Assembly (NCBI GenBank): GCA_018817915.1
Contig: JAHISX010000040.1
Location: forward strand, 1 to 52,135
Direction of reading: 5' to 3'
DNA length: 52,135 bases
DNA from: Bacillota bacterium
GTDB lineage: Bacteria; Bacillota_I; Bacilli_A; Acholeplasmatales; Acholeplasmataceae
In this document: positions 1 to 52,135 of the stretch, in pieces
Numbering within the stretch: the stretch's first letter is position 1
How the letters are laid out: the number at the start of each line of letters is the position of its first letter
Notes under the pieces: generated by a model
Told to the model about the DNA's origin: nothing
What the model saw: only the letters and a program-made list of their open reading frames with translations
Databases searched by the model: none
Made by a program: the position numbers and the translations under genes

Positions 1-101
1 ACAACTGCATAATCTGAAGTTGCGCTAACACTAAATCCTACGAATGCGATACCTGCGATCGCTAACCCTAATATACTAAATACAATAAATTTCTTTTTCA
101 T
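1..101 (-). CDS. Partial secreted or membrane-anchored protein, N-terminus only
   Basis: The first 33 codons of a gene that runs off the left edge. The start is an ATG at 101 with a strong AGAAGGAGG site about 8 bases upstream. The peptide begins MKKKF, followed by about 20 hydrophobic residues and an SVSA stretch that could be a signal peptidase site, so export or anchoring is likely. Nothing of the mature domain is visible and no function can be given. It is separated from the purine operon by that operon's terminator, so it is probably a separate transcription unit. I found no convincing promoter in the 170 bases upstream. Confidence 0.6.
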   Translation of the reverse strand, partial: MKKKFIVFSILGLAIAGIAFVGFSVSATSDYAV

Positions 102-272
102 TTTGAATGCCTCCTTCTAAGTGACTTCGGTTAATATACAAGAGGGTAGGCGTATTTATTGGGTATCGTGCAAAATACGGTTTTTTGTGTGAAAAATTCC
201 TAAAATGAGTGTTGAATCATGTGAAAAGCTTAACTAAATAACATTTTTTAATAATAATCGGCCTTTTACTAT

Positions 273-308
273 AAAAAAAGGACTCTAACCATATTGGGTT
301 AAAATCCT
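273..308 (-). terminator. Intrinsic terminator closing the purine operon
   Basis: Read on the minus strand, AGGA and TTAACC pair with GGTTA and TCCT around a six-base loop, followed directly by seven T residues. It lies about 10 bases past the ygeW stop and is the first clear terminator below the operon start near 20.1 kb. Confidence 0.8.
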
Positions 309-317
309 GAATTTAAA

Positions 318-1301
318 CTATTTATTACCCATTGTCATCGCCATAACTGCTTTTGCAGTATGAAGACGGTTTTCAGCTTCTTGATAAACAATAGAATGTT
401 TACCATCAATGACTGAATCCTCAACCTCATTACCGCGATCCGCGGGTAGCGCGTGCATGTAATAGACATTTGGACTAGCTAAAGCAATCATATCTTCAGT
501 GCATTTCCAACCTTTATATGATTCTAGAAGATCATCAATGACTGCAGTTGATTGATTGTTCACCCAGCTTCCCCAATTTTTAGGAATAACGACATCAGCA
601 TCTTTGAATGCTTCTTGCATATCATGAGTGATCTTAAATGATCCACCATGTTCTTTTGCATTTTGTTTTGCTTTTTCAATTGCCCAAACAGGTAAATCAT
701 AACCTTCTGGGTATGCAAGTGTTACATCCATACCGTATCTTGGAAATAAAAGGATTTGAGTTAGTGGCACACTAATTGGTTTTTTATGACTCTTAGCATA
801 TGCCCAGATGATTGAGATTTTAAGATTCTTCGTAGTTTTAGTAACTTCTTGAATTGTCATCAAATCAGCTAAACCCTGCATTGGATGATAAATATCACAT
901 TGAAGATTCATAATAGGTACAGTTGAATGGGCTGCCATTTCACGGATGTATTTATTTCCAATACCCCAGTTACAATATCTACATGCAATACCATGTCCAT
1001 AGGATGAAAGGATAACTGCAGTATCTTTTGCACTTTCACCATGTGAAATTTGCATCGTGGAAGTATCAAGGAAGGTTCCATGACCTCCAAGATGTGCAAT
1101 ACCAGATTCCATTGAGTTTCTTGTTCTTGTTGATGCCTCAAAAAACATTAAGAAAGCTGTCTTATTGGTTAAATATGGTGTTGGTTCATTATTTAAGAAC
1201 TTTCTTTTGAGTTCTTTGGATACTTCTAATAACTTGTCAATCTCTTCATTTGACCATTCTTCTAATGTAATGAAGTGCTTACCTTTAAATAGTGGTTCCA
1301 T
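318..1301 (-). CDS. ygeW: YgeW-type knotted carbamoyltransferase
   Basis: A 327-residue member of the aspartate/ornithine carbamoyltransferase superfamily. The carbamoyl-phosphate site STRTR is at residues 57-61, HGES at 87-90, HPMQGLAD at 139-146 and MHALPADRG near 282-290. The ornithine-binding SMG loop of true OTCases is replaced by a PKNWGSW stretch near 240-246, as expected for the YgeW ('unknown transcarbamylase') branch. E. coli YgeW is longer, about 396 residues from memory. The inferred role is moving a carbamoyl group off a ureido intermediate of purine breakdown to form carbamoyl phosphate. It is the last gene of the operon, two bases after ygeY, and no carbamate kinase is in the window. 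A GGAG site precedes the ATG. Confidence 0.88.
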   Translation of the reverse strand: MEPLFKGKHFITLEEWSNEEIDKLLEVSKELKRKFLNNEPTPYLTNKTAFLMFFEASTRTRNSMESGIAHLGGHGTFLDTSTMQISHGESAKDTAVILSSYGHGIACRYCNWGIGNKYIREMAAHSTVPIMNLQCDIYHPMQGLADLMTIQEVTKTTKNLKISIIWAYAKSHKKPISVPLTQILLFPRYGMDVTLAYPEGYDLPVWAIEKAKQNAKEHGGSFKITHDMQEAFKDADVVIPKNWGSWVNNQSTAVIDDLLESYKGWKCTEDMIALASPNVYYMHALPADRGNEVEDSVIDGKHSIVYQEAENRLHTAKAVMAMTMGNK

Positions 1302-1303
1302 TT

Positions 1304-2524
1304 TTAATTCTCCTTTTTAAGATGTTCTAAATACATCAGTGGGATTGCTGCATACATTGCACATGCTTCAATTAAATCCTTTTTCCAAGTCTTTTCATTT
1401 GGTGCATGAGCTTCCTCTTCATGTCCAGGACCAAAACCGATACAAGGGATTCCGTGTCTTCCCATGATAGAAACACCATTGGTTGAGAAGGTCCATTTGT
1501 CTACGATAGGGTCTTTTCCAAATAATTTTTGATAAGCTTCTACTGTTGACTCACAAACAACATGATCTTCTTCTAACACCCAAGTTGGGAAATAAGAGTC
1601 GGTTGGATACACAAGTCCGGTATAAGCTGGTCTTTCATAAGTATACATTTCAACGATTGCTCCTGCAGCTTTTACTGAAGGTAACTCTCTAATTTCTTCT
1701 AAAGCAGATAGATAAGTTTCACCATGTGTAAGTCTTCTATCAATCGAAATCGCGCAACCATCAGCTACAGCACATCTTGAAGGAGAACTGAAATATACTT
1801 GACTGACTGTCATTGTGCCTTTACCTAAGAATGGATCATCTTTAAGTCTATTATTTAATTCTTTGATTTCCAATAGGATTGGTGCCATCTTAAAGATTGC
1901 ATTATCTCCACGTTCAGGTGCAGACCCGTGGCAACTAATGCCATGTGTAGAAACCTTAATTTCCATGCGTCCACGATGACCACGATAAATTCTGCATGAT
2001 GTAGGTTCTGTAATCACGACAAATTCAGGTGTTACTTTATCTTCTTCAATAATATATTGCCAGCATAAACCATCACAATCTTCTTCTTGAACAGTTGCTG
2101 TAATTAAGAGTGTATAATCATCTTCTAATTTTAAATCTTTTATGATTTTACCTGCATAAACCATAGAAGCCATACCACCTTCTTGGTCAGAGGTTCCTCT
2201 GCCACCGATGGTTTCTGCGTCTTCATAACCTTCATAAGGATCAAATGTCCAGTTCTTGATTTCACCAATACCTACGGTATCGATGTGGCCGTCCATCGCA
2301 ATTAAATGCTTGCCATGTCCAATTTTACCAAATAGATTGCCCATTGGATCAATGGAAACTGAATCAAATCCAACTTTGATCATTTCTTCTTTAATACGAA
2401 GAATGACATCTTTTTCTTCACAAGATTCACTAGGTATTCTCACCATGTCTCTTAAAAACTTGGTCATATCCTTTTCATAAGCTTGTGCTTTTTTTAAAAT
2501 TTGTGCAAATGGAATGTTACTCAT
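1304..2524 (-). CDS. ygeY: YgeY-family M20 metallohydrolase
   Basis: A 406-residue protein of the M20/ArgE/DapE zinc hydrolase fold. The metal motif GHIDTV is at 79-84, RGTSDQEGG at 109-117, QEED at 146-149 and EPT at 173-175, with a C-terminal His in the GHEEEAHAP stretch. Length and motifs fit the YgeY subfamily that accompanies ygeW and ssnA. The expected reaction is hydrolysis of an amide or ureido bond in an acyclic intermediate; the exact substrate cannot be read from sequence. Its start overlaps the stop of the upstream PLP-enzyme gene by ATGA, so the two are translationally coupled. Confidence 0.87.
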
Positions 2525-3885
2525 AATGCCTTACCTCTTTTCTGTGTAATCAGTTGATCATAATGATGGATAAGTTCATATTCATCATTCCAAAACTTCA
2601 TATCTCTCATCTTATTTAAATAATCGATTGAATAATTAAATTTTAACCAATCATGTTCCTTTTGTTTAAATAGTCTTTCTTTTTTCTCCATACTTCTTAA
2701 GTCATCAACATTTTCTGTATCTACTTTTAAGAAGATATCTTTAAACCAACGTCTTAAAACAAAATCTTCCGTTTCAAGTACTCGATTATCTAGATTTTCA
2801 ATGACACTTTGATAGCGATCAAAACCATCGGTTGCGATTGTTACAACATTATCATTAACACCTAGCTTTAAATATTTAGCCATCTTGATTGCACCAAGAA
2901 TATTGCATATGGTTGATACACCAAAAATATCTCTTAAACTTTCAGCTACTTCAGGATCTACACCATATTCAACTAAAATATGAGGTGCATCGTGGATGAT
3001 TTTTAGTCCTCTGACTGAATCTTCATCTTCAATTAAAGCTACGAAATCTGTTGTTAAGACATTATGAATCAATGTACACATCTTATCACCAATACCTTCA
3101 ATACGATGTTGACCTTTACCACCATTCATTAGTGTTGAACATTCATAAGGTTCTAAAGCAACAACTTTTGCTTCAGGAAAAGCGACTTTAATTTGATCGC
3201 CTGCAGCAAGCGTTCCAGCACTACCAGGGGCAGAAGTGAAACAAGCAATTCTTCCATTACCAATGCCTTTAACTGCTTCAATCGCACTGTTACCTGTAAC
3301 ATGGCGATGGAACCTGTAATTAGGAAGTAATTCAAATTGTGCTAAAGAACGATAATTAGGGTTCTTCTTTAATTCGTAAGTGCGTTGTAAAGTTAGAATA
3401 ACATCTGATTCAGTACCTGGTGTCAAATCTAATTTTGCACCATATTGTTGAATTCTATCATATCTTTCTTTACTCATGTTATCAGGCATAATGACAATAG
3501 CGTCAAATTTCATGAGGTTGCAAATGTAAGATACACCAATACCGAAATTACCAGTTGATGGTCCTAGAATTGTATGTTCTCCTGGAATGATTTCCTTATC
3601 TACACATCCTTCAATGAGTGTGGAATAAGCTGGTCCAACTTTATGTGACCCTGATGGAAAATATCTTCCAAGCATCACAACGATGTTGGCATCAACACCA
3701 GTTAAAGCTTTTGGTAAAACTATTTTGTTGACTTCGTTCTTTTCATTCTTCCATGTGATATTAAATAAATTGACAGGATCCAATTCATCTGTTTTTGCAT
3801 GAAGAGCTTTCTTTCTAATTGCTGGATCTATATGATCTGGATATAGCATTTCATCATAGGTAGGTCCAAATGGTACTTTAGGCAT
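2521..3885 (-). CDS. Fold-type II PLP-dependent enzyme, ygeX-position enzyme 1
   Basis: A 454-residue protein of the cysteine synthase/tryptophan synthase beta fold. The likely PLP lysine is K82 in [11 protein letters not shown], and the cofactor phosphate loop is GPSTGN at 108-113. A further glycine-rich stretch, SAPGSAGT, lies near residue 228. About 100 C-terminal residues extend past the normal fold, rich in charged and aromatic residues. It sits where diaminopropionate ammonia-lyase (ygeX) is found in known clusters but is not obviously that enzyme. A beta-elimination or ammonia-releasing step on a diaminopropionate-like intermediate is inferred from context. Its start overlaps the previous gene by 8 bases, with GGAG upstream. 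Confidence 0.75.
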
Positions 3886-5131
3886 GTCTTTTATCTCCTT
3901 TTTCTTTCATATATCGTTCTAAATCTTCTAGTTTTGGTTTAAGTATCACTGGAGCTTTAACTGCCTTTTGTGCATTTAAAGGATCTTTTAAGCCGTTACC
4001 TGTCATGATGACTGTTACAGATTCATTTGGTTTAATGATGCCAGTTTTGAGAGCTTCTTCTAAGCCTGCTAGAGCAGTGACGCCAGCGGGTTCTCCAAAG
4101 ATGCCTTCTTTACTACCTAACTTTTTCATACTTTTTAAAATGTGTTCATCTGTTACTGCAATCCAAGCACCTTTTGAGTTTAGGACTGCTTGTTGTGCTT
4201 TGATTGGATTTCTTGGAATACCAACTGAAATACTATCAGCAATTGTATTCTCTTCTGCTTCCTTAAGAGGCGATGCTGTCATATCTGCATCAACGAATGG
4301 CGAACAACCAGTACTTTGTACACCTAACAATTGAGGTATTTTATCAATGAGCCCTAATTGAAAGAGGTCATAGAATCCTTTATATACTGAAGCAATGGTA
4401 CAACCATCACCTACGGATACACATACCCAATCGGTTGGCATAAATTTGAGTTGTTCAGCAATTTCTAAAGCAACTGTTTTTTTGCCTTCAACGAGAATCG
4501 GATTAATCGCAGCATTCCTGTTATACCACCCATAGTGATCAATAGCAACCTTTGACAGCTGAAATGTGTCTTTATAGTCTCCATCGACGCTGATAACGTT
4601 TGATCCGTAGATTAATAATTGGTTGAGCTTTCCGATTGGAGCTCTCTTAGGAACGAAGATAACACTCTTTAAGCCCATGTGAGCTGCATGGCAAGCAAGG
4701 CTAGATGCTGCATTGCCTGTTGAACTGCAGGAAACTGTGTGATATCCAAGTTCTAAAGCTTTTAAGACAGCAACTCCACTTGCTCGATCTTTTAGTGAAG
4801 CACTTGGGTTTAATCCTTCATCTTTGACATATAACTCATGAAGACCTAGACTCTTTTCTAATCGATTGGCACGATATAAAGGAGTCCACCCAATTTTGAG
4901 CATTTGACCGATATGCTTTATTTCAATTGGAAGTAGTGGTGCATATCTCCACATCGAATACTCATCTTGATTTTTAAAATAGTTTAAATCAACAAATTTC
5001 TTTAATGCTTGATAGTCATACTCAATATCTAATATCCCTTTTTCACCACAATCCGGGCATGTAAGTAATGGTTTTTGACTATCGTATGTTTGATTACATA
5101 ATGTACACCTGTACTGCTTAACGAAACTCAA
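3878..5131 (-). CDS. Threonine synthase-like PLP enzyme with zinc ribbon, ygeX-position enzyme 2
   Basis: A 417-residue protein. Cys 9, 12, 25 and 28 form an N-terminal zinc ribbon like that of some threonine synthases. The PLP lysine is K114 in SLKDR and the phosphate loop is SSTGNAAS at 136-143. Near the C-terminus are EPAGVTALAG and an MTGNGLKD stretch. The start codon is TTG, overlapping the adenine deaminase stop as TTGA, with AAGGTG five bases upstream; a later ATG would remove the zinc ribbon. Threonine biosynthesis is unlikely here, since no hom or thrB is nearby. A lyase role in purine carbon recovery together with the next gene is inferred. Confidence 0.75.
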   Translation of the reverse strand: MSFVKQYRCTLCNQTYDSQKPLLTCPDCGEKGILDIEYDYQALKKFVDLNYFKNQDEYSMWRYAPLLPIEIKHIGQMLKIGWTPLYRANRLEKSLGLHELYVKDEGLNPSASLKDRASGVAVLKALELGYHTVSCSSTGNAASSLACHAAHMGLKSVIFVPKRAPIGKLNQLLIYGSNVISVDGDYKDTFQLSKVAIDHYGWYNRNAAINPILVEGKKTVALEIAEQLKFMPTDWVCVSVGDGCTIASVYKGFYDLFQLGLIDKIPQLLGVQSTGCSPFVDADMTASPLKEAEENTIADSISVGIPRNPIKAQQAVLNSKGAWIAVTDEHILKSMKKLGSKEGIFGEPAGVTALAGLEEALKTGIIKPNESVTVIMTGNGLKDPLNAQKAVKAPVILKPKLEDLERYMKEKGDKRHA

Positions 5132-6852
5132 TCTAACACCTTCTTGTCTACGTCTATGCTAACAATCTTAAACTGATCGACATCAAATAAACCTCTATCG
5201 GTCAATTTTAATTTAGGAATCACTGGGAGTGCTAGAAATGCAAGTGATATAAATGGATCATCTACTTCCAAATTCAATCCCATTTTTTGAATCTTTTTCT
5301 TCATTTTAAGTAATGTGTCTTGAACAAGTAATTCAGAGTGGGCTGTCATAATACCTGCAACTTCAAGTTCTAAATATTCTGAGACCTTGCCGTCTTGAAC
5401 GAGAACAATACCACCTTGTATTTCTTGAATTTTTTTTGCTGCTACTAACATATCTTCGTCAGATGATCCAACGATGATGAGATTGTGTGAATCATGAGCA
5501 ATAGTCATTGCTAAAGCACCATTCTTAATTCCAAATCCTTCGACAAGCCCAATACCAACATTACCGGTATGATGATGTCTTTCAATAACAGCTAATTTAA
5601 GGATATCGACTTTAGGATTATAAACAAATTCATGATTTTCAACTTGAACTTCTCTAATTAATTCATGAGTTGTTATATTATTATGAATTAAACCAATCAC
5701 TCGTACTCTATGTCCTTTAAGTTTAAGTTTAAAGGATAAATTTTCTTCTACGTGAACTGTATGAATGACTTCTTTAGGAATATTGGTCTTCGCTTCAAAT
5801 AATGCTTCGCCTCTTACAGCAACAATCTTACCCTTAAAATAAACCGTTTCTGGTTCAATATTGTATAAATCATCAAAAATGAAGAGATCAGCATCTTTAC
5901 CCGGAGCAATACCACCTACATTAGGTAGGTTATAACAGGTAGCTGCATTAAGTGTAGCCATCTTTATGGCATCAATTGGATTGATACCTGCTTTAATTGC
6001 TAAATTGACATTAAAGTTGATATGACCTTCTTCTTTGATGTCGAATGGATGCTTATCATCTGTGCAAAAGAGCACACGATGGATATTATCTTTGTTTAAA
6101 CCTTTGAGTAATGCGCGTGTATTTCTTGTTTGTGAGCCTTCTCTTAAATGGACATACATGCCTTTTCTAATGCGTGCCATCATCGATTCAACGATTGAAC
6201 ACTCATGATCTGTCATGACACCTGCCGCAATATAAGCATTTAAGTCATTCCCCATCACATCTGGCGCATGACCATCAATGATCTTTTCTCTCATCAATTC
6301 AATTTTTTCGTGGATTTCATCATCACCATAAATAACCGATGGATAATCCATGACTTCACCTAATCCAAGAACTCTTGGATGATCCATGAATGATTTGATA
6401 TCTTTTGCTGTGACGATAGCTCCACTATTTTCTTCTTTCGTTGCTGGAACACATGAAGGAATCATCATGTAGACATTCAGTGGAATGTCCTTGCTATTGT
6501 CGAGCATGAACTGAATACCTTTTGATCCACAAACATTTGCTATCTCATGAGGGTCAGCAATAATTGTTGTTGTTCCTTTAGGAACTACAATCTTTGCAAA
6601 TCCAGGAGGTGTGAGCATTGATGATTCAATATGAACATGACCATCAATGAATCCAGGCGCAACAAATCTATTGTTGATGTCATGCTCAATTTCGCCTTGA
6701 TAAGAGCCAACACCAACAATTTTTCCATCTTCAATTGCAATATCGCCTAGTTCAATTTCACCACTATAAACATTAATTATTTTTGCATTCTTTAGAACAA
6801 GCTGTGCTTTGATTTCTCCTCGTGCAATTTTCATGATTCGCTTGTAATCCAT
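5128..6852 (-). CDS. ade: Adenine deaminase
   Basis: A 574-residue protein with the typical length and two-part layout of bacterial adenine deaminase (AdeC/Ade). The amidohydrolase metal motif GFIDGHVHIESSM is at about residues 67-79, followed by DPHEIANVCG, CSIVES and CTDDKHP. The C-terminal domain carries the DSHN motif of this family. It converts adenine to hypoxanthine and ammonia and so feeds adenine to the molybdenum hydroxylases of the same operon. It lies 14 bases after the FAD-subunit gene, with GAGGTGG before the ATG. Confidence 0.93.
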   Translation of the reverse strand: MDYKRIMKIARGEIKAQLVLKNAKIINVYSGEIELGDIAIEDGKIVGVGSYQGEIEHDINNRFVAPGFIDGHVHIESSMLTPPGFAKIVVPKGTTTIIADPHEIANVCGSKGIQFMLDNSKDIPLNVYMMIPSCVPATKEENSGAIVTAKDIKSFMDHPRVLGLGEVMDYPSVIYGDDEIHEKIELMREKIIDGHAPDVMGNDLNAYIAAGVMTDHECSIVESMMARIRKGMYVHLREGSQTRNTRALLKGLNKDNIHRVLFCTDDKHPFDIKEEGHINFNVNLAIKAGINPIDAIKMATLNAATCYNLPNVGGIAPGKDADLFIFDDLYNIEPETVYFKGKIVAVRGEALFEAKTNIPKEVIHTVHVEENLSFKLKLKGHRVRVIGLIHNNITTHELIREVQVENHEFVYNPKVDILKLAVIERHHHTGNVGIGLVEGFGIKNGALAMTIAHDSHNLIIVGSSDEDMLVAAKKIQEIQGGIVLVQDGKVSEYLELEVAGIMTAHSELLVQDTLLKMKKKIQKMGLNLEVDDPFISLAFLALPVIPKLKLTDRGLFDVDQFKIVSIDVDKKVLD

Positions 6853-6866
6853 AAGTCACCACCTCA

Positions 6867-7706
6867 TCATATTTTTTGAATAAAGTCTGTAATTAAGTTA
6901 GAAGCCACTTGATTCCGATAATTCTTATTGGATCTTTGATCATCAATTGGTTTAATCAATTCTTGATATCTTGTCAAAATTTGGGGTAATTGATTTTTGA
7001 GTTCTTCAACACTAAGATCTTTGTAGCTCTTTTCAAAAGCTCTGTTTCTAATTACTGTCATATAAACTGCACCTAAAGCAATTCTAAAATCAGTTATGAT
7101 GCCTTCTGAAACGGTGACAGCTCCTGCAAAAGAAACCTTTGAAATGGCATCTGCAAATCTTCCACCTACCTTAACCCAACTTGTTTGAGTGAAATGAGGG
7201 ATAGGAATAATGATTTCTTTGATCAATTCATTGGCTTGAATGACTGTTTTTCTTGGTCCTATAATAACTTTTTCAATGGGTAAATATCTTGTTTGATTGG
7301 TGCTTGCTAAAACAACAATCGCATCCAATAAATACAAAGGTACTAAACTGTCACCCGCTGGTGATGCATTGGCAATGTTACCTGCCAATGTAGCCATATT
7401 TCTAATGCCAGGTGAAGCCATTTCTTTAATCACTTCTTTAAGTAACTCTGGTACATCTTTATGATGCAACAAAGTTTCTAAAGAGGTCATCGAACCAATT
7501 TTAATTTGCGCTTCATCTTTCATAACATATTTGAGTTCTTCAAGATTGATAAGATAAAGCATATTGGAATGAAATAACGGGGGTAAATCTGCTGAATTTC
7601 GCTTTTGAATCATTAAATCTGTTCCACCTGCAATCACGTGATAATCGCCTTGATAAAGATGATTCAATGCATCTTGAAGATTTTTAGGAATGACGTGTTT
7701 TACCAT
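6867..7706 (-). CDS. Molybdenum hydroxylase FAD subunit, set 1
   Basis: A 279-residue FAD-binding subunit of the xanthine dehydrogenase/CO dehydrogenase family. The FAD loops are IAGGTDLM at 25-32 and TLAGNIANASPAGD at 107-120. The C-terminal third matches the CO-dehydrogenase flavoprotein C-terminal domain. It should carry electrons from the 2Fe-2S subunit to an NAD- or ferredoxin-type acceptor. Its start overlaps the stop of the 2Fe-2S gene by 7 bases. Together with the next two genes it forms a complete small-medium-large trimer. Confidence 0.9.
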   Translation of the reverse strand: MVKHVIPKNLQDALNHLYQGDYHVIAGGTDLMIQKRNSADLPPLFHSNMLYLINLEELKYVMKDEAQIKIGSMTSLETLLHHKDVPELLKEVIKEMASPGIRNMATLAGNIANASPAGDSLVPLYLLDAIVVLASTNQTRYLPIEKVIIGPRKTVIQANELIKEIIIPIPHFTQTSWVKVGGRFADAISKVSFAGAVTVSEGIITDFRIALGAVYMTVIRNRAFEKSYKDLSVEELKNQLPQILTRYQELIKPIDDQRSNKNYRNQVASNLITDFIQKI

Positions 7707-8167
7707 AGTCCATCACCCTTCTTTGAAGCTTTTTGAATTGCTTTTACAATCATGTTATAACCAGTACAACGACATAGATTGCCAGATATGCCAATTCTAA
7801 TTTCTTCATCTGTTGGTTTTGGATTTTGAGTAAGTAGACTTTCAGCAGCAATCATCATACCTGGTGTACAAATACCACATTGTGATCCACCTTCTTCAAG
7901 CATTGCATCTGCTAATGCTTGGTAACGTTTCGTTTCCGAAAATCCTTCAATGGTTGTCACTTCCTTATCAGCAACATTTGCTAAGGGAAAACAACAACTA
8001 TGAATGATGCGTCCATCAACTAAAACAGCACAAGCACCACATTCACCTTCACCACAACCTTCTTTAGGTCCAGTTAGGTTAAAATGATTCCTTAAAACAT
8101 CAAGTAACCGACTGCTAGGATCAAGATTAACTTCAACATCTTTTCCATTAAGTTTAAATTTTATCAT
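7700..8167 (-). CDS. Molybdenum hydroxylase 2Fe-2S subunit, set 1
   Basis: A 155-residue iron-sulfur subunit with two 2Fe-2S clusters. The plant-ferredoxin-type cluster uses Cys 38, 43, 46 and 58; the helical cluster uses Cys 97, 100, 132 and 134 in CGIC and CRC motifs. All eight ligands are present. It passes electrons from the Mo centre to the FAD subunit. It overlaps the Mo-subunit gene by 14 bases, with GGAG upstream of its ATG, so translation is coupled. Confidence 0.93.
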   Translation of the reverse strand: MIKFKLNGKDVEVNLDPSSRLLDVLRNHFNLTGPKEGCGEGECGACAVLVDGRIIHSCCFPLANVADKEVTTIEGFSETKRYQALADAMLEEGGSQCGICTPGMMIAAESLLTQNPKPTDEEIRIGISGNLCRCTGYNMIVKAIQKASKKGDGLW

Positions 8168-10253
8168 GATTGATCAACTCCATAATGTATTCTGGTGTTG
8201 CAGGTATTTTATATACTTTTTTATTGATCGCTTGCTCAATTGCTAGAGCAACTGCTGGTGCACCGCCAACCAGTGTGAGTTCACCAACGCCTTTGGCTCC
8301 ATAAGGACCTAAAATATATGGGTTTTCCATGATGACAGTTTCTGTTTTTGCCATATCAACTGCTGTTGGTATGATGTAATCAGTCATTGTTTTCTGTCTC
8401 AATTTACCTTGTTCATGCTTCATAACTTCTAAATAGCCATAGGCTACACCTTGTGCAATACCACCATCCGCTTGACCTAATACAAGGCGATCATCGATCG
8501 ACTTACCAACATCATAAACACTCCATATACCTTTGACCTTGGTTTGATATGTCACTTTAGAGACTTCAACTTCAACAACATTGACACCCCAAGAATATGC
8601 AGGATAAGCATCGCCAACCATCGTATCTTCATCCCACTTGATATATTCTGGTTGTTGATATTGTTCTAATATTTCCATTTCTTGATGATCAATCCATGTT
8701 TCTTTCAGTTTCAATGCAGCTCTTGCTAATAATCCACCAACAATCATCGTTGTTCTAGATGCGACTGTAGGACCCGAATCTAAGACATAGTCTGTATCGG
8801 GATTATCAAATGATACTTGTTGAGAAGGAATACCTAATGTTTGAACAACAATCTTCTTTAAAGCTGTCTTCGCACCTTGGCCCATATCTACAGCAGCAAC
8901 CAATAAGAAAACTTGATCGTTTGCATCTTTTCTAAGTTTAACTTTGGCATTAATATGTGTACTTTCACCGCTTCCGGTAAATCCACATCCATGTAAAAAC
9001 CAACTCATCCCGATGCCTTTAAAGACAGAAGGATCTTGATATATCTTAACTTTTTGCTCATAATCAGAAATTTCCATTGCTTTATCAATCATTTTCTTCA
9101 TAATAATTGGATCTCTAAAAACACCACTAGTTGACGTTAAATCATTTTGTTTTGCAAGGTGCATCAATCTTAAAATGAGAGGATCGATATTGAGTTCTTT
9201 TGCAATATGATGAATAAACATCTCAACTGCAAAAATCATTTGAGGTGCCCCAAAACCTCTAAATGCACCATTGGGTACAGTATTGGTCTCATAAACATCA
9301 CCTGAAATATCTAGGTTATCAATCGTATAGGACGAAGTAGATGCAATCATTGCTCTTGCAAGGACAACACCACTTAAACCAATATATGCACCACTATCTA
9401 AAGCAACATGTGCTTTTAATCCTTGAATACGATATTCTTTATCGATAGCAGCTGTTAATTGAATCTTTGAAGGGTGACGTTTTGTTGTCACCGACATATC
9501 TTCTTCACGTTCATAAATCATCTTAATTGGTCTACCAATCTTATGAACAGCAACAGCAAGTTGACAAGCCATAACTGATGGGAATTCTTCTTTACCACCA
9601 AATGCTCCACCAACTGAAGGTTGGATGACTCTAACTTTATCATCAGCAAACCCCATGGTTTTAAGAACAGCATTCTTAACATAATAAGGGCATTGGATCG
9701 AACCAATCAACGTAATCTTCCCATCCTCTTCGGGATATGCAATAAAGCCTTGTGGTTCGATATATGCTTGTTCCTGGTAACCTGTTTCATAAGTATAAGA
9801 TATCGTCTTAAATGGCTTAGTAAAAGCCTTTTTGATATTTCCTTTTTTGAAGCTCTTATGAATGACACTTGTCTTATATTCAAATTTCGGTTTTAAGACT
9901 TGATACTCTATTTTGATTTGACCAATCAGATCATTAATCGTTTGTTTATTCTTACCTACAACAAGCATGATGGGGTCACCAATGTAATTCACTTGTTTTT
10001 CAGCAAATACTGGCCAATCTTCAAAAATCATATTGACATGATTTTTTCCCGGTATATCGCGATAATCAACGATAAAATAATCCTTGGGTAAATCAGGGAT
10101 TTCAATATTTAGTATTTTAGCTTTAGGATGAATGGATCTCACTGTTTTTGCATATAAGATATGATCCATCTTAATATCACTTACATAGAGTGATTTTCCT
10201 GAAACCTTTTCAATGTGATCTTCTTTTTGTATCGATTGACTGATATCCTTCAC
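8154..10253 (-). CDS. Molybdenum hydroxylase Mo-binding subunit, set 1, xanthine dehydrogenase-like
   Basis: A 699-residue molybdopterin subunit. The Mo-site loop GGAFGGKEE is at 215-223, GAFRGFGAPQ at 329-338, QGAKTAL near 459-465 and the catalytic GVGE near 655-658. The Glu after GGK and the Arg in AFRGFG match the pair that orients purines in bovine xanthine oxidase (E802 and R880, from memory), so a purine substrate is likely. The start is GTG at 10253 with GGAG upstream; no in-frame ATG lies near. No in-frame TGA or other selenocysteine signal is seen. It is about 75 residues shorter than the set 2 Mo subunit. Confidence 0.88.
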   Translation of the reverse strand: MKDISQSIQKEDHIEKVSGKSLYVSDIKMDHILYAKTVRSIHPKAKILNIEIPDLPKDYFIVDYRDIPGKNHVNMIFEDWPVFAEKQVNYIGDPIMLVVGKNKQTINDLIGQIKIEYQVLKPKFEYKTSVIHKSFKKGNIKKAFTKPFKTISYTYETGYQEQAYIEPQGFIAYPEEDGKITLIGSIQCPYYVKNAVLKTMGFADDKVRVIQPSVGGAFGGKEEFPSVMACQLAVAVHKIGRPIKMIYEREEDMSVTTKRHPSKIQLTAAIDKEYRIQGLKAHVALDSGAYIGLSGVVLARAMIASTSSYTIDNLDISGDVYETNTVPNGAFRGFGAPQMIFAVEMFIHHIAKELNIDPLILRLMHLAKQNDLTSTSGVFRDPIIMKKMIDKAMEISDYEQKVKIYQDPSVFKGIGMSWFLHGCGFTGSGESTHINAKVKLRKDANDQVFLLVAAVDMGQGAKTALKKIVVQTLGIPSQQVSFDNPDTDYVLDSGPTVASRTTMIVGGLLARAALKLKETWIDHQEMEILEQYQQPEYIKWDEDTMVGDAYPAYSWGVNVVEVEVSKVTYQTKVKGIWSVYDVGKSIDDRLVLGQADGGIAQGVAYGYLEVMKHEQGKLRQKTMTDYIIPTAVDMAKTETVIMENPYILGPYGAKGVGELTLVGGAPAVALAIEQAINKKVYKIPATPEYIMELINHDKI

Positions 10254-10265
10254 ATCATCACTCCT

Positions 10266-11342
10266 TTATGCCATTGTTATTGCATCCGTTGGACACTTAG
10301 TCACACATAGGCCACATTCAAAACATTTATTTGGATCGAATGAAATCTTATCTTCCATAGTTATTGCGAAATATGGGCAAACATGAACACAGATGTTACA
10401 TTTAATACATTTATCTTCAATAAGTGATGGCACATTTGCTTTATATTTAACATTGTTGGATAGCGATGTGTTTATCACTTCTTCTATACTTGCAAAGCCA
10501 TATGCTTCTAAACGTTTTGGAAGATCACTAATAATCTTCGCATATAATTGTTTTCCTTTAATAAGTGCCCCAGAAAGCATTTGAACCCCAGAAGCACCAG
10601 CGAGTAAGAATTCAATAACATCATCTGCTGATTGAATACCACCAACACCTATGACAGTTAAGGTAGGCTCAGCTTTCTTAATTGCATAAACAGTTGCTAG
10701 TGCAAGATTTTTGATGACTGGACCACTTGTCCATACGAATCCTGATTCATTGCCATAAAGAATTGATCTTGTTTCAATATCAATTTTCATCGTTGGTCCT
10801 AAGGAGTTAATCGCGACAATACCATTTGCTCCATTTTCTTTAATCATTCTAGCAAATTCTGCTGGATTAGGAATATGTGGACTAATTTTCATATAAAAAG
10901 GCTTCTTCGTATGACTTCTAATCATTTTTACTGTTTCAGCAATCACTGATAGATCTGTACCAACATAATGTGTTGATACTTCAAAGGCATCAGCAAAAGG
11001 ATCAAGTAACGGAATTAAGATTTCCATATCGTCCTTAGAATATCCAACGCTGATGATGAGTGGTCTATCTTTTTCTTTCTGATACTCAGGCAAAAATTCT
11101 TCAATCCACTTTTCTATAGAGTGTTCACTCCAAAGCTCACTATTCATCACATACTGTTTATCACCATAGATACATGGTTTTGGTATATGAGGTTCTTTCG
11201 TTGAAATTGTTTTGGTTACAACAGCACCACATCCAGCATTTTTCATAAATAATAGTTTTTCTGTATCACCTACAAGTGGTCCAGAAGCTGGCATCAGTGG
11301 ATTTTCTAAGACTAATCCATCAAACGTTGTTTTTAAATTCAT
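10266..11342 (-). CDS. PreA-like dihydroorotate/dihydropyrimidine dehydrogenase-fold protein with 2x[4Fe-4S]
   Basis: A 358-residue protein. Residues 1-295 form an FMN-binding TIM barrel of the dihydroorotate/dihydropyrimidine dehydrogenase family, with NPLMPASGP at 14-22, KTIST at 44-48, MKISPH at 151-156, NGIVAINS at 173-180 and IGVGGI at 231-236. Two 4Fe-4S motifs follow: Cys 312, 315, 318, 322 and Cys 340, 343, 346, 350. The usual substrate loop (N-x-S-C-P, as in E. coli PreA NFSCP) is replaced by EVSTHYVGTD at 121-130, so the normal catalytic Cys is missing. No PreT-like NADH partner is nearby. It overlaps ssnA by four bases. Inferred: a ferredoxin-linked reductase for a purine ring intermediate, filling the ygfK position. 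Confidence 0.82.
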   Translation of the reverse strand: MNLKTTFDGLVLENPLMPASGPLVGDTEKLLFMKNAGCGAVVTKTISTKEPHIPKPCIYGDKQYVMNSELWSEHSIEKWIEEFLPEYQKEKDRPLIISVGYSKDDMEILIPLLDPFADAFEVSTHYVGTDLSVIAETVKMIRSHTKKPFYMKISPHIPNPAEFARMIKENGANGIVAINSLGPTMKIDIETRSILYGNESGFVWTSGPVIKNLALATVYAIKKAEPTLTVIGVGGIQSADDVIEFLLAGASGVQMLSGALIKGKQLYAKIISDLPKRLEAYGFASIEEVINTSLSNNVKYKANVPSLIEDKCIKCNICVHVCPYFAITMEDKISFDPNKCFECGLCVTKCPTDAITMA

Positions 11343-12646
11343 GACTTCACCTCGTTATTGATTCTTTCCCAAAGCTTTTGAGCATACTGACTTGCTTCTT
11401 GATATTTAGAAATCAGTGGATCACTTACTTCATAATTAGTTACTATTTGTTTCCCAGCAATATAAACATGTTTTGGTTTAAAGCTGTGAAATAATCCGAA
11501 GAATAAGTGGCCTAAAGCATTGTCTTGATTGATTGGCGTTGGTGGTATATAAGGAACCATTAATAAATCTGCTTCATAACCTTTTTGAATCTTACCTAAA
11601 TGGGTACCTAAAATTTGGTTTGTATATAGATATGTATCTTCAATCATTTTTTTCAATTCGCCTAATCCAAATAGGTTAGGTGTTTGATCAAGTAAGTGAG
11701 TTGCGTAATAAAGACTCAAATATTCAGTTGTGATCGCTGATGAGATACCATCATTTCCTACGATTACTGGAATACCATGTTCTCTAAATCTCTTGAGTGG
11801 GGGTACACCAACACTATTGTTCATATTCGATGAGAAATTGACTGCTATTACACAGTCTTTGTCCTTAATGATCTTCAATTCATCGTCATCGACATAAATG
11901 GCATGAGCGATGATGCTATGTTTATTAAGTAAACCGTGACGGTTTAACCTGTTTAATATGCGCTCTTTATATTTTTCCTGAGAATCTTTTTCGTCCATAA
12001 CACTTTCGGCAACGTGAATATGGATTGGCATATCTCCTAAAGAATTTTTTACTTTCTTTAATGTTTGTTCTGATAAGCTCATCGATGCATGTAAACCAAA
12101 TAATCCTGCTGTGAAGGGTGAACGATAATCCTTATGGAAGGCTACGTTTTCTTCAATCGCTTTTTCAACATCAAAACGATCGCTTGTTTCAAATGCAAAA
12201 ATCCCTCTTAAATGTACATCATCACAAACAGCTTTTTTTAATGCCTCAAGTGTACCTGTGATATCTATGCCACTTGCGTGATGGTCAATCATTGTTGTGA
12301 CTCCGTTTTTAACATGGTCAACAGCACTAACTAATCCACTATAATAGGTTGTTTCTAAATTGATATTTCTATCAAGTTTCCACCATAATTGGTCCAAGAT
12401 GTCCTGAAAGTTTTCAGGATGAAATGGTACAGACATGCCACGGGCAAATGTTGAATAAATGTGGGTGTGCCCTGTTATAAGCCCAGGCAAAACTAAATGA
12501 TTAGCTCCGTCAATAATTTCATAACCTTGATCCTTAAATTGCTTCATTGGGCCAATTTCAATAATCTTTTCATCAAAGATTACAAAGCCTTGTTCAATGT
12601 ATGATTCAAAATCATAAATGCGTGCATGGATGATTGCTTTGATCAT
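11339..12646 (-). CDS. ssnA: SsnA-type amidohydrolase
   Basis: A 435-residue metal-dependent hydrolase of the chlorohydrolase/guanine deaminase type. The metal motif GHTHIYSTFARGM is at 59-71, HVAES near 210, an AHAIYVDDDEL stretch near 245 and VGNDGIS near 300. Length and the HTHIYSTFARGM motif match SsnA, a standard partner of ygeW and ygeY. It probably opens a purine-derived ring. I place the start at 12646, not further upstream, because AAGGAGGCGA stands 6-7 bases before this ATG and the start then overlaps the upstream stop as ATGA. Confidence 0.88.
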   Translation of the reverse strand: MIKAIIHARIYDFESYIEQGFVIFDEKIIEIGPMKQFKDQGYEIIDGANHLVLPGLITGHTHIYSTFARGMSVPFHPENFQDILDQLWWKLDRNINLETTYYSGLVSAVDHVKNGVTTMIDHHASGIDITGTLEALKKAVCDDVHLRGIFAFETSDRFDVEKAIEENVAFHKDYRSPFTAGLFGLHASMSLSEQTLKKVKNSLGDMPIHIHVAESVMDEKDSQEKYKERILNRLNRHGLLNKHSIIAHAIYVDDDELKIIKDKDCVIAVNFSSNMNNSVGVPPLKRFREHGIPVIVGNDGISSAITTEYLSLYYATHLLDQTPNLFGLGELKKMIEDTYLYTNQILGTHLGKIQKGYEADLLMVPYIPPTPINQDNALGHLFFGLFHSFKPKHVYIAGKQIVTNYEVSDPLISKYQEASQYAQKLWERINNEVKS

Positions 12647-13950
12647 TTGAAATCGCCTCCTTTGATCCACTTGCCAAGTCCCTCAATCAATTTGCCATCT
12701 TGTAGAACAAAATTTCCTCTAACCATTGTTGAAATAACCTTGCCAGATGTTGGCAAATTTTCATAAACAGAATAATCGCATGATCCATGATTACCATGAA
12801 CGCTTGTGCTCAAATCAGGTTGGAAAACAACCAAATCAGCATCATAACCTTCTTTGATTTCTCCTTTTGATTGTAAGCCTTGAGTATATGCAACTCTACT
12901 TGTCATTTTAGGAATTGCTTCATCACCTAAGTGATATCTCATGATACCTAGTGCATGTTCAATGCCACCAATACCAAGTGGTGTTTCTTTAAGAGTCTTT
13001 TGCTCTTTATCAGCTCTCATGAAGGCACAATGGTCAGTACCTATCGTATAAACAGCTTCTTGATATGTAAACATCATATCCTTTTCATGTGATGTTCTTA
13101 AAGGAGGTGCGAATGTATAGAGATATCCATCGTCTTGTTTTAAAACATCCGTTGTAAATGTAAAATATTGAGGACAGCTTTCAACAAAGAAATGAGTATT
13201 TATCATATCAGGATAGTTTTGAATTAATTTTTCTAATGTTTCTCCACTACTTAAATGAACCATATACATCCAACCACCCGTTTGTCTTGTAAACTCAGCA
13301 AGCTTCAAAGCCTCACTCATTTCACTAACTGTTGGTCTACTTGTTAATAAATCTCTATATGTAAACTTAGGATTTAAAACGATTAAATCGTCATTTTCAA
13401 TATGTGCCATAAGCAAAAAGTGATATTTTTTAGATAGCTCTAATAATTGAATAATCTCAGGATCATATGTTCTTCTATTAGAATCTGAATAGGTTGTAAA
13501 AAGCTTTAATGTATTCATGCCTAAAGCTTTCATCTTTTTCACAAATGCTTCTAAATCACCTTTAGGATTTTTAATACAAGCATGAAAATGATAATCAATA
13601 ACACTCTTTTTTGCTAATGACATCCGATGATTAAATGCTTTTTCCAAATCTTCAACGCAATCAACTGGTTCCAAAAAATCTACATATGAAGTTATGCCAC
13701 CATAAAGTGCAGCAACACTTCCAGAATAAAAGTCGTCCACTGATTTGATAAATCCTAAATCTAATTCAAAATGAACATGTGGATCGATGATACCAGGTAA
13801 AACTTCTAATCCTTTTAGGTCAATGGTAAGCGTTGCAGGCAAAAGTTCATCGCTGATTGCAGCAATCTTTTCATTTGTAATGTAAAGATTTGTTTCTTTC
13901 CATGTTTGATTAACGAATACTTTGCCATGAATCAATGCTTTATCGTACAT
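12643..13950 (-). CDS. Dihydropyrimidinase/hydantoinase-type cyclic amidohydrolase
   Basis: A 435-residue cyclic amidohydrolase. The metal set is complete: H58 and H60 in DPHVHFE, the likely carboxylated K149 in NTLKLF, H183 in AHIEND, H232 in VHLSS and D306 in GTDHCAF. This matches the D-hydantoinase/dihydropyrimidinase family, the hydA/hyuA member of uric acid clusters. It would hydrolyse a cyclic ureide (five- or six-membered) produced from the purine ring. The ATG is preceded by a GGAGG site. The downstream ssnA gene is coupled by an ATGA overlap, fitting two consecutive ring openings. Confidence 0.87.
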   Translation of the reverse strand: MYDKALIHGKVFVNQTWKETNLYITNEKIAAISDELLPATLTIDLKGLEVLPGIIDPHVHFELDLGFIKSVDDFYSGSVAALYGGITSYVDFLEPVDCVEDLEKAFNHRMSLAKKSVIDYHFHACIKNPKGDLEAFVKKMKALGMNTLKLFTTYSDSNRRTYDPEIIQLLELSKKYHFLLMAHIENDDLIVLNPKFTYRDLLTSRPTVSEMSEALKLAEFTRQTGGWMYMVHLSSGETLEKLIQNYPDMINTHFFVESCPQYFTFTTDVLKQDDGYLYTFAPPLRTSHEKDMMFTYQEAVYTIGTDHCAFMRADKEQKTLKETPLGIGGIEHALGIMRYHLGDEAIPKMTSRVAYTQGLQSKGEIKEGYDADLVVFQPDLSTSVHGNHGSCDYSVYENLPTSGKVISTMVRGNFVLQDGKLIEGLGKWIKGGDFK

Positions 13951-13965
13951 ATAGACCTCCTTGGA

Positions 13966-14439
13966 TTAAACGTTTATAACCTTGACATCCTTTAACTCAT
14001 AATGCTTAATAACTTCATCTAAATGGTCAATTCTTGTTGTGATGACTAAATCTAATTTAGAATCAATCATTTTTCTAAATATTTGATCATAACCGTAACC
14101 TCTTAATTCAAACACACCGATTTCATCCAAATAGATAGGTTCAATCTTTTCTTCAATTATTCTTTCTATTGATTTCTCAACCCAGCTTAGCGTGAAGAGA
14201 TTGATGAAGTATGGTCCTACTTTACCTGCGATTATAAAGCTTTCGGAAAAGTAGTTTTCGTGAAGCAACAATAATTTTTGTTCTTGTGTAGCAAGTCTAA
14301 TCGCAGTAAAGCTATGGACGTTACTTCCATCCATTTTTTTAATAGAAGCAAATCCATCACCTATTTTATGCTCGTGATAAAGTGCCTTTAATTTTGTTGT
14401 TTTACCTTCATTTATTTTCCCAGTAACGATGGTTATCAT
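13966..14439 (-). CDS. THEP1-like P-loop nucleoside triphosphatase
   Basis: A 157-residue P-loop protein. The Walker A motif GKINEGKTT is at 7-15 and the Walker B stretch IYLDEIG at 102-108 is followed by ELRG, the layout of the THEP1 (DUF265) nucleotide kinase/NTPase family. It starts inside the end of xdhC (32-base overlap), so it is tied to molybdenum hydroxylase maturation. E. coli has a different P-loop protein, YqeC, in the comparable place. Its role is unknown; nucleotide-driven cofactor insertion or cofactor precursor phosphorylation are possible. Confidence 0.75.
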   Translation of the reverse strand: MITIVTGKINEGKTTKLKALYHEHKIGDGFASIKKMDGSNVHSFTAIRLATQEQKLLLLHENYFSESFIIAGKVGPYFINLFTLSWVEKSIERIIEEKIEPIYLDEIGVFELRGYGYDQIFRKMIDSKLDLVITTRIDHLDEVIKHYELKDVKVINV

Positions 14440-15253
14440 CTATTGTCTCCCTCATATGTCTTTGACCTGATTTATTAAAATGTAGAGTCAAAATTTCTGC
14501 AGCAATTGAAATTGCAATATCTTCAGGAGCTCCACCCCCAAGATCTAATCCTATTGGAGAATAGAAATAACTCAAATCAATATCATTTCCAAATCTCTTA
14601 TAAGTCTCTTTTAAATAATCTTTCAATTTTTCAACCGAACATAACATACCAATATATTTAGGTTTAAGTTTCAATTCAATAATTTTATTAATGACATGAT
14701 AGTCATAAGCATGAGAAGGTGTGCAAACGACAACAAAACTATGATCTTTAATGCCTTTTTCTTCAATATATGGTGCAAAATGCTGATGAACGACTACATC
14801 GCCACCTTCAAATGCATCAACAATATCTTTTCTTTCATCAATGACTGTTAAATGAAAATTGAGTGGCTTTAAGACTTTCACTAAGGCTTGGCCAACATGG
14901 CCACCACCAAATATATATACGTAATTCTTAACACCTAAAAATTCATAGAATAAAGTGACTGTCCCACCACATACCATAGGTAGTGTTTTAGCTTCCGGTG
15001 TAACTTTACCTTTATCAAGTAAATATTTTTCAGTCAAATGTGTGCGACTCTTCAAAAGTTGTTTTGCTTTTTCAATGGCATAGTACTCTAAAGCACCTCC
15101 GCCAACCGTACCAAAAAACTCACCAGTTTCGATAACCAGCAATTTTTTACCTACTTCGACGGGTCCTTCTCCGTCTTTTCCAACAGCTGTAATCATCACC
15201 ATGTCTAATCCCATGGATTGATAATGAACAACTTTTGTGTATAAATCAATCAT
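14408..15253 (-). CDS. xdhC: XdhC/CoxI-family molybdenum hydroxylase maturation factor
   Basis: A 281-residue protein. The N-terminal XdhC domain has GTVGGG at 48-53 and MVCGG at 93-97; the C-terminal Rossmann domain has YIFGGGHVG at 113-121 and the final GLDLGGGAPEDIAISIAAEI stretch. XdhC proteins bind Moco, help its sulfuration and insert it into xanthine dehydrogenase-type enzymes. It serves one or both trimers of the operon. It is the usual 280-residue form and not the YqeB family. The gap to the upstream membrane gene is 36 bases. Confidence 0.92.
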   Translation of the reverse strand: MIDLYTKVVHYQSMGLDMVMITAVGKDGEGPVEVGKKLLVIETGEFFGTVGGGALEYYAIEKAKQLLKSRTHLTEKYLLDKGKVTPEAKTLPMVCGGTVTLFYEFLGVKNYVYIFGGGHVGQALVKVLKPLNFHLTVIDERKDIVDAFEGGDVVVHQHFAPYIEEKGIKDHSFVVVCTPSHAYDYHVINKIIELKLKPKYIGMLCSVEKLKDYLKETYKRFGNDIDLSYFYSPIGLDLGGGAPEDIAISIAAEILTLHFNKSGQRHMRETIDDNHRYWENK

Positions 15254-15289
15254 ACAATCATCTCTTTTCTTCTAAGGTGCAAGGATATA

Positions 15290-15919
15290 TTACAAATAAA
15301 CAGTAAGGAGTATAGCAAGAACAAATGTTGCTAGAGAAACTGCTAAATTAGGTTTAAATGTAAATTTGACTTTTTGGACGAAAGCCCAACGAACGCCATA
15401 TATAATACCTAATATTAAAGCTTCCATTAAACCTAGATAAACAACAAGTTCTAGCATTGCTGATGTGCTTACAAGTTGTGGGAAAGGAAATCCTGTAAGT
15501 GCATGATTTATTGCTATATTTGCCAAGAAGAGAAAGCGCCATGAAAATCCTACAAGTGCTAGTCCAGCGATTTTAGCTGCTACAGGTTTCTTTTCAATTA
15601 AAGGAATGAATACAACCATCACTAAGGATTGCAACATAATCGCAATCATTGGATTGTATGTTTTAATTGGAGGAAGTCCTGGTAAGAAAAAGTTAATTGC
15701 TTTAATGGTTGCTGCAATAGCAGCAACGTAAATCATTGCTGATTTTGATTTTGTATTTTGATAAGTAATAATCATTAAAGTTGCCGCAATAGGAAACATG
15801 ATACTACCAGATACTAATGGAGGTAAAAATTGTAAAACATATCCTAAAGTTGCTTCTAGTATGCCCCATACAGCGCCAAAGAATAAAACATAAACCCATA
15901 AACTTCTACTTTGCTTCAT
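15290..15919 (-). CDS. Six-helix integral membrane protein of unknown function
   Basis: A 209-residue, very hydrophobic protein with about six membrane segments and short loops. The first helix carries a GAVWGILEATLGY motif. Size and topology resemble S components of ECF transporters, but no signature allows a firm call. Its start overlaps the end of the Mo subunit gene by 14 bases, with GGAGAT upstream. It is the only membrane protein in the 20-kb purine operon, and no NCS2 or other purine permease is present, so a substrate-uptake role is a reasonable guess without direct support. Confidence 0.7.
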   Translation of the reverse strand: MKQSRSLWVYVLFFGAVWGILEATLGYVLQFLPPLVSGSIMFPIAATLMIITYQNTKSKSAMIYVAAIAATIKAINFFLPGLPPIKTYNPMIAIMLQSLVMVVFIPLIEKKPVAAKIAGLALVGFSWRFLFLANIAINHALTGFPFPQLVSTSAMLELVVYLGLMEALILGIIYGVRWAFVQKVKFTFKPNLAVSLATFVLAILLTVYL

Positions 15920-18236
15920 TTGAAATCTCCTTTTGTTTTAATTTTTGAATGCCTTCATATATTTTTTGTGGTGTGATTGGTAAGGTTTTAATTCTTACAC
16001 CTGTTGCATTATAAACTGCATTTGCTAATGCTGCAGGTGGTGTATCAATACCTATTTCACCTACTGATTTCGCCCCAAATGGACCTGATTCTTCATAACT
16101 TTCTGCAAATTCAGTTGTTAATTTATGAATATTTTTTGTTGTTGGTATATGGTAATTCAAGAATCCATTCGATAAAAGGCTTCCTTTGCTGCTATATTGA
16201 ACATCTTCGTATGCTGCCATACCAATACCTTGAACAATACCACCTTCAACTTGGCCTTGAGCTAGTTTAGGATTGATTGGTGTTCCACAATCAACGACAC
16301 TGACATAATCCAAAATATCATATTCGCCAGTTTCTTTATCCAATTCAATTGTGATAAATCCAGCCATAAAAGGTGGTGGTGATTTTGTTCCTACATAACT
16401 ACCTGTTGCAGTCAATTGTTTTTGATCTTCATTGTAGTAAAGTCTATTTGCTAAGTCTCTAAATGAAATTTCTTGATCTTTAGCCTTAAATGTAAATCCA
16501 TCAAACTCAACATATTTGAGTTCAACCTTAAGTGCATTAGCCGCTTCCTCAAGCAACATATTTTTCATGATTTTTGCTGCATTTAAAACTGCATTACCAG
16601 AAACATAGGTTGTGCTTGATGCATATGCTCCAGTATCAAATGGTGTTAAATCAGAATCAGATGAGTAGACGATGACTTTATCAACTGTTGTCATTAATTC
16701 TTCAGCAGCTATTTGAGCCAAAATGGTATCACTACCTTGTCCAATATCGGTTGCTCCAACCATTAAATTATAGAATCCATCATCATTGAGCTTAATTGTT
16801 GCTGCTCCCATATCAATATATGGAATCCCACTACCTTGCATGGCAATCGCCATGCCAACTGCTTTAACTTTACTATCTTTTATCTCTTTTCTTGGATAAA
16901 TATCCTTCCAATGAGATAATTCTAAACCTCTTTTCACACAAAAATCTAATTTGCATGACTCCATATTCATTGCTGTACCTTCGGTACCTTCACCCATAAT
17001 CGCAAAGATTGGTGAGGTTTCACCTTCAAGAATCATGTTTTTTTGTCTAAATAAGATAGGATCCATATCTAATTTTGCACATAGCATATCAACTGCGGAT
17101 TCGATAGCAAAATTACCCTGAATTGCTCCATACCCTCTAAAAGCTCCAGCTGATACATGATTTGTATAAACCACTTGGCCTGCAAAACGCACAGCATCTA
17201 CCTTGTTGTATAGTGGCAAGACTTTAGATCCGGCAACCATGAAAACAGTTAATGCATGTTCTCCATAAGCACCTGTGTCTGATAAGATGTAGCAATCAAT
17301 AGCTTTAAGAGTGCCATCTTTATCTGCACCTAGCTTGACATCAATACGCATTGGATGCCTTGTATATGATGATTCAAAAACTTCGCTTCTTGTATAATTA
17401 ATCTTTGAGGGTTTACCAGTTTTTAATGTGACTAAAGCAGCAAACATTTCACCATGAAGTGCTTGTTTACCTCCAAATCCTCCACCAACTCTTGGTTTGA
17501 TCACTCTAATTCGAGATAGAGGAACATCTAAGGTTTGTGATAAGATACGTCTCACATGAAATGGTGTTTGAGTTGATGTATAAAGCACCAATCTGTTTTG
17601 AAAGTCAATTCTCGCATTGACAGTATGAGGTTCCATCATGGCATGTGCTTGAGCTTGAGTATAAAAGGATTCTTCAATAACAACATCACATGACTTTAAA
17701 ACATCATCAACATTGCCAACATTCATTTCATATGATGCAGCAACATTCTTCTTAGGTAAGAATCCAATCGGAAACATTTCCAAAATGCCTTCTTCCGGAT
17801 GGATCACAGATTGATTTTCATAAGCTTTTTCGAAATCGAGTACAGGTTCTAACACTTCATATTCTACTTTGATTAAGTTTAGTGCTTGAACTGCAATCTT
17901 TTCAGATATCGCAGCAACACAGGCAACTTCATCACCAACATATCTGACATATTCGTCAAGAACAAATTTATCGTGAGGTGATGGTTCAGGATAACCTTGA
18001 CCAGCACGTGTAAATGATCTTTTAGGTACATCTTGATAAGTTAATACAATTTCAACACCATTAAGTTCTTTTGCTTGAGTTGTATCAATCGATTTAATTT
18101 TCGCAAACGCATGAGGACTTCTAAGTATTTTGATAATGAGTGCATTGGGATCTGCTAAATCATCTGAATAAGCAGGGCGTCCCATCATAATCCCTTTACC
18201 ATCTATAGATGGTGTCTTATGTTTGACTATTCTCAT
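15906..18236 (-). CDS. Molybdenum hydroxylase Mo-binding subunit, set 2
   Basis: A 776-residue molybdopterin subunit of the xanthine dehydrogenase family. The Mo-site loop GGGFGGKQ is at 251-258, AFRGYGAIQ at 365-373, DIGQGSDT near 515 and SVGEIG near 727. A Gln stands where set 1 and bovine xanthine oxidase have the purine-orienting Glu, while the Arg (R367) is kept; from memory E. coli XdhA also has Gln there. The two trimers therefore probably act on different purines or ring positions. I use the ATG at 18236, which overlaps the 2Fe-2S stop as ATGA. A longer reading adds 19 unrelated residues that overlap the upstream gene. Confidence 0.9.
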   Translation of the reverse strand: MRIVKHKTPSIDGKGIMMGRPAYSDDLADPNALIIKILRSPHAFAKIKSIDTTQAKELNGVEIVLTYQDVPKRSFTRAGQGYPEPSPHDKFVLDEYVRYVGDEVACVAAISEKIAVQALNLIKVEYEVLEPVLDFEKAYENQSVIHPEEGILEMFPIGFLPKKNVAASYEMNVGNVDDVLKSCDVVIEESFYTQAQAHAMMEPHTVNARIDFQNRLVLYTSTQTPFHVRRILSQTLDVPLSRIRVIKPRVGGGFGGKQALHGEMFAALVTLKTGKPSKINYTRSEVFESSYTRHPMRIDVKLGADKDGTLKAIDCYILSDTGAYGEHALTVFMVAGSKVLPLYNKVDAVRFAGQVVYTNHVSAGAFRGYGAIQGNFAIESAVDMLCAKLDMDPILFRQKNMILEGETSPIFAIMGEGTEGTAMNMESCKLDFCVKRGLELSHWKDIYPRKEIKDSKVKAVGMAIAMQGSGIPYIDMGAATIKLNDDGFYNLMVGATDIGQGSDTILAQIAAEELMTTVDKVIVYSSDSDLTPFDTGAYASSTTYVSGNAVLNAAKIMKNMLLEEAANALKVELKYVEFDGFTFKAKDQEISFRDLANRLYYNEDQKQLTATGSYVGTKSPPPFMAGFITIELDKETGEYDILDYVSVVDCGTPINPKLAQGQVEGGIVQGIGMAAYEDVQYSSKGSLLSNGFLNYHIPTTKNIHKLTTEFAESYEESGPFGAKSVGEIGIDTPPAALANAVYNATGVRIKTLPITPQKIYEGIQKLKQKEISNEAK

Positions 18237-18685
18237 TTGTGGTCCTCCAAATAACGCTTGATGGCTTTCAGTTGTGATTGGTACCCTGAGCATCTACATA
18301 GATTGCCAACAATGTAATTTTTTATATCTTCTTCTGATGGATCTTTGATCTCTTTTTTGAGTGCATGAATAGTTAAGGCTAAACCAGAGTTACAAAATCC
18401 ACATTGGTCTGCGCCTTCATCACCAAAATAATCACTAATATGTTCCACTTCTTTTTGGATGCCTTCAACTGTTGTAACCTCTTGTCCTTCGATTCTAGCT
18501 GTAAGTACTGAACAAGAAAGCACGGGTTTACCATCTAGTAAAACAGTGCAGACACCACAAGTTGATTCATTACAACCATTTTTTACACTCGTGATATGGT
18601 GACTTCTAAGTGTTTCTAGTAAATACTCTTCGGGTGAAACTTCAAACTCTCTATTTCTTCCATTTAAAATAAATGCTACTTTCAT
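18233..18685 (-). CDS. Molybdenum hydroxylase 2Fe-2S subunit, set 2
   Basis: A 150-residue iron-sulfur subunit. Cluster ligands are Cys 38, 43, 46 and 58 for the ferredoxin-type cluster, and Cys 95, 98, 130 and 132 for the helical cluster. All eight are present. It overlaps the FAD-subunit gene upstream and the Mo-subunit gene downstream by four bases each, so the trimer is made with coupled translation. The order FAD, 2Fe-2S, Mo here is the reverse of set 1. Confidence 0.93.
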   Translation of the reverse strand: MKVAFILNGRNREFEVSPEEYLLETLRSHHITSVKNGCNESTCGVCTVLLDGKPVLSCSVLTARIEGQEVTTVEGIQKEVEHISDYFGDEGADQCGFCNSGLALTIHALKKEIKDPSEEDIKNYIVGNLCRCSGYQSQLKAIKRYLEDHK

Positions 18686-19479
18686 TTGAATGTTACCTCC
18701 TTGATGCCACGTTTAACATATGCTTTTGCTAATGCTTTGCGATAATCTTCACTTGCAACTCTATTTGAACCAAACTTAATGGTCTCTAAAACGATGTTTG
18801 CTGTTTGTTCAACGACTTCATCATTGACAACTTTCTGTTTATTTAAGTATGCCATAGCTTCCTCAGCTAAAATAGCACCACTAGGTCTTGACCCAATCGC
18901 AATTTTATAAGCTTGATCATCCTTAAATATAGCAACATTAAGTATTGCAAATTCTAATGGTGATTGAGCAACTTTTTTAAAGAATCCTTGACCTTTAATT
19001 TTTTTGATGACAATATGTGTCAAAATATCATCAACTTTACCCTTTGCATTTAAAAATGCTTCCAAAGTCATTTCTTTAGCTGGATAAAAAACTAAGTGAA
19101 CAGGCAAAGTCAAAAGCGTTGGAATAATATCAGAGAATGCATATCGTCCAACAATGGATCCACCAATAGTTGCTATATTTCTAAAACCTACACCTAGAAC
19201 TTCACTTAGACTTTGACTAACAAATCCATCTCCTAATTTAATGATGCTTTGATCGGTTTCAAGTTGATGTAAAGTAACCATTGCTCCAATTTCAATTAAA
19301 GATTCTGTTTCAATGATTTGATCGAGCTTTAAATCTTTCAAATCGATGAGTGTTTCAATGGTTGGTGAAGATTTCTTCATCCATGCACCACCACCAATGA
19401 CTGAATTCTTTGGATTTGAAGAGAGTAATTGATATGCCTCATCAATTGATCTTGCTTTATGATAGTTCTTAATCTCCAT
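18682..19479 (-). CDS. Molybdenum hydroxylase FAD subunit, set 2
   Basis: A 265-residue FAD subunit of the CO-dehydrogenase/xanthine dehydrogenase medium-chain family. The FAD loops are IGGGAWM at 28-34 and FRNIATIGGSIVGR near 107-120, with the conserved C-terminal domain after residue 160. The first loop is less canonical than in set 1 (GGGAW instead of GGTDL). It overlaps the upstream mocA-like gene by 11 bases. Confidence 0.88.
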   Translation of the reverse strand: MEIKNYHKARSIDEAYQLLSSNPKNSVIGGGAWMKKSSPTIETLIDLKDLKLDQIIETESLIEIGAMVTLHQLETDQSIIKLGDGFVSQSLSEVLGVGFRNIATIGGSIVGRYAFSDIIPTLLTLPVHLVFYPAKEMTLEAFLNAKGKVDDILTHIVIKKIKGQGFFKKVAQSPLEFAILNVAIFKDDQAYKIAIGSRPSGAILAEEAMAYLNKQKVVNDEVVEQTANIVLETIKFGSNRVASEDYRKALAKAYVKRGIKEVTFK

Positions 19480-20050
19480 CTTTTTCTTCCTTTCTCGTAA
19501 CTTTATCTAGTTTCATGTAATCTTCAATTGTATCAATATCAGTTAAAACATTGGGATCATTTGTTTCTATAATTTCAAGATCATGTCTATTTCTGAAGAC
19601 CTTAAGATTTGATGAAACGGGTTCCTCTAGAATCGGTTTAATCAAATGTTTTTGAATAAATAGTGGATGGCCATTCCTACCTAGATAGCTAGGTACCCTC
19701 ATTTCTTTTTCACCTTGTAAAAGATATTCATAAGTTGATGAGTGAACAAATGGGCAATCACCAGGTAGAACAAAAAAATCATCACTAACTGAAAAGACAC
19801 CTTTTTGAATTGAGCTAAACATGCCTTGATGATAATCTTTATTTTCAATGCATGTTACATCATTCAAACCCTTCATAGCCTCTTCAATTTCTTGATGATA
19901 ATGACCTGTAATGACAAAAATATGGCTGACATAAGGCATCATACCATCGATTGCGTGACAAATTAAAGATTTGTTTTTAAATGTTAAAAGCATCTTATTG
20001 GTTTTGGCTCGACTGGAGTATCCAGCTGCTAAGATGATTCCCTCTGCCAT
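19469..20050 (-). CDS. mocA: MocA-like molybdenum cofactor cytidylyltransferase
   Basis: A 193-residue nucleotidyltransferase of the MobA-like family. The signature GIILAAGYSSRAK is at 4-16, K19 corresponds to the conserved KMLL lysine, PGDCPFV lies near 94-100 and a GRNGHP stretch near 129-134. MocA/YgfJ proteins add CMP to molybdopterin, suggesting that the two hydroxylases use molybdopterin cytosine dinucleotide. I place the start at the ATG at 20050, with GAGGTG six bases upstream; an in-frame GTG at 20059 overlaps that ribosome site. It is the first gene of the purine operon. Confidence 0.88.
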   Translation of the reverse strand: MAEGIILAAGYSSRAKTNKMLLTFKNKSLICHAIDGMMPYVSHIFVITGHYHQEIEEAMKGLNDVTCIENKDYHQGMFSSIQKGVFSVSDDFFVLPGDCPFVHSSTYEYLLQGEKEMRVPSYLGRNGHPLFIQKHLIKPILEEPVSSNLKVFRNRHDLEIIETNDPNVLTDIDTIEDYMKLDKVTRKEEKDGD

Positions 20051-20079
20051 ATGGAACACCTCAAACTCTATATAAAAAC

Positions 20080-20127
20080 GGGTTTCGTATGAATACCCAC
20101 TTATATGTCTACCTAAAATTATTCAAA
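20080..20127 (-). promoter_or_regulatory. Candidate promoter, operator and hairpin of the purine operon
   Basis: On the minus strand a TTTGAA/TATAAG pair with 16-base spacing (plus-strand 20122-20127 and 20100-20105) could be the promoter. Overlapping its spacer and -10, the plus strand reads CACTTATATGTCTACCTAA (20098-20116), an imperfect palindrome that, from memory, resembles operators of urate-sensing MarR-family regulators (HucR/UrtR type). Just downstream a hairpin, GGGT/TTC pairing with GAA/ACCC (20080-20098), is followed by GTTTTTATA on the minus strand. The promoter boxes are weak, so this is a candidate only. Confidence 0.4.
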
Positions 20128-20170
20128 TAAAATAGCATTTTTTCTATGATAGCTGTACTAATATAATAGC

Positions 20171-20213
20171 ATTAAATATAAAAATAAACAACACTTTATT
20201 TAAAGTGTCGTTT
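20171..20213 (-). terminator. Intrinsic terminator of the cobalamin uptake operon
   Basis: ACACTTTA and TAAAGTGT form a perfect 8-base stem with a two-base loop, extended by AAAC/GTTT. On the minus strand the stem is followed by a T-rich run. It lies just past the ECF S-component stop and insulates that operon from the purine operon. Confidence 0.8.
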
Positions 20214-20237
20214 GTTTATGGTTATTATAATTTCGTC

Positions 20238-20792
20238 TTATTTAAGTTCGCTTGATGGTTCAACACCAATCATATAGTATCTATTTTTTTGTTCGATTAA
20301 TAATTTTTTAAGTGGCTCATATAACCATAAAATGGTTAAAAAGTTGCTAACTGCCATGATAATTTCAAATAATATATCCGCATATAAATAGGTTAAAAAT
20401 GGTACATCTAAGATCCAAATAGATACTGGGATAAATAACCAGCCATAAATAAAACCAAATAGAAATCCAATAATTGCTAAAGACCAAGCTGATTCGGCTT
20501 TCTTAAATATCGTATGCAGCAAGATTGGTATGAGTAACCAACCAAGAACCATGGCTGGTATTTGCATCGGAATTACTGGGCCGAAAGGGGACAAAATATT
20601 AATGGCAAACACATGAATAATAACGATTAGTGATGTCTTCTTAAATCCTAGAACTCTACTATATAAAACAATCAGTAAAGCTGTAAACTGGATATTGGGT
20701 AAGAATGAAAGAGCGACTTGTTGAACGAATAATATGGAAGCAAATATAGCAATCAATGCTGAATCTTTAATGGCTTGATGTTTTTGGCTCAT
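20238..20792 (-). CDS. ECF transporter S component, probably for cobalamin
   Basis: A 184-residue membrane protein with about six hydrophobic helices and a small-residue-rich ALIAIFASILF opening, the form of ECF-transporter substrate-binding (S) subunits. It is the third gene of an operon under a cobalamin riboswitch and overlaps the upstream DUF4430-like gene as ATGA, so cobalamin or a precursor is the likely substrate. No ATPase or T subunit is nearby; they would be supplied by a shared module elsewhere. CbrT-type assignment is inference from the riboswitch. Confidence 0.78.
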   Translation of the reverse strand: MSQKHQAIKDSALIAIFASILFVQQVALSFLPNIQFTALLIVLYSRVLGFKKTSLIVIIHVFAINILSPFGPVIPMQIPAMVLGWLLIPILLHTIFKKAESAWSLAIIGFLFGFIYGWLFIPVSIWILDVPFLTYLYADILFEIIMAVSNFLTILWLYEPLKKLLIEQKNRYYMIGVEPSSELK

Positions 20793-21265
20793 GATAACCC
20801 CTCCGTCACAGCACGAAATGAAATTCGAATTTGATCATTTTCTAAAAATTCAATATTGCTTACACCTTGAGTTGCTAAATAATAATCTGTGCCATCATAT
20901 ATTTCAATAGCAATGAAACTATCTGCCCAATCTGTTTGGATGCTAAAATCATCATTTGAAATACCTAAAAGGATTCTTCCTTCATATCCAAAACTCTGAA
21001 ATATATATGAACAAGTTGGATCAGATTGGTAGGTTGACGATGCACATGTGAGATCAAATTCTCTTTGTAAAACATCATAAAAAGTATCATCTTTCATAAA
21101 AATAACATCATCATCAAAAACTGTTTGTCCATCTTCATCAACAATGATGATTCTGATACTGCCATCATCTAGTGCTTGATTATTGGTAGTTAAAAAGTGC
21201 ACTAAAATAGCCGCTGTCAAAACGACAATGATACTCGCAACTATTTTTAGTACAGTAGTTTTCAT
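20789..21265 (-). CDS. Membrane-anchored DUF4430-like (transcobalamin C-terminal-like) protein
   Basis: A 158-residue protein with an N-terminal membrane anchor or signal (residues 5-25). A small beta-rich domain follows, with the pattern GSIRIIIVDEDG, a short 'FYDVLQREF' helix and repeated beta strands ending in DQIRISF. This layout matches DUF4430, the fold of the C-terminal domain of transcobalamin and intrinsic factor. Two Cys (C74 and C86) could pair outside the cell. It is translated just before the S component and probably hands cobalamin to it. There is no lipobox. Confidence 0.7.
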   Translation of the reverse strand: MKTTVLKIVASIIVVLTAAILVHFLTTNNQALDDGSIRIIIVDEDGQTVFDDDVIFMKDDTFYDVLQREFDLTCASSTYQSDPTCSYIFQSFGYEGRILLGISNDDFSIQTDWADSFIAIEIYDGTDYYLATQGVSNIEFLENDQIRISFRAVTEGLS

Positions 21266-21285
21266 CTTTTTCTCCTAAATTTTAA

Positions 21286-22473
21286 TTAAAAATCAAACAA
21301 ATTAAATGCAGGGTTTCCCCGAACATCACGGTATATCTTATATGCTACAAGTGCAGAAAATGCTTGAGGTGTTGAAAACATCATGTCAGCTTGTTCATCA
21401 CTCAATTGCCATTGAAATGCACCATTGATTTCAAATGCTAATAACGCTTCAATTAAATCTATACCTTCAATTGCATAGGCTTCACTTCTTGGATTAATCC
21501 CTTGGGCAACAAGTCCGATAATGACAGAAGCAGTTGATGAAGCATTTGCAGATCCATAAGCATTAACACCATCAACGGTCAGTTCACTTTGAATGTATTC
21601 GGTCATAAACTCAATTGCATTTTGAGTCGATGAATCATCTTTGTAAGGTGATAAAGCTAGTAACATCATACCTGCATAATCAGCATCTAAGTAAGATTGT
21701 CCTTCAGCAAATGTTAAAAGTGCACTTAAAACGGAATCCTTTTGGGTTTGTGAACCATCAACCAACAACAAGGCGTTTAACAATGCCATACCATCATATG
21801 TCCCCATGACTTCAAAGCCTGATAAAGCGCTTTGGGTAGTTGTCAAATCTAGGTTGAATGCACTTTCGAAAATAGCTGTTTTAAATGAATTTGCAGCATT
21901 TTCTCTCAATAAATTTTCAACTGGAAAATCAATAGAAGATTGAGTCAGTATGGGTGATTCATATCCATGCAAGTTCAACTGTTTGACAGATGCTAAAACA
22001 AAGTGCTCAAACTGTTGATCATTGATATATGTATCATAATAATTCGTAAGAAATAATTGAATGATTTGATCAACTTTCAAATCAATCTGATCAAGCATTG
22101 TCGTTTCAACAAAAGAGATTTTCATACCATCAGTTAATACGATATTGTCGATTCCAGTCGTTGACATTTCATCATTGATATATAGCGCAAAATAATAATT
22201 GTAAGTTGCCTCATGCTCTGTTGGATAAAATTCGCCTATTCCATTAACAAATGTCCCATAGTCAGAAGTTGAATAATCAAGATCTAATGCTTGATCAATT
22301 AATTCAACTACATCTGATACATCATCTTCATTAAAGATGATGTCTTCACTCAATAAGATTGATCCATTGATACTTACAACTTCTACTTTAAATGACTTTG
22401 TATCAGATTCTTGACATCCAGCAAGCATCAAAGATACAAATAAAACTGTTACTGCAAACCAAATTTTTTTCAT
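21286..22473 (-). CDS. Transcobalamin-like cobalamin-binding lipoprotein
   Basis: A 395-residue lipoprotein with a signal peptide and the lipobox LAGC (Cys 20). Residues about 25-125 look like a DUF4430 beta domain (VEVVSINGSILLSEDIIF, then 'DQALDLDY' and KISFVE). Residues about 130-395 are helical repeats with DYAGMMLLALSPY, STASVIIGLVAQGINP and STPQAFSALVAYK, recalling the alpha6/alpha6 toroid of intrinsic factor and transcobalamin. The domain order is the reverse of the animal proteins. I start it at 22473 because AAGGAG stands in front and the protein then begins MKKIW; a 35-residue upstream extension would lie in the riboswitch terminator and has no signal peptide. Confidence 0.78.
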   Translation of the reverse strand: MKKIWFAVTVLFVSLMLAGCQESDTKSFKVEVVSINGSILLSEDIIFNEDDVSDVVELIDQALDLDYSTSDYGTFVNGIGEFYPTEHEATYNYYFALYINDEMSTTGIDNIVLTDGMKISFVETTMLDQIDLKVDQIIQLFLTNYYDTYINDQQFEHFVLASVKQLNLHGYESPILTQSSIDFPVENLLRENAANSFKTAIFESAFNLDLTTTQSALSGFEVMGTYDGMALLNALLLVDGSQTQKDSVLSALLTFAEGQSYLDADYAGMMLLALSPYKDDSSTQNAIEFMTEYIQSELTVDGVNAYGSANASSTASVIIGLVAQGINPRSEAYAIEGIDLIEALLAFEINGAFQWQLSDEQADMMFSTPQAFSALVAYKIYRDVRGNPAFNLFDF

Positions 22474-22495
22474 GTTAAACTCTCCTTGTAGAATT

Positions 22496-22521
22496 AAAAA
22501 TCCATACCTTTTGGGGTATGG
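22496..22521 (-). terminator. Riboswitch-controlled intrinsic terminator
   Basis: On the minus strand CCATACC and GGTATGG form a 7-base stem, followed by ATTTTTAATT. It lies between the B12 box and the lipoprotein start. Its C run (CCCCA) can also pair with a TGGGG stretch just after the riboswitch core, giving a plausible antiterminator. It is the expression platform of the riboswitch. Confidence 0.75.
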
Positions 22522-22574
22522 AAATAGACAAAAAAGCATTGTCCTTCTCAGCCCCAGAAGATGACTATAAGTTG

Positions 22575-22730
22575 ACATTTCGGTAGGTCTCCCGACTTAA
22601 CTTCATCCTACTATGCACCTTCCCGCTCATAAGCAGTGGTTTTTTGCATTTCGTCCGTTTCACGGTTGCTGGGACAGTTCAAGAATTTAACTTGATTCCC
22701 TGTTATGTTTGTTTCAACACCGACTGGTCA
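22575..22730 (-). promoter_or_regulatory. Cobalamin riboswitch
   Basis: Minus-strand RNA shows the family's conserved blocks in order: CAGGGAAT, GAACTGTCCCAGCAACCGT, AAACCACTG, GCGGGAAGG and the B12 box AGTCGGGAGACCTACCG. Spacing fits the cobalamin class (Rfam RF00174). It sits between a consensus promoter and an intrinsic terminator ahead of the transcobalamin-like operon. Expected behaviour is premature termination when cobalamin is plentiful. Confidence 0.95.
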
Positions 22731-22744
22731 ATTTAGTTACTTTC

Positions 22745-22773
22745 ATTATAAAGCATGAAGATAAGATAATCAA
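22745..22773 (-). promoter_or_regulatory. Promoter of the cobalamin uptake operon
   Basis: On the minus strand TTGATT (22768-22773) and TATAAT (22745-22750) are separated by 17 bases, a near-consensus sigma-A promoter. Transcription would begin near 22738, just ahead of the riboswitch. Confidence 0.85.
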
Positions 22774-22807
22774 TAGAATTTTTAAAAAAGGAAGATATTA
22801 TGATTTC

Positions 22808-23455
22808 TTAATCTTTATTCAAAATTTGATAGATAGATTTTAAGAGTTGATCGCGTAATTCATGTGCAGTTTTTAACATACTGTTCACTTGTGTTTTATA
22901 CTGGTTTGCAGCAATTTTATCATCTAAGCTTGTTAAGTTAATCAAAACATTCATGCATGCGCCTTCAACACCAACTGCAAGTGACATAATTGCCACACCT
23001 AAATCAGATATCGTCTGCTTATTGCCATATTGAATTAGAAAAGGAAACTGATGTAAGGCACTAATAGATAAGCTTGAAACTAATATCGGTGTTAAGATGG
23101 CTTCGTTTGTTCCTTCTTGTATTTTTTCATTGCGTTGTTTGATTTGTTGTTCTGTTTCTTTTGGCATTTGATATGCTTTCATAATCAAATTAAAAGCATC
23201 AGTATCTTTATCAATAAGCGCGATAAGTTCATCTTTAATTGTAATCAATTCTTTTTGCACATCTAAAAATTCCATTTGTATTTCTGGAGACAATGCTAAA
23301 TACTTTTTCTTACCAACTGTAAGATGCCCTACCATTCTTGCTAGCGATACTCCTAGTGTTGATGATAATGCAGAAACAGATCCACCACCAGGTGCAGGTG
23401 ACTTTGAGTCGATTTCATTAATAAATTCTTCTACTGTTAATTTAACTAATTTCAT
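22808..23455 (-). CDS. fchA: Formiminotetrahydrofolate cyclodeaminase
   Basis: A 215-residue helical protein of the FTCD cyclodeaminase/methenyl-THF cyclohydrolase family, recognised by the N-terminal SPAPGGGSVSALSSTLG motif at about 19-35 and LARMVGHLT after it. It turns 5-formimino-THF from histidine breakdown into methenyl-THF and ammonia. It is the last gene of the hut operon and overlaps hutI as ATGA. Formimino-THF also arises in glycine-forming purine fermentation, so this enzyme could serve both routes. No strong terminator follows; only a weak hairpin with TTTTTT. Confidence 0.9.
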   Translation of the reverse strand: MKLVKLTVEEFINEIDSKSPAPGGGSVSALSSTLGVSLARMVGHLTVGKKKYLALSPEIQMEFLDVQKELITIKDELIALIDKDTDAFNLIMKAYQMPKETEQQIKQRNEKIQEGTNEAILTPILVSSLSISALHQFPFLIQYGNKQTISDLGVAIMSLAVGVEGACMNVLINLTSLDDKIAANQYKTQVNSMLKTAHELRDQLLKSIYQILNKD

Positions 23456-24714
23456 GATTCCCTCACAATCTGTCTATTTAAGACGACTAATTTTCCCTTA
23501 ATGAAGACATGTTTCGTATGATTGATACCAAAATGATACAACAAATAGCTTAAGTTTGGTGCATCCATTAATACAATATCCGCTTCTTTTCCTATTTCAA
23601 TTGAGCCTACTTGATCACTGATTCCTAAATGATATGCTGGATTGATTGTTACTGCGTTTAAGATTTCTTCTGGACTCATTTTCAGTTGATTTGATGCAAG
23701 ATGCATGATGAATTGAAAGTTCTCTGTTGGACAACTCCCAGGATTATAATCTCCTGATACTGAAACAATCACATTCGAATCTATCATTTTCCTAGCAGGT
23801 GCATATCCTTTATTTAAGTAAAATGAAGTACCTGGTAATAAATTTGCTACCGTATTTGATTTAGAAAGCTTTACAATATCCTCATCACGAATAGCCATTA
23901 AGTGATCAACACTTGTTGCACCTAAATCTACACCTAATCCTGCACCACCTAAAGAATCAATTTCATCAGCGTGAAGTTTAATTGAAAAACCAAGTGCTTT
24001 AGCTGAGCTAAGAATTGTTTTTGTTTCTTCTACTGAGAAGACACCTGTTTCACAAAAGACGTCAACAGCTTCTGCTAGATTTTCATTTTTGATGACTTTC
24101 ATATCTTCAATCAATTGTTCGATATATCCTTTTGTATGACCTAAATATTCTTTAGGAACTGCATGTGCACCCATATATGTAGAAATCAACCTCACAGGAT
24201 GAAAATCCTGAATCTTTTGTGCAACTTTTAGTTGTTTGATTTCTGTTTCTAAATTTAATCCGTAACCACTTTTAGCCTCAACTGATGTAACACCATAAAG
24301 CATCATTTCAGATAACGATCCAAAAGCATGATGATACAAGTCATCAAATGAAGCATTTCTTGTCTTTTCAACAGTTCCTAAAATACCTCCACCTGCTTTT
24401 AAGATATCAAGATAGGGTATTCCGGCTCTAAGCTTTGCATATTCTTCTTCGCGTGTTCCAGCATGTACCAAATGGGTATGCGAATCTATAAGCCCTGGTA
24501 AAGCAATTTGTTTTTTAGCATCAAAAACGATGGTTGAGCTAGAAATATAATGAACATAATCATGATCGCCAAAATCAAGGATCAGACCATCTTTAATTGC
24601 GATGAACGCATTATTTATTTTTTTAATTTTGGACATATCATGTCCTCTGACTGGTGGCTTTAAATAGGGTGTATAAAGCACACCAATGTTATAGATAATT
24701 AAATCAGCGCTCAT
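23452..24714 (-). CDS. hutI: Imidazolonepropionase
   Basis: A 420-residue amidohydrolase with the HutI motifs LPGLIDSHTHLVHAGTREEEY at about 72-92, EAKSGYGL near 158, HADEID near 252 and SGDYNPGS near 325. It hydrolyses imidazolonepropionate to formimino-L-glutamate in the third step of histidine degradation. AAGGAGG precedes the ATG. The gap to ftcD upstream is 9 bases. Confidence 0.96.
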   Translation of the reverse strand: MSADLIIYNIGVLYTPYLKPPVRGHDMSKIKKINNAFIAIKDGLILDFGDHDYVHYISSSTIVFDAKKQIALPGLIDSHTHLVHAGTREEEYAKLRAGIPYLDILKAGGGILGTVEKTRNASFDDLYHHAFGSLSEMMLYGVTSVEAKSGYGLNLETEIKQLKVAQKIQDFHPVRLISTYMGAHAVPKEYLGHTKGYIEQLIEDMKVIKNENLAEAVDVFCETGVFSVEETKTILSSAKALGFSIKLHADEIDSLGGAGLGVDLGATSVDHLMAIRDEDIVKLSKSNTVANLLPGTSFYLNKGYAPARKMIDSNVIVSVSGDYNPGSCPTENFQFIMHLASNQLKMSPEEILNAVTINPAYHLGISDQVGSIEIGKEADIVLMDAPNLSYLLYHFGINHTKHVFIKGKLVVLNRQIVRES

Positions 24715-24723
24715 AAGTCCTCC

Positions 24724-25689
24724 TTATAGATTTGCTTCAATCATTTTTAATTCATCAAAATCTCTTAATTTTAGATATTTAACAGCGAGTTGAGTAATCT
24801 GTGACATACTCATTTTTTTATCGTATGGTATTTCTTCAACATTTAAATAGTATTTAACAGAATCAAGTAAAGCATCTTTAGGTAATAATCCAACAATTTC
24901 TGAACCTGTGACTTCTACTTGGTATCTTTTAGCTTCCATTCGAACTGTTTCAAATATTCTATAGATTGGATTTTTCTTAAAATCTAAGATGTTCATCGTG
25001 ACTTGAACATGATTTCTTTGGTCTAAAAAGACTGGACCCGCTTGGATGTATTGAAATCCACCATTCGATTGTCTAATCGCTTTTGCGATTGAATTCGCAA
25101 CTTTTTCATCAGTCGTATTTAAATCAATATTATATGCAATCAGTGGGATTCTTGCACCAATAGCAGTGACACCAAATGTCTTATGCATTTCTTGAGGCCC
25201 AAAATCTGGCTTCCAATCGGGATCTTTAATTTTATCACCCATGCCTTCAAATTCACCTTTTCTAATTTCTGGTAAATTGATGCGAGACGGCATTTGCGCA
25301 GCTTTAGCATATAAAAAGATTGGGATGTTTAAAGATGAAGACACTAATTGTCCCAATTGCTTGGCATAATCAACACATGCTTCAATCGTAACATTAGATA
25401 TAGGAATAAATGGAACAACATCAACAGCACCCATTCTAGCATGCTCACCTTTATGGTTATTCATATCTATACTTTCAAGTGTACGTCTAAAAAACTCTAA
25501 TAAAGGAACAAGCATAGCTTGTGGATCACCGATTAATGTGATGACGCTTCTATGATAGTCCTTATCTGGTTCCACACTAATGCATTTAAATCTATCCTGG
25601 TTTTTTAGAGGCTCTGTAATATATTCTATTTTTTTTAAATCTCTTCCTTCAGAGATATTAGGTACGCATTGTACAATCTGATTCATCAT
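24724..25689 (-). CDS. ftcD: Glutamate formimidoyltransferase
   Basis: A 321-residue protein covering the formiminotransferase domain alone. It opens with VQCVPNISEGRD, followed by KDYHRSV, HARMGAVDVVPF and the ITAIGARIPL-type stretch. It moves the formimino group from formiminoglutamate to THF. The cyclodeaminase half that is fused to it in animals is the separate fchA gene two genes downstream. Start ATG-ATG with AAGGAG five bases upstream; the hutU stop ends one base before it. Confidence 0.95.
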   Translation of the reverse strand: MMNQIVQCVPNISEGRDLKKIEYITEPLKNQDRFKCISVEPDKDYHRSVITLIGDPQAMLVPLLEFFRRTLESIDMNNHKGEHARMGAVDVVPFIPISNVTIEACVDYAKQLGQLVSSSLNIPIFLYAKAAQMPSRINLPEIRKGEFEGMGDKIKDPDWKPDFGPQEMHKTFGVTAIGARIPLIAYNIDLNTTDEKVANSIAKAIRQSNGGFQYIQAGPVFLDQRNHVQVTMNILDFKKNPIYRIFETVRMEAKRYQVEVTGSEIVGLLPKDALLDSVKYYLNVEEIPYDKKMSMSQITQLAVKYLKLRDFDELKMIEANL

Positions 25690-27708
25690 CTATTCTCCTT
25701 TGTTGACTTTTTTGATTGCATCTTTAATCATTTGATCATCGGCAACACTAGGGATTGTTATCATTGAATTGTTATCCATATCATTATATTGTTTTGCAAC
25801 TTCAATGGCGTGTTCATTTCTTGCCCAAGATCTTCTAGATACACCTGCCATCACATCATATAACATGGCTGATTGTAAAATCTCGTCTGTACGAGTTGAA
25901 CCATCTAAAACCATACCATAACCACCATTGATGACTTTACCAATACCAACACCACCACCATTATGCAATGCGACTAAGCTCATACCTCTTGAGGCATTAC
26001 CTAAAGCAACTTGGGTAGCCATATCGGCCATGACATTAGACCCATCTTTGATGTTCGATGTTTCTCTAAATGGACTATCAGTCCCTCCAGTATCATGATG
26101 GTCTCTACCGAGCATGATTGGTCCAACTTCTTTATTTCTGACCATTTCATTAAACTTAAGTGCAATCTTCAATCTACCGTATGCATCTTGATAAAGAATT
26201 CTTGCTTGAGTCCCAACAACAAGTTTGTTTTTCTTTGCATCTCTAATCCATTGATAATTGTCTAAATCTTGGAATCTTCTTTCATAATCGATTGCTTCCA
26301 TAGCCGCTAAATCAGTCTTTTCTAAATCTATGGGATTTCCTGATAGGCAAACCCATCTAAATGGACCATAGCCATAATCAAATAAGATCGGCCCCATAAT
26401 ATCTTCAACATAAGATGGATAAATAAAACCATCTAGGTCATTTTCTTTATTCTTACAAATCTCAGTAATACCTGAATCGTAGACTGCTTTTAAAAAACTA
26501 TTACCATAATCGAAAAAATAAGTACCTTTGTCTACGAGCACTTGGATAACTAAGTAATGTTTCTTCAAACTTTTGTTAACCATTTGAATAAATGATTCTT
26601 TATCTTCTTTTAACTGATATGTTCTTTCTTCAAAAGTTAAGCCTTGTGGACAATATCCACCATCATAAACTGCATGACAACTGGTCTGGTCACTTAATAG
26701 ATCAATGTGGTTATTGTGTTTGACTGCATAATCCAAAAGATCGACAATATTTCCATGAAATGCGATTGCTTTATTTTCACCTTTTTTAATTGAAAGACTT
26801 GCAGCATCCAATGCTTCTTTAGGTGTTTTTGCAATCATGGAAACCCAACCTTGATTAAGTCTTGTTTCAATGCGTGAAAGGTCTACTTCAGCAATAATAC
26901 CTACACCACCGGCAATTTCAATCGCTTTACCTTGAGCACCACTCATACCACCTAGACCAGAGGAAACAAATAACTTGCCCTTAAGATTACTCTTAGGATC
27001 AATATTTAATTTCATGCGTCCAGCATTCAGTAATGTTGAATAAGTTCCATGAACAATACCTTGTGGTCCAATATACATCCAACCACCCGCAGTCATCTGT
27101 CCGTAATTAGCAACACCAAGTGCAGCAGCTCTTTGGAAACCTAGTGCATGATCATATTGTCCTATCATCAACCCATTGGTAATGATAACTCTTGGTGAAT
27201 GTTTGCTTGATTTAAATAATCCTAGAGGATGGCCAGATAAGATAACAAGTGTCTGTTCATCATTCATGATTTCTAAATATTTTTTAACGAGATGGTATTG
27301 CATCCAGTTTTGAAAAACTTGACCTGTTTCACCATAAGTCACAAGTTCATATGGATAAAGAGCAACCTCGAAATCAAGGTTGTTATCAATCATCACTTGG
27401 AATGCTTTACCTTCAATGGTTTGCCCTTGATATTGTTCAATTGGTTTCCCATGAATTCTAAATCGAGGTCTGAAGCGGTAACCATAAATTCTACCTTTTG
27501 AGAATAACTCATTTGCAAACTCTACAGCCATCTTTTCATGCCAAGCTTTAGGAATGTATCTTAAAGCATTCTTAATTGAAAGTTCAATTTCAGATGGACT
27601 CAAAATTAATTCTCTTTTAGGTGCTCTTCTGATCTTTGGATCGAAAATAGGATCTTCGGGTAAACTTGAAAATAGAAGATCTAATCCGATTTCAGATGGT
27701 TTATTCAT
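25690..27708 (-). CDS. hutU: Urocanate hydratase
   Basis: A 672-residue protein with the length and motifs of urocanase: YETGQ-type YGETGQVFQNW, SGHPLG, NGLMIG, GGWMYIGPQGIVHGT, the NAD-site stretch SSGLGGMSGAQ and DQTSCHAVYDGGYCP. It hydrates urocanate to imidazolonepropionate using tightly bound NAD. I start it at the ATG at 27708, which overlaps the hutH stop by 8 bases and has AAAGGGG nine bases upstream; readings starting further upstream would lie inside hutH. Confidence 0.96.
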   Translation of the reverse strand: MNKPSEIGLDLLFSSLPEDPIFDPKIRRAPKRELILSPSEIELSIKNALRYIPKAWHEKMAVEFANELFSKGRIYGYRFRPRFRIHGKPIEQYQGQTIEGKAFQVMIDNNLDFEVALYPYELVTYGETGQVFQNWMQYHLVKKYLEIMNDEQTLVILSGHPLGLFKSSKHSPRVIITNGLMIGQYDHALGFQRAAALGVANYGQMTAGGWMYIGPQGIVHGTYSTLLNAGRMKLNIDPKSNLKGKLFVSSGLGGMSGAQGKAIEIAGGVGIIAEVDLSRIETRLNQGWVSMIAKTPKEALDAASLSIKKGENKAIAFHGNIVDLLDYAVKHNNHIDLLSDQTSCHAVYDGGYCPQGLTFEERTYQLKEDKESFIQMVNKSLKKHYLVIQVLVDKGTYFFDYGNSFLKAVYDSGITEICKNKENDLDGFIYPSYVEDIMGPILFDYGYGPFRWVCLSGNPIDLEKTDLAAMEAIDYERRFQDLDNYQWIRDAKKNKLVVGTQARILYQDAYGRLKIALKFNEMVRNKEVGPIMLGRDHHDTGGTDSPFRETSNIKDGSNVMADMATQVALGNASRGMSLVALHNGGGVGIGKVINGGYGMVLDGSTRTDEILQSAMLYDVMAGVSRRSWARNEHAIEVAKQYNDMDNNSMITIPSVADDQMIKDAIKKVNKGE

Positions 27709-29227
27709 TGACATCTTCCCCTTTAAAAACATAACTCTCAAATTCATGTTCTATCAGCATCTGTTCTATTTGATGTAAGTATGGATACATGACTTCATCA
27801 TGCGTGATCATTGGAATGTGTTTTCTAATATATGTATATGCCTTATCCGTTTTATCGCCTAATTGAGCCTTTTCTCTAAAATCAATTGCTTGAGCTGCTG
27901 TCAGCAATTCCATGGCAATAACCTTTCTAGAATTCTCTAAAATGGACTTTGCTTTTCTTGCAGAAATGGATCCCATAGATACATGATCTTCTTGATTTGC
28001 TGACGATGGAATTGAGTCTACAGATGCAGGATGAGCAAGTACTTTGTTTTCACTTACTAAAGATGCTGCAGTATATTGAACAATCATGAATCCGGAATTC
28101 AATCCTGAATGTTTAGCTAGAAATGGAGGCAAACCATTAGATAGGTTAGGGTTTACCATCCGCTCTATTCTTCTTTCACTAATACCTGCAAGTTCAGCTA
28201 CTGCAATACCTAAATAATCGAATGCTAGAGCTAATGGTTCTCCATGAAAATTACCTGCGCTAATTGCCAGTTCTTCATCTTCAAAAAGGATTGGATTATC
28301 TGTTACAGCATTCATTTCTCTTTCAACAATATCTAAGATATGTTCTAGTGCATCAGTAACAGCACCATGCACTTGTGGTGCACATCTTAAGCTATATGCA
28401 TCTTGAACACGAAGCTCGTTTTGATGGGTAATATGCTTGCTGTTGTTTAAATTATCTCTCATTTCTTGAGCTGCTTTAATCTGTCCTTTTTGTCCTCTGA
28501 CTTCTTGTATCCTTGGATCAAAGGCATTAATAACTCCACCTAAAGCTTCCATTGCCATAGATAATGATAAATTTGCAAACTTAAGTAATCTGATACTATC
28601 ATACAAAACCAATCCACCAATCGCACTCATTGCTTGTGTGCCATTGATCAGACTTAAACCTTCTTTTGCAAATAGTTCATCAATAGGTTTGATATCAGCT
28701 TTCTTAAAAGCTGATAAAGTATCCATTCGATTGCCTTCATAATAGACTTCGCCGAGGCCAATGATCGGTAAACTCATATGTGAAAGTAATGCTAAATCTC
28801 CACTAGCACCTAAACTACCTTTTTCAAAAACAACAGGAATCACATTTTTATTTAACATCTCCATCAATTTATCAATGGTGCATAAACGAATACCACTATA
28901 TCCTTTTATTAACGCATTAATTCTTAGAACCATCATTGCACGAACGATGTCGATAGGCAAAGGATCACCAACACCACATGCATGACTCATCAATAAATTA
29001 GCTTGAAGCTTCTTCACTTGATGCTTATCAATAATGATATTTGCTAAATGTCCAAAACCAGTATTAATTCCATATACTGCTCTGCCATCTTCAACAACTT
29101 TTTCGACAAAAAGGCTAGCTTTTTGAACTAGCTCTTGACTTGATTTGGCAATCGAAACCTTTTTGTGATTTCTTGCTACTTGATGTAACATTTCTAAAGA
29201 TAAAGATTGACCGTCTAAAATAATCAT
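27701..29227 (-). CDS. hutH: Histidine ammonia-lyase
   Basis: A 508-residue lyase. A141-S142-G143 in GSLGASGDLA forms the MIO prosthetic group; Y52 in YGINTGFG is the catalytic tyrosine. It deaminates histidine to urocanate, the first step of the operon. The ATG has GAGGTG upstream. It is the first gene of a five-gene unit with all junctions shorter than 10 bases or overlapping, and a cre-like site lies 50 bases ahead of its start. Confidence 0.96.
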   Translation of the reverse strand: MIILDGQSLSLEMLHQVARNHKKVSIAKSSQELVQKASLFVEKVVEDGRAVYGINTGFGHLANIIIDKHQVKKLQANLLMSHACGVGDPLPIDIVRAMMVLRINALIKGYSGIRLCTIDKLMEMLNKNVIPVVFEKGSLGASGDLALLSHMSLPIIGLGEVYYEGNRMDTLSAFKKADIKPIDELFAKEGLSLINGTQAMSAIGGLVLYDSIRLLKFANLSLSMAMEALGGVINAFDPRIQEVRGQKGQIKAAQEMRDNLNNSKHITHQNELRVQDAYSLRCAPQVHGAVTDALEHILDIVEREMNAVTDNPILFEDEELAISAGNFHGEPLALAFDYLGIAVAELAGISERRIERMVNPNLSNGLPPFLAKHSGLNSGFMIVQYTAASLVSENKVLAHPASVDSIPSSANQEDHVSMGSISARKAKSILENSRKVIAMELLTAAQAIDFREKAQLGDKTDKAYTYIRKHIPMITHDEVMYPYLHQIEQMLIEHEFESYVFKGEDVNE

Positions 29228-29277
29228 GGTTCACCTCAAGTAAAAACTATAATTTTTATTGCTTAAAAATATGATAA

Positions 29278-29307
29278 TGATAACGCTTTCTTTATAGATT
29301 TATTTTA
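29278..29307 (-). promoter_or_regulatory. cre-like site and probable promoter of the hut operon
   Basis: The minus strand reads AGAAAGCGTTATCA (29278-29291), matching the CcpA cre consensus TGWAANCGNTNWCA at 13 of 14 positions. A TAAAAT -10 candidate lies at 29302-29307; with it, the cre would sit at about +4 to +17, a repressing position. The -35 is weak. Confidence 0.6.
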
Positions 29308-29342
29308 CCACAATTATCTTTATGATATAACCCCCTAGCATC

Positions 29343-29376
29343 ATAAAAAAAGGATACAGTGCATAGCACTACATCC
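29343..29376 (-). terminator. Intrinsic terminator after ptsI
   Basis: On the minus strand GGATGTAGTGC pairs with GCACTGTATCC around a short loop, followed by seven T. It lies about 35 bases after the ptsI stop. Confidence 0.88.
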
Positions 29377-29409
29377 CTAATCAATTTCAAACCATAGCGT
29401 ATAGCAAAA

Positions 29410-31137
29410 TCATTCCTCGGATTCTAAATGTGAATTGATATAATCAATCACTTCTTTTTCTGTTTTTAATGTTATAACATGAGAAGCAATCATCTCAAAT
29501 TCATCTATCGTGTGCGTTGTGATCATGCGCTTAATATATGGAATTGAAGCATTATTCATACTTAATTTCCTGATACCCAAACCAATGAGAACTGGTGCTG
29601 CAATCAAATCGCCACCTGATTCACCGCATACTGAGATTGGTTTTCCGGCTTTATTAAACGTATCAACAGCCATTTTAATAATTCTAAACATACTAGGTGC
29701 ATAACTTTGATAATATTTTGATACCAATGGATTCATACGATCCACAGCAGTTAAATATTGGCATAAGTCATTTGTTCCAATACTAGCAAAATCAACAATC
29801 TCTGCAACATGATCAGCTACCATAATAATGGATGGAATTTCAATCATAATACCAAATTTAAAGTCCTTGTTAAATGCAATCTTGTTTTTAATTAAATCCG
29901 TTTTAACTGATTCAAGAATTTCTTTAATTTGATAAATATCATCGATGCTGCCAACCATCGGAAACATCAACCACAAGTTACCATATATAGACGCTCTAAG
30001 TGCAGCCCTAAGTTGTATTTTAAAAAGTTCTTGATGTGTAAAAGATAAACGAATCGCTCGATTTCCTAAAAATGGGTTATCTTCTTTAGGCATATCCAAA
30101 TAGCTGAGCACTTTATCTCCACCAATATCTAAGGTTCTCAAAACAACCGGTTTCTGTTTAAATTTTTCAAGTATTTTTTTATAAACTTCAAACTGGAAAT
30201 CTTCAGATGGCATTTGTGTGTTTTCCATATATAAAAACTCAGATCTAAATAATCCTATGCCATCCACAAATTGTTCGTTTTCTAATATTTCTTGACTGAC
30301 AGAGCCAATATTCAAAGATAAATCGATGATTGTTCCATCCTTTGTCATTGGTTTTGTGTTGATATAACGTTTAACAATTTCTTGCTTAAATAAATAATCT
30401 TTTTGCTTATTTTTATAAACTTCAATCGTATCCAAATCGGGGTTCGTTATGATATTTTCTGCGGTTGCATCAACAATCATCCATTCATTTTGCTTAACTT
30501 CATTCAAAATATGATCAACACCTAAAATAGCTGGAATCTCGTAGCTTTTAGCAATAATTGCTGTGTGAGATGTTACACCTCCAACTTCAGTTATAATGGC
30601 TTGTACATTGATTCTATCAAGCGTTGCAGTATCTGATGGGTATAAATCTTGCGCAATAATCACAGAAGGTTGGTCCAATAACGATAAATTGGATTCCGGA
30701 ATACCATCAGCTATTCTTAATAACCTATTTCTAACATCTTTAAGATCAGCAATACGCTCTTTAATCAATATGTCATCAACTTGTGAAAGTAAATCAATAT
30801 ATTTGTCAAATATAACTCTGATAGCATAACGATGAGAAAAATGCTTTTCTCGTATTTGAGTATGAATTTCTTCAATAACCACTTGATCATCGACCATTTC
30901 AAGATGTGCATCAAAAATGAACGATTTGATATCATTTTTATCTTGCAGGAAATGCTTAATCTTCGAAATCTCGATATGTGCGCTTTCTCTAATACTTTTA
31001 TAGATGTCTATCTCTTTTTCAACAAGAGTTGAATCGATGATTTCTTTTTCTATTTGTGGTATATATTGCTTGTAAATATATACTCTACCTATTCCAATAC
31101 CTTGCGATACAGCATGACCTTTATGTATTGATTTCAT
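29410..31137 (-). CDS. ptsI: Phosphoenolpyruvate-protein phosphotransferase, PTS Enzyme I
   Basis: A 575-residue Enzyme I. The phosphorylated histidine is H191 in GGVTSHTAI; the PEP-binding domain has GIGLFRSEFLY, NPFLGNRAIR, MIEIPS, IGTNDLCQY and the catalytic-site VCGESGGD. It phosphorylates HPr with PEP to drive sugar uptake. HPr (ptsH) is not adjacent, which is less common. A HAD phosphatase gene lies 54 bases upstream on the same strand, and a terminator closes the unit. The presence of Enzyme I fits the cre sites in the window. Confidence 0.95.
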   Translation of the reverse strand: MKSIHKGHAVSQGIGIGRVYIYKQYIPQIEKEIIDSTLVEKEIDIYKSIRESAHIEISKIKHFLQDKNDIKSFIFDAHLEMVDDQVVIEEIHTQIREKHFSHRYAIRVIFDKYIDLLSQVDDILIKERIADLKDVRNRLLRIADGIPESNLSLLDQPSVIIAQDLYPSDTATLDRINVQAIITEVGGVTSHTAIIAKSYEIPAILGVDHILNEVKQNEWMIVDATAENIITNPDLDTIEVYKNKQKDYLFKQEIVKRYINTKPMTKDGTIIDLSLNIGSVSQEILENEQFVDGIGLFRSEFLYMENTQMPSEDFQFEVYKKILEKFKQKPVVLRTLDIGGDKVLSYLDMPKEDNPFLGNRAIRLSFTHQELFKIQLRAALRASIYGNLWLMFPMVGSIDDIYQIKEILESVKTDLIKNKIAFNKDFKFGIMIEIPSIIMVADHVAEIVDFASIGTNDLCQYLTAVDRMNPLVSKYYQSYAPSMFRIIKMAVDTFNKAGKPISVCGESGGDLIAAPVLIGLGIRKLSMNNASIPYIKRMITTHTIDEFEMIASHVITLKTEKEVIDYINSHLESEE

Positions 31138-31191
31138 TTTCTTGTCTCCTTCGACTTAAATGAGAGATTTTCTATGATGATCAACGATCAC

Positions 31192-32040
31192 CTATGATAA
31201 CAATAGTTTTTTAATCGCATATGCGATACCTTCATCATCATTGGATAACGTGATAAAATCTGCGTTTTCTAAAGCTTTAGGACTACCATTGGCCGTAGCT
31301 ATTGCCAAACCAGCAATTTCAAACATGCTAACATCATTATCATAATCACCAAATACACAAACATGATCTAAACTGATATTGAGATATTCAGCAATCTTTT
31401 TTACTGCATGACCTTTACTTACACCTGGAGATGAGATATCCGTATATCCATGACCAGAACTCATATGAATCAACTTTGTATTTTCATGAACAAATTCAAG
31501 TACTTGATGCGTTTTGGTTTCATCCATTTCATAAATTAATAATTTCTCAATCTTTGAATAATCATGTATACCATCATCATAAAGAATAATTTTTATTTCA
31601 TCTGAGTGTACTTGTCTTGCATGTATATTATATAAATTAAATCTATCAATACGTCGACTATATGGTTGAAAATAACACGCATCTCTTTTGAGAATATTGC
31701 ATTCGATATGGTTTTTAACACAAAATTCTACAACTTTTTTTGCATCCTTGGGATTGGTAAATAATTGTTGGAGCGGTTGATTAGTTGAAAGATCATCAAT
31801 TGCTGCTCCATTTGAAGAGATAATAAAATCTTTTAAACCCAAAGTTTCACTAAAGTGCTTAATCATACTAAATATTCTACCTGAAGCAATTGCAATCCGA
31901 ATGCCTTTTTCTTTGAGTAAATCAATAGCATACTTACTTTCTTCTGAAATCTGACTTTGGCTATTAAGCAGTGTGCCATCCAAATCAAATACGACGAGTT
32001 TGACATTATGAAATTTTGATTTCATCATTTCTAATTCCAT
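31192..32040 (-). CDS. Cof-type HAD-superfamily phosphatase
   Basis: A 282-residue HAD hydrolase. Motif I is VFDLDGTLLNS near 18-28, motif II SGR at about 54, and motifs III/IV are SKGHAV and GDYDNDVSM. The cap between motifs II and III is the alpha/beta type of the Cof/YbjI family that acts on small sugar phosphates or FMN-like substrates. The substrate cannot be named. It lies just upstream of ptsI and may share its transcript. GAGG stands before the ATG. Confidence 0.85.
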   Translation of the reverse strand: MELEMMKSKFHNVKLVVFDLDGTLLNSQSQISEESKYAIDLLKEKGIRIAIASGRIFSMIKHFSETLGLKDFIISSNGAAIDDLSTNQPLQQLFTNPKDAKKVVEFCVKNHIECNILKRDACYFQPYSRRIDRFNLYNIHARQVHSDEIKIILYDDGIHDYSKIEKLLIYEMDETKTHQVLEFVHENTKLIHMSSGHGYTDISSPGVSKGHAVKKIAEYLNISLDHVCVFGDYDNDVSMFEIAGLAIATANGSPKALENADFITLSNDDEGIAYAIKKLLLS

Positions 32041-32065
32041 GCTGTTTTCCTCATATCAAATAGAA

Positions 32066-32090
32066 TTTAGCCGTATAAAATACGACTAAA
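32066..32090 (-). other. Hairpin in the leader of the HAD phosphatase gene
   Basis: TTTAGCCGTA and TACGACTAAA form a 10-pair stem with one G-T pair and a five-base loop. On the minus strand it is followed by TTCTATTT, too poor in T for a good terminator. It lies 26 bases before the start codon. It may be a leader structure or mRNA stabiliser; no known riboswitch fits. Confidence 0.4.
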
Positions 32091-32214
32091 TATAGATCTT
32101 AAAAAATTCTAATTGATTCCCTTAATATTATTTTACCTTATTTTGCGTGTTTCCCATACAAATAATCACTCATGATATTATACTTCTCACATATTCCTAT
32201 GAATTTCTAATATT

Positions 32215-33129
32215 TCAAGAATATGATTGATGGTCAGCAACTAATGCTGCGAGTGCAATACTATAAAATTTACTTTCTTTAGAATCTGCTCTACTTGTTA
32301 AAACGATTGGTTTCTTAGCACCAGCAATGACACTTGCACTTTTTGCATTTGCAAGAAACATCATACTCTTATAGAAAACATTTCCAGACTCTATTTGAGG
32401 CATTAATAAGAAATCTACATCACCTGCCATAGGATCAACAATGCCCTTATGCATAGCAGCTTCTTTATTGATGGCGTTATCAATAGCAAATGGACCACCA
32501 ACGATGCAACCTTTAATGCGATCATTTTGGTTTCTTATGATTAATTCTTGTGCATCAAGGGTTGCTTGCATTTTAGGATTTACTTTTTCTACAGCAGCAA
32601 TACAACCAACGTTTGGCATTTTAATGCCTAAAGCATGAGCAATTGCTACACCATTTTCTATGATTTCTTGCTTGATTTCAACATCTGGTGCAATATTCAT
32701 CGCGCCATCGCTCATTAAAAGTAATTTATGATAAGTAGCAATCTCCATCACACTGACGTGTGAAAGTCTATTTGGGGTTCTCATTCCAAACTCTTTATCT
32801 AGTGCAGCACGTAAGATGATTGCTGTATCAACCATGCCTTTCATCAAAATGTCAGCTTTATTTTCACTAATCATTTTAACAGATGCATCGCATGCTTTTA
32901 ATTGATCAGGTAGATCAATAATCTTATAATCTTCAGCATCCATGTTTAACTTAAACATCAATTGCTTAATTTCCGTTGCATCACCAACTAATATGGCTTG
33001 TACAATACCATCTAGGACAGCCATATGAACAGCTTCTAAAACATGTTCATCATTTGCTACTGCAACAACTACTGTCTTTTTTTCTAATAGTTGTGCTCTT
33101 TTGACAATGTCTTGCATTGATTTAATCAT
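32215..33129 (-). CDS. ptb: Phosphate butyryltransferase
   Basis: A 304-residue member of the phosphate acetyl/butyryltransferase family, with VAVANDEHVLEAV near 20-32, LMKGMVDTA near 96 and SDGAMNIAPD near 140. It exchanges CoA for phosphate on butyryl-CoA to give butyryl phosphate. The neighbouring butyrate kinase makes ATP from this. I start it at 33129, where an ATG has AGGTG six bases upstream; an in-frame GTG nine bases earlier overlaps that site. It follows buk by 9 bases. No clear terminator follows. Confidence 0.93.
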   Translation of the reverse strand: MIKSMQDIVKRAQLLEKKTVVVAVANDEHVLEAVHMAVLDGIVQAILVGDATEIKQLMFKLNMDAEDYKIIDLPDQLKACDASVKMISENKADILMKGMVDTAIILRAALDKEFGMRTPNRLSHVSVMEIATYHKLLLMSDGAMNIAPDVEIKQEIIENGVAIAHALGIKMPNVGCIAAVEKVNPKMQATLDAQELIIRNQNDRIKGCIVGGPFAIDNAINKEAAMHKGIVDPMAGDVDFLLMPQIESGNVFYKSMMFLANAKSASVIAGAKKPIVLTSRADSKESKFYSIALAALVADHQSYS

Positions 33130-33138
33130 CAAATTCAC

Positions 33139-34212
33139 CTACTTATATATTTTTGCTTTTTCTTCGCCCTTAAGTACACGATAAGCACCATAGGCTAAAG
33201 CTTCCATTTCATCCTCACCTGGATAAACCATCACAGGTGCAATAAATTCAACTCTTTCTTTAATTAAATCAACTGTGTTCTTGTCATATGCTAGACCACC
33301 AGTAATGATGATCGCATCAACTTTTCCTTTGAGAACTGTACTACAACTTCCAATTTCTTTAGCAATCTGATAGCACATGACTTCATAGATAAACTTTGCT
33401 TTTGTATCACCAGCTAAAATTCTTTTTCTAATTTCAGACCCATCATTTGTCCCTAAATAGGCAACTAAACCACCTTGGCCATAATTTTTTCTTTGAATTT
33501 CTTTCAATGTATACTTCCCAGATAAAGCCATTTTATACAAGGGACCTAATGGAACTGATCCACTTCTTTCAGGTGACATCGGCCCATCGCCATCTAATGC
33601 GTTATTGACATCAATAACACGTCCATTTTTATGAACGCCAACACTGATCCCTCCCCCTAAGTGAGCGATAATTAAGTTTAGATCTTGATATTTTTTATTT
33701 AAGTCTTTACTTGCTTTGAGAGCAACTGCTTTTTGGTTAAGAGCATGAAATAAACTCATTCTTTGGATCTCAGGCATACCTGTAAATCTAGCAATATCCT
33801 CCATTTCATCAACAGCTACAGGGTCAACGATATAACTTGGTATATGATATTGATCTGCTATATGCTTAGCAATTACACATCCTAAGTTTGATGCATGTTC
33901 ACCACGAGGAGATAATTTCATGAAATCAACCATTTCATCGTTAACTTCATATGTTCCCCCTTCGATAGGCTTAAGCATACCCCCTCGACCAACAACTGCA
34001 TCAAGTGTTGCTAAATCAATTTGAGATTCCACCAGTGCCTCCATGATTGCTTTTAATCTAAAGTCATATTGTTCAATGACGTGATTAAACTGGTTAATGA
34101 CTTTTGAATCATGTCTAACACTAAAAGTAAAAACAAGCCCTTCATTTTCATAAATCGCTAGTTTTGTTGATGTAGAACCTGGATTAATGGCTAAAATGCG
34201 AAATTTTTTCAT
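33139..34212 (-). CDS. buk: Butyrate kinase
   Basis: A 357-residue member of the acetate/butyrate kinase (ASKHA) family. The phosphate loop INPGSTSTKLAI is at 9-20, HLGGGISVG near 205-213 and the adenosine-site stretch IITGGLAYD near 300. Length fits butyrate kinase rather than acetate kinase (about 400). It forms ATP and butyrate from butyryl phosphate. Gene order is buk then ptb. It lies 48 bases after the M48 protease gene and may belong to the tnaA transcript. Confidence 0.94.
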   Translation of the reverse strand: MKKFRILAINPGSTSTKLAIYENEGLVFTFSVRHDSKVINQFNHVIEQYDFRLKAIMEALVESQIDLATLDAVVGRGGMLKPIEGGTYEVNDEMVDFMKLSPRGEHASNLGCVIAKHIADQYHIPSYIVDPVAVDEMEDIARFTGMPEIQRMSLFHALNQKAVALKASKDLNKKYQDLNLIIAHLGGGISVGVHKNGRVIDVNNALDGDGPMSPERSGSVPLGPLYKMALSGKYTLKEIQRKNYGQGGLVAYLGTNDGSEIRKRILAGDTKAKFIYEVMCYQIAKEIGSCSTVLKGKVDAIIITGGLAYDKNTVDLIKERVEFIAPVMVYPGEDEMEALAYGAYRVLKGEEKAKIYK

Positions 34213-34260
34213 ATTTGCTCCTTGTAATTATATCTTTTCATACATTTATTTAATTGATGA

Positions 34261-35493
34261 CTACAGTTTTTCGATTGCTCCTAAGCGATCTGCCATAGCT
34301 GGATGTGAATAGTGCAATAAAACATAGACAGGATGAGGATTTAAATTCGAATAGTTTTCAGTAACTAAAATGCGTAATGCTGACATCATATGTTTCTTGT
34401 CAACATATTTTGTAGAGAAAGCATCGGCAGCATATTCAGCTTTTCTGCTTAAATAATTCAAAGGCATACCCAAAAGGACGTTAATAGGTTCGATTAAAAT
34501 ACTAAATAAAATCAAGCCAAACCCTAAATGGACACCTGTTAAACCAAATGCTGTTGCCAAATCTGAAGATTGCATGATTAATCCGATGACTGCAGCATAC
34601 AAACCAAAAATAATAATTTGTTGTACAAGCATACGTGGTGCATCTTTATGCATAGCATGTCCTAATTCATGAGCAAGTACAGAAAGTATTTCATCTTCTG
34701 AAAGCTTTTCAACTAACGTATCGAATAAAACAACTTCTCTTGTTTTACCTAAACCACTGAAGAATGCATTAAGTTTTGTTGATCTTTTGGATGCATCCAT
34801 AATTGAAATAGCAGTAACTTGAAAACCCACCTCTAAAGCTAGTGCTTCAATTCTAGTTCTTAAGTCTCCTTCAGGAAGTGGGGAAAGTTTATTGAATAAT
34901 TTGACGAACACCTTAACGTTTAAGATGAATATAAGAATCATAATGATGGATAGTGCTGCCCAGGCAGTTAAAACAAACAACCATAAATTATCAGTAAACT
35001 GTAAGTAGAGAAAACTAAACAATGCAACAACTGATCCACCCAAAATAGTCATAATTAATAGGTTTTTAATCATGTCAAAGAAGAAAGTCTTCTTGTTTGT
35101 TTTATTAAATCCAAATTTTTCTTCAATAACAAAAGTCGCATAATAATTGAATGGCATATTGGTAATAGATAATCCAACAACAATTAAACCAAGAAAAGAC
35201 AATGTACGAAGTGTTGGACTTAAGAACCAACTGTTTGTCCAAACTTCTATCGCACCAAAGACTCCGAAGATCAATAAGCCTAGTATTAAAAGTGTATCAA
35301 AAACCTTTGTGATCAGTCCAAATCTCATAGTTTCCATTGTATAGCTTAACCATTTACTGTATTTCTCTTCATCATATATATCTTTAACATTTTCGGGAAT
35401 TGGTTTATTTCTATTATTATAATTGAGCAAAGAAACAATTAAATCCAAAGCAAACATGACAATAATAAGTCCAACAATTAAATAGGCAATCAT
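34261..35493 (-). CDS. Ste24-like M48 membrane metalloprotease
   Basis: A 410-residue integral membrane protease. The zinc motif HELGHAMH is near residue 277-284, with the second-half EYAADAFS motif near 355-362 supplying the third zinc ligand. Several membrane helices precede it, and the N-terminal half has the 'NMPFNYYATFVIEEKFGFN' block typical of CAAX prenyl protease 1-like (Ste24/PF16491) proteins. In bacteria such enzymes usually act in membrane protein quality control. It follows tnaA by 16 bases, so the two are probably cotranscribed; the functional link is not evident. Confidence 0.88.
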   Translation of the reverse strand: MIAYLIVGLIIVMFALDLIVSLLNYNNRNKPIPENVKDIYDEEKYSKWLSYTMETMRFGLITKVFDTLLILGLLIFGVFGAIEVWTNSWFLSPTLRTLSFLGLIVVGLSITNMPFNYYATFVIEEKFGFNKTNKKTFFFDMIKNLLIMTILGGSVVALFSFLYLQFTDNLWLFVLTAWAALSIIMILIFILNVKVFVKLFNKLSPLPEGDLRTRIEALALEVGFQVTAISIMDASKRSTKLNAFFSGLGKTREVVLFDTLVEKLSEDEILSVLAHELGHAMHKDAPRMLVQQIIIFGLYAAVIGLIMQSSDLATAFGLTGVHLGFGLILFSILIEPINVLLGMPLNYLSRKAEYAADAFSTKYVDKKHMMSALRILVTENYSNLNPHPVYVLLHYSHPAMADRLGAIEKL

Positions 35494-35509
35494 AAAATCC
35501 TCCGTTTAT

Positions 35510-36898
35510 TTAATTCTCAATGGGTTGAAATGTAGATGTAAAGTGTCTTAAAATAGGCGATTCATAAGTAAATTCATACCCTTTAAGCTCATTTCTATGT
35601 TGATAAACATGGATGACTGCATCAGCAACAACATCCATATGCCGATATGTATAAACACGTCTTGGTATTGCCAATCGCATCAATTCTAATACACATGGTA
35701 TATTTTCATGTGTATCAGGGTCTCTACCTAATAATAAAGTTCCAATCTCAACTGCACGAATACCAGCTTCTAAATAAATAGCATTGGTAACTGATAATGC
35801 AGGGAATTGTTCAGAGGGTATATGTGGTGCCATTCTTTTACACTCAACAAATACAGCATGACCACCTATTGGATATTGAATGGGTACACCAGCAGCTTTA
35901 AGCTTATCCCCTAAATATCTTACTTGATCAATACGATGTCTTAAATATGTTTCATCTAAAGCTTCCATGAGACCAACAGCTAGAGCTTCCATATCTCTAC
36001 CATTTAATCCGCCATATGTTGGAAATCCTTCATATGGAATCACTGCTACTCGACATTGATTATAAAGTTGTTCATTGTCTTTAATCGCTATGATGCCACC
36101 CATATTGACCAGTCCATCTTTTTTAGCACTCATCAAAAAGACATCAGCATAACTACATTCCTCACGAACGATATCAATGATTGCTTTATTTTCATACCCT
36201 TTTTCTCGTTCCTTAATGAAAAATGCATTTTCAGCATATCTAGCACCATCAATGATGGTGGGAATATTGAATTTATTTGCTATCTCTTTTACCGCTTTTA
36301 GATTTGCCATACTGACAGGCTGTCCACCTGCAGAATTATTCGTGATTGTCATGATAATGCCAGCGATATTTTCTTTGCCTTTTTCTAAAATGAGTTTTTC
36401 TAGATGAACTAAGTCAAAGTTTCCTTTGAATGGATGATCTAAATCAATATTAAAACACTCTTCTATCACACAGTCAATTGCTCTTGCTCCAGCAAGCTCA
36501 ACATGTGCTCTAGTTGTGTCAAAATGAATGTTAGAAATATAAAACATACCTTTTTTTGTAACGAGTTGAGGTAAAAAGACTTGCTCAGCACCTCTACCTT
36601 GATGAACAGGCATAAAATATTGATAACCAGTTATATTTTTGACGACACTTTCAAGTTTAAAAAAACTACGACTTCCAGCATAAGCTTCATCCCCAACCAT
36701 CATAGCTCCCCATTGTTCCTGGCTCATAGCTCCAGTACCTGAATCTGTTAAAAGATCGATATAAACATCTTCGCTTCTCAAAGAAAAAGGGTTATACCCA
36801 GCATTCTTTAAAAGCATTTCTCGTTCCTTACGGGTTGTTTCTCTAATTGGTTCGACCATTTTTATGCGATAAGGCTCAGCAATATACTTTTTATTCAT
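35510..36898 (-). CDS. tnaA: Tryptophanase, beta-eliminating PLP lyase
   Basis: A 462-residue fold-type I PLP enzyme of the tryptophanase/tyrosine phenol-lyase family. The PLP lysine is K260 in MSAKKDG; HQGRGAE is at 99-105. Two residues separate the families: D127 (FDTT), as in tryptophanase where tyrosine phenol-lyase has Thr124, and I385 (AVEIG), as in tryptophanase where tyrosine phenol-lyase has Arg381. Other stretches (GDKLKAAGVPI, IPRRVYTY) are closer to tyrosine phenol-lyase. It should split tryptophan into indole, pyruvate and ammonia. AAGGAG precedes the ATG. No tnaC-like leader peptide was seen. Confidence 0.78.
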   Translation of the reverse strand: MNKKYIAEPYRIKMVEPIRETTRKEREMLLKNAGYNPFSLRSEDVYIDLLTDSGTGAMSQEQWGAMMVGDEAYAGSRSFFKLESVVKNITGYQYFMPVHQGRGAEQVFLPQLVTKKGMFYISNIHFDTTRAHVELAGARAIDCVIEECFNIDLDHPFKGNFDLVHLEKLILEKGKENIAGIIMTITNNSAGGQPVSMANLKAVKEIANKFNIPTIIDGARYAENAFFIKEREKGYENKAIIDIVREECSYADVFLMSAKKDGLVNMGGIIAIKDNEQLYNQCRVAVIPYEGFPTYGGLNGRDMEALAVGLMEALDETYLRHRIDQVRYLGDKLKAAGVPIQYPIGGHAVFVECKRMAPHIPSEQFPALSVTNAIYLEAGIRAVEIGTLLLGRDPDTHENIPCVLELMRLAIPRRVYTYRHMDVVADAVIHVYQHRNELKGYEFTYESPILRHFTSTFQPIEN

Positions 36899-36928
36899 GG
36901 ATTATCTCCTTTTTAAGTCTCTACTATG

Positions 36929-36978
36929 ATTATACATCATAGCAATGAGAAAATAAACCCTTTTTGTAAGCGCTTTTA
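36929..36978 (-). promoter_or_regulatory. tnaA promoter with upstream cre-like site
   Basis: The plus strand reads TGTAAGCGCTTTTA (36965-36978), 13 of 14 matches to the cre consensus TGWAANCGNTNWCA. A TATAAT -10 lies at 36929-36934 (minus), placing the start of transcription near 36922 and the cre at about -43 to -56. At that distance CcpA could activate rather than repress. The -35 is poor. Confidence 0.6.
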
Positions 36979-37025
36979 CTAAATTGAAATAAGGATATAT
37001 TCATTCCAAAGTTAAATAATTTTTT

Positions 37026-37934
37026 TTAAGTATTCATGTATTTTTTATATTCGTTAACTTCGTCGATTGTTGGCGAACTTTCTTGAGCGCCTATTTTCAT
37101 GATTGACATACCTGCACATATATTTGCAAATCGAATACTTTCTTCAATTTGATTGGATTTTATATACTGGGAAGCGAATGCAGCTAGAAAGACATCTCCG
37201 GCTCCTGTTGTATCAACAATTGGAACTTTAATACCATCAACAATCTTTAATTCTACACGATCATGAAAGACTGCTCCCATCGATCCTCTGGTTACAATGA
37301 GTTTTTTAGGGTATTGAGCACAACTCAATTCAATAGAGTGATTTGGAAACATTTGATTGACTTCGATTTCATTAGGAATTATAAATGTGATTTTATGAAT
37401 CATATCTGCTTGTAAAGTTTGATAAGGTGATGGATTCAAAACAACAGGTACTTGGTTTTCATTGCAAAAATCAATGACGTATTCAACAATTTCCATTGGA
37501 ATTTCTAATTGTAAAAGAACGATTTTTGCTTTTTTGATGATTGGCTTTGCTTGATCAATCATTTCTTTTGTGATTCTCCGATTTGCGCCTGGTACGCTAA
37601 TAATCGAGTTATCTCTTTTTTTGGATTGTTGTATAGTGACACAAGCAACACCAGTATATTCATCGACACGATGAACATGTGTATGATTAACACCATATTT
37701 TTCAAAGTTTTTAACTGCAATTGTACCAAAAACGGCATGGCCGACGCAACCAATCATAGCAACCTTATTTCCTAATTTAGCAGCAGCAATCGCTTGGTTG
37801 GCTCCTTTACCCCCTTGAAGAAAGTGAAAAGCTTGGCCTTCAATCGTTTCTCCAATGCCAGGTTGTCTATTGATTTCAAAAAATAAATCCATATTAATAC
37901 TACCAACAACAACGATATCGTAATTTGTTTGCAT
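37026..37934 (-). CDS. rbsK: Ribokinase-type PfkB sugar kinase
   Basis: A 302-residue PfkB-family kinase. The N-terminal GSINMDL, the QGGKGANQA motif near 39-47 and the catalytic DTTGAGDVF near 243-251 are those of ribokinase. It phosphorylates ribose, or possibly another pentose or nucleoside-derived sugar. Ribose from nucleoside breakdown would fit the purine operon. I start it at the ATG at 37934, with GGAGG eight bases upstream; a longer reading adds 23 residues that cover the promoter. No ribose transporter is nearby. Confidence 0.9.
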   Translation of the reverse strand: MQTNYDIVVVGSINMDLFFEINRQPGIGETIEGQAFHFLQGGKGANQAIAAAKLGNKVAMIGCVGHAVFGTIAVKNFEKYGVNHTHVHRVDEYTGVACVTIQQSKKRDNSIISVPGANRRITKEMIDQAKPIIKKAKIVLLQLEIPMEIVEYVIDFCNENQVPVVLNPSPYQTLQADMIHKITFIIPNEIEVNQMFPNHSIELSCAQYPKKLIVTRGSMGAVFHDRVELKIVDGIKVPIVDTTGAGDVFLAAFASQYIKSNQIEESIRFANICAGMSIMKIGAQESSPTIDEVNEYKKYMNT

Positions 37935-37953
37935 CAAATACCTCCAAAAACCT

Positions 37954-37986
37954 GATGATTTGATCATCTTCATACATATTATACCA
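37954..37986 (-). promoter_or_regulatory. rbsK promoter with inverted repeat downstream
   Basis: An extended -10 (TGGTATAAT, minus, 37978-37986) has no good -35. Just downstream a perfect inverted repeat GATGAT-TTG-ATCATC (37954-37968) lies where a repressor would block transcription. No regulator gene is adjacent. Confidence 0.5.
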
Positions 37987-38035
37987 TTTAAAATTTCGTT
38001 CATCTATGATTATCATTACCTATGAATTTCACTAC

Positions 38036-38060
38036 AATAAAAAAAGACATGAATGTCTTT
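38036..38060 (-). terminator. Intrinsic terminator after the sensor kinase gene
   Basis: AAAGACAT and ATGTCTTT form an 8-base stem with a two-base loop; the minus strand then runs TTTTATT. It lies right after the histidine kinase stop. The plus-strand side is also T-rich, so it may work in both directions. Confidence 0.78.
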
Positions 38061-38062
38061 CT

Positions 38063-39082
38063 TTATTTTGAATTTATTGGTAGTGTGACCTTAAATGTTG
38101 TAAACTCATTGACTTGACTGTTAACTTCAATCTTTCCTTTAAGCTTTTCAACAATTCTTTTTGTAATTGATAATCCAATACCACTACTGGTTTGATGTCT
38201 AGATTTTTCTACGACATAAAATAAATCATAGATGTGAGATTGTTCTTCAGGAGAAATGCCTATGCCATAATTTGTAATACTGAAAATCATTTCACTTTTA
38301 TCTGCTTTAATTGAAACATCTAGTTTTTGATTCACACTTGAATAATTGATGGCATTATCAATCAAGTTTTTCCAAATTTGATAAGTCAATTCTTTATTAC
38401 TTGTGATATGTACTTCATCAAGCTCTAAATTTAGTTCAAGTTTCTTTTCTTCCCAAGATAGTTGTAGCATTTGTATAACACTTCTAATTTGTTCTGACAC
38501 ATTAAAATCTTGATCAGTCTTAACGATTGAAGTACTATCCAAAATAGATAGTTGTAACATATTTTTTGATAAGTTTGATAATCTTGATGATTCGGTAGCA
38601 ATGATTTCAGAATACTCAACAATCTCTTCGGGTGTTAAATTTCCAGTTTGAATCAATTCAGCGTAGCCTTTGATTGCGCTAATCGGTGTTTTAAATTCAT
38701 GCGAGAAATTACGAACGAATTCTTTATTTAAATATTCATTTGCTCTTAACTCTAAAATCATTTGATTAAAGTCATCGCTTAAGCTTGATAATTCATCTCT
38801 ACCTTTTGATTCAATGTGAATATCAAAGTTACCATGAGCTACTTGTTTGGTAGCAATGCTTAGTGATCGAATTCTATTAATGATGATGTATTTGATTGCT
38901 AATCCGAATAGTGTTAAACTGATACCCGCAGTCACAATCATACCAATTAAAAATAAATGAGACTGAAATATTTCTTGTGAAGGGAAATCAACGATATTGG
39001 TTAAGATCAAGCGTGGGATTAATGTCGATAAGCCTAAAACAACAAATATCGTTACTAAAATTTTAACTGATAACTTTTTCAT
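38063..39082 (-). CDS. Sensor histidine kinase, short extracellular loop type
   Basis: A 339-residue membrane kinase. Two hydrophobic helices (about 8-30 and 43-66) flank an extracellular loop of only about 12 residues. A HAMP linker (about 68-120), H128 in NFSHEFKTP, and an ATPase domain with NLIDNAINYS, GIGISPEE and SSGIGLSI follow. Kinases with such short loops often sense through the membrane or through a partner ABC transporter. Its gene overlaps the response regulator gene, and the fused ABC transporter gene is upstream in the same unit. Confidence 0.9.
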   Translation of the reverse strand: MKKLSVKILVTIFVVLGLSTLIPRLILTNIVDFPSQEIFQSHLFLIGMIVTAGISLTLFGLAIKYIIINRIRSLSIATKQVAHGNFDIHIESKGRDELSSLSDDFNQMILELRANEYLNKEFVRNFSHEFKTPISAIKGYAELIQTGNLTPEEIVEYSEIIATESSRLSNLSKNMLQLSILDSTSIVKTDQDFNVSEQIRSVIQMLQLSWEEKKLELNLELDEVHITSNKELTYQIWKNLIDNAINYSSVNQKLDVSIKADKSEMIFSITNYGIGISPEEQSHIYDLFYVVEKSRHQTSSGIGLSITKRIVEKLKGKIEVNSQVNEFTTFKVTLPINSK

Positions 39083-39747
39083 TTAATGACCGCCTTATAC
39101 CCAAGACCACGCACGGTAATGATTTCAAATGCTTCTGATGTCACATGTTCTCTAATCTTTTTAATATGAGTATCTACTGTTCGATCATAACTTTCAGAAT
39201 CAAAACCCCAAATTTCATTCATCAATTGTTCTCTTGTAAATATTTTATTCGGAGAAGCGAGTAATTTAAATATAAGTTGGAATTCTTTTCTTGATAGTTC
39301 CAATAGATTTCCATTTTGTATGCACTCGCCTGATTGATAATCCAATGAGAAATCTTTAAGTTCAATTTTATTAGAACTTGCTATTTGATATCTTCTCAGT
39401 AATGCTTTAATTCTTAAGAGCATTTCATTTAAATCAATGGGCTTAACCATATAATCATCTGCACCACTGATGAACCCTTTTTCTTTATCTTCAAAACTAT
39501 CTAATGCTGTGAGCATTAAAATGGGTAATTCGGGATGCGTTATTCTAATTTTATTGACTAAGGTAATACCATCCATCACTGGCATCATCACATCAGTAAT
39601 GATTAAATCAATGTGTTCTTTTTCAAAGATTTGGATGGCTTTTTGGCCATCCTCAGCTTCTATGGTTTCATAACCTTGGTTTGATAAGTATTTTGAAAAG
39701 AGTTTTCTAATGTTATATTCATCTTCTATAATGAGTATTTTAATCAT
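39079..39747 (-). CDS. OmpR/PhoB-family response regulator
   Basis: A 222-residue regulator. The receiver domain has D9/E10, phospho-acceptor D52 in ITDVMMP, T80 and K102 in MVKPID; a winged-helix DNA-binding domain follows, ending VRGLGYKA. Its gene overlaps the kinase gene by four bases. Its probable target is the direct-repeat array ahead of the ABC transporter gene. The 46-base gap upstream contains a TATAAT but no -35, so a secondary promoter is possible. Confidence 0.93.
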   Translation of the reverse strand: MIKILIIEDEYNIRKLFSKYLSNQGYETIEAEDGQKAIQIFEKEHIDLIITDVMMPVMDGITLVNKIRITHPELPILMLTALDSFEDKEKGFISGADDYMVKPIDLNEMLLRIKALLRRYQIASSNKIELKDFSLDYQSGECIQNGNLLELSRKEFQLIFKLLASPNKIFTREQLMNEIWGFDSESYDRTVDTHIKKIREHVTSEAFEIITVRGLGYKAVIK

Positions 39748-39793
39748 AGAAACACCTCCTTGTTACTATAAATTATATCACTAAAAACAAATC

Positions 39794-42112
39794 TTATTCA
39801 GTTCTTAATGCAACGACTGGATCTCTTCTAGCTGCAATTCCACTAGGAACAAGACCAGCAACTAATGTTAAGATGGTGCTTAATACGATTAATCCAATAG
39901 CACTTGTTAAGTTAAGTGTGGAGAATCCTGGAACGCCAATCAATCGATTGATAATGATATTGACAGGAATATTAAGTAATATCGCAATCAGAACTCCAAT
40001 GACACCAGATGAAAATCCGATGAGGACTGTTTCTGCATTGAATATTCTTGAAATATCCTTCTTACGCGCACCTAAACTTCTCATGATTCCAATTTCTTTT
40101 GTTCTTTCAACAACAGATACATAAGTAATGATACCAATCATAATAGATGAAACAACAAGTGAGATACCAGCAAAGGCTGCCAAAATAATAGTAATAGTAG
40201 AAATCAAAGTAGAGATTGTAGCTGAAATTGTTTCAGCTAAATCTGTATATACGATGGTGTCAACTTCATCTAATCCAACATTATACGCATCCAAATAAGA
40301 TTTTATTTCATCTTTTGAATCGAATGATACAGGATATATTTGAACACCTGTAGGTGTAGAATCCCCACCAATAGCACGCATTGTCATGTCATATGTAAGT
40401 TGTGTGTTAAATGGTAATCCCGTTAGAACATTAACTGTAGGAGAAGCTTCTTGAGCAACAACGATGTCTGATGTTGAATCCATAGCAATCATGTAATCAG
40501 TAAGGTATGTTGTATAACCGATACCAGTGGATAATAGCTCAGTTGAGGCATCTTCATTGACACGCAATATACCGACGATTGATATCGTTACTGCATCAGC
40601 ATCTGTATACATTGCTTCGTAATCAGTGCCTGGTATAAACGTACTTCCTAATGAATTGAAATATACATCGTTAGGAATGATCTTAAATGATTTCCCAATA
40701 AAATCATCAAAAGTATAATTTTCTTCAACTGAGATACCAAGGGCTTCTAAGATGCTTACATCAAGTTGATTTTGTGAATCAACAATTAACACAAGTTGAT
40801 TATAAGCAACTGGGTATTGTCCTGCTAAGATATCATATTGTGACTGAATAAATTCAGGGCTATTAGGAATTTCGTTTAAGACAGTACCAGCACTAGAAAA
40901 TGGATTCATTGATGTATCGGATATAATCTTGGTGTAGCCACCTGCGCTTGTTTCAGCAATAATATTTAAAGAGATGGATCTTGTATAAGATATAGAATTA
41001 TAAAGTGTCGTATCCATTTGATCTAAATAACTTAAAAAATCATCTGAAAATATATTGGTGTGAAGGGTTGTATTGCTAATCTCATCATATGAATAAATAA
41101 TCGGATCATCAATAAATGAACCGTCAGATACACCGAGATCTTCCATACCTTGTCTTGGACCAGCAAATATATTTGTTGATACAATACTAGAAACGGTTAG
41201 TGGAAACCCAGCTAAGGTATCACTTTGCATTTCGTCAACATAACTGGTCATGCCTGTAGAAATAGATAAGACTAATGCAATACCGATAATCCCTATACTT
41301 CCTGCAATTGCAGTAATTAAAGTTCTACCTTTTTTAGTCAGTAGGTTTTTAAAACTAGTTTTAAGTGCTGTTAAGTAACTCATTGATGTTTTCTTGTTGA
41401 GCAATTTATCACTGACTACTGCACCAGATTTGATTTGAACAGGTCTTGTATCATCAACAACTCTTCCATCAACAAGTTGAACTATACGATCAGAAAACTC
41501 ATGAGCCATTTCAGCATTATGAGTTACCATAATTACAAGTCTATCTTTTGATATGGATTTTATGAGTTCCATAATTTGATGACTTGTTTTACTGTCCAAT
41601 GCACCTGATGGTTCATCAGCAAGTAAAATCATTGGATTATTAACAAGTGCTCTTGCAATTGCAACACGTTGCATTTGACCACCAGATAACTGGTTAGGCT
41701 TTTTATTGATATGATCTACAAGTCCAACTTCTGTTAGAACTTTTACTGCTCTTTCCTTACGTTCTTTTGCTGCAACACCTGACAATCTGAGTGCCATTTC
41801 AACATTATCTAAAACTGATAAATGAGAAATTAAGTTGTAGCTTTGAAAAACAAAACCAATGGTTGCATTTCTATACGCATCCCAATCGTTATCAGAAAAA
41901 TCTTGAGTTGACTTGCCATCAACAAGTAAATCACCACTGGTATATCGATCCAAGCCACCAATGATATTAAGCATTGTTGTTTTACCACTACCAGATGCAC
42001 CTAAAATAGATACAAACTCATTCTTTTGGAACTCAAGACTAATCCCGTTTAATGCGGGAACGGGAAGTCCCCCAACTACATAATCTTTTTTGATATTTTT
42101 CAATTGTAACAT
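39794..42112 (-). CDS. Fused ABC transporter, MacB-type ATPase and permease
   Basis: A 772-residue single-chain exporter. The ATPase domain (1-225) has Walker A GASGSGKTT at 38-46, the LSGGQ signature near 140 and Walker B ILLADEPSGALD. One helix near 265-290 is followed by a large extracytoplasmic domain (about 295-640), then three helices with the FtsX-type motif ERTKEIGIMRSLGA. This is the topology of the LolCDE/MacB group, which moves lipids, peptides or drugs by a mechanical mechanism. It heads an operon with its response regulator and kinase, so a role in envelope or antimicrobial response is likely. The substrate is unknown. Confidence 0.9.
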   Translation of the reverse strand: MLQLKNIKKDYVVGGLPVPALNGISLEFQKNEFVSILGASGSGKTTMLNIIGGLDRYTSGDLLVDGKSTQDFSDNDWDAYRNATIGFVFQSYNLISHLSVLDNVEMALRLSGVAAKERKERAVKVLTEVGLVDHINKKPNQLSGGQMQRVAIARALVNNPMILLADEPSGALDSKTSHQIMELIKSISKDRLVIMVTHNAEMAHEFSDRIVQLVDGRVVDDTRPVQIKSGAVVSDKLLNKKTSMSYLTALKTSFKNLLTKKGRTLITAIAGSIGIIGIALVLSISTGMTSYVDEMQSDTLAGFPLTVSSIVSTNIFAGPRQGMEDLGVSDGSFIDDPIIYSYDEISNTTLHTNIFSDDFLSYLDQMDTTLYNSISYTRSISLNIIAETSAGGYTKIISDTSMNPFSSAGTVLNEIPNSPEFIQSQYDILAGQYPVAYNQLVLIVDSQNQLDVSILEALGISVEENYTFDDFIGKSFKIIPNDVYFNSLGSTFIPGTDYEAMYTDADAVTISIVGILRVNEDASTELLSTGIGYTTYLTDYMIAMDSTSDIVVAQEASPTVNVLTGLPFNTQLTYDMTMRAIGGDSTPTGVQIYPVSFDSKDEIKSYLDAYNVGLDEVDTIVYTDLAETISATISTLISTITIILAAFAGISLVVSSIMIGIITYVSVVERTKEIGIMRSLGARKKDISRIFNAETVLIGFSSGVIGVLIAILLNIPVNIIINRLIGVPGFSTLNLTSAIGLIVLSTILTLVAGLVPSGIAARRDPVVALRTE

Positions 42113-42139
42113 GTCTTTACCTCCTAATGTTATGTCTCT

Positions 42140-42182
42140 ATTGTAATGAATCTTTGTGAACTTTTTATGAACTTTGCCTGAA
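42140..42182 (-). promoter_or_regulatory. ABC transporter promoter with TTCA direct repeats
   Basis: On the minus strand four TTCA half-sites (plus-strand TGAA at 42147, 42157, 42168 and 42179) follow each other at 10-11-base steps, one helical turn. They lie just upstream of, and across the -35 of, a TACAAT -10 (42140-42145) that has no good -35 hexamer. This is the layout of promoters activated by OmpR/PhoB-type regulators; the regulator encoded in the same operon is the obvious candidate. Confidence 0.6.
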
Positions 42183-42206
42183 GATGGGAATATGTGAAAA
42201 ATTACA

Positions 42207-42238
42207 CAAAAAAACCGGATTCTATTGTGAATTCGGTT
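42207..42238 (-). terminator. Intrinsic terminator of the ridA-methyltransferase unit
   Basis: On the minus strand AACCGAATTC pairs with GAATCCGGTT (one mismatch) around a six-base loop, followed by a T run. It lies 9 bases after the methyltransferase stop. Confidence 0.8.
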
Positions 42239-42246
42239 TATTGTTA

Positions 42247-43020
42247 TTATTTAATTGCTAATGTTGAAATAAAAGTTGGCAGATAATCATCTAAAAATTC
42301 TCTACCAAACATATCTTCGTAGAAACCATGAATGGAGAACCCTACTTTAATTTGTCCACCAATCTGATCATCTAATGAATGTCCAAATTCCAAAGGATCT
42401 TGATCATCAATTCTTTTCTTTAACTCATCTTTAGGTAACTGTTCAATATCCGAGTAAGGAATTTTATACTTTGTGATGAATTCTTGATTGCTCTCCCACG
42501 CATTATAATCATAAATAAATAAGACAGGATTACAAAATCCAGAAAGCATCCTTCCATTCTTCTTTAAGACTCTATAAGCTTCTTTCCAAACCTTATTGAT
42601 ATCATCAACAAATAGGTTAGATACTGGATGAAAGATTAAATCGAATGTCTCATCTTTAAAAATAGATAAATCTCTCATATCTCCTTGAACAAGTTTTAGG
42701 TCTAGGTTTTCTCTTTTAGCAACAAACTCATCTTGTTTCAACTGATTTGGACTATTATCAAAAACTGTAACTTGTGCACCAGCAGCACTTAAAACTGGTC
42801 CTTGTTGACCACCGCCTGAGGCTAAACATAAGACCTTTTTACCTTTGAGTTCCCCAAACCAAGACATTGGTACGGGAATTCTTGGTGTCAAAAGTAATGA
42901 AAACTCACCAAGTCTTGCTTTTTCTATTGTTTCATGATCGACTGGAACAGTCCATATATTTTCACTCTCAACCTGCTTGTCCCATGCAATCCTGTTATGC
43001 TTTAAAATATCCATATCCAT
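42247..43020 (-). CDS. Class I SAM-dependent methyltransferase
   Basis: A 257-residue methyltransferase of the UbiE/COQ5-like (Methyltransf_11) type. Motif I is VLCLASGGGQQG near 65-76, an acidic VFDNSP follows near 86-91 and a VQGDMRDL motif near 110-117. A FHPVSNLFVDD stretch fits the motif IV region. The substrate is unknown. There are two possible ATG starts six bases apart (43020 and 43014); the second has better spacing to GGAAGG. It is the last gene of the ridA unit, 16 bases after the aldehyde dehydrogenase gene. Confidence 0.85.
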   Translation of the reverse strand: MDMDILKHNRIAWDKQVESENIWTVPVDHETIEKARLGEFSLLLTPRIPVPMSWFGELKGKKVLCLASGGGQQGPVLSAAGAQVTVFDNSPNQLKQDEFVAKRENLDLKLVQGDMRDLSIFKDETFDLIFHPVSNLFVDDINKVWKEAYRVLKKNGRMLSGFCNPVLFIYDYNAWESNQEFITKYKIPYSDIEQLPKDELKKRIDDQDPLEFGHSLDDQIGGQIKVGFSIHGFYEDMFGREFLDDYLPTFISTLAIK

Positions 43021-43036
43021 ATTCCTTCCTTAAATA

Positions 43037-44389
43037 CTACTTCAATACACGCTTGATTAAACTCACTTTTGCCTTACTATAAGGAGGATAAGTGAGCGGT
43101 GGATCAAATCTGGTTCCTTTTTTTACGTAGCTCTTTTGATTGGAAAAGATTTCAAATGAATATTTACCGTGGTAAATACCCATACCACTGTGACCCACTC
43201 CTCCAAATGGTAGATTTGGGTTACTGAAATGCATCATTGTGTCATTGATTGCTCCTCCACCAAATGAGATATGACTAAATATCTTTTTTTCAACTTCTTT
43301 ATGACTTGTAAATAGGTAGAGTGCTAAAGGTTTTTCTTTATCTTTAATCATTTGTATAACTTCATCTAAATCTTTGTATACCAAAATAGGAAGAAGAGGT
43401 CCAAATATTTCTTCTTTCATGATTGGATCATTCCAAGTCACTTGGTCAACAATTGTTGGACTGATGAATAAGTTCTCTTCATTCTTCTCATTTCCATAAA
43501 CGACTTTGTTCACATCAATTAAGTTGTTTAATCTTTGGAAGTGCCTATTGTTCACAATTCTTCCAAATGATTGATGATCGCTATAACGATCTATTAAAGT
43601 TTGCTTGAGTTCAGAAATAAACTCATCATGTACACTTTCATGAACATAGATATAATCTGGAGCAATACAACTTTGTCCAGCATTGATGAACTTACCAAAA
43701 AGAATTCTTCTTGCTGCAACTTTGATATTTGCCGTTTCATCTACTATAGCAGGACTCTTGCCACCTAATTCTAATGTGACAGGCGTTAAATGTTTGCTAG
43801 CTGCTTCATAAACAATTTGGCCAACATGATGACTTCCAGTAAAGAAAATATGATCAAACTTCAATTTAAGCACTTCACCCGTTACTGTATGATCACCTGT
43901 AAATATACTGATATATTCAGGATCAAATGTTGTTTGAATCATCTCAACTAATACTTTTTCTGTCTCCACTGTATATTCACTGGGTTTAATGATTGCTGTA
44001 TTACCAGATGCAATTGCACCAATTAACGGTTCTATAACTAATTGAAACGGGTAATTATATGGTCCGATGATCAGAATATTGCCTAGAGGTTCGAACATAA
44101 CATATGATTTTGTAAACAATTCATAGATTGGTGTTCTAACTTTTCTTACATGCATCCATTTTCTTAAATGCTTTTCAATCATTGTTATCGTAGAAAGTAC
44201 AAATCCAATTTCAGAAGAATAAGCTTCAAAGCTGGATTTATGTAAATCCTTATAAAGAGTTTGTGTAATCTGAGGTTCGAACTTAAGGATGGCTGACTTC
44301 AATTTTTTTAGTTGTAAAATTCGAAATTCATAAGATTTCGTTATATTAGAATCAAAATATGCTTTTTGTTTCTGTAAAGTATTTTTCAT
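43037..44389 (-). CDS. Aldehyde dehydrogenase, class 3/fatty aldehyde-like
   Basis: A 450-residue NAD(P)-dependent aldehyde dehydrogenase. The active-site Glu is in TLELGGKSP near 202-210 and the catalytic Cys in NAGQSCIAPDY near 236-246. GPYNYPF near 108-114 and PFGGVGHSGMG near 395-405 are typical of the short class 3 group that oxidises medium- or long-chain and aromatic aldehydes. The substrate here is not known. It lies 23 bases after a membrane-protein gene in a four-gene unit. Confidence 0.92.
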   Translation of the reverse strand: MKNTLQKQKAYFDSNITKSYEFRILQLKKLKSAILKFEPQITQTLYKDLHKSSFEAYSSEIGFVLSTITMIEKHLRKWMHVRKVRTPIYELFTKSYVMFEPLGNILIIGPYNYPFQLVIEPLIGAIASGNTAIIKPSEYTVETEKVLVEMIQTTFDPEYISIFTGDHTVTGEVLKLKFDHIFFTGSHHVGQIVYEAASKHLTPVTLELGGKSPAIVDETANIKVAARRILFGKFINAGQSCIAPDYIYVHESVHDEFISELKQTLIDRYSDHQSFGRIVNNRHFQRLNNLIDVNKVVYGNEKNEENLFISPTIVDQVTWNDPIMKEEIFGPLLPILVYKDLDEVIQMIKDKEKPLALYLFTSHKEVEKKIFSHISFGGGAINDTMMHFSNPNLPFGGVGHSGMGIYHGKYSFEIFSNQKSYVKKGTRFDPPLTYPPYSKAKVSLIKRVLK

Positions 44390-44412
44390 TAGGACACCTT
44401 CTTAAATATGTT

Positions 44413-44928
44413 TTAACTTTGTTTTTGCAGTCTTTTTCTTCTTTGAACAAAACATCTAATAAGTAGAAATATGGTGATACTATAATTTAATACATAAAAT
44501 ATACCTTTAGTTATTGTAGCAAAACTAGCAAATCCTACAACTGGTGCGATAAGATTTGTATTTGTAAGCATGATGATCACAGAAATATTTTCTGCATAAT
44601 CGAATATCACTGATGCAAATCCCAATAAAGCAAAATTCTTATTCTTGGTTTGTTCCAAGAAAAATAAATAGAAGAAAATCGAAAGAAGCAATGGATAAAT
44701 AAAATCCAAAGGCATTTGAACAAATAAATAAAGCGATCTACCTTGACTACTAATTTCACTTACAAATGTTGTAGCAAAAGCTAAATCATATCCTTTAAAC
44801 ATCATGAGATCAAACATTTGAACCGAAACACCTTCTGTAATCAAAGGAGTAACTAAATCCATAGATAAAAAGATTAAGTGGGCAACAATAAAAAGGATAA
44901 TAATGGTTTTATGTCTTTTGATCTTCAT
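44413..44928 (-). CDS. Four- or five-helix membrane protein of unknown function
   Basis: A 171-residue membrane protein with hydrophobic segments at about 9-27, 66-92, 97-115, 124-145 and 146-163, and a basic C-terminal tail. A loop between the first two segments (about 30-65) is probably outside the cell. I recognise no family. It lies between ridA (5 bases upstream) and the aldehyde dehydrogenase gene. Confidence 0.7.
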   Translation of the reverse strand: MKIKRHKTIIILFIVAHLIFLSMDLVTPLITEGVSVQMFDLMMFKGYDLAFATTFVSEISSQGRSLYLFVQMPLDFIYPLLLSIFFYLFFLEQTKNKNFALLGFASVIFDYAENISVIIMLTNTNLIAPVVGFASFATITKGIFYVLNYSITIFLLIRCFVQRRKRLQKQS

Positions 44929-44933
44929 TTGAT

Positions 44934-45311
44934 CTATGGCTTAACTGCAATCGCATCGATTTCTACTAAAACATCTTTAGGTAACCGTCTAACTTCAACT
45001 GCTGCTCTTGCTGGCTTATGATCACCAAAAAATGCCGCATAGACAGTATTCATCTTACTAAAGTCTCCTAAATCAGTCATGAAGACACCACATCTTACGA
45101 TATCTTCTTTCTTCAATCCTGCAGCTTCAACAATTGCAAGTATATTAGATAAGCTTTGTCTTGTTTGATCTGATATGTCATCAGAGACTAAAGTCATTGT
45201 TCCAGGAACAAATGGTATTTGTCCTGATACATATAAAGTATCTTTAACAAGAACACCTTGACTGTAAGGACCTACTGCTTGAGGTGCATTTTTTGTATGT
45301 ATGTTTTTCAT
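44934..45311 (-). CDS. ridA: RidA-type enamine/imine deaminase
   Basis: A 125-residue RidA/YjgF/UK114 protein. The opening NAPQAVGPYSQG, VSGQIPF near 29-35, the R-x-x-V-x-V stretch PARAAVEVRRLP near 100-111 and VEIDAIA at the end are family marks; the key Arg is R103. It hydrolyses reactive 2-aminoacrylate and similar enamines released by PLP beta-eliminating enzymes. Several such enzymes (tryptophanase and the two purine-operon PLP enzymes) are encoded in this window. GGAGG precedes the ATG. Confidence 0.95.
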   Translation of the reverse strand: MKNIHTKNAPQAVGPYSQGVLVKDTLYVSGQIPFVPGTMTLVSDDISDQTRQSLSNILAIVEAAGLKKEDIVRCGVFMTDLGDFSKMNTVYAAFFGDHKPARAAVEVRRLPKDVLVEIDAIAVKP

Positions 45312-45333
45312 TTCACTACCTCCTATTGTTTTA

Positions 45334-45390
45334 ATTATACCATGTATGAATACGTGTGATTTCTAAAAATAACGGGACCTATCGTATTCA
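45334..45390 (-). promoter_or_regulatory. ridA promoter and upstream inverted repeat
   Basis: An extended -10 TGGTATAAT (minus, 45334-45342) lies 23 bases before the start codon, without a clear -35. Upstream, TGAATACG (45347-45354) and CGTATTCA (45383-45390) form perfect 8-base arms 28 bases apart, flanking the -35 region. Confidence 0.5.
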
Positions 45391-45424
45391 ATACCAATTA
45401 GCATTATTAGATTTCTGAGTTCAT

Positions 45425-45451
45425 TAAAAAACACCTCAATCGATGAGGTGT
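45425..45451 (-). terminator. Intrinsic terminator after nrdJ
   Basis: ACACCTCA and TGAGGTGT form a perfect 8-base stem with a five-base loop; on the minus strand TTTTTAA follows. It lies 11 bases past the nrdJ stop. Confidence 0.92.
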
Positions 45452-45461
45452 TGTGTTGAAT

Positions 45462-47648
45462 TTAGATTGCACATTTTTCATAGACACATTCTGGGTTGTT
45501 ACATTGAATGCATCCTTGTTTCTTAACAAGAACATCGCCGCATAATGGGCATAATTCTCTTTCAATCTTTTCAGGAACTTGACCACTACCACTAACTGTA
45601 ATATGAGTCACATATTCTTTGACATCACCAGTCTTCTTATTCATCCATTTTTCCTCAAGATGAGCATGAGGAGGTGTTGCTGGATTTAGATCTTCAGTGT
45701 TTTCGTTGATACCAGCTAAGATACCAATCTTAGCACATCTATCTCTAAATACTGTTGCCCCTTTTAATCCTTTAGACCAAGCAGTGGTATAAATATTCAT
45801 GACATCTTCAACAGATGCACTATTATTTAAGTTGAAAGTTGAACTGATTGCTGTATCAACGTACTTTTGAATGGTTGCTTGAACATTTGCACGATCCATG
45901 AAATCTAAGTTTTGAGAAGTAATGAGTGCCCATTCAGGCAATCTTTCTGGTTCAACAAACATTGCTTTTGCAAGTGCAAGTGGTGTCTTTTCCCATACTG
46001 TAATTGTTTTTTCTTCTTCAAACATAGAAACAATACGTCTTGTGTAATTGATTTGGAAGAATGGTTCAACGCCTCCACTTACGCCAAAGATATTAGATAT
46101 AGATCCTGTAGGTGCGATGCTTAATAAGCGGCTGTTTCTCATACCATACTTTTTAACGAGTTCATCAGTTTCAGCATCAATCGTGTCTATATAGAATTTT
46201 GAAGATGATACTTTTTCATAATCGAATCTTGGGAATACGCCTAATTCATTTGCACGAATTGCACTCATCTTAGTCGCAGTGTTCAACATTCTTCTCATCA
46301 ATACATCTAAAAACTCTAAAAATTCATTACTACCATAAGGAAGTCTTAGGCTTAAAGCTAAATCTGCAAGACCCATAACGCCAAGTCCTATTTCTCTATA
46401 TTGTTTAACGTGTTCTCTTTGTTCAGGTAAGGCATGACGGTCACCTAGCATTGTAAGTAAGTCATCAAGAGCTCCAATCATTTCGCCAACAACAAAATCA
46501 AAACGATCCCAATCATAAGCAGCATGATCAGTAAATGCATCTCTAACAAACGCATTGAGGTTCACACTTCCTAAATTACACGATCCATGAGCCATCAATG
46601 GTTGTTCACCGCAAGGATTGGTTGCTGTAAAGCGAACATCAGGGTATTCACTCATAAAGTGATAATCATTCATATGATCGATAAAGACAACACCAGGGTC
46701 TCCCATTGTATGTGCAGCATACCCAATAAGTTCAAGTAAATCTTTTGCACGAATTGTCTTTTCAATCTTTTCATAAGGTGTTTCGAATCGCATTGTCCAT
46801 TTTTGATTATTTTGAACAGCCAACATAAAATCATCTTTTAAAGCAATACTAATATTTGCTCCATTAACTTTATTTAGATCAAGTTTCGTTGTAATAAAAT
46901 CAATGATATCAGGATGATCGATATTTAAAACGAGCATGAGAGCTCCACGTCTATTGTCTTGTTGAGTAGAAAGTGTTGTGTGAGAATACTTTTCAGCAAA
47001 CACCATGACACCAGGTGTTGTATTACTGGTGTTATTGACCTTAGCACCTTTTGGACGGATATTCGATAGATTCATACCCTGACCACCACCATAGCTGTAT
47101 GTACGAGCAATTTGATAGTCTGCACGGTAAATACTTTCTAAGCTGTCCTGTGGATCTTCTGTAACATAACAATTACTACCTGTTATGTTCCCTTCTCTAC
47201 CAATGGCATAAAGATTTCTACCACCAAAGATAGCTTCTTTATGTCTAAATATTTTCTCAAGTGAAGAATTACCGAAAGCTACTCTCTTAATGAAGTCTCT
47301 TTTTGTTTCTCCTGGGATGAGATATTTGCTTAAAATCAAATCTTGGCGTTCATCATTATCAGACCAAGGATTTTCGCGTTCTACTTTTTGTTTTTCACGA
47401 TACTTGATATATACTTTTGCTGCTTCAAACTGTTTCTTCTTCATTAAATACAATTCAACGTCATCTTGAATTGTTTCAATGTTTACTTCTTGATTTTTTG
47501 GATATGCTTTTGTGATTTCTTGAGCTTGCTTTAAGCAATCTTCTTCAGAAAAATCAACACCTACATTTTTATAGGCTTTAAGCATGGCATTCGCAATCTT
47601 TTTAAGATCGAATGCCTCTTTTGATCCATTTCTCTTTAATACAAACAT
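45462..47648 (-). CDS. nrdJ: Adenosylcobalamin-dependent (class II) ribonucleotide reductase
   Basis: A 728-residue reductase. An N-terminal ATP cone (FVLKRNGSKEAFD) is followed by the 10-stranded barrel with TATNPCGEQPL, GSCNLGSVNLN and the APTGSISNIFG region. The C-terminus has a Cys-rich zinc-type motif, CPLCG...CIQCNNPEC...C, plus thiols for re-reduction. This layout is that of the B12-dependent NrdJ group; no class I small subunit or class III activase is present. It makes dNTPs without oxygen. I start it at the ATG at 47648, with GAGGTGG five bases ahead; an in-frame GTG at 47657 overlaps that site. Confidence 0.9.
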   Translation of the reverse strand: MFVLKRNGSKEAFDLKKIANAMLKAYKNVGVDFSEEDCLKQAQEITKAYPKNQEVNIETIQDDVELYLMKKKQFEAAKVYIKYREKQKVERENPWSDNDERQDLILSKYLIPGETKRDFIKRVAFGNSSLEKIFRHKEAIFGGRNLYAIGREGNITGSNCYVTEDPQDSLESIYRADYQIARTYSYGGGQGMNLSNIRPKGAKVNNTSNTTPGVMVFAEKYSHTTLSTQQDNRRGALMLVLNIDHPDIIDFITTKLDLNKVNGANISIALKDDFMLAVQNNQKWTMRFETPYEKIEKTIRAKDLLELIGYAAHTMGDPGVVFIDHMNDYHFMSEYPDVRFTATNPCGEQPLMAHGSCNLGSVNLNAFVRDAFTDHAAYDWDRFDFVVGEMIGALDDLLTMLGDRHALPEQREHVKQYREIGLGVMGLADLALSLRLPYGSNEFLEFLDVLMRRMLNTATKMSAIRANELGVFPRFDYEKVSSSKFYIDTIDAETDELVKKYGMRNSRLLSIAPTGSISNIFGVSGGVEPFFQINYTRRIVSMFEEEKTITVWEKTPLALAKAMFVEPERLPEWALITSQNLDFMDRANVQATIQKYVDTAISSTFNLNNSASVEDVMNIYTTAWSKGLKGATVFRDRCAKIGILAGINENTEDLNPATPPHAHLEEKWMNKKTGDVKEYVTHITVSGSGQVPEKIERELCPLCGDVLVKKQGCIQCNNPECVYEKCAI

Positions 47649-47679
47649 CTTATCCACCTCTTATTTTCTTTGCTTCAAT

Positions 47680-47696
47680 ATGTTCAAAATGAACAT
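47680..47696 (-). promoter_or_regulatory. Perfect palindrome in the nrdJ leader
   Basis: ATGTTCA-AAA-TGAACAT is a perfect 17-base inverted repeat, 32 bases upstream of the nrdJ start and some 110 bases downstream of its promoter. It could be an operator or an RNA hairpin. Its half-sites (GTTC...GAAC) are in the opposite orientation to the Bacillus LexA box, so LexA is not supported. Confidence 0.45.
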
Positions 47697-47811
47697 TGAT
47701 CAGTGCCCCTCTTATTAACACTTCTCTGAAACAAAAATGATATTTTTTCCAAATAACATTCACTACAACATGTCGAGTAATTCATGAGGAATATATCATT
47801 GTTTAGTGTTT

Positions 47812-47840
47812 ATTATAACGGTTGTTTTCATGGTTTGCAA
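47812..47840 (-). promoter_or_regulatory. nrdJ promoter
   Basis: On the minus strand TTGCAA (47835-47840) and TATAAT (47812-47817) are 17 bases apart, a near-consensus sigma-A promoter. The expected start near 47805 gives a leader of about 155 bases. The leader lacks the B12 box, so this gene does not appear to be riboswitch-controlled. Confidence 0.8.
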
Positions 47841-48001
47841 CTCATTTAGATAAACTTTTTTTTATTTGCTTTTCATGTTTTTTTCGAGTGTTGCGGGCAA
47901 TGGCTTTATAACGCTTTTGCGTGGTACTTGTTATTATAGAAACAATCAAGAATTTTATTTTTTCGGTTCTTATTGTTTTCTCATTCATTGATTTCAAATA
48001 T
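47841..48001. other. Gene-free spacer between nrdJ promoter and GGDEF gene terminator
   Basis: The whole gap between nrdJ and the GGDEF gene is about 395 bases. Besides the nrdJ leader, promoter and the GGDEF-gene terminator, this stretch holds only T/A-rich runs, a small ACGC-TTTT-GCGT hairpin (47911-47922) and a TATAAT without a -35. I see no gene, repeat or recognisable RNA. Confidence 0.5.
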
Positions 48002-48029
48002 AAAAAAAGCTTTCACTATTTGTGAAAGC
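48002..48029 (-). terminator. Intrinsic terminator after the GGDEF gene
   Basis: GCTTTCAC and GTGAAAGC form a perfect 8-base stem with a five-base loop; seven T follow on the minus strand. It lies 15 bases past the stop of the GGDEF gene. Confidence 0.92.
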
Positions 48030-48043
48030 CTTATTCAGTATGG

Positions 48044-49465
48044 TTATGCTTTATTTTTTTTATCTAAGTAGAGATTCTTATCAGATAAGCTGATGAGCTC
48101 ATCTAGATATTTGCTATCTTCTAAGTATGTTGCAATGCCACAACTAAAACTAACAGGGATTGATTTTGAGCCTATAATGAGTGGAAATTGTTCAATCCTT
48201 TCTTTAAATTCTCGCATCCGTTTTTCAGAACAAAGCTTGTTACACTTCGTGTAGACTAACATAAATTCATCTCCACCAGTTCTGGAAAATATATCAATTT
48301 CTTTGATATGTTCTTTAACCAATTTACTAAAATGAACTAAATAGGCATCCCCAATTTCATGACCATAACTATCATTGATGATTTTTAAGTTATTTATATC
48401 AAGTGCACAAATCGAAAATGGTGTTTCAGACTTCTTAGATTTATCATAAAGATCTTTTAGAAGCATTTGATGTTGTTTTCTAGTATAAGCCCCAGTTAAA
48501 GAATCATATCTAGAAAGCTTATATAGATCTTCAACAAGCATTTGATTTTTTAATGCCATTTCTATTTGTTGTGCGAGATGTTTAATATATATTTTGTCTT
48601 TGTCATGAAAAGCGTTTAAATCTTCAATGTTATCTAAATTAATGAATCCATAAACTTCACCACGCACAGTAATTGCACATGTTAACACTGATTTTGCAAT
48701 GAGAGCATCTTGATCTTGTAGATCTTGCGTCTTTTTTGCATCCAAGTTTTTTTCATTAAACGTCTTGATATCTTGAATGACTTGTGGTTCAAGTAAGTTA
48801 CCTAATTTATATTGATACATATCCTCGAAATGTAAATTAACTTTCTTTAACAGGTCAATATCATATCCAACAGCTGCTCTAAAGACCATTTGATCTTTCT
48901 CTCTAATGAGAATACTACCTGTTTGTGCTTTCGGAATAATTTCTATTGCTTTTTCTAAGATCAACTGTAAGAGATTATCTAGATTATCATCTTTAAGCAT
49001 CGCTGGAGTGATATCAAGCATACTTTGCACAATCTTATAGTTCTGGCTTAAGTGCTCAAATTCTCCAAAAAGTCGATTAAACTCTTCTTTTCTAACATCT
49101 TCATGTCTTTTAAATAGATTAATTGAAACATATAATATGGATGGGATTAGTAAATAAGTATATTGCAAAGTCAGCAACGTATTGTTTTCAGCAATATTTA
49201 ATGTCGTATTGAATCCAAAATAACTGATGAAAATAAGTATACCATTCAATAATTGATTTTTTGATGAATAAAAAACTCCAAAGCCATACATGATAGGTAT
49301 AAAGAAAAACAAAATGTAATCTACAAATAAAAAGTGGGGATGGCTAAAATGACCACCTTCAGAGAAAAGCATGATTAAGAAGATGCTAAAAAGAAGGATG
49401 GCAATCCCTTTAGCTACATAGCTAGTAATTAAAATGATGTGTTGTGTTCTATCGTTGTTACGCAT
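48044..49465 (-). CDS. Membrane-bound GAF-GGDEF diguanylate cyclase
   Basis: A 473-residue signalling protein. The first about 130 residues form five or six membrane helices, a short coiled stretch follows, then a GAF domain (about 150-310) and a GGDEF domain (about 320-473). The active-site loop SRTGGDEF is intact, so cyclic-di-GMP synthesis is expected. The inhibitory I-site position upstream reads KEID instead of RxxD, so product inhibition may be weak. The start is the ATG at 49465 with GAGGTG six bases upstream; a GTG three codons earlier overlaps that site. It is a single-gene unit with its own terminator and is divergent from the helicase gene. Confidence 0.88.
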   Translation of the reverse strand: MRNNDRTQHIILITSYVAKGIAILLFSIFLIMLFSEGGHFSHPHFLFVDYILFFFIPIMYGFGVFYSSKNQLLNGILIFISYFGFNTTLNIAENNTLLTLQYTYLLIPSILYVSINLFKRHEDVRKEEFNRLFGEFEHLSQNYKIVQSMLDITPAMLKDDNLDNLLQLILEKAIEIIPKAQTGSILIREKDQMVFRAAVGYDIDLLKKVNLHFEDMYQYKLGNLLEPQVIQDIKTFNEKNLDAKKTQDLQDQDALIAKSVLTCAITVRGEVYGFINLDNIEDLNAFHDKDKIYIKHLAQQIEMALKNQMLVEDLYKLSRYDSLTGAYTRKQHQMLLKDLYDKSKKSETPFSICALDINNLKIINDSYGHEIGDAYLVHFSKLVKEHIKEIDIFSRTGGDEFMLVYTKCNKLCSEKRMREFKERIEQFPLIIGSKSIPVSFSCGIATYLEDSKYLDELISLSDKNLYLDKKNKA

Positions 49466-49596
49466 TACAATCACCTCAAATCAAAATTTTTTTTGACTCT
49501 TAGGCCTTCTATTTATCCTATTTTACCACTAAAGATTGTATTAATCTATGTTTCATATGCTGTGTTGCGTACAAAAGTTATTAAGTTTTTCTTAAG

Positions 49597-49626
49597 TTGT
49601 GCATTTTAGCTATAACGAGATATAAT
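49597..49626 (+). promoter_or_regulatory. Promoter of the nuclease-helicase gene
   Basis: TTGTGC (49597-49602) and TATAAT (49621-49626) are 18 bases apart. The expected start near 49633 gives a short leader that includes AAGAAGGAA ahead of the ATG at 49659. Confidence 0.75.
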
Positions 49627-49658
49627 AAATGTAATCTATTGATTAAAGAAGGAATAAA

Positions 49659-52007
49659 ATGCGAAAATATAAAATAAGTGTTGGTGACATGGTTTCTTTT
49701 CTTTATGCTTCAGGAGACTTAAGTAGTGAAACTTTTCAAAATGTTTCTTTACTAGAGGGTACTAGAGCACACCAATATGTCCAAAACCAATATAATTCAA
49801 ACGATCAAGCTGAGGTTCCTATCAACTTAAGATATTCTGATGATTCTCATGATCTCATCATATCAGGCCGCATGGATGGTCTTTTGCTCATTGATAGTTA
49901 TACAACAATACAAGAAATCAAATCTTCAAGAAAAAATATCTTTGATGAAACTTTCCAAGTTAACTTGGAGCATCTATCGCAACTTAAAATGTATGCTTAC
50001 ATGTATATGAGAAATGAAGATTTAAAAGAGATAGATGGACGCGTCACTTATATACAATTAAGTGACTATCAACAACGACACTTTGAATATATTTTTCGTC
50101 TTGAAGAACTTGAATCTTTTTTCTTAGACTCAATTACTCAATATTTAGTATGGTTAGATATTCTTTTCGAGCATGATCAACTCAAAATGGTTTCATTATC
50201 CGAAATGGTTTTTCCTTTTGATACCTACAGAAGGGGTCAAAGAGAAATGATGAGTGCTGTTTATCAAACAATGATGGATCAAGACATACTTTATGCGATT
50301 GCTCCAACGGGTATTGGAAAGACGATGGCAACTCTTTTTGCAAGTTTAAAGGCCTTAAAAAATAATAATCAAAAGATTTTTTATCTGACTGCCAAAACAG
50401 TAGGAAAGCAAATCGCATTAGACAGTATGGATATGCTTCATGAAGGAACCTTAGAGACAAAGACATTAGAAATCACTTCTAAGGATAGCATCTGCTTTTT
50501 AGAAAAAAGAGAGTGCGATCCAGAAAAATGTATCTATGCAAAAGGTTTTTTTGATAGACTCCAAACAGCAACTAAAGATATCTTTCAAAATGAAAAGCTC
50601 ATGAAAAGATCTGTAGTTGAACACTATGCTGAGAAGCATAAAGTATGTCCGTTTGAATTCAGCTTATTCATTTCATATTTTGTTGATGTGATTATTTGTG
50701 ATTATAATTATGTCTTTGATCCACGAACCCATTTGATTCGTTATTTCGATGAACAAAATTATGAACCTTTAATTTTAGTTGATGAGGCACACAACTTGAT
50801 TAGTCGATCTAGAGATATGTACTCAGCAACTTTAGTTAAGTCTGATTTCATTAAACTCAGAAGATTAGGATCAAAGCTGAAACCCACAATTAGAACTGGT
50901 GTTAAACATGTATTAGATATCTTTGATTCTTTTGAATCTGACTTAATTGATCAGCCCTTCATATCCTCGAAATCGCTTAATGATGCTTTTCTAGAGGCAA
51001 TTAAATATTTGATGAAGAAAATAGAAAATGCCCTTAAAGAAAATCCTAAGTACCCAAAGAAGTCTGATGTATTAGATAGCTATTTCTCAATTTTAAGTTT
51101 TTCTAGAATCTACGAATACTACAATGACTCCTATTTAACAAACATTGAAATGCTTGATGGTGAAGATATATCAGTAACCATCCAATGTTTGGATGCATCT
51201 AAGTTCCTTTTGGATACTCTAAAAAATAAGACATTCGGTTCAGTCTTCTTTAGTGCAACCTTATATCCTATTGAATATTATCAAGAATTGCTAACTCAAA
51301 ATGAAGGTGAAACTCTCAAGATCCAATCACCTTTTGATCATCAAAGATTAAAGATGATTATGATGGATAGTATTTCTACTAGATATCAAGATCGTACTTC
51401 ATCTATTCAAGGTGTAGTTGATACCATCGTATCTATTGTCGATTCAAAAAAAGGAAACTATATTGTCTTCTTTCCTTCTTATCAATATTTGAATCAAGTT
51501 TTAGACCAACTTCCTCAAGATATCAATGCAGATATCCTTATTCAAAAAAGGGATATGGTACATATGCTTAGAGATTTGATGATTGAAAAATTTAAAACAA
51601 CCATCGAACGTTCACAATTGGCATTTTTTGTGATGGGTGGTATGTTTGCTGAAGGTATAGATTATGTTGGTGATATGCTTAATGGTGTAATTGTAGTAGG
51701 TGTTGGACTCCCAATGATTAATGAGACCAATAATCAACTCAAGACCTACTATCAAGAGCATTTTAATAAAGGATTTGATTATGCTTATCAATATCCTGGT
51801 ATGAATAAAGTCATTCAAGCTGTAGGCAGAGTCATTCGCTCTACATCTGATTATGGAGTTGCTATCTTAATTGATGACAGATTCACCCAAGCTTCATATC
51901 GAAAATTATTTCCACCCGAATGGAAACATTATGATGTCGCAAGAAATCAAAAGCAACTCAATCAACTTCTTTCGGATTTCTGGACAAAAATGGAAAAGAG
52001 GCTGTAA
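49659..52007 (+). CDS. RecB-type nuclease fused to an XPD/DinG-type iron-sulfur helicase
   Basis: A 782-residue protein. Residues 1-170 form a PD-(D/E)xK nuclease domain with H38, D73 in GRMDG, E86-x-K88 in QEIK and the QLKMYAY motif at 108-114. These are the RecB/Cas4-like catalytic residues, all present. A superfamily 2 helicase follows: Walker A APTGIGKT at 215-222, four Cys for a 4Fe-4S cluster (279, 286, 291, 330), DEAH at 375-378 and motif VI QAVGRVIRS near 742-750. It should unwind DNA 5' to 3' and cut or trim it, in repair or replication restart. It is the only complete plus-strand gene and has its own promoter and terminator. Confidence 0.9.
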   Translation: MRKYKISVGDMVSFLYASGDLSSETFQNVSLLEGTRAHQYVQNQYNSNDQAEVPINLRYSDDSHDLIISGRMDGLLLIDSYTTIQEIKSSRKNIFDETFQVNLEHLSQLKMYAYMYMRNEDLKEIDGRVTYIQLSDYQQRHFEYIFRLEELESFFLDSITQYLVWLDILFEHDQLKMVSLSEMVFPFDTYRRGQREMMSAVYQTMMDQDILYAIAPTGIGKTMATLFASLKALKNNNQKIFYLTAKTVGKQIALDSMDMLHEGTLETKTLEITSKDSICFLEKRECDPEKCIYAKGFFDRLQTATKDIFQNEKLMKRSVVEHYAEKHKVCPFEFSLFISYFVDVIICDYNYVFDPRTHLIRYFDEQNYEPLILVDEAHNLISRSRDMYSATLVKSDFIKLRRLGSKLKPTIRTGVKHVLDIFDSFESDLIDQPFISSKSLNDAFLEAIKYLMKKIENALKENPKYPKKSDVLDSYFSILSFSRIYEYYNDSYLTNIEMLDGEDISVTIQCLDASKFLLDTLKNKTFGSVFFSATLYPIEYYQELLTQNEGETLKIQSPFDHQRLKMIMMDSISTRYQDRTSSIQGVVDTIVSIVDSKKGNYIVFFPSYQYLNQVLDQLPQDINADILIQKRDMVHMLRDLMIEKFKTTIERSQLAFFVMGGMFAEGIDYVGDMLNGVIVVGVGLPMINETNNQLKTYYQEHFNKGFDYAYQYPGMNKVIQAVGRVIRSTSDYGVAILIDDRFTQASYRKLFPPEWKHYDVARNQKQLNQLLSDFWTKMEKRL

Positions 52008-52043
52008 CGAAATAGATTAGTTTCAGCCTTGATAACAAAAAAG

Positions 52044-52070
52044 CCACTCTGGAATCCAGGGTGGTTTTTT
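52044..52070 (+). terminator. Intrinsic terminator after the helicase gene
   Basis: CCACTCTGG and CCAGGGTGG form a 9-base stem (one G-T pair) around AAT, followed by six T. An A run on the other side makes it possibly bidirectional. Confidence 0.92.
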
Positions 52071-52078
52071 GGTATAAT
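52071..52078 (+). promoter_or_regulatory. Extended -10 promoter element of the last gene
   Basis: The plus strand reads TGGTATAAT (from the last terminator T, 52070, to 52078), an extended -10. There is no -35; the terminator occupies that place. Transcription would begin near 52085, at the next gene's ATG. Confidence 0.55.
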
Positions 52079-52084
52079 TGAAGT

Positions 52085-52135
52085 ATGCAAAGACCCAATT
52101 ATTTACAAGGATATTTTAACCCAAAACAGTTGAAA
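52085..52135 (+). CDS. Partial protein, first 17 codons, probably leaderless
   Basis: An open frame starts at the ATG at 52085 and runs off the right edge as MQRPNYLQGYFNPKQLK. There is no ribosome binding site; instead an extended -10 ends seven bases ahead, so the transcript would begin at or next to the start codon. The peptide is too short to assign to a family. It could be a chance frame, and the true start might lie further right. Confidence 0.45.
   Translation, partial: MQRPNYLQGYFNPKQLK

Follow-up and report, generated by a model that had tools for sequence, protein, structure and literature searches.

The window, i.e., the whole stretch of 52,135 nucleotides that was analysed, carries on its minus strand a uacX-type gene at positions 10266-11342. 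The gene starts with ATG at 11342 and encodes a protein of 358 residues, which combines an FMN-type TIM barrel (DHO_dh) with two 4Fe-4S motifs and has no FAD domain. In Pfam, the DHO_dh domain (PF01180) covered residues 3-278 and scored 128.7 bits, the cut-off being 27, and a 4Fe-4S dicluster was found C-terminal to the barrel. The eight cluster cysteines, C312/315/318/322 and C340/343/346/350, are encoded at 10293-10409 (codons of residues 312-350, minus strand), and were invariant in 54 aligned orthologues as well as in 51 of 51 sequences of a wider set. The AlphaFold2 model had a mean pLDDT of 85.8, with weak regions at residues 180-183 and 197-208. Over its full length, it matched pig DPD at 531-1005, the half that carries FMN and the ferredoxin part, with a Z of 32.1, and over the barrel it matched DHODB with a Z of about 30. 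Neither a homologue of E. coli PreT nor one of the FAD half of YgfK was encoded within the window. These results were in agreement with the sequence-only reading, which had described an intact barrel with both cluster motifs, no PreT-type NADH subunit and a four-base overlap with ssnA; the overlap is the ATGA at 11339-11342. In NCBIfam, the best matches were the PyrD and PreA models, all far below cut-off, with 167.1 of 270 bits and 134.5 of 335 bits, respectively. At 358 residues, the protein also lacks the length (about 1000 residues) and the FAD/NAD(P)H domains of YgfK (TIGR03315), and its PF01180 barrel with 4Fe-4S clusters and no FAD domain is the composition that defines UacX.

The neighbouring genes are all on the minus strand. 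Upstream lie the overlapping ssnA-like aminohydrolase gene (11339-12670) and a hyuA-like dihydropyrimidinase/hydantoinase gene (12643-13950, NCBIfam). The protein in the SsnA position had the SsnA models as its best NCBIfam matches, below cut-off (363.8 vs 444 bits), and was 29% identical to E. coli SsnA and 35% to Clostridioides SsnA. Downstream, an XDH homologue is encoded in three subunits: the molybdopterin subunit in the XdhD position, a candidate urate reductase (8154-10253), the 2Fe-2S subunit (7700-8167) and the FAD subunit in the YgfM position (6867-7706). The molybdopterin subunit was 27.6% identical to Clostridioides XdhD, and 24-28% across E. coli and Clostridioides XdhD. These are followed by an adenine deaminase gene (5128-6852; TIGR01178, 635.9 bits against a cut-off of 472.5), two genes for PLP proteins, one CysK-like and one ThrC-like, in place of YgeX (2521-3885 and 3878-5131), a ygeY hydrolase gene (1304-2524; TIGR03526, 704.9 bits against 321.5), and a carbamoyltransferase gene in the YgeW position (318-1301). 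The last product was closer to ornithine carbamoyltransferase (258.9 of 280.85 bits, the best model) than to the YgeW models (202.5 and 187.1 bits against cut-offs of 453 and 500), and below every cut-off. Farther upstream, a second three-subunit XDH homologue (molybdopterin, 2Fe-2S and FAD; 15906-19479) was present, whose molybdopterin subunit had 36% identity each with XdhD and XdhA of E. coli.

The operon was compared with orthologous loci from a scan of genome contigs, of which the best 80 were used; no C. difficile record was among them, and the top-matching records came from Acholeplasmataceae, Izemoplasma, and uncultured Bacillales or Erysipelotrichia. At all 80 loci, ssnA stood immediately upstream of uacX on the same strand, while xdhD was found in 76 and hyuA in 74. 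Moreover, ygeY and the gene for the YgeW-like carbamoyltransferase were present in each of the 50 loci whose sequence extends far enough downstream. The arrangement is strikingly constant in Acholeplasmataceae, Izemoplasma and related uncultured Bacilli, and the window gene shares with ssnA a cluster for the reductive breakdown of uric acid, as is characteristic of UacX. A YgeX homologue was found neither in the window operon nor in any of these 50 operons, all of which had the CysK-like and ThrC-like PLP proteins at its place; YgeX was present in 6 of the 7 Clostridial UacX clusters that were fetched. The PLP pair is possibly an undescribed replacement of diaminopropionate lyase, and no description of such a replacement of YgeX in this lineage was found in the literature. 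Because the proteins in the SsnA and YgeW positions score below the cut-offs and YgeX is replaced, the details of the pathway in the window lineage may differ.

The loop of residues 121-130, EVSTHYVGTD (codons at 10953-10982, minus strand), was analysed in an alignment of 51 homologues of the UacX clade with 19 PyrD and 9 PreA sequences. The motif N-x-[SC]-C-P was found in 19/19 PyrD and 9/9 PreA, but in none of the 51 UacX-clade homologues, all of which had E-[VIL]-S-[TCSA]-H-Y at that site. E121, S123, H125 and Y126 were invariant among these 51 homologues from many genera, and the motif is therefore not a product of chance. Furthermore, the span from E121 to K152 was 31-34 residues in the UacX clade compared with 41-42 in PyrD and 43 in PreA. 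As the motif is absent and the span is about nine residues shorter, the Cys loop has been deleted and not merely rewritten. The earlier claim that EVSTHYVGTD replaces the N-x-S-C-P substrate loop was thus upheld, with the refinement that about nine residues, including the catalytic cysteine, are gone. No description of this apparent family-wide loss, seen here in aligned sequences, was found in the literature. Purine-ring reductases and pyrimidine enzymes carry one common family label, and E-x-S-T-H-Y with a loop about nine residues shorter, as against N-x-S-C-P, offers a sequence test that would tell them apart.

Other residues around the barrel were retained. K44, N67 (50/51), K152 and N179 were kept in the UacX clade, and S180 was found in place of Thr; the counterparts of these residues in DHOD and DPD contact FMN and one side of the pyrimidine ring. 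In addition, E69, W71, E73, H125, Y126, G182, P183 and W204 were invariant in the 51 homologues. E69 occurs in PreA too, while the other seven differ in PyrD and also in PreA, with rare exceptions at E73. Accordingly, the window protein resembles E. coli PreA and pig DPD in domain order, fold and the conserved K44, N67, K152 and N179, but in those enzymes the longer loop with N-x-S-C-P is retained, and electrons are supplied by PreT or by an FAD half.

A tree of the UacX clade, PyrD and PreA was computed with the loop columns excluded. The 51 members of the UacX clade, including the window protein and Clostridioides UacX, fell on one side of a branch with support of 98/94. PyrD formed a branch at 100/100 and PreA the weaker one at 96/67, with which sequence L264 grouped, a long-branch row of uncertain kind. 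The window protein clustered with those of other Acholeplasmataceae and Bacilli in a separate sub-branch within UacX, and a placement inside ordinary PreA or PyrD, which the sequence-only reading had regarded as decisive against its proposal, did not occur.

The Clostridial branch of the clade included eight related genomes of the Clostridioides group. The genus was assigned from cluster layout and from HadB, which in one of these genomes equalled PDB 3o3m, the HadB of C. difficile, in 359 of 361 residues. A protein of this group, L133, stood in for the C. difficile UacX Q181U4, so that the 39.7% identity of the window protein to Clostridioides-group UacX and their common clade refer to L133 and not to Q181U4 itself. 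The Clostridioides-group cluster encodes YgeV, YgeX, YgeY, UacY (PF07969), SsnA, XanQ, UacX, HyuA and a one-piece XdhD. It agrees with the UacX cluster of C. difficile as given in PMC12507026, which comprises UacY, HyuA, SsnA, YgeX, YgeY and a one-piece XdhD. Judged through these genomes, the window protein is like C. difficile UacX in its DHO_dh barrel and 4Fe-4S clusters without an FAD domain, its clustering with ssnA, hyuA, xdhD and ygeY, and its short E-x-S-T-H-Y loop. By contrast, in the window operon a ygeW-like gene takes the place of uacY, the XDH homologue consists of three subunits, one of them for FAD, where the Clostridioides group has the one-piece XdhD, and YgeX is replaced by two PLP proteins. 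Clostridioides-group genomes also encode a second protein with DHO_dh and ferredoxin domains (L142:9168-10253; also L136 and L161-L163), which was 38-39% identical to UacX. In this protein, the loop (IELVSYDYRD) is shorter still and Asp replaces N179, and its gene adjoins two ssnA-like genes and XdhABC.

The protein could instead be taken for a dihydropyrimidine dehydrogenase of the ordinary PydAc/PreA type, dependent on ferredoxin, acting on uracil or thymine and standing in a purine operon by chance. In favour of this, the domain order is PreA-like, and the HyuA neighbour is similar to dihydropyrimidinase. Moreover, PydAc of Clostridium chromiireducens has a barrel and a ferredoxin domain, works without an FAD subunit and is fed by ferredoxin (PMC7332683). 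However, the window protein lies outside PreA in the loop-free tree, the Cys loop is missing throughout the UacX family, and the ssnA neighbour in a purine operon recurs at all of the best 80 loci. PydAc itself acts on uracil and has two bacterial Fdx domains (16 Cys) compared with one dicluster and eight cluster cysteines in the window protein; it is set apart here by its description, as it was absent from the tree. This explanation is therefore highly improbable, and ordinary PreA was ruled out by the loop-free tree together with the loop (N-x-S-C-P in 0/51 vs 9/9 PreA).

The label that databases would give, the dihydroorotate dehydrogenase of the organism, was weighed as well. The PyrD model was the best NCBIfam match, and besides the window protein no DHO_dh protein above cut-off was found in the genome, which is 95% complete. 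On the other hand, the score of 167.1 bits is far below the PyrD cut-off, the catalytic loop is gone, and no PyrF was found in the same 95% complete genome. A near relative (G189) likewise had no PyrF, and its only DHO_dh was also UacX-type, while a genus-mate (G006) with a true PyrD does have PyrF. Since neither a second DHO_dh nor PyrF was found there, the window protein very probably has no part in making pyrimidines. Given also the missing loop (0/51 vs 19/19 PyrD) and the tree position, dihydroorotate dehydrogenase was ruled out, its probability being close to nil.

The comparison with the barrel half of YgfK, which had been proposed as a check, gave a positive result. The UacX profile aligned at the start of this half, locally over 103 columns with an E of 4e-8 (95%) and globally with 98%, whereas the PyrD and PreA profiles did not align (5% and 2%); these E-values refer to one pair of profiles. 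No significant match was obtained when the UacX and YgfK profiles were restricted to the loop and the later barrel. Signatures common to UacX and YgfK were a G-P-A-[AS]-G-P-like motif, K-T, K-P-C-I and N-x-E. In a by-eye comparison, YgfK had S-T-[ML]-H-G-C ahead of the conserved Lys, the long loop being absent and the Cys kept. UacX is thus like E. coli YgfK (Q46811) in its place beside ssnA, its N-terminal barrel signatures and, by eye, its short loop. It differs in that YgfK is a distant sequence of 1032 residues that includes FAD/NAD(P)H domains and has retained the Cys (S-T-M-H-G-C). In 392 Clostridia genomes, 10 had UacX, 13 had YgfK above cut-off and one had both, the UacX-like frame there being partial (256 aa). 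This near-disjoint distribution was rejected as a sign of mutual exclusion, since chance alone would give no more than about 0.3 genomes with both. Proteins of 535-615 residues (L193-L197) matched the N-terminal half of YgfK only and had no FAD half; they are perhaps donor-switched YgfK variants.

UacX was named in 2025, and PMC12507026 describes it as a reductase of yanthine (2,8-dioxopurine) that is coupled to SsnA and assigns it, in anaerobic bacteria, the YgfK step with ferredoxin as the likely donor. According to the same paper, XdhD reduces urate to yanthine, which YgfK with SsnA and NAD(P)H converts to ureidomethyl-hydantoin and some 5-ureido-dihydrouracil; without SsnA, no product was seen from yanthine. 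A UacX assay is given in the methods of that paper, and in its main text no UacX result was found. The related PydAc, also without an FAD domain, receives electrons from reduced ferredoxin (PMC7332683). The window protein is a further member of the UacX family, a type already named in that 2025 paper. We consider it very probably a UacX-type yanthine reductase with a low-potential donor, probably ferredoxin, coupled to SsnA; yanthine as substrate and ferredoxin as donor are candidates. The sequence-only proposal of a purine-ring reductase doing the job of YgfK is supported by the operon context, the kinship with Clostridioides UacX and the 2025 literature (PMC12507026). The docking candidates named there were urate and xanthine, while that literature points to yanthine, formed from urate by XdhD.

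It is improbable, though less so than a pyrimidine substrate, that the same kind of enzyme acts in the window sub-branch on another purine-derived ring, e.g., urate or xanthine. The SsnA-position protein is below cut-off, and the XdhD-position protein shows only 24-28% identity to known XdhD. In addition, with the sub-branch being separate, the substrate could have shifted, and Clostridioides genomes have a second paralogue, changed more strongly and placed in a different Xdh cluster, so that substrates may drift. However, N67, E69, W71, E73, S123, H125, Y126, K152, N179, S180 and W204 are near-always common with Clostridial UacX, and the flanking pathway steps are encoded in the operon.

As a UacX-type yanthine reductase, the enzyme would be fed by a low-potential carrier, with reduced ferredoxin as the probable one, and the electrons would reach the FMN in the TIM barrel by way of the two 4Fe-4S clusters. 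The XDH homologue of the operon would supply yanthine by reducing urate, and the reduced FMN would pass a hydride to C6 of the 2,8-dioxopurine. SsnA, from the overlapping gene, would then hydrolyse the reduced ring and pull the unfavourable reduction forward; the overlap of the two genes fits such a coupled pair. To arrive at the carbon skeleton of the products, C6 would have to receive a hydride and C5 a proton, and the shorter loop may make room for the two-ring substrate. The Cys acid might be dispensable if C6=N1 is reduced and tautomerisation follows, with no acid needed at C5; alternatively, H125 or Y126 might act as the replacement acid. With the Cys gone from the UacX family, the proton donor, if any, becomes the mechanistic question. 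We put forward only tentatively, and with some doubt, the joint proposal that the whole family dropped the Cys loop and reduces the purine ring without that acid, by C=N hydride transfer and tautomerisation or with H125/Y126, and that the Acholeplasmataceae/Izemoplasma pathway ends with the CysK-like and ThrC-like PLP proteins instead of YgeX. The branch of reductive uric acid degradation described from C. difficile, which lacks the FAD part and is probably fed by ferredoxin, appears to reach into Acholeplasmataceae, Izemoplasma and their uncultured relatives among the Bacilli.

Two further proteins are encoded on the minus strand upstream of hyuA. A small NTPase-like protein (13966-14439) with a weak PRK13695 match recurred in 57 of the best 80 orthologous loci, and a membrane-type protein (15290-15919) with no NCBIfam match recurred in 44.
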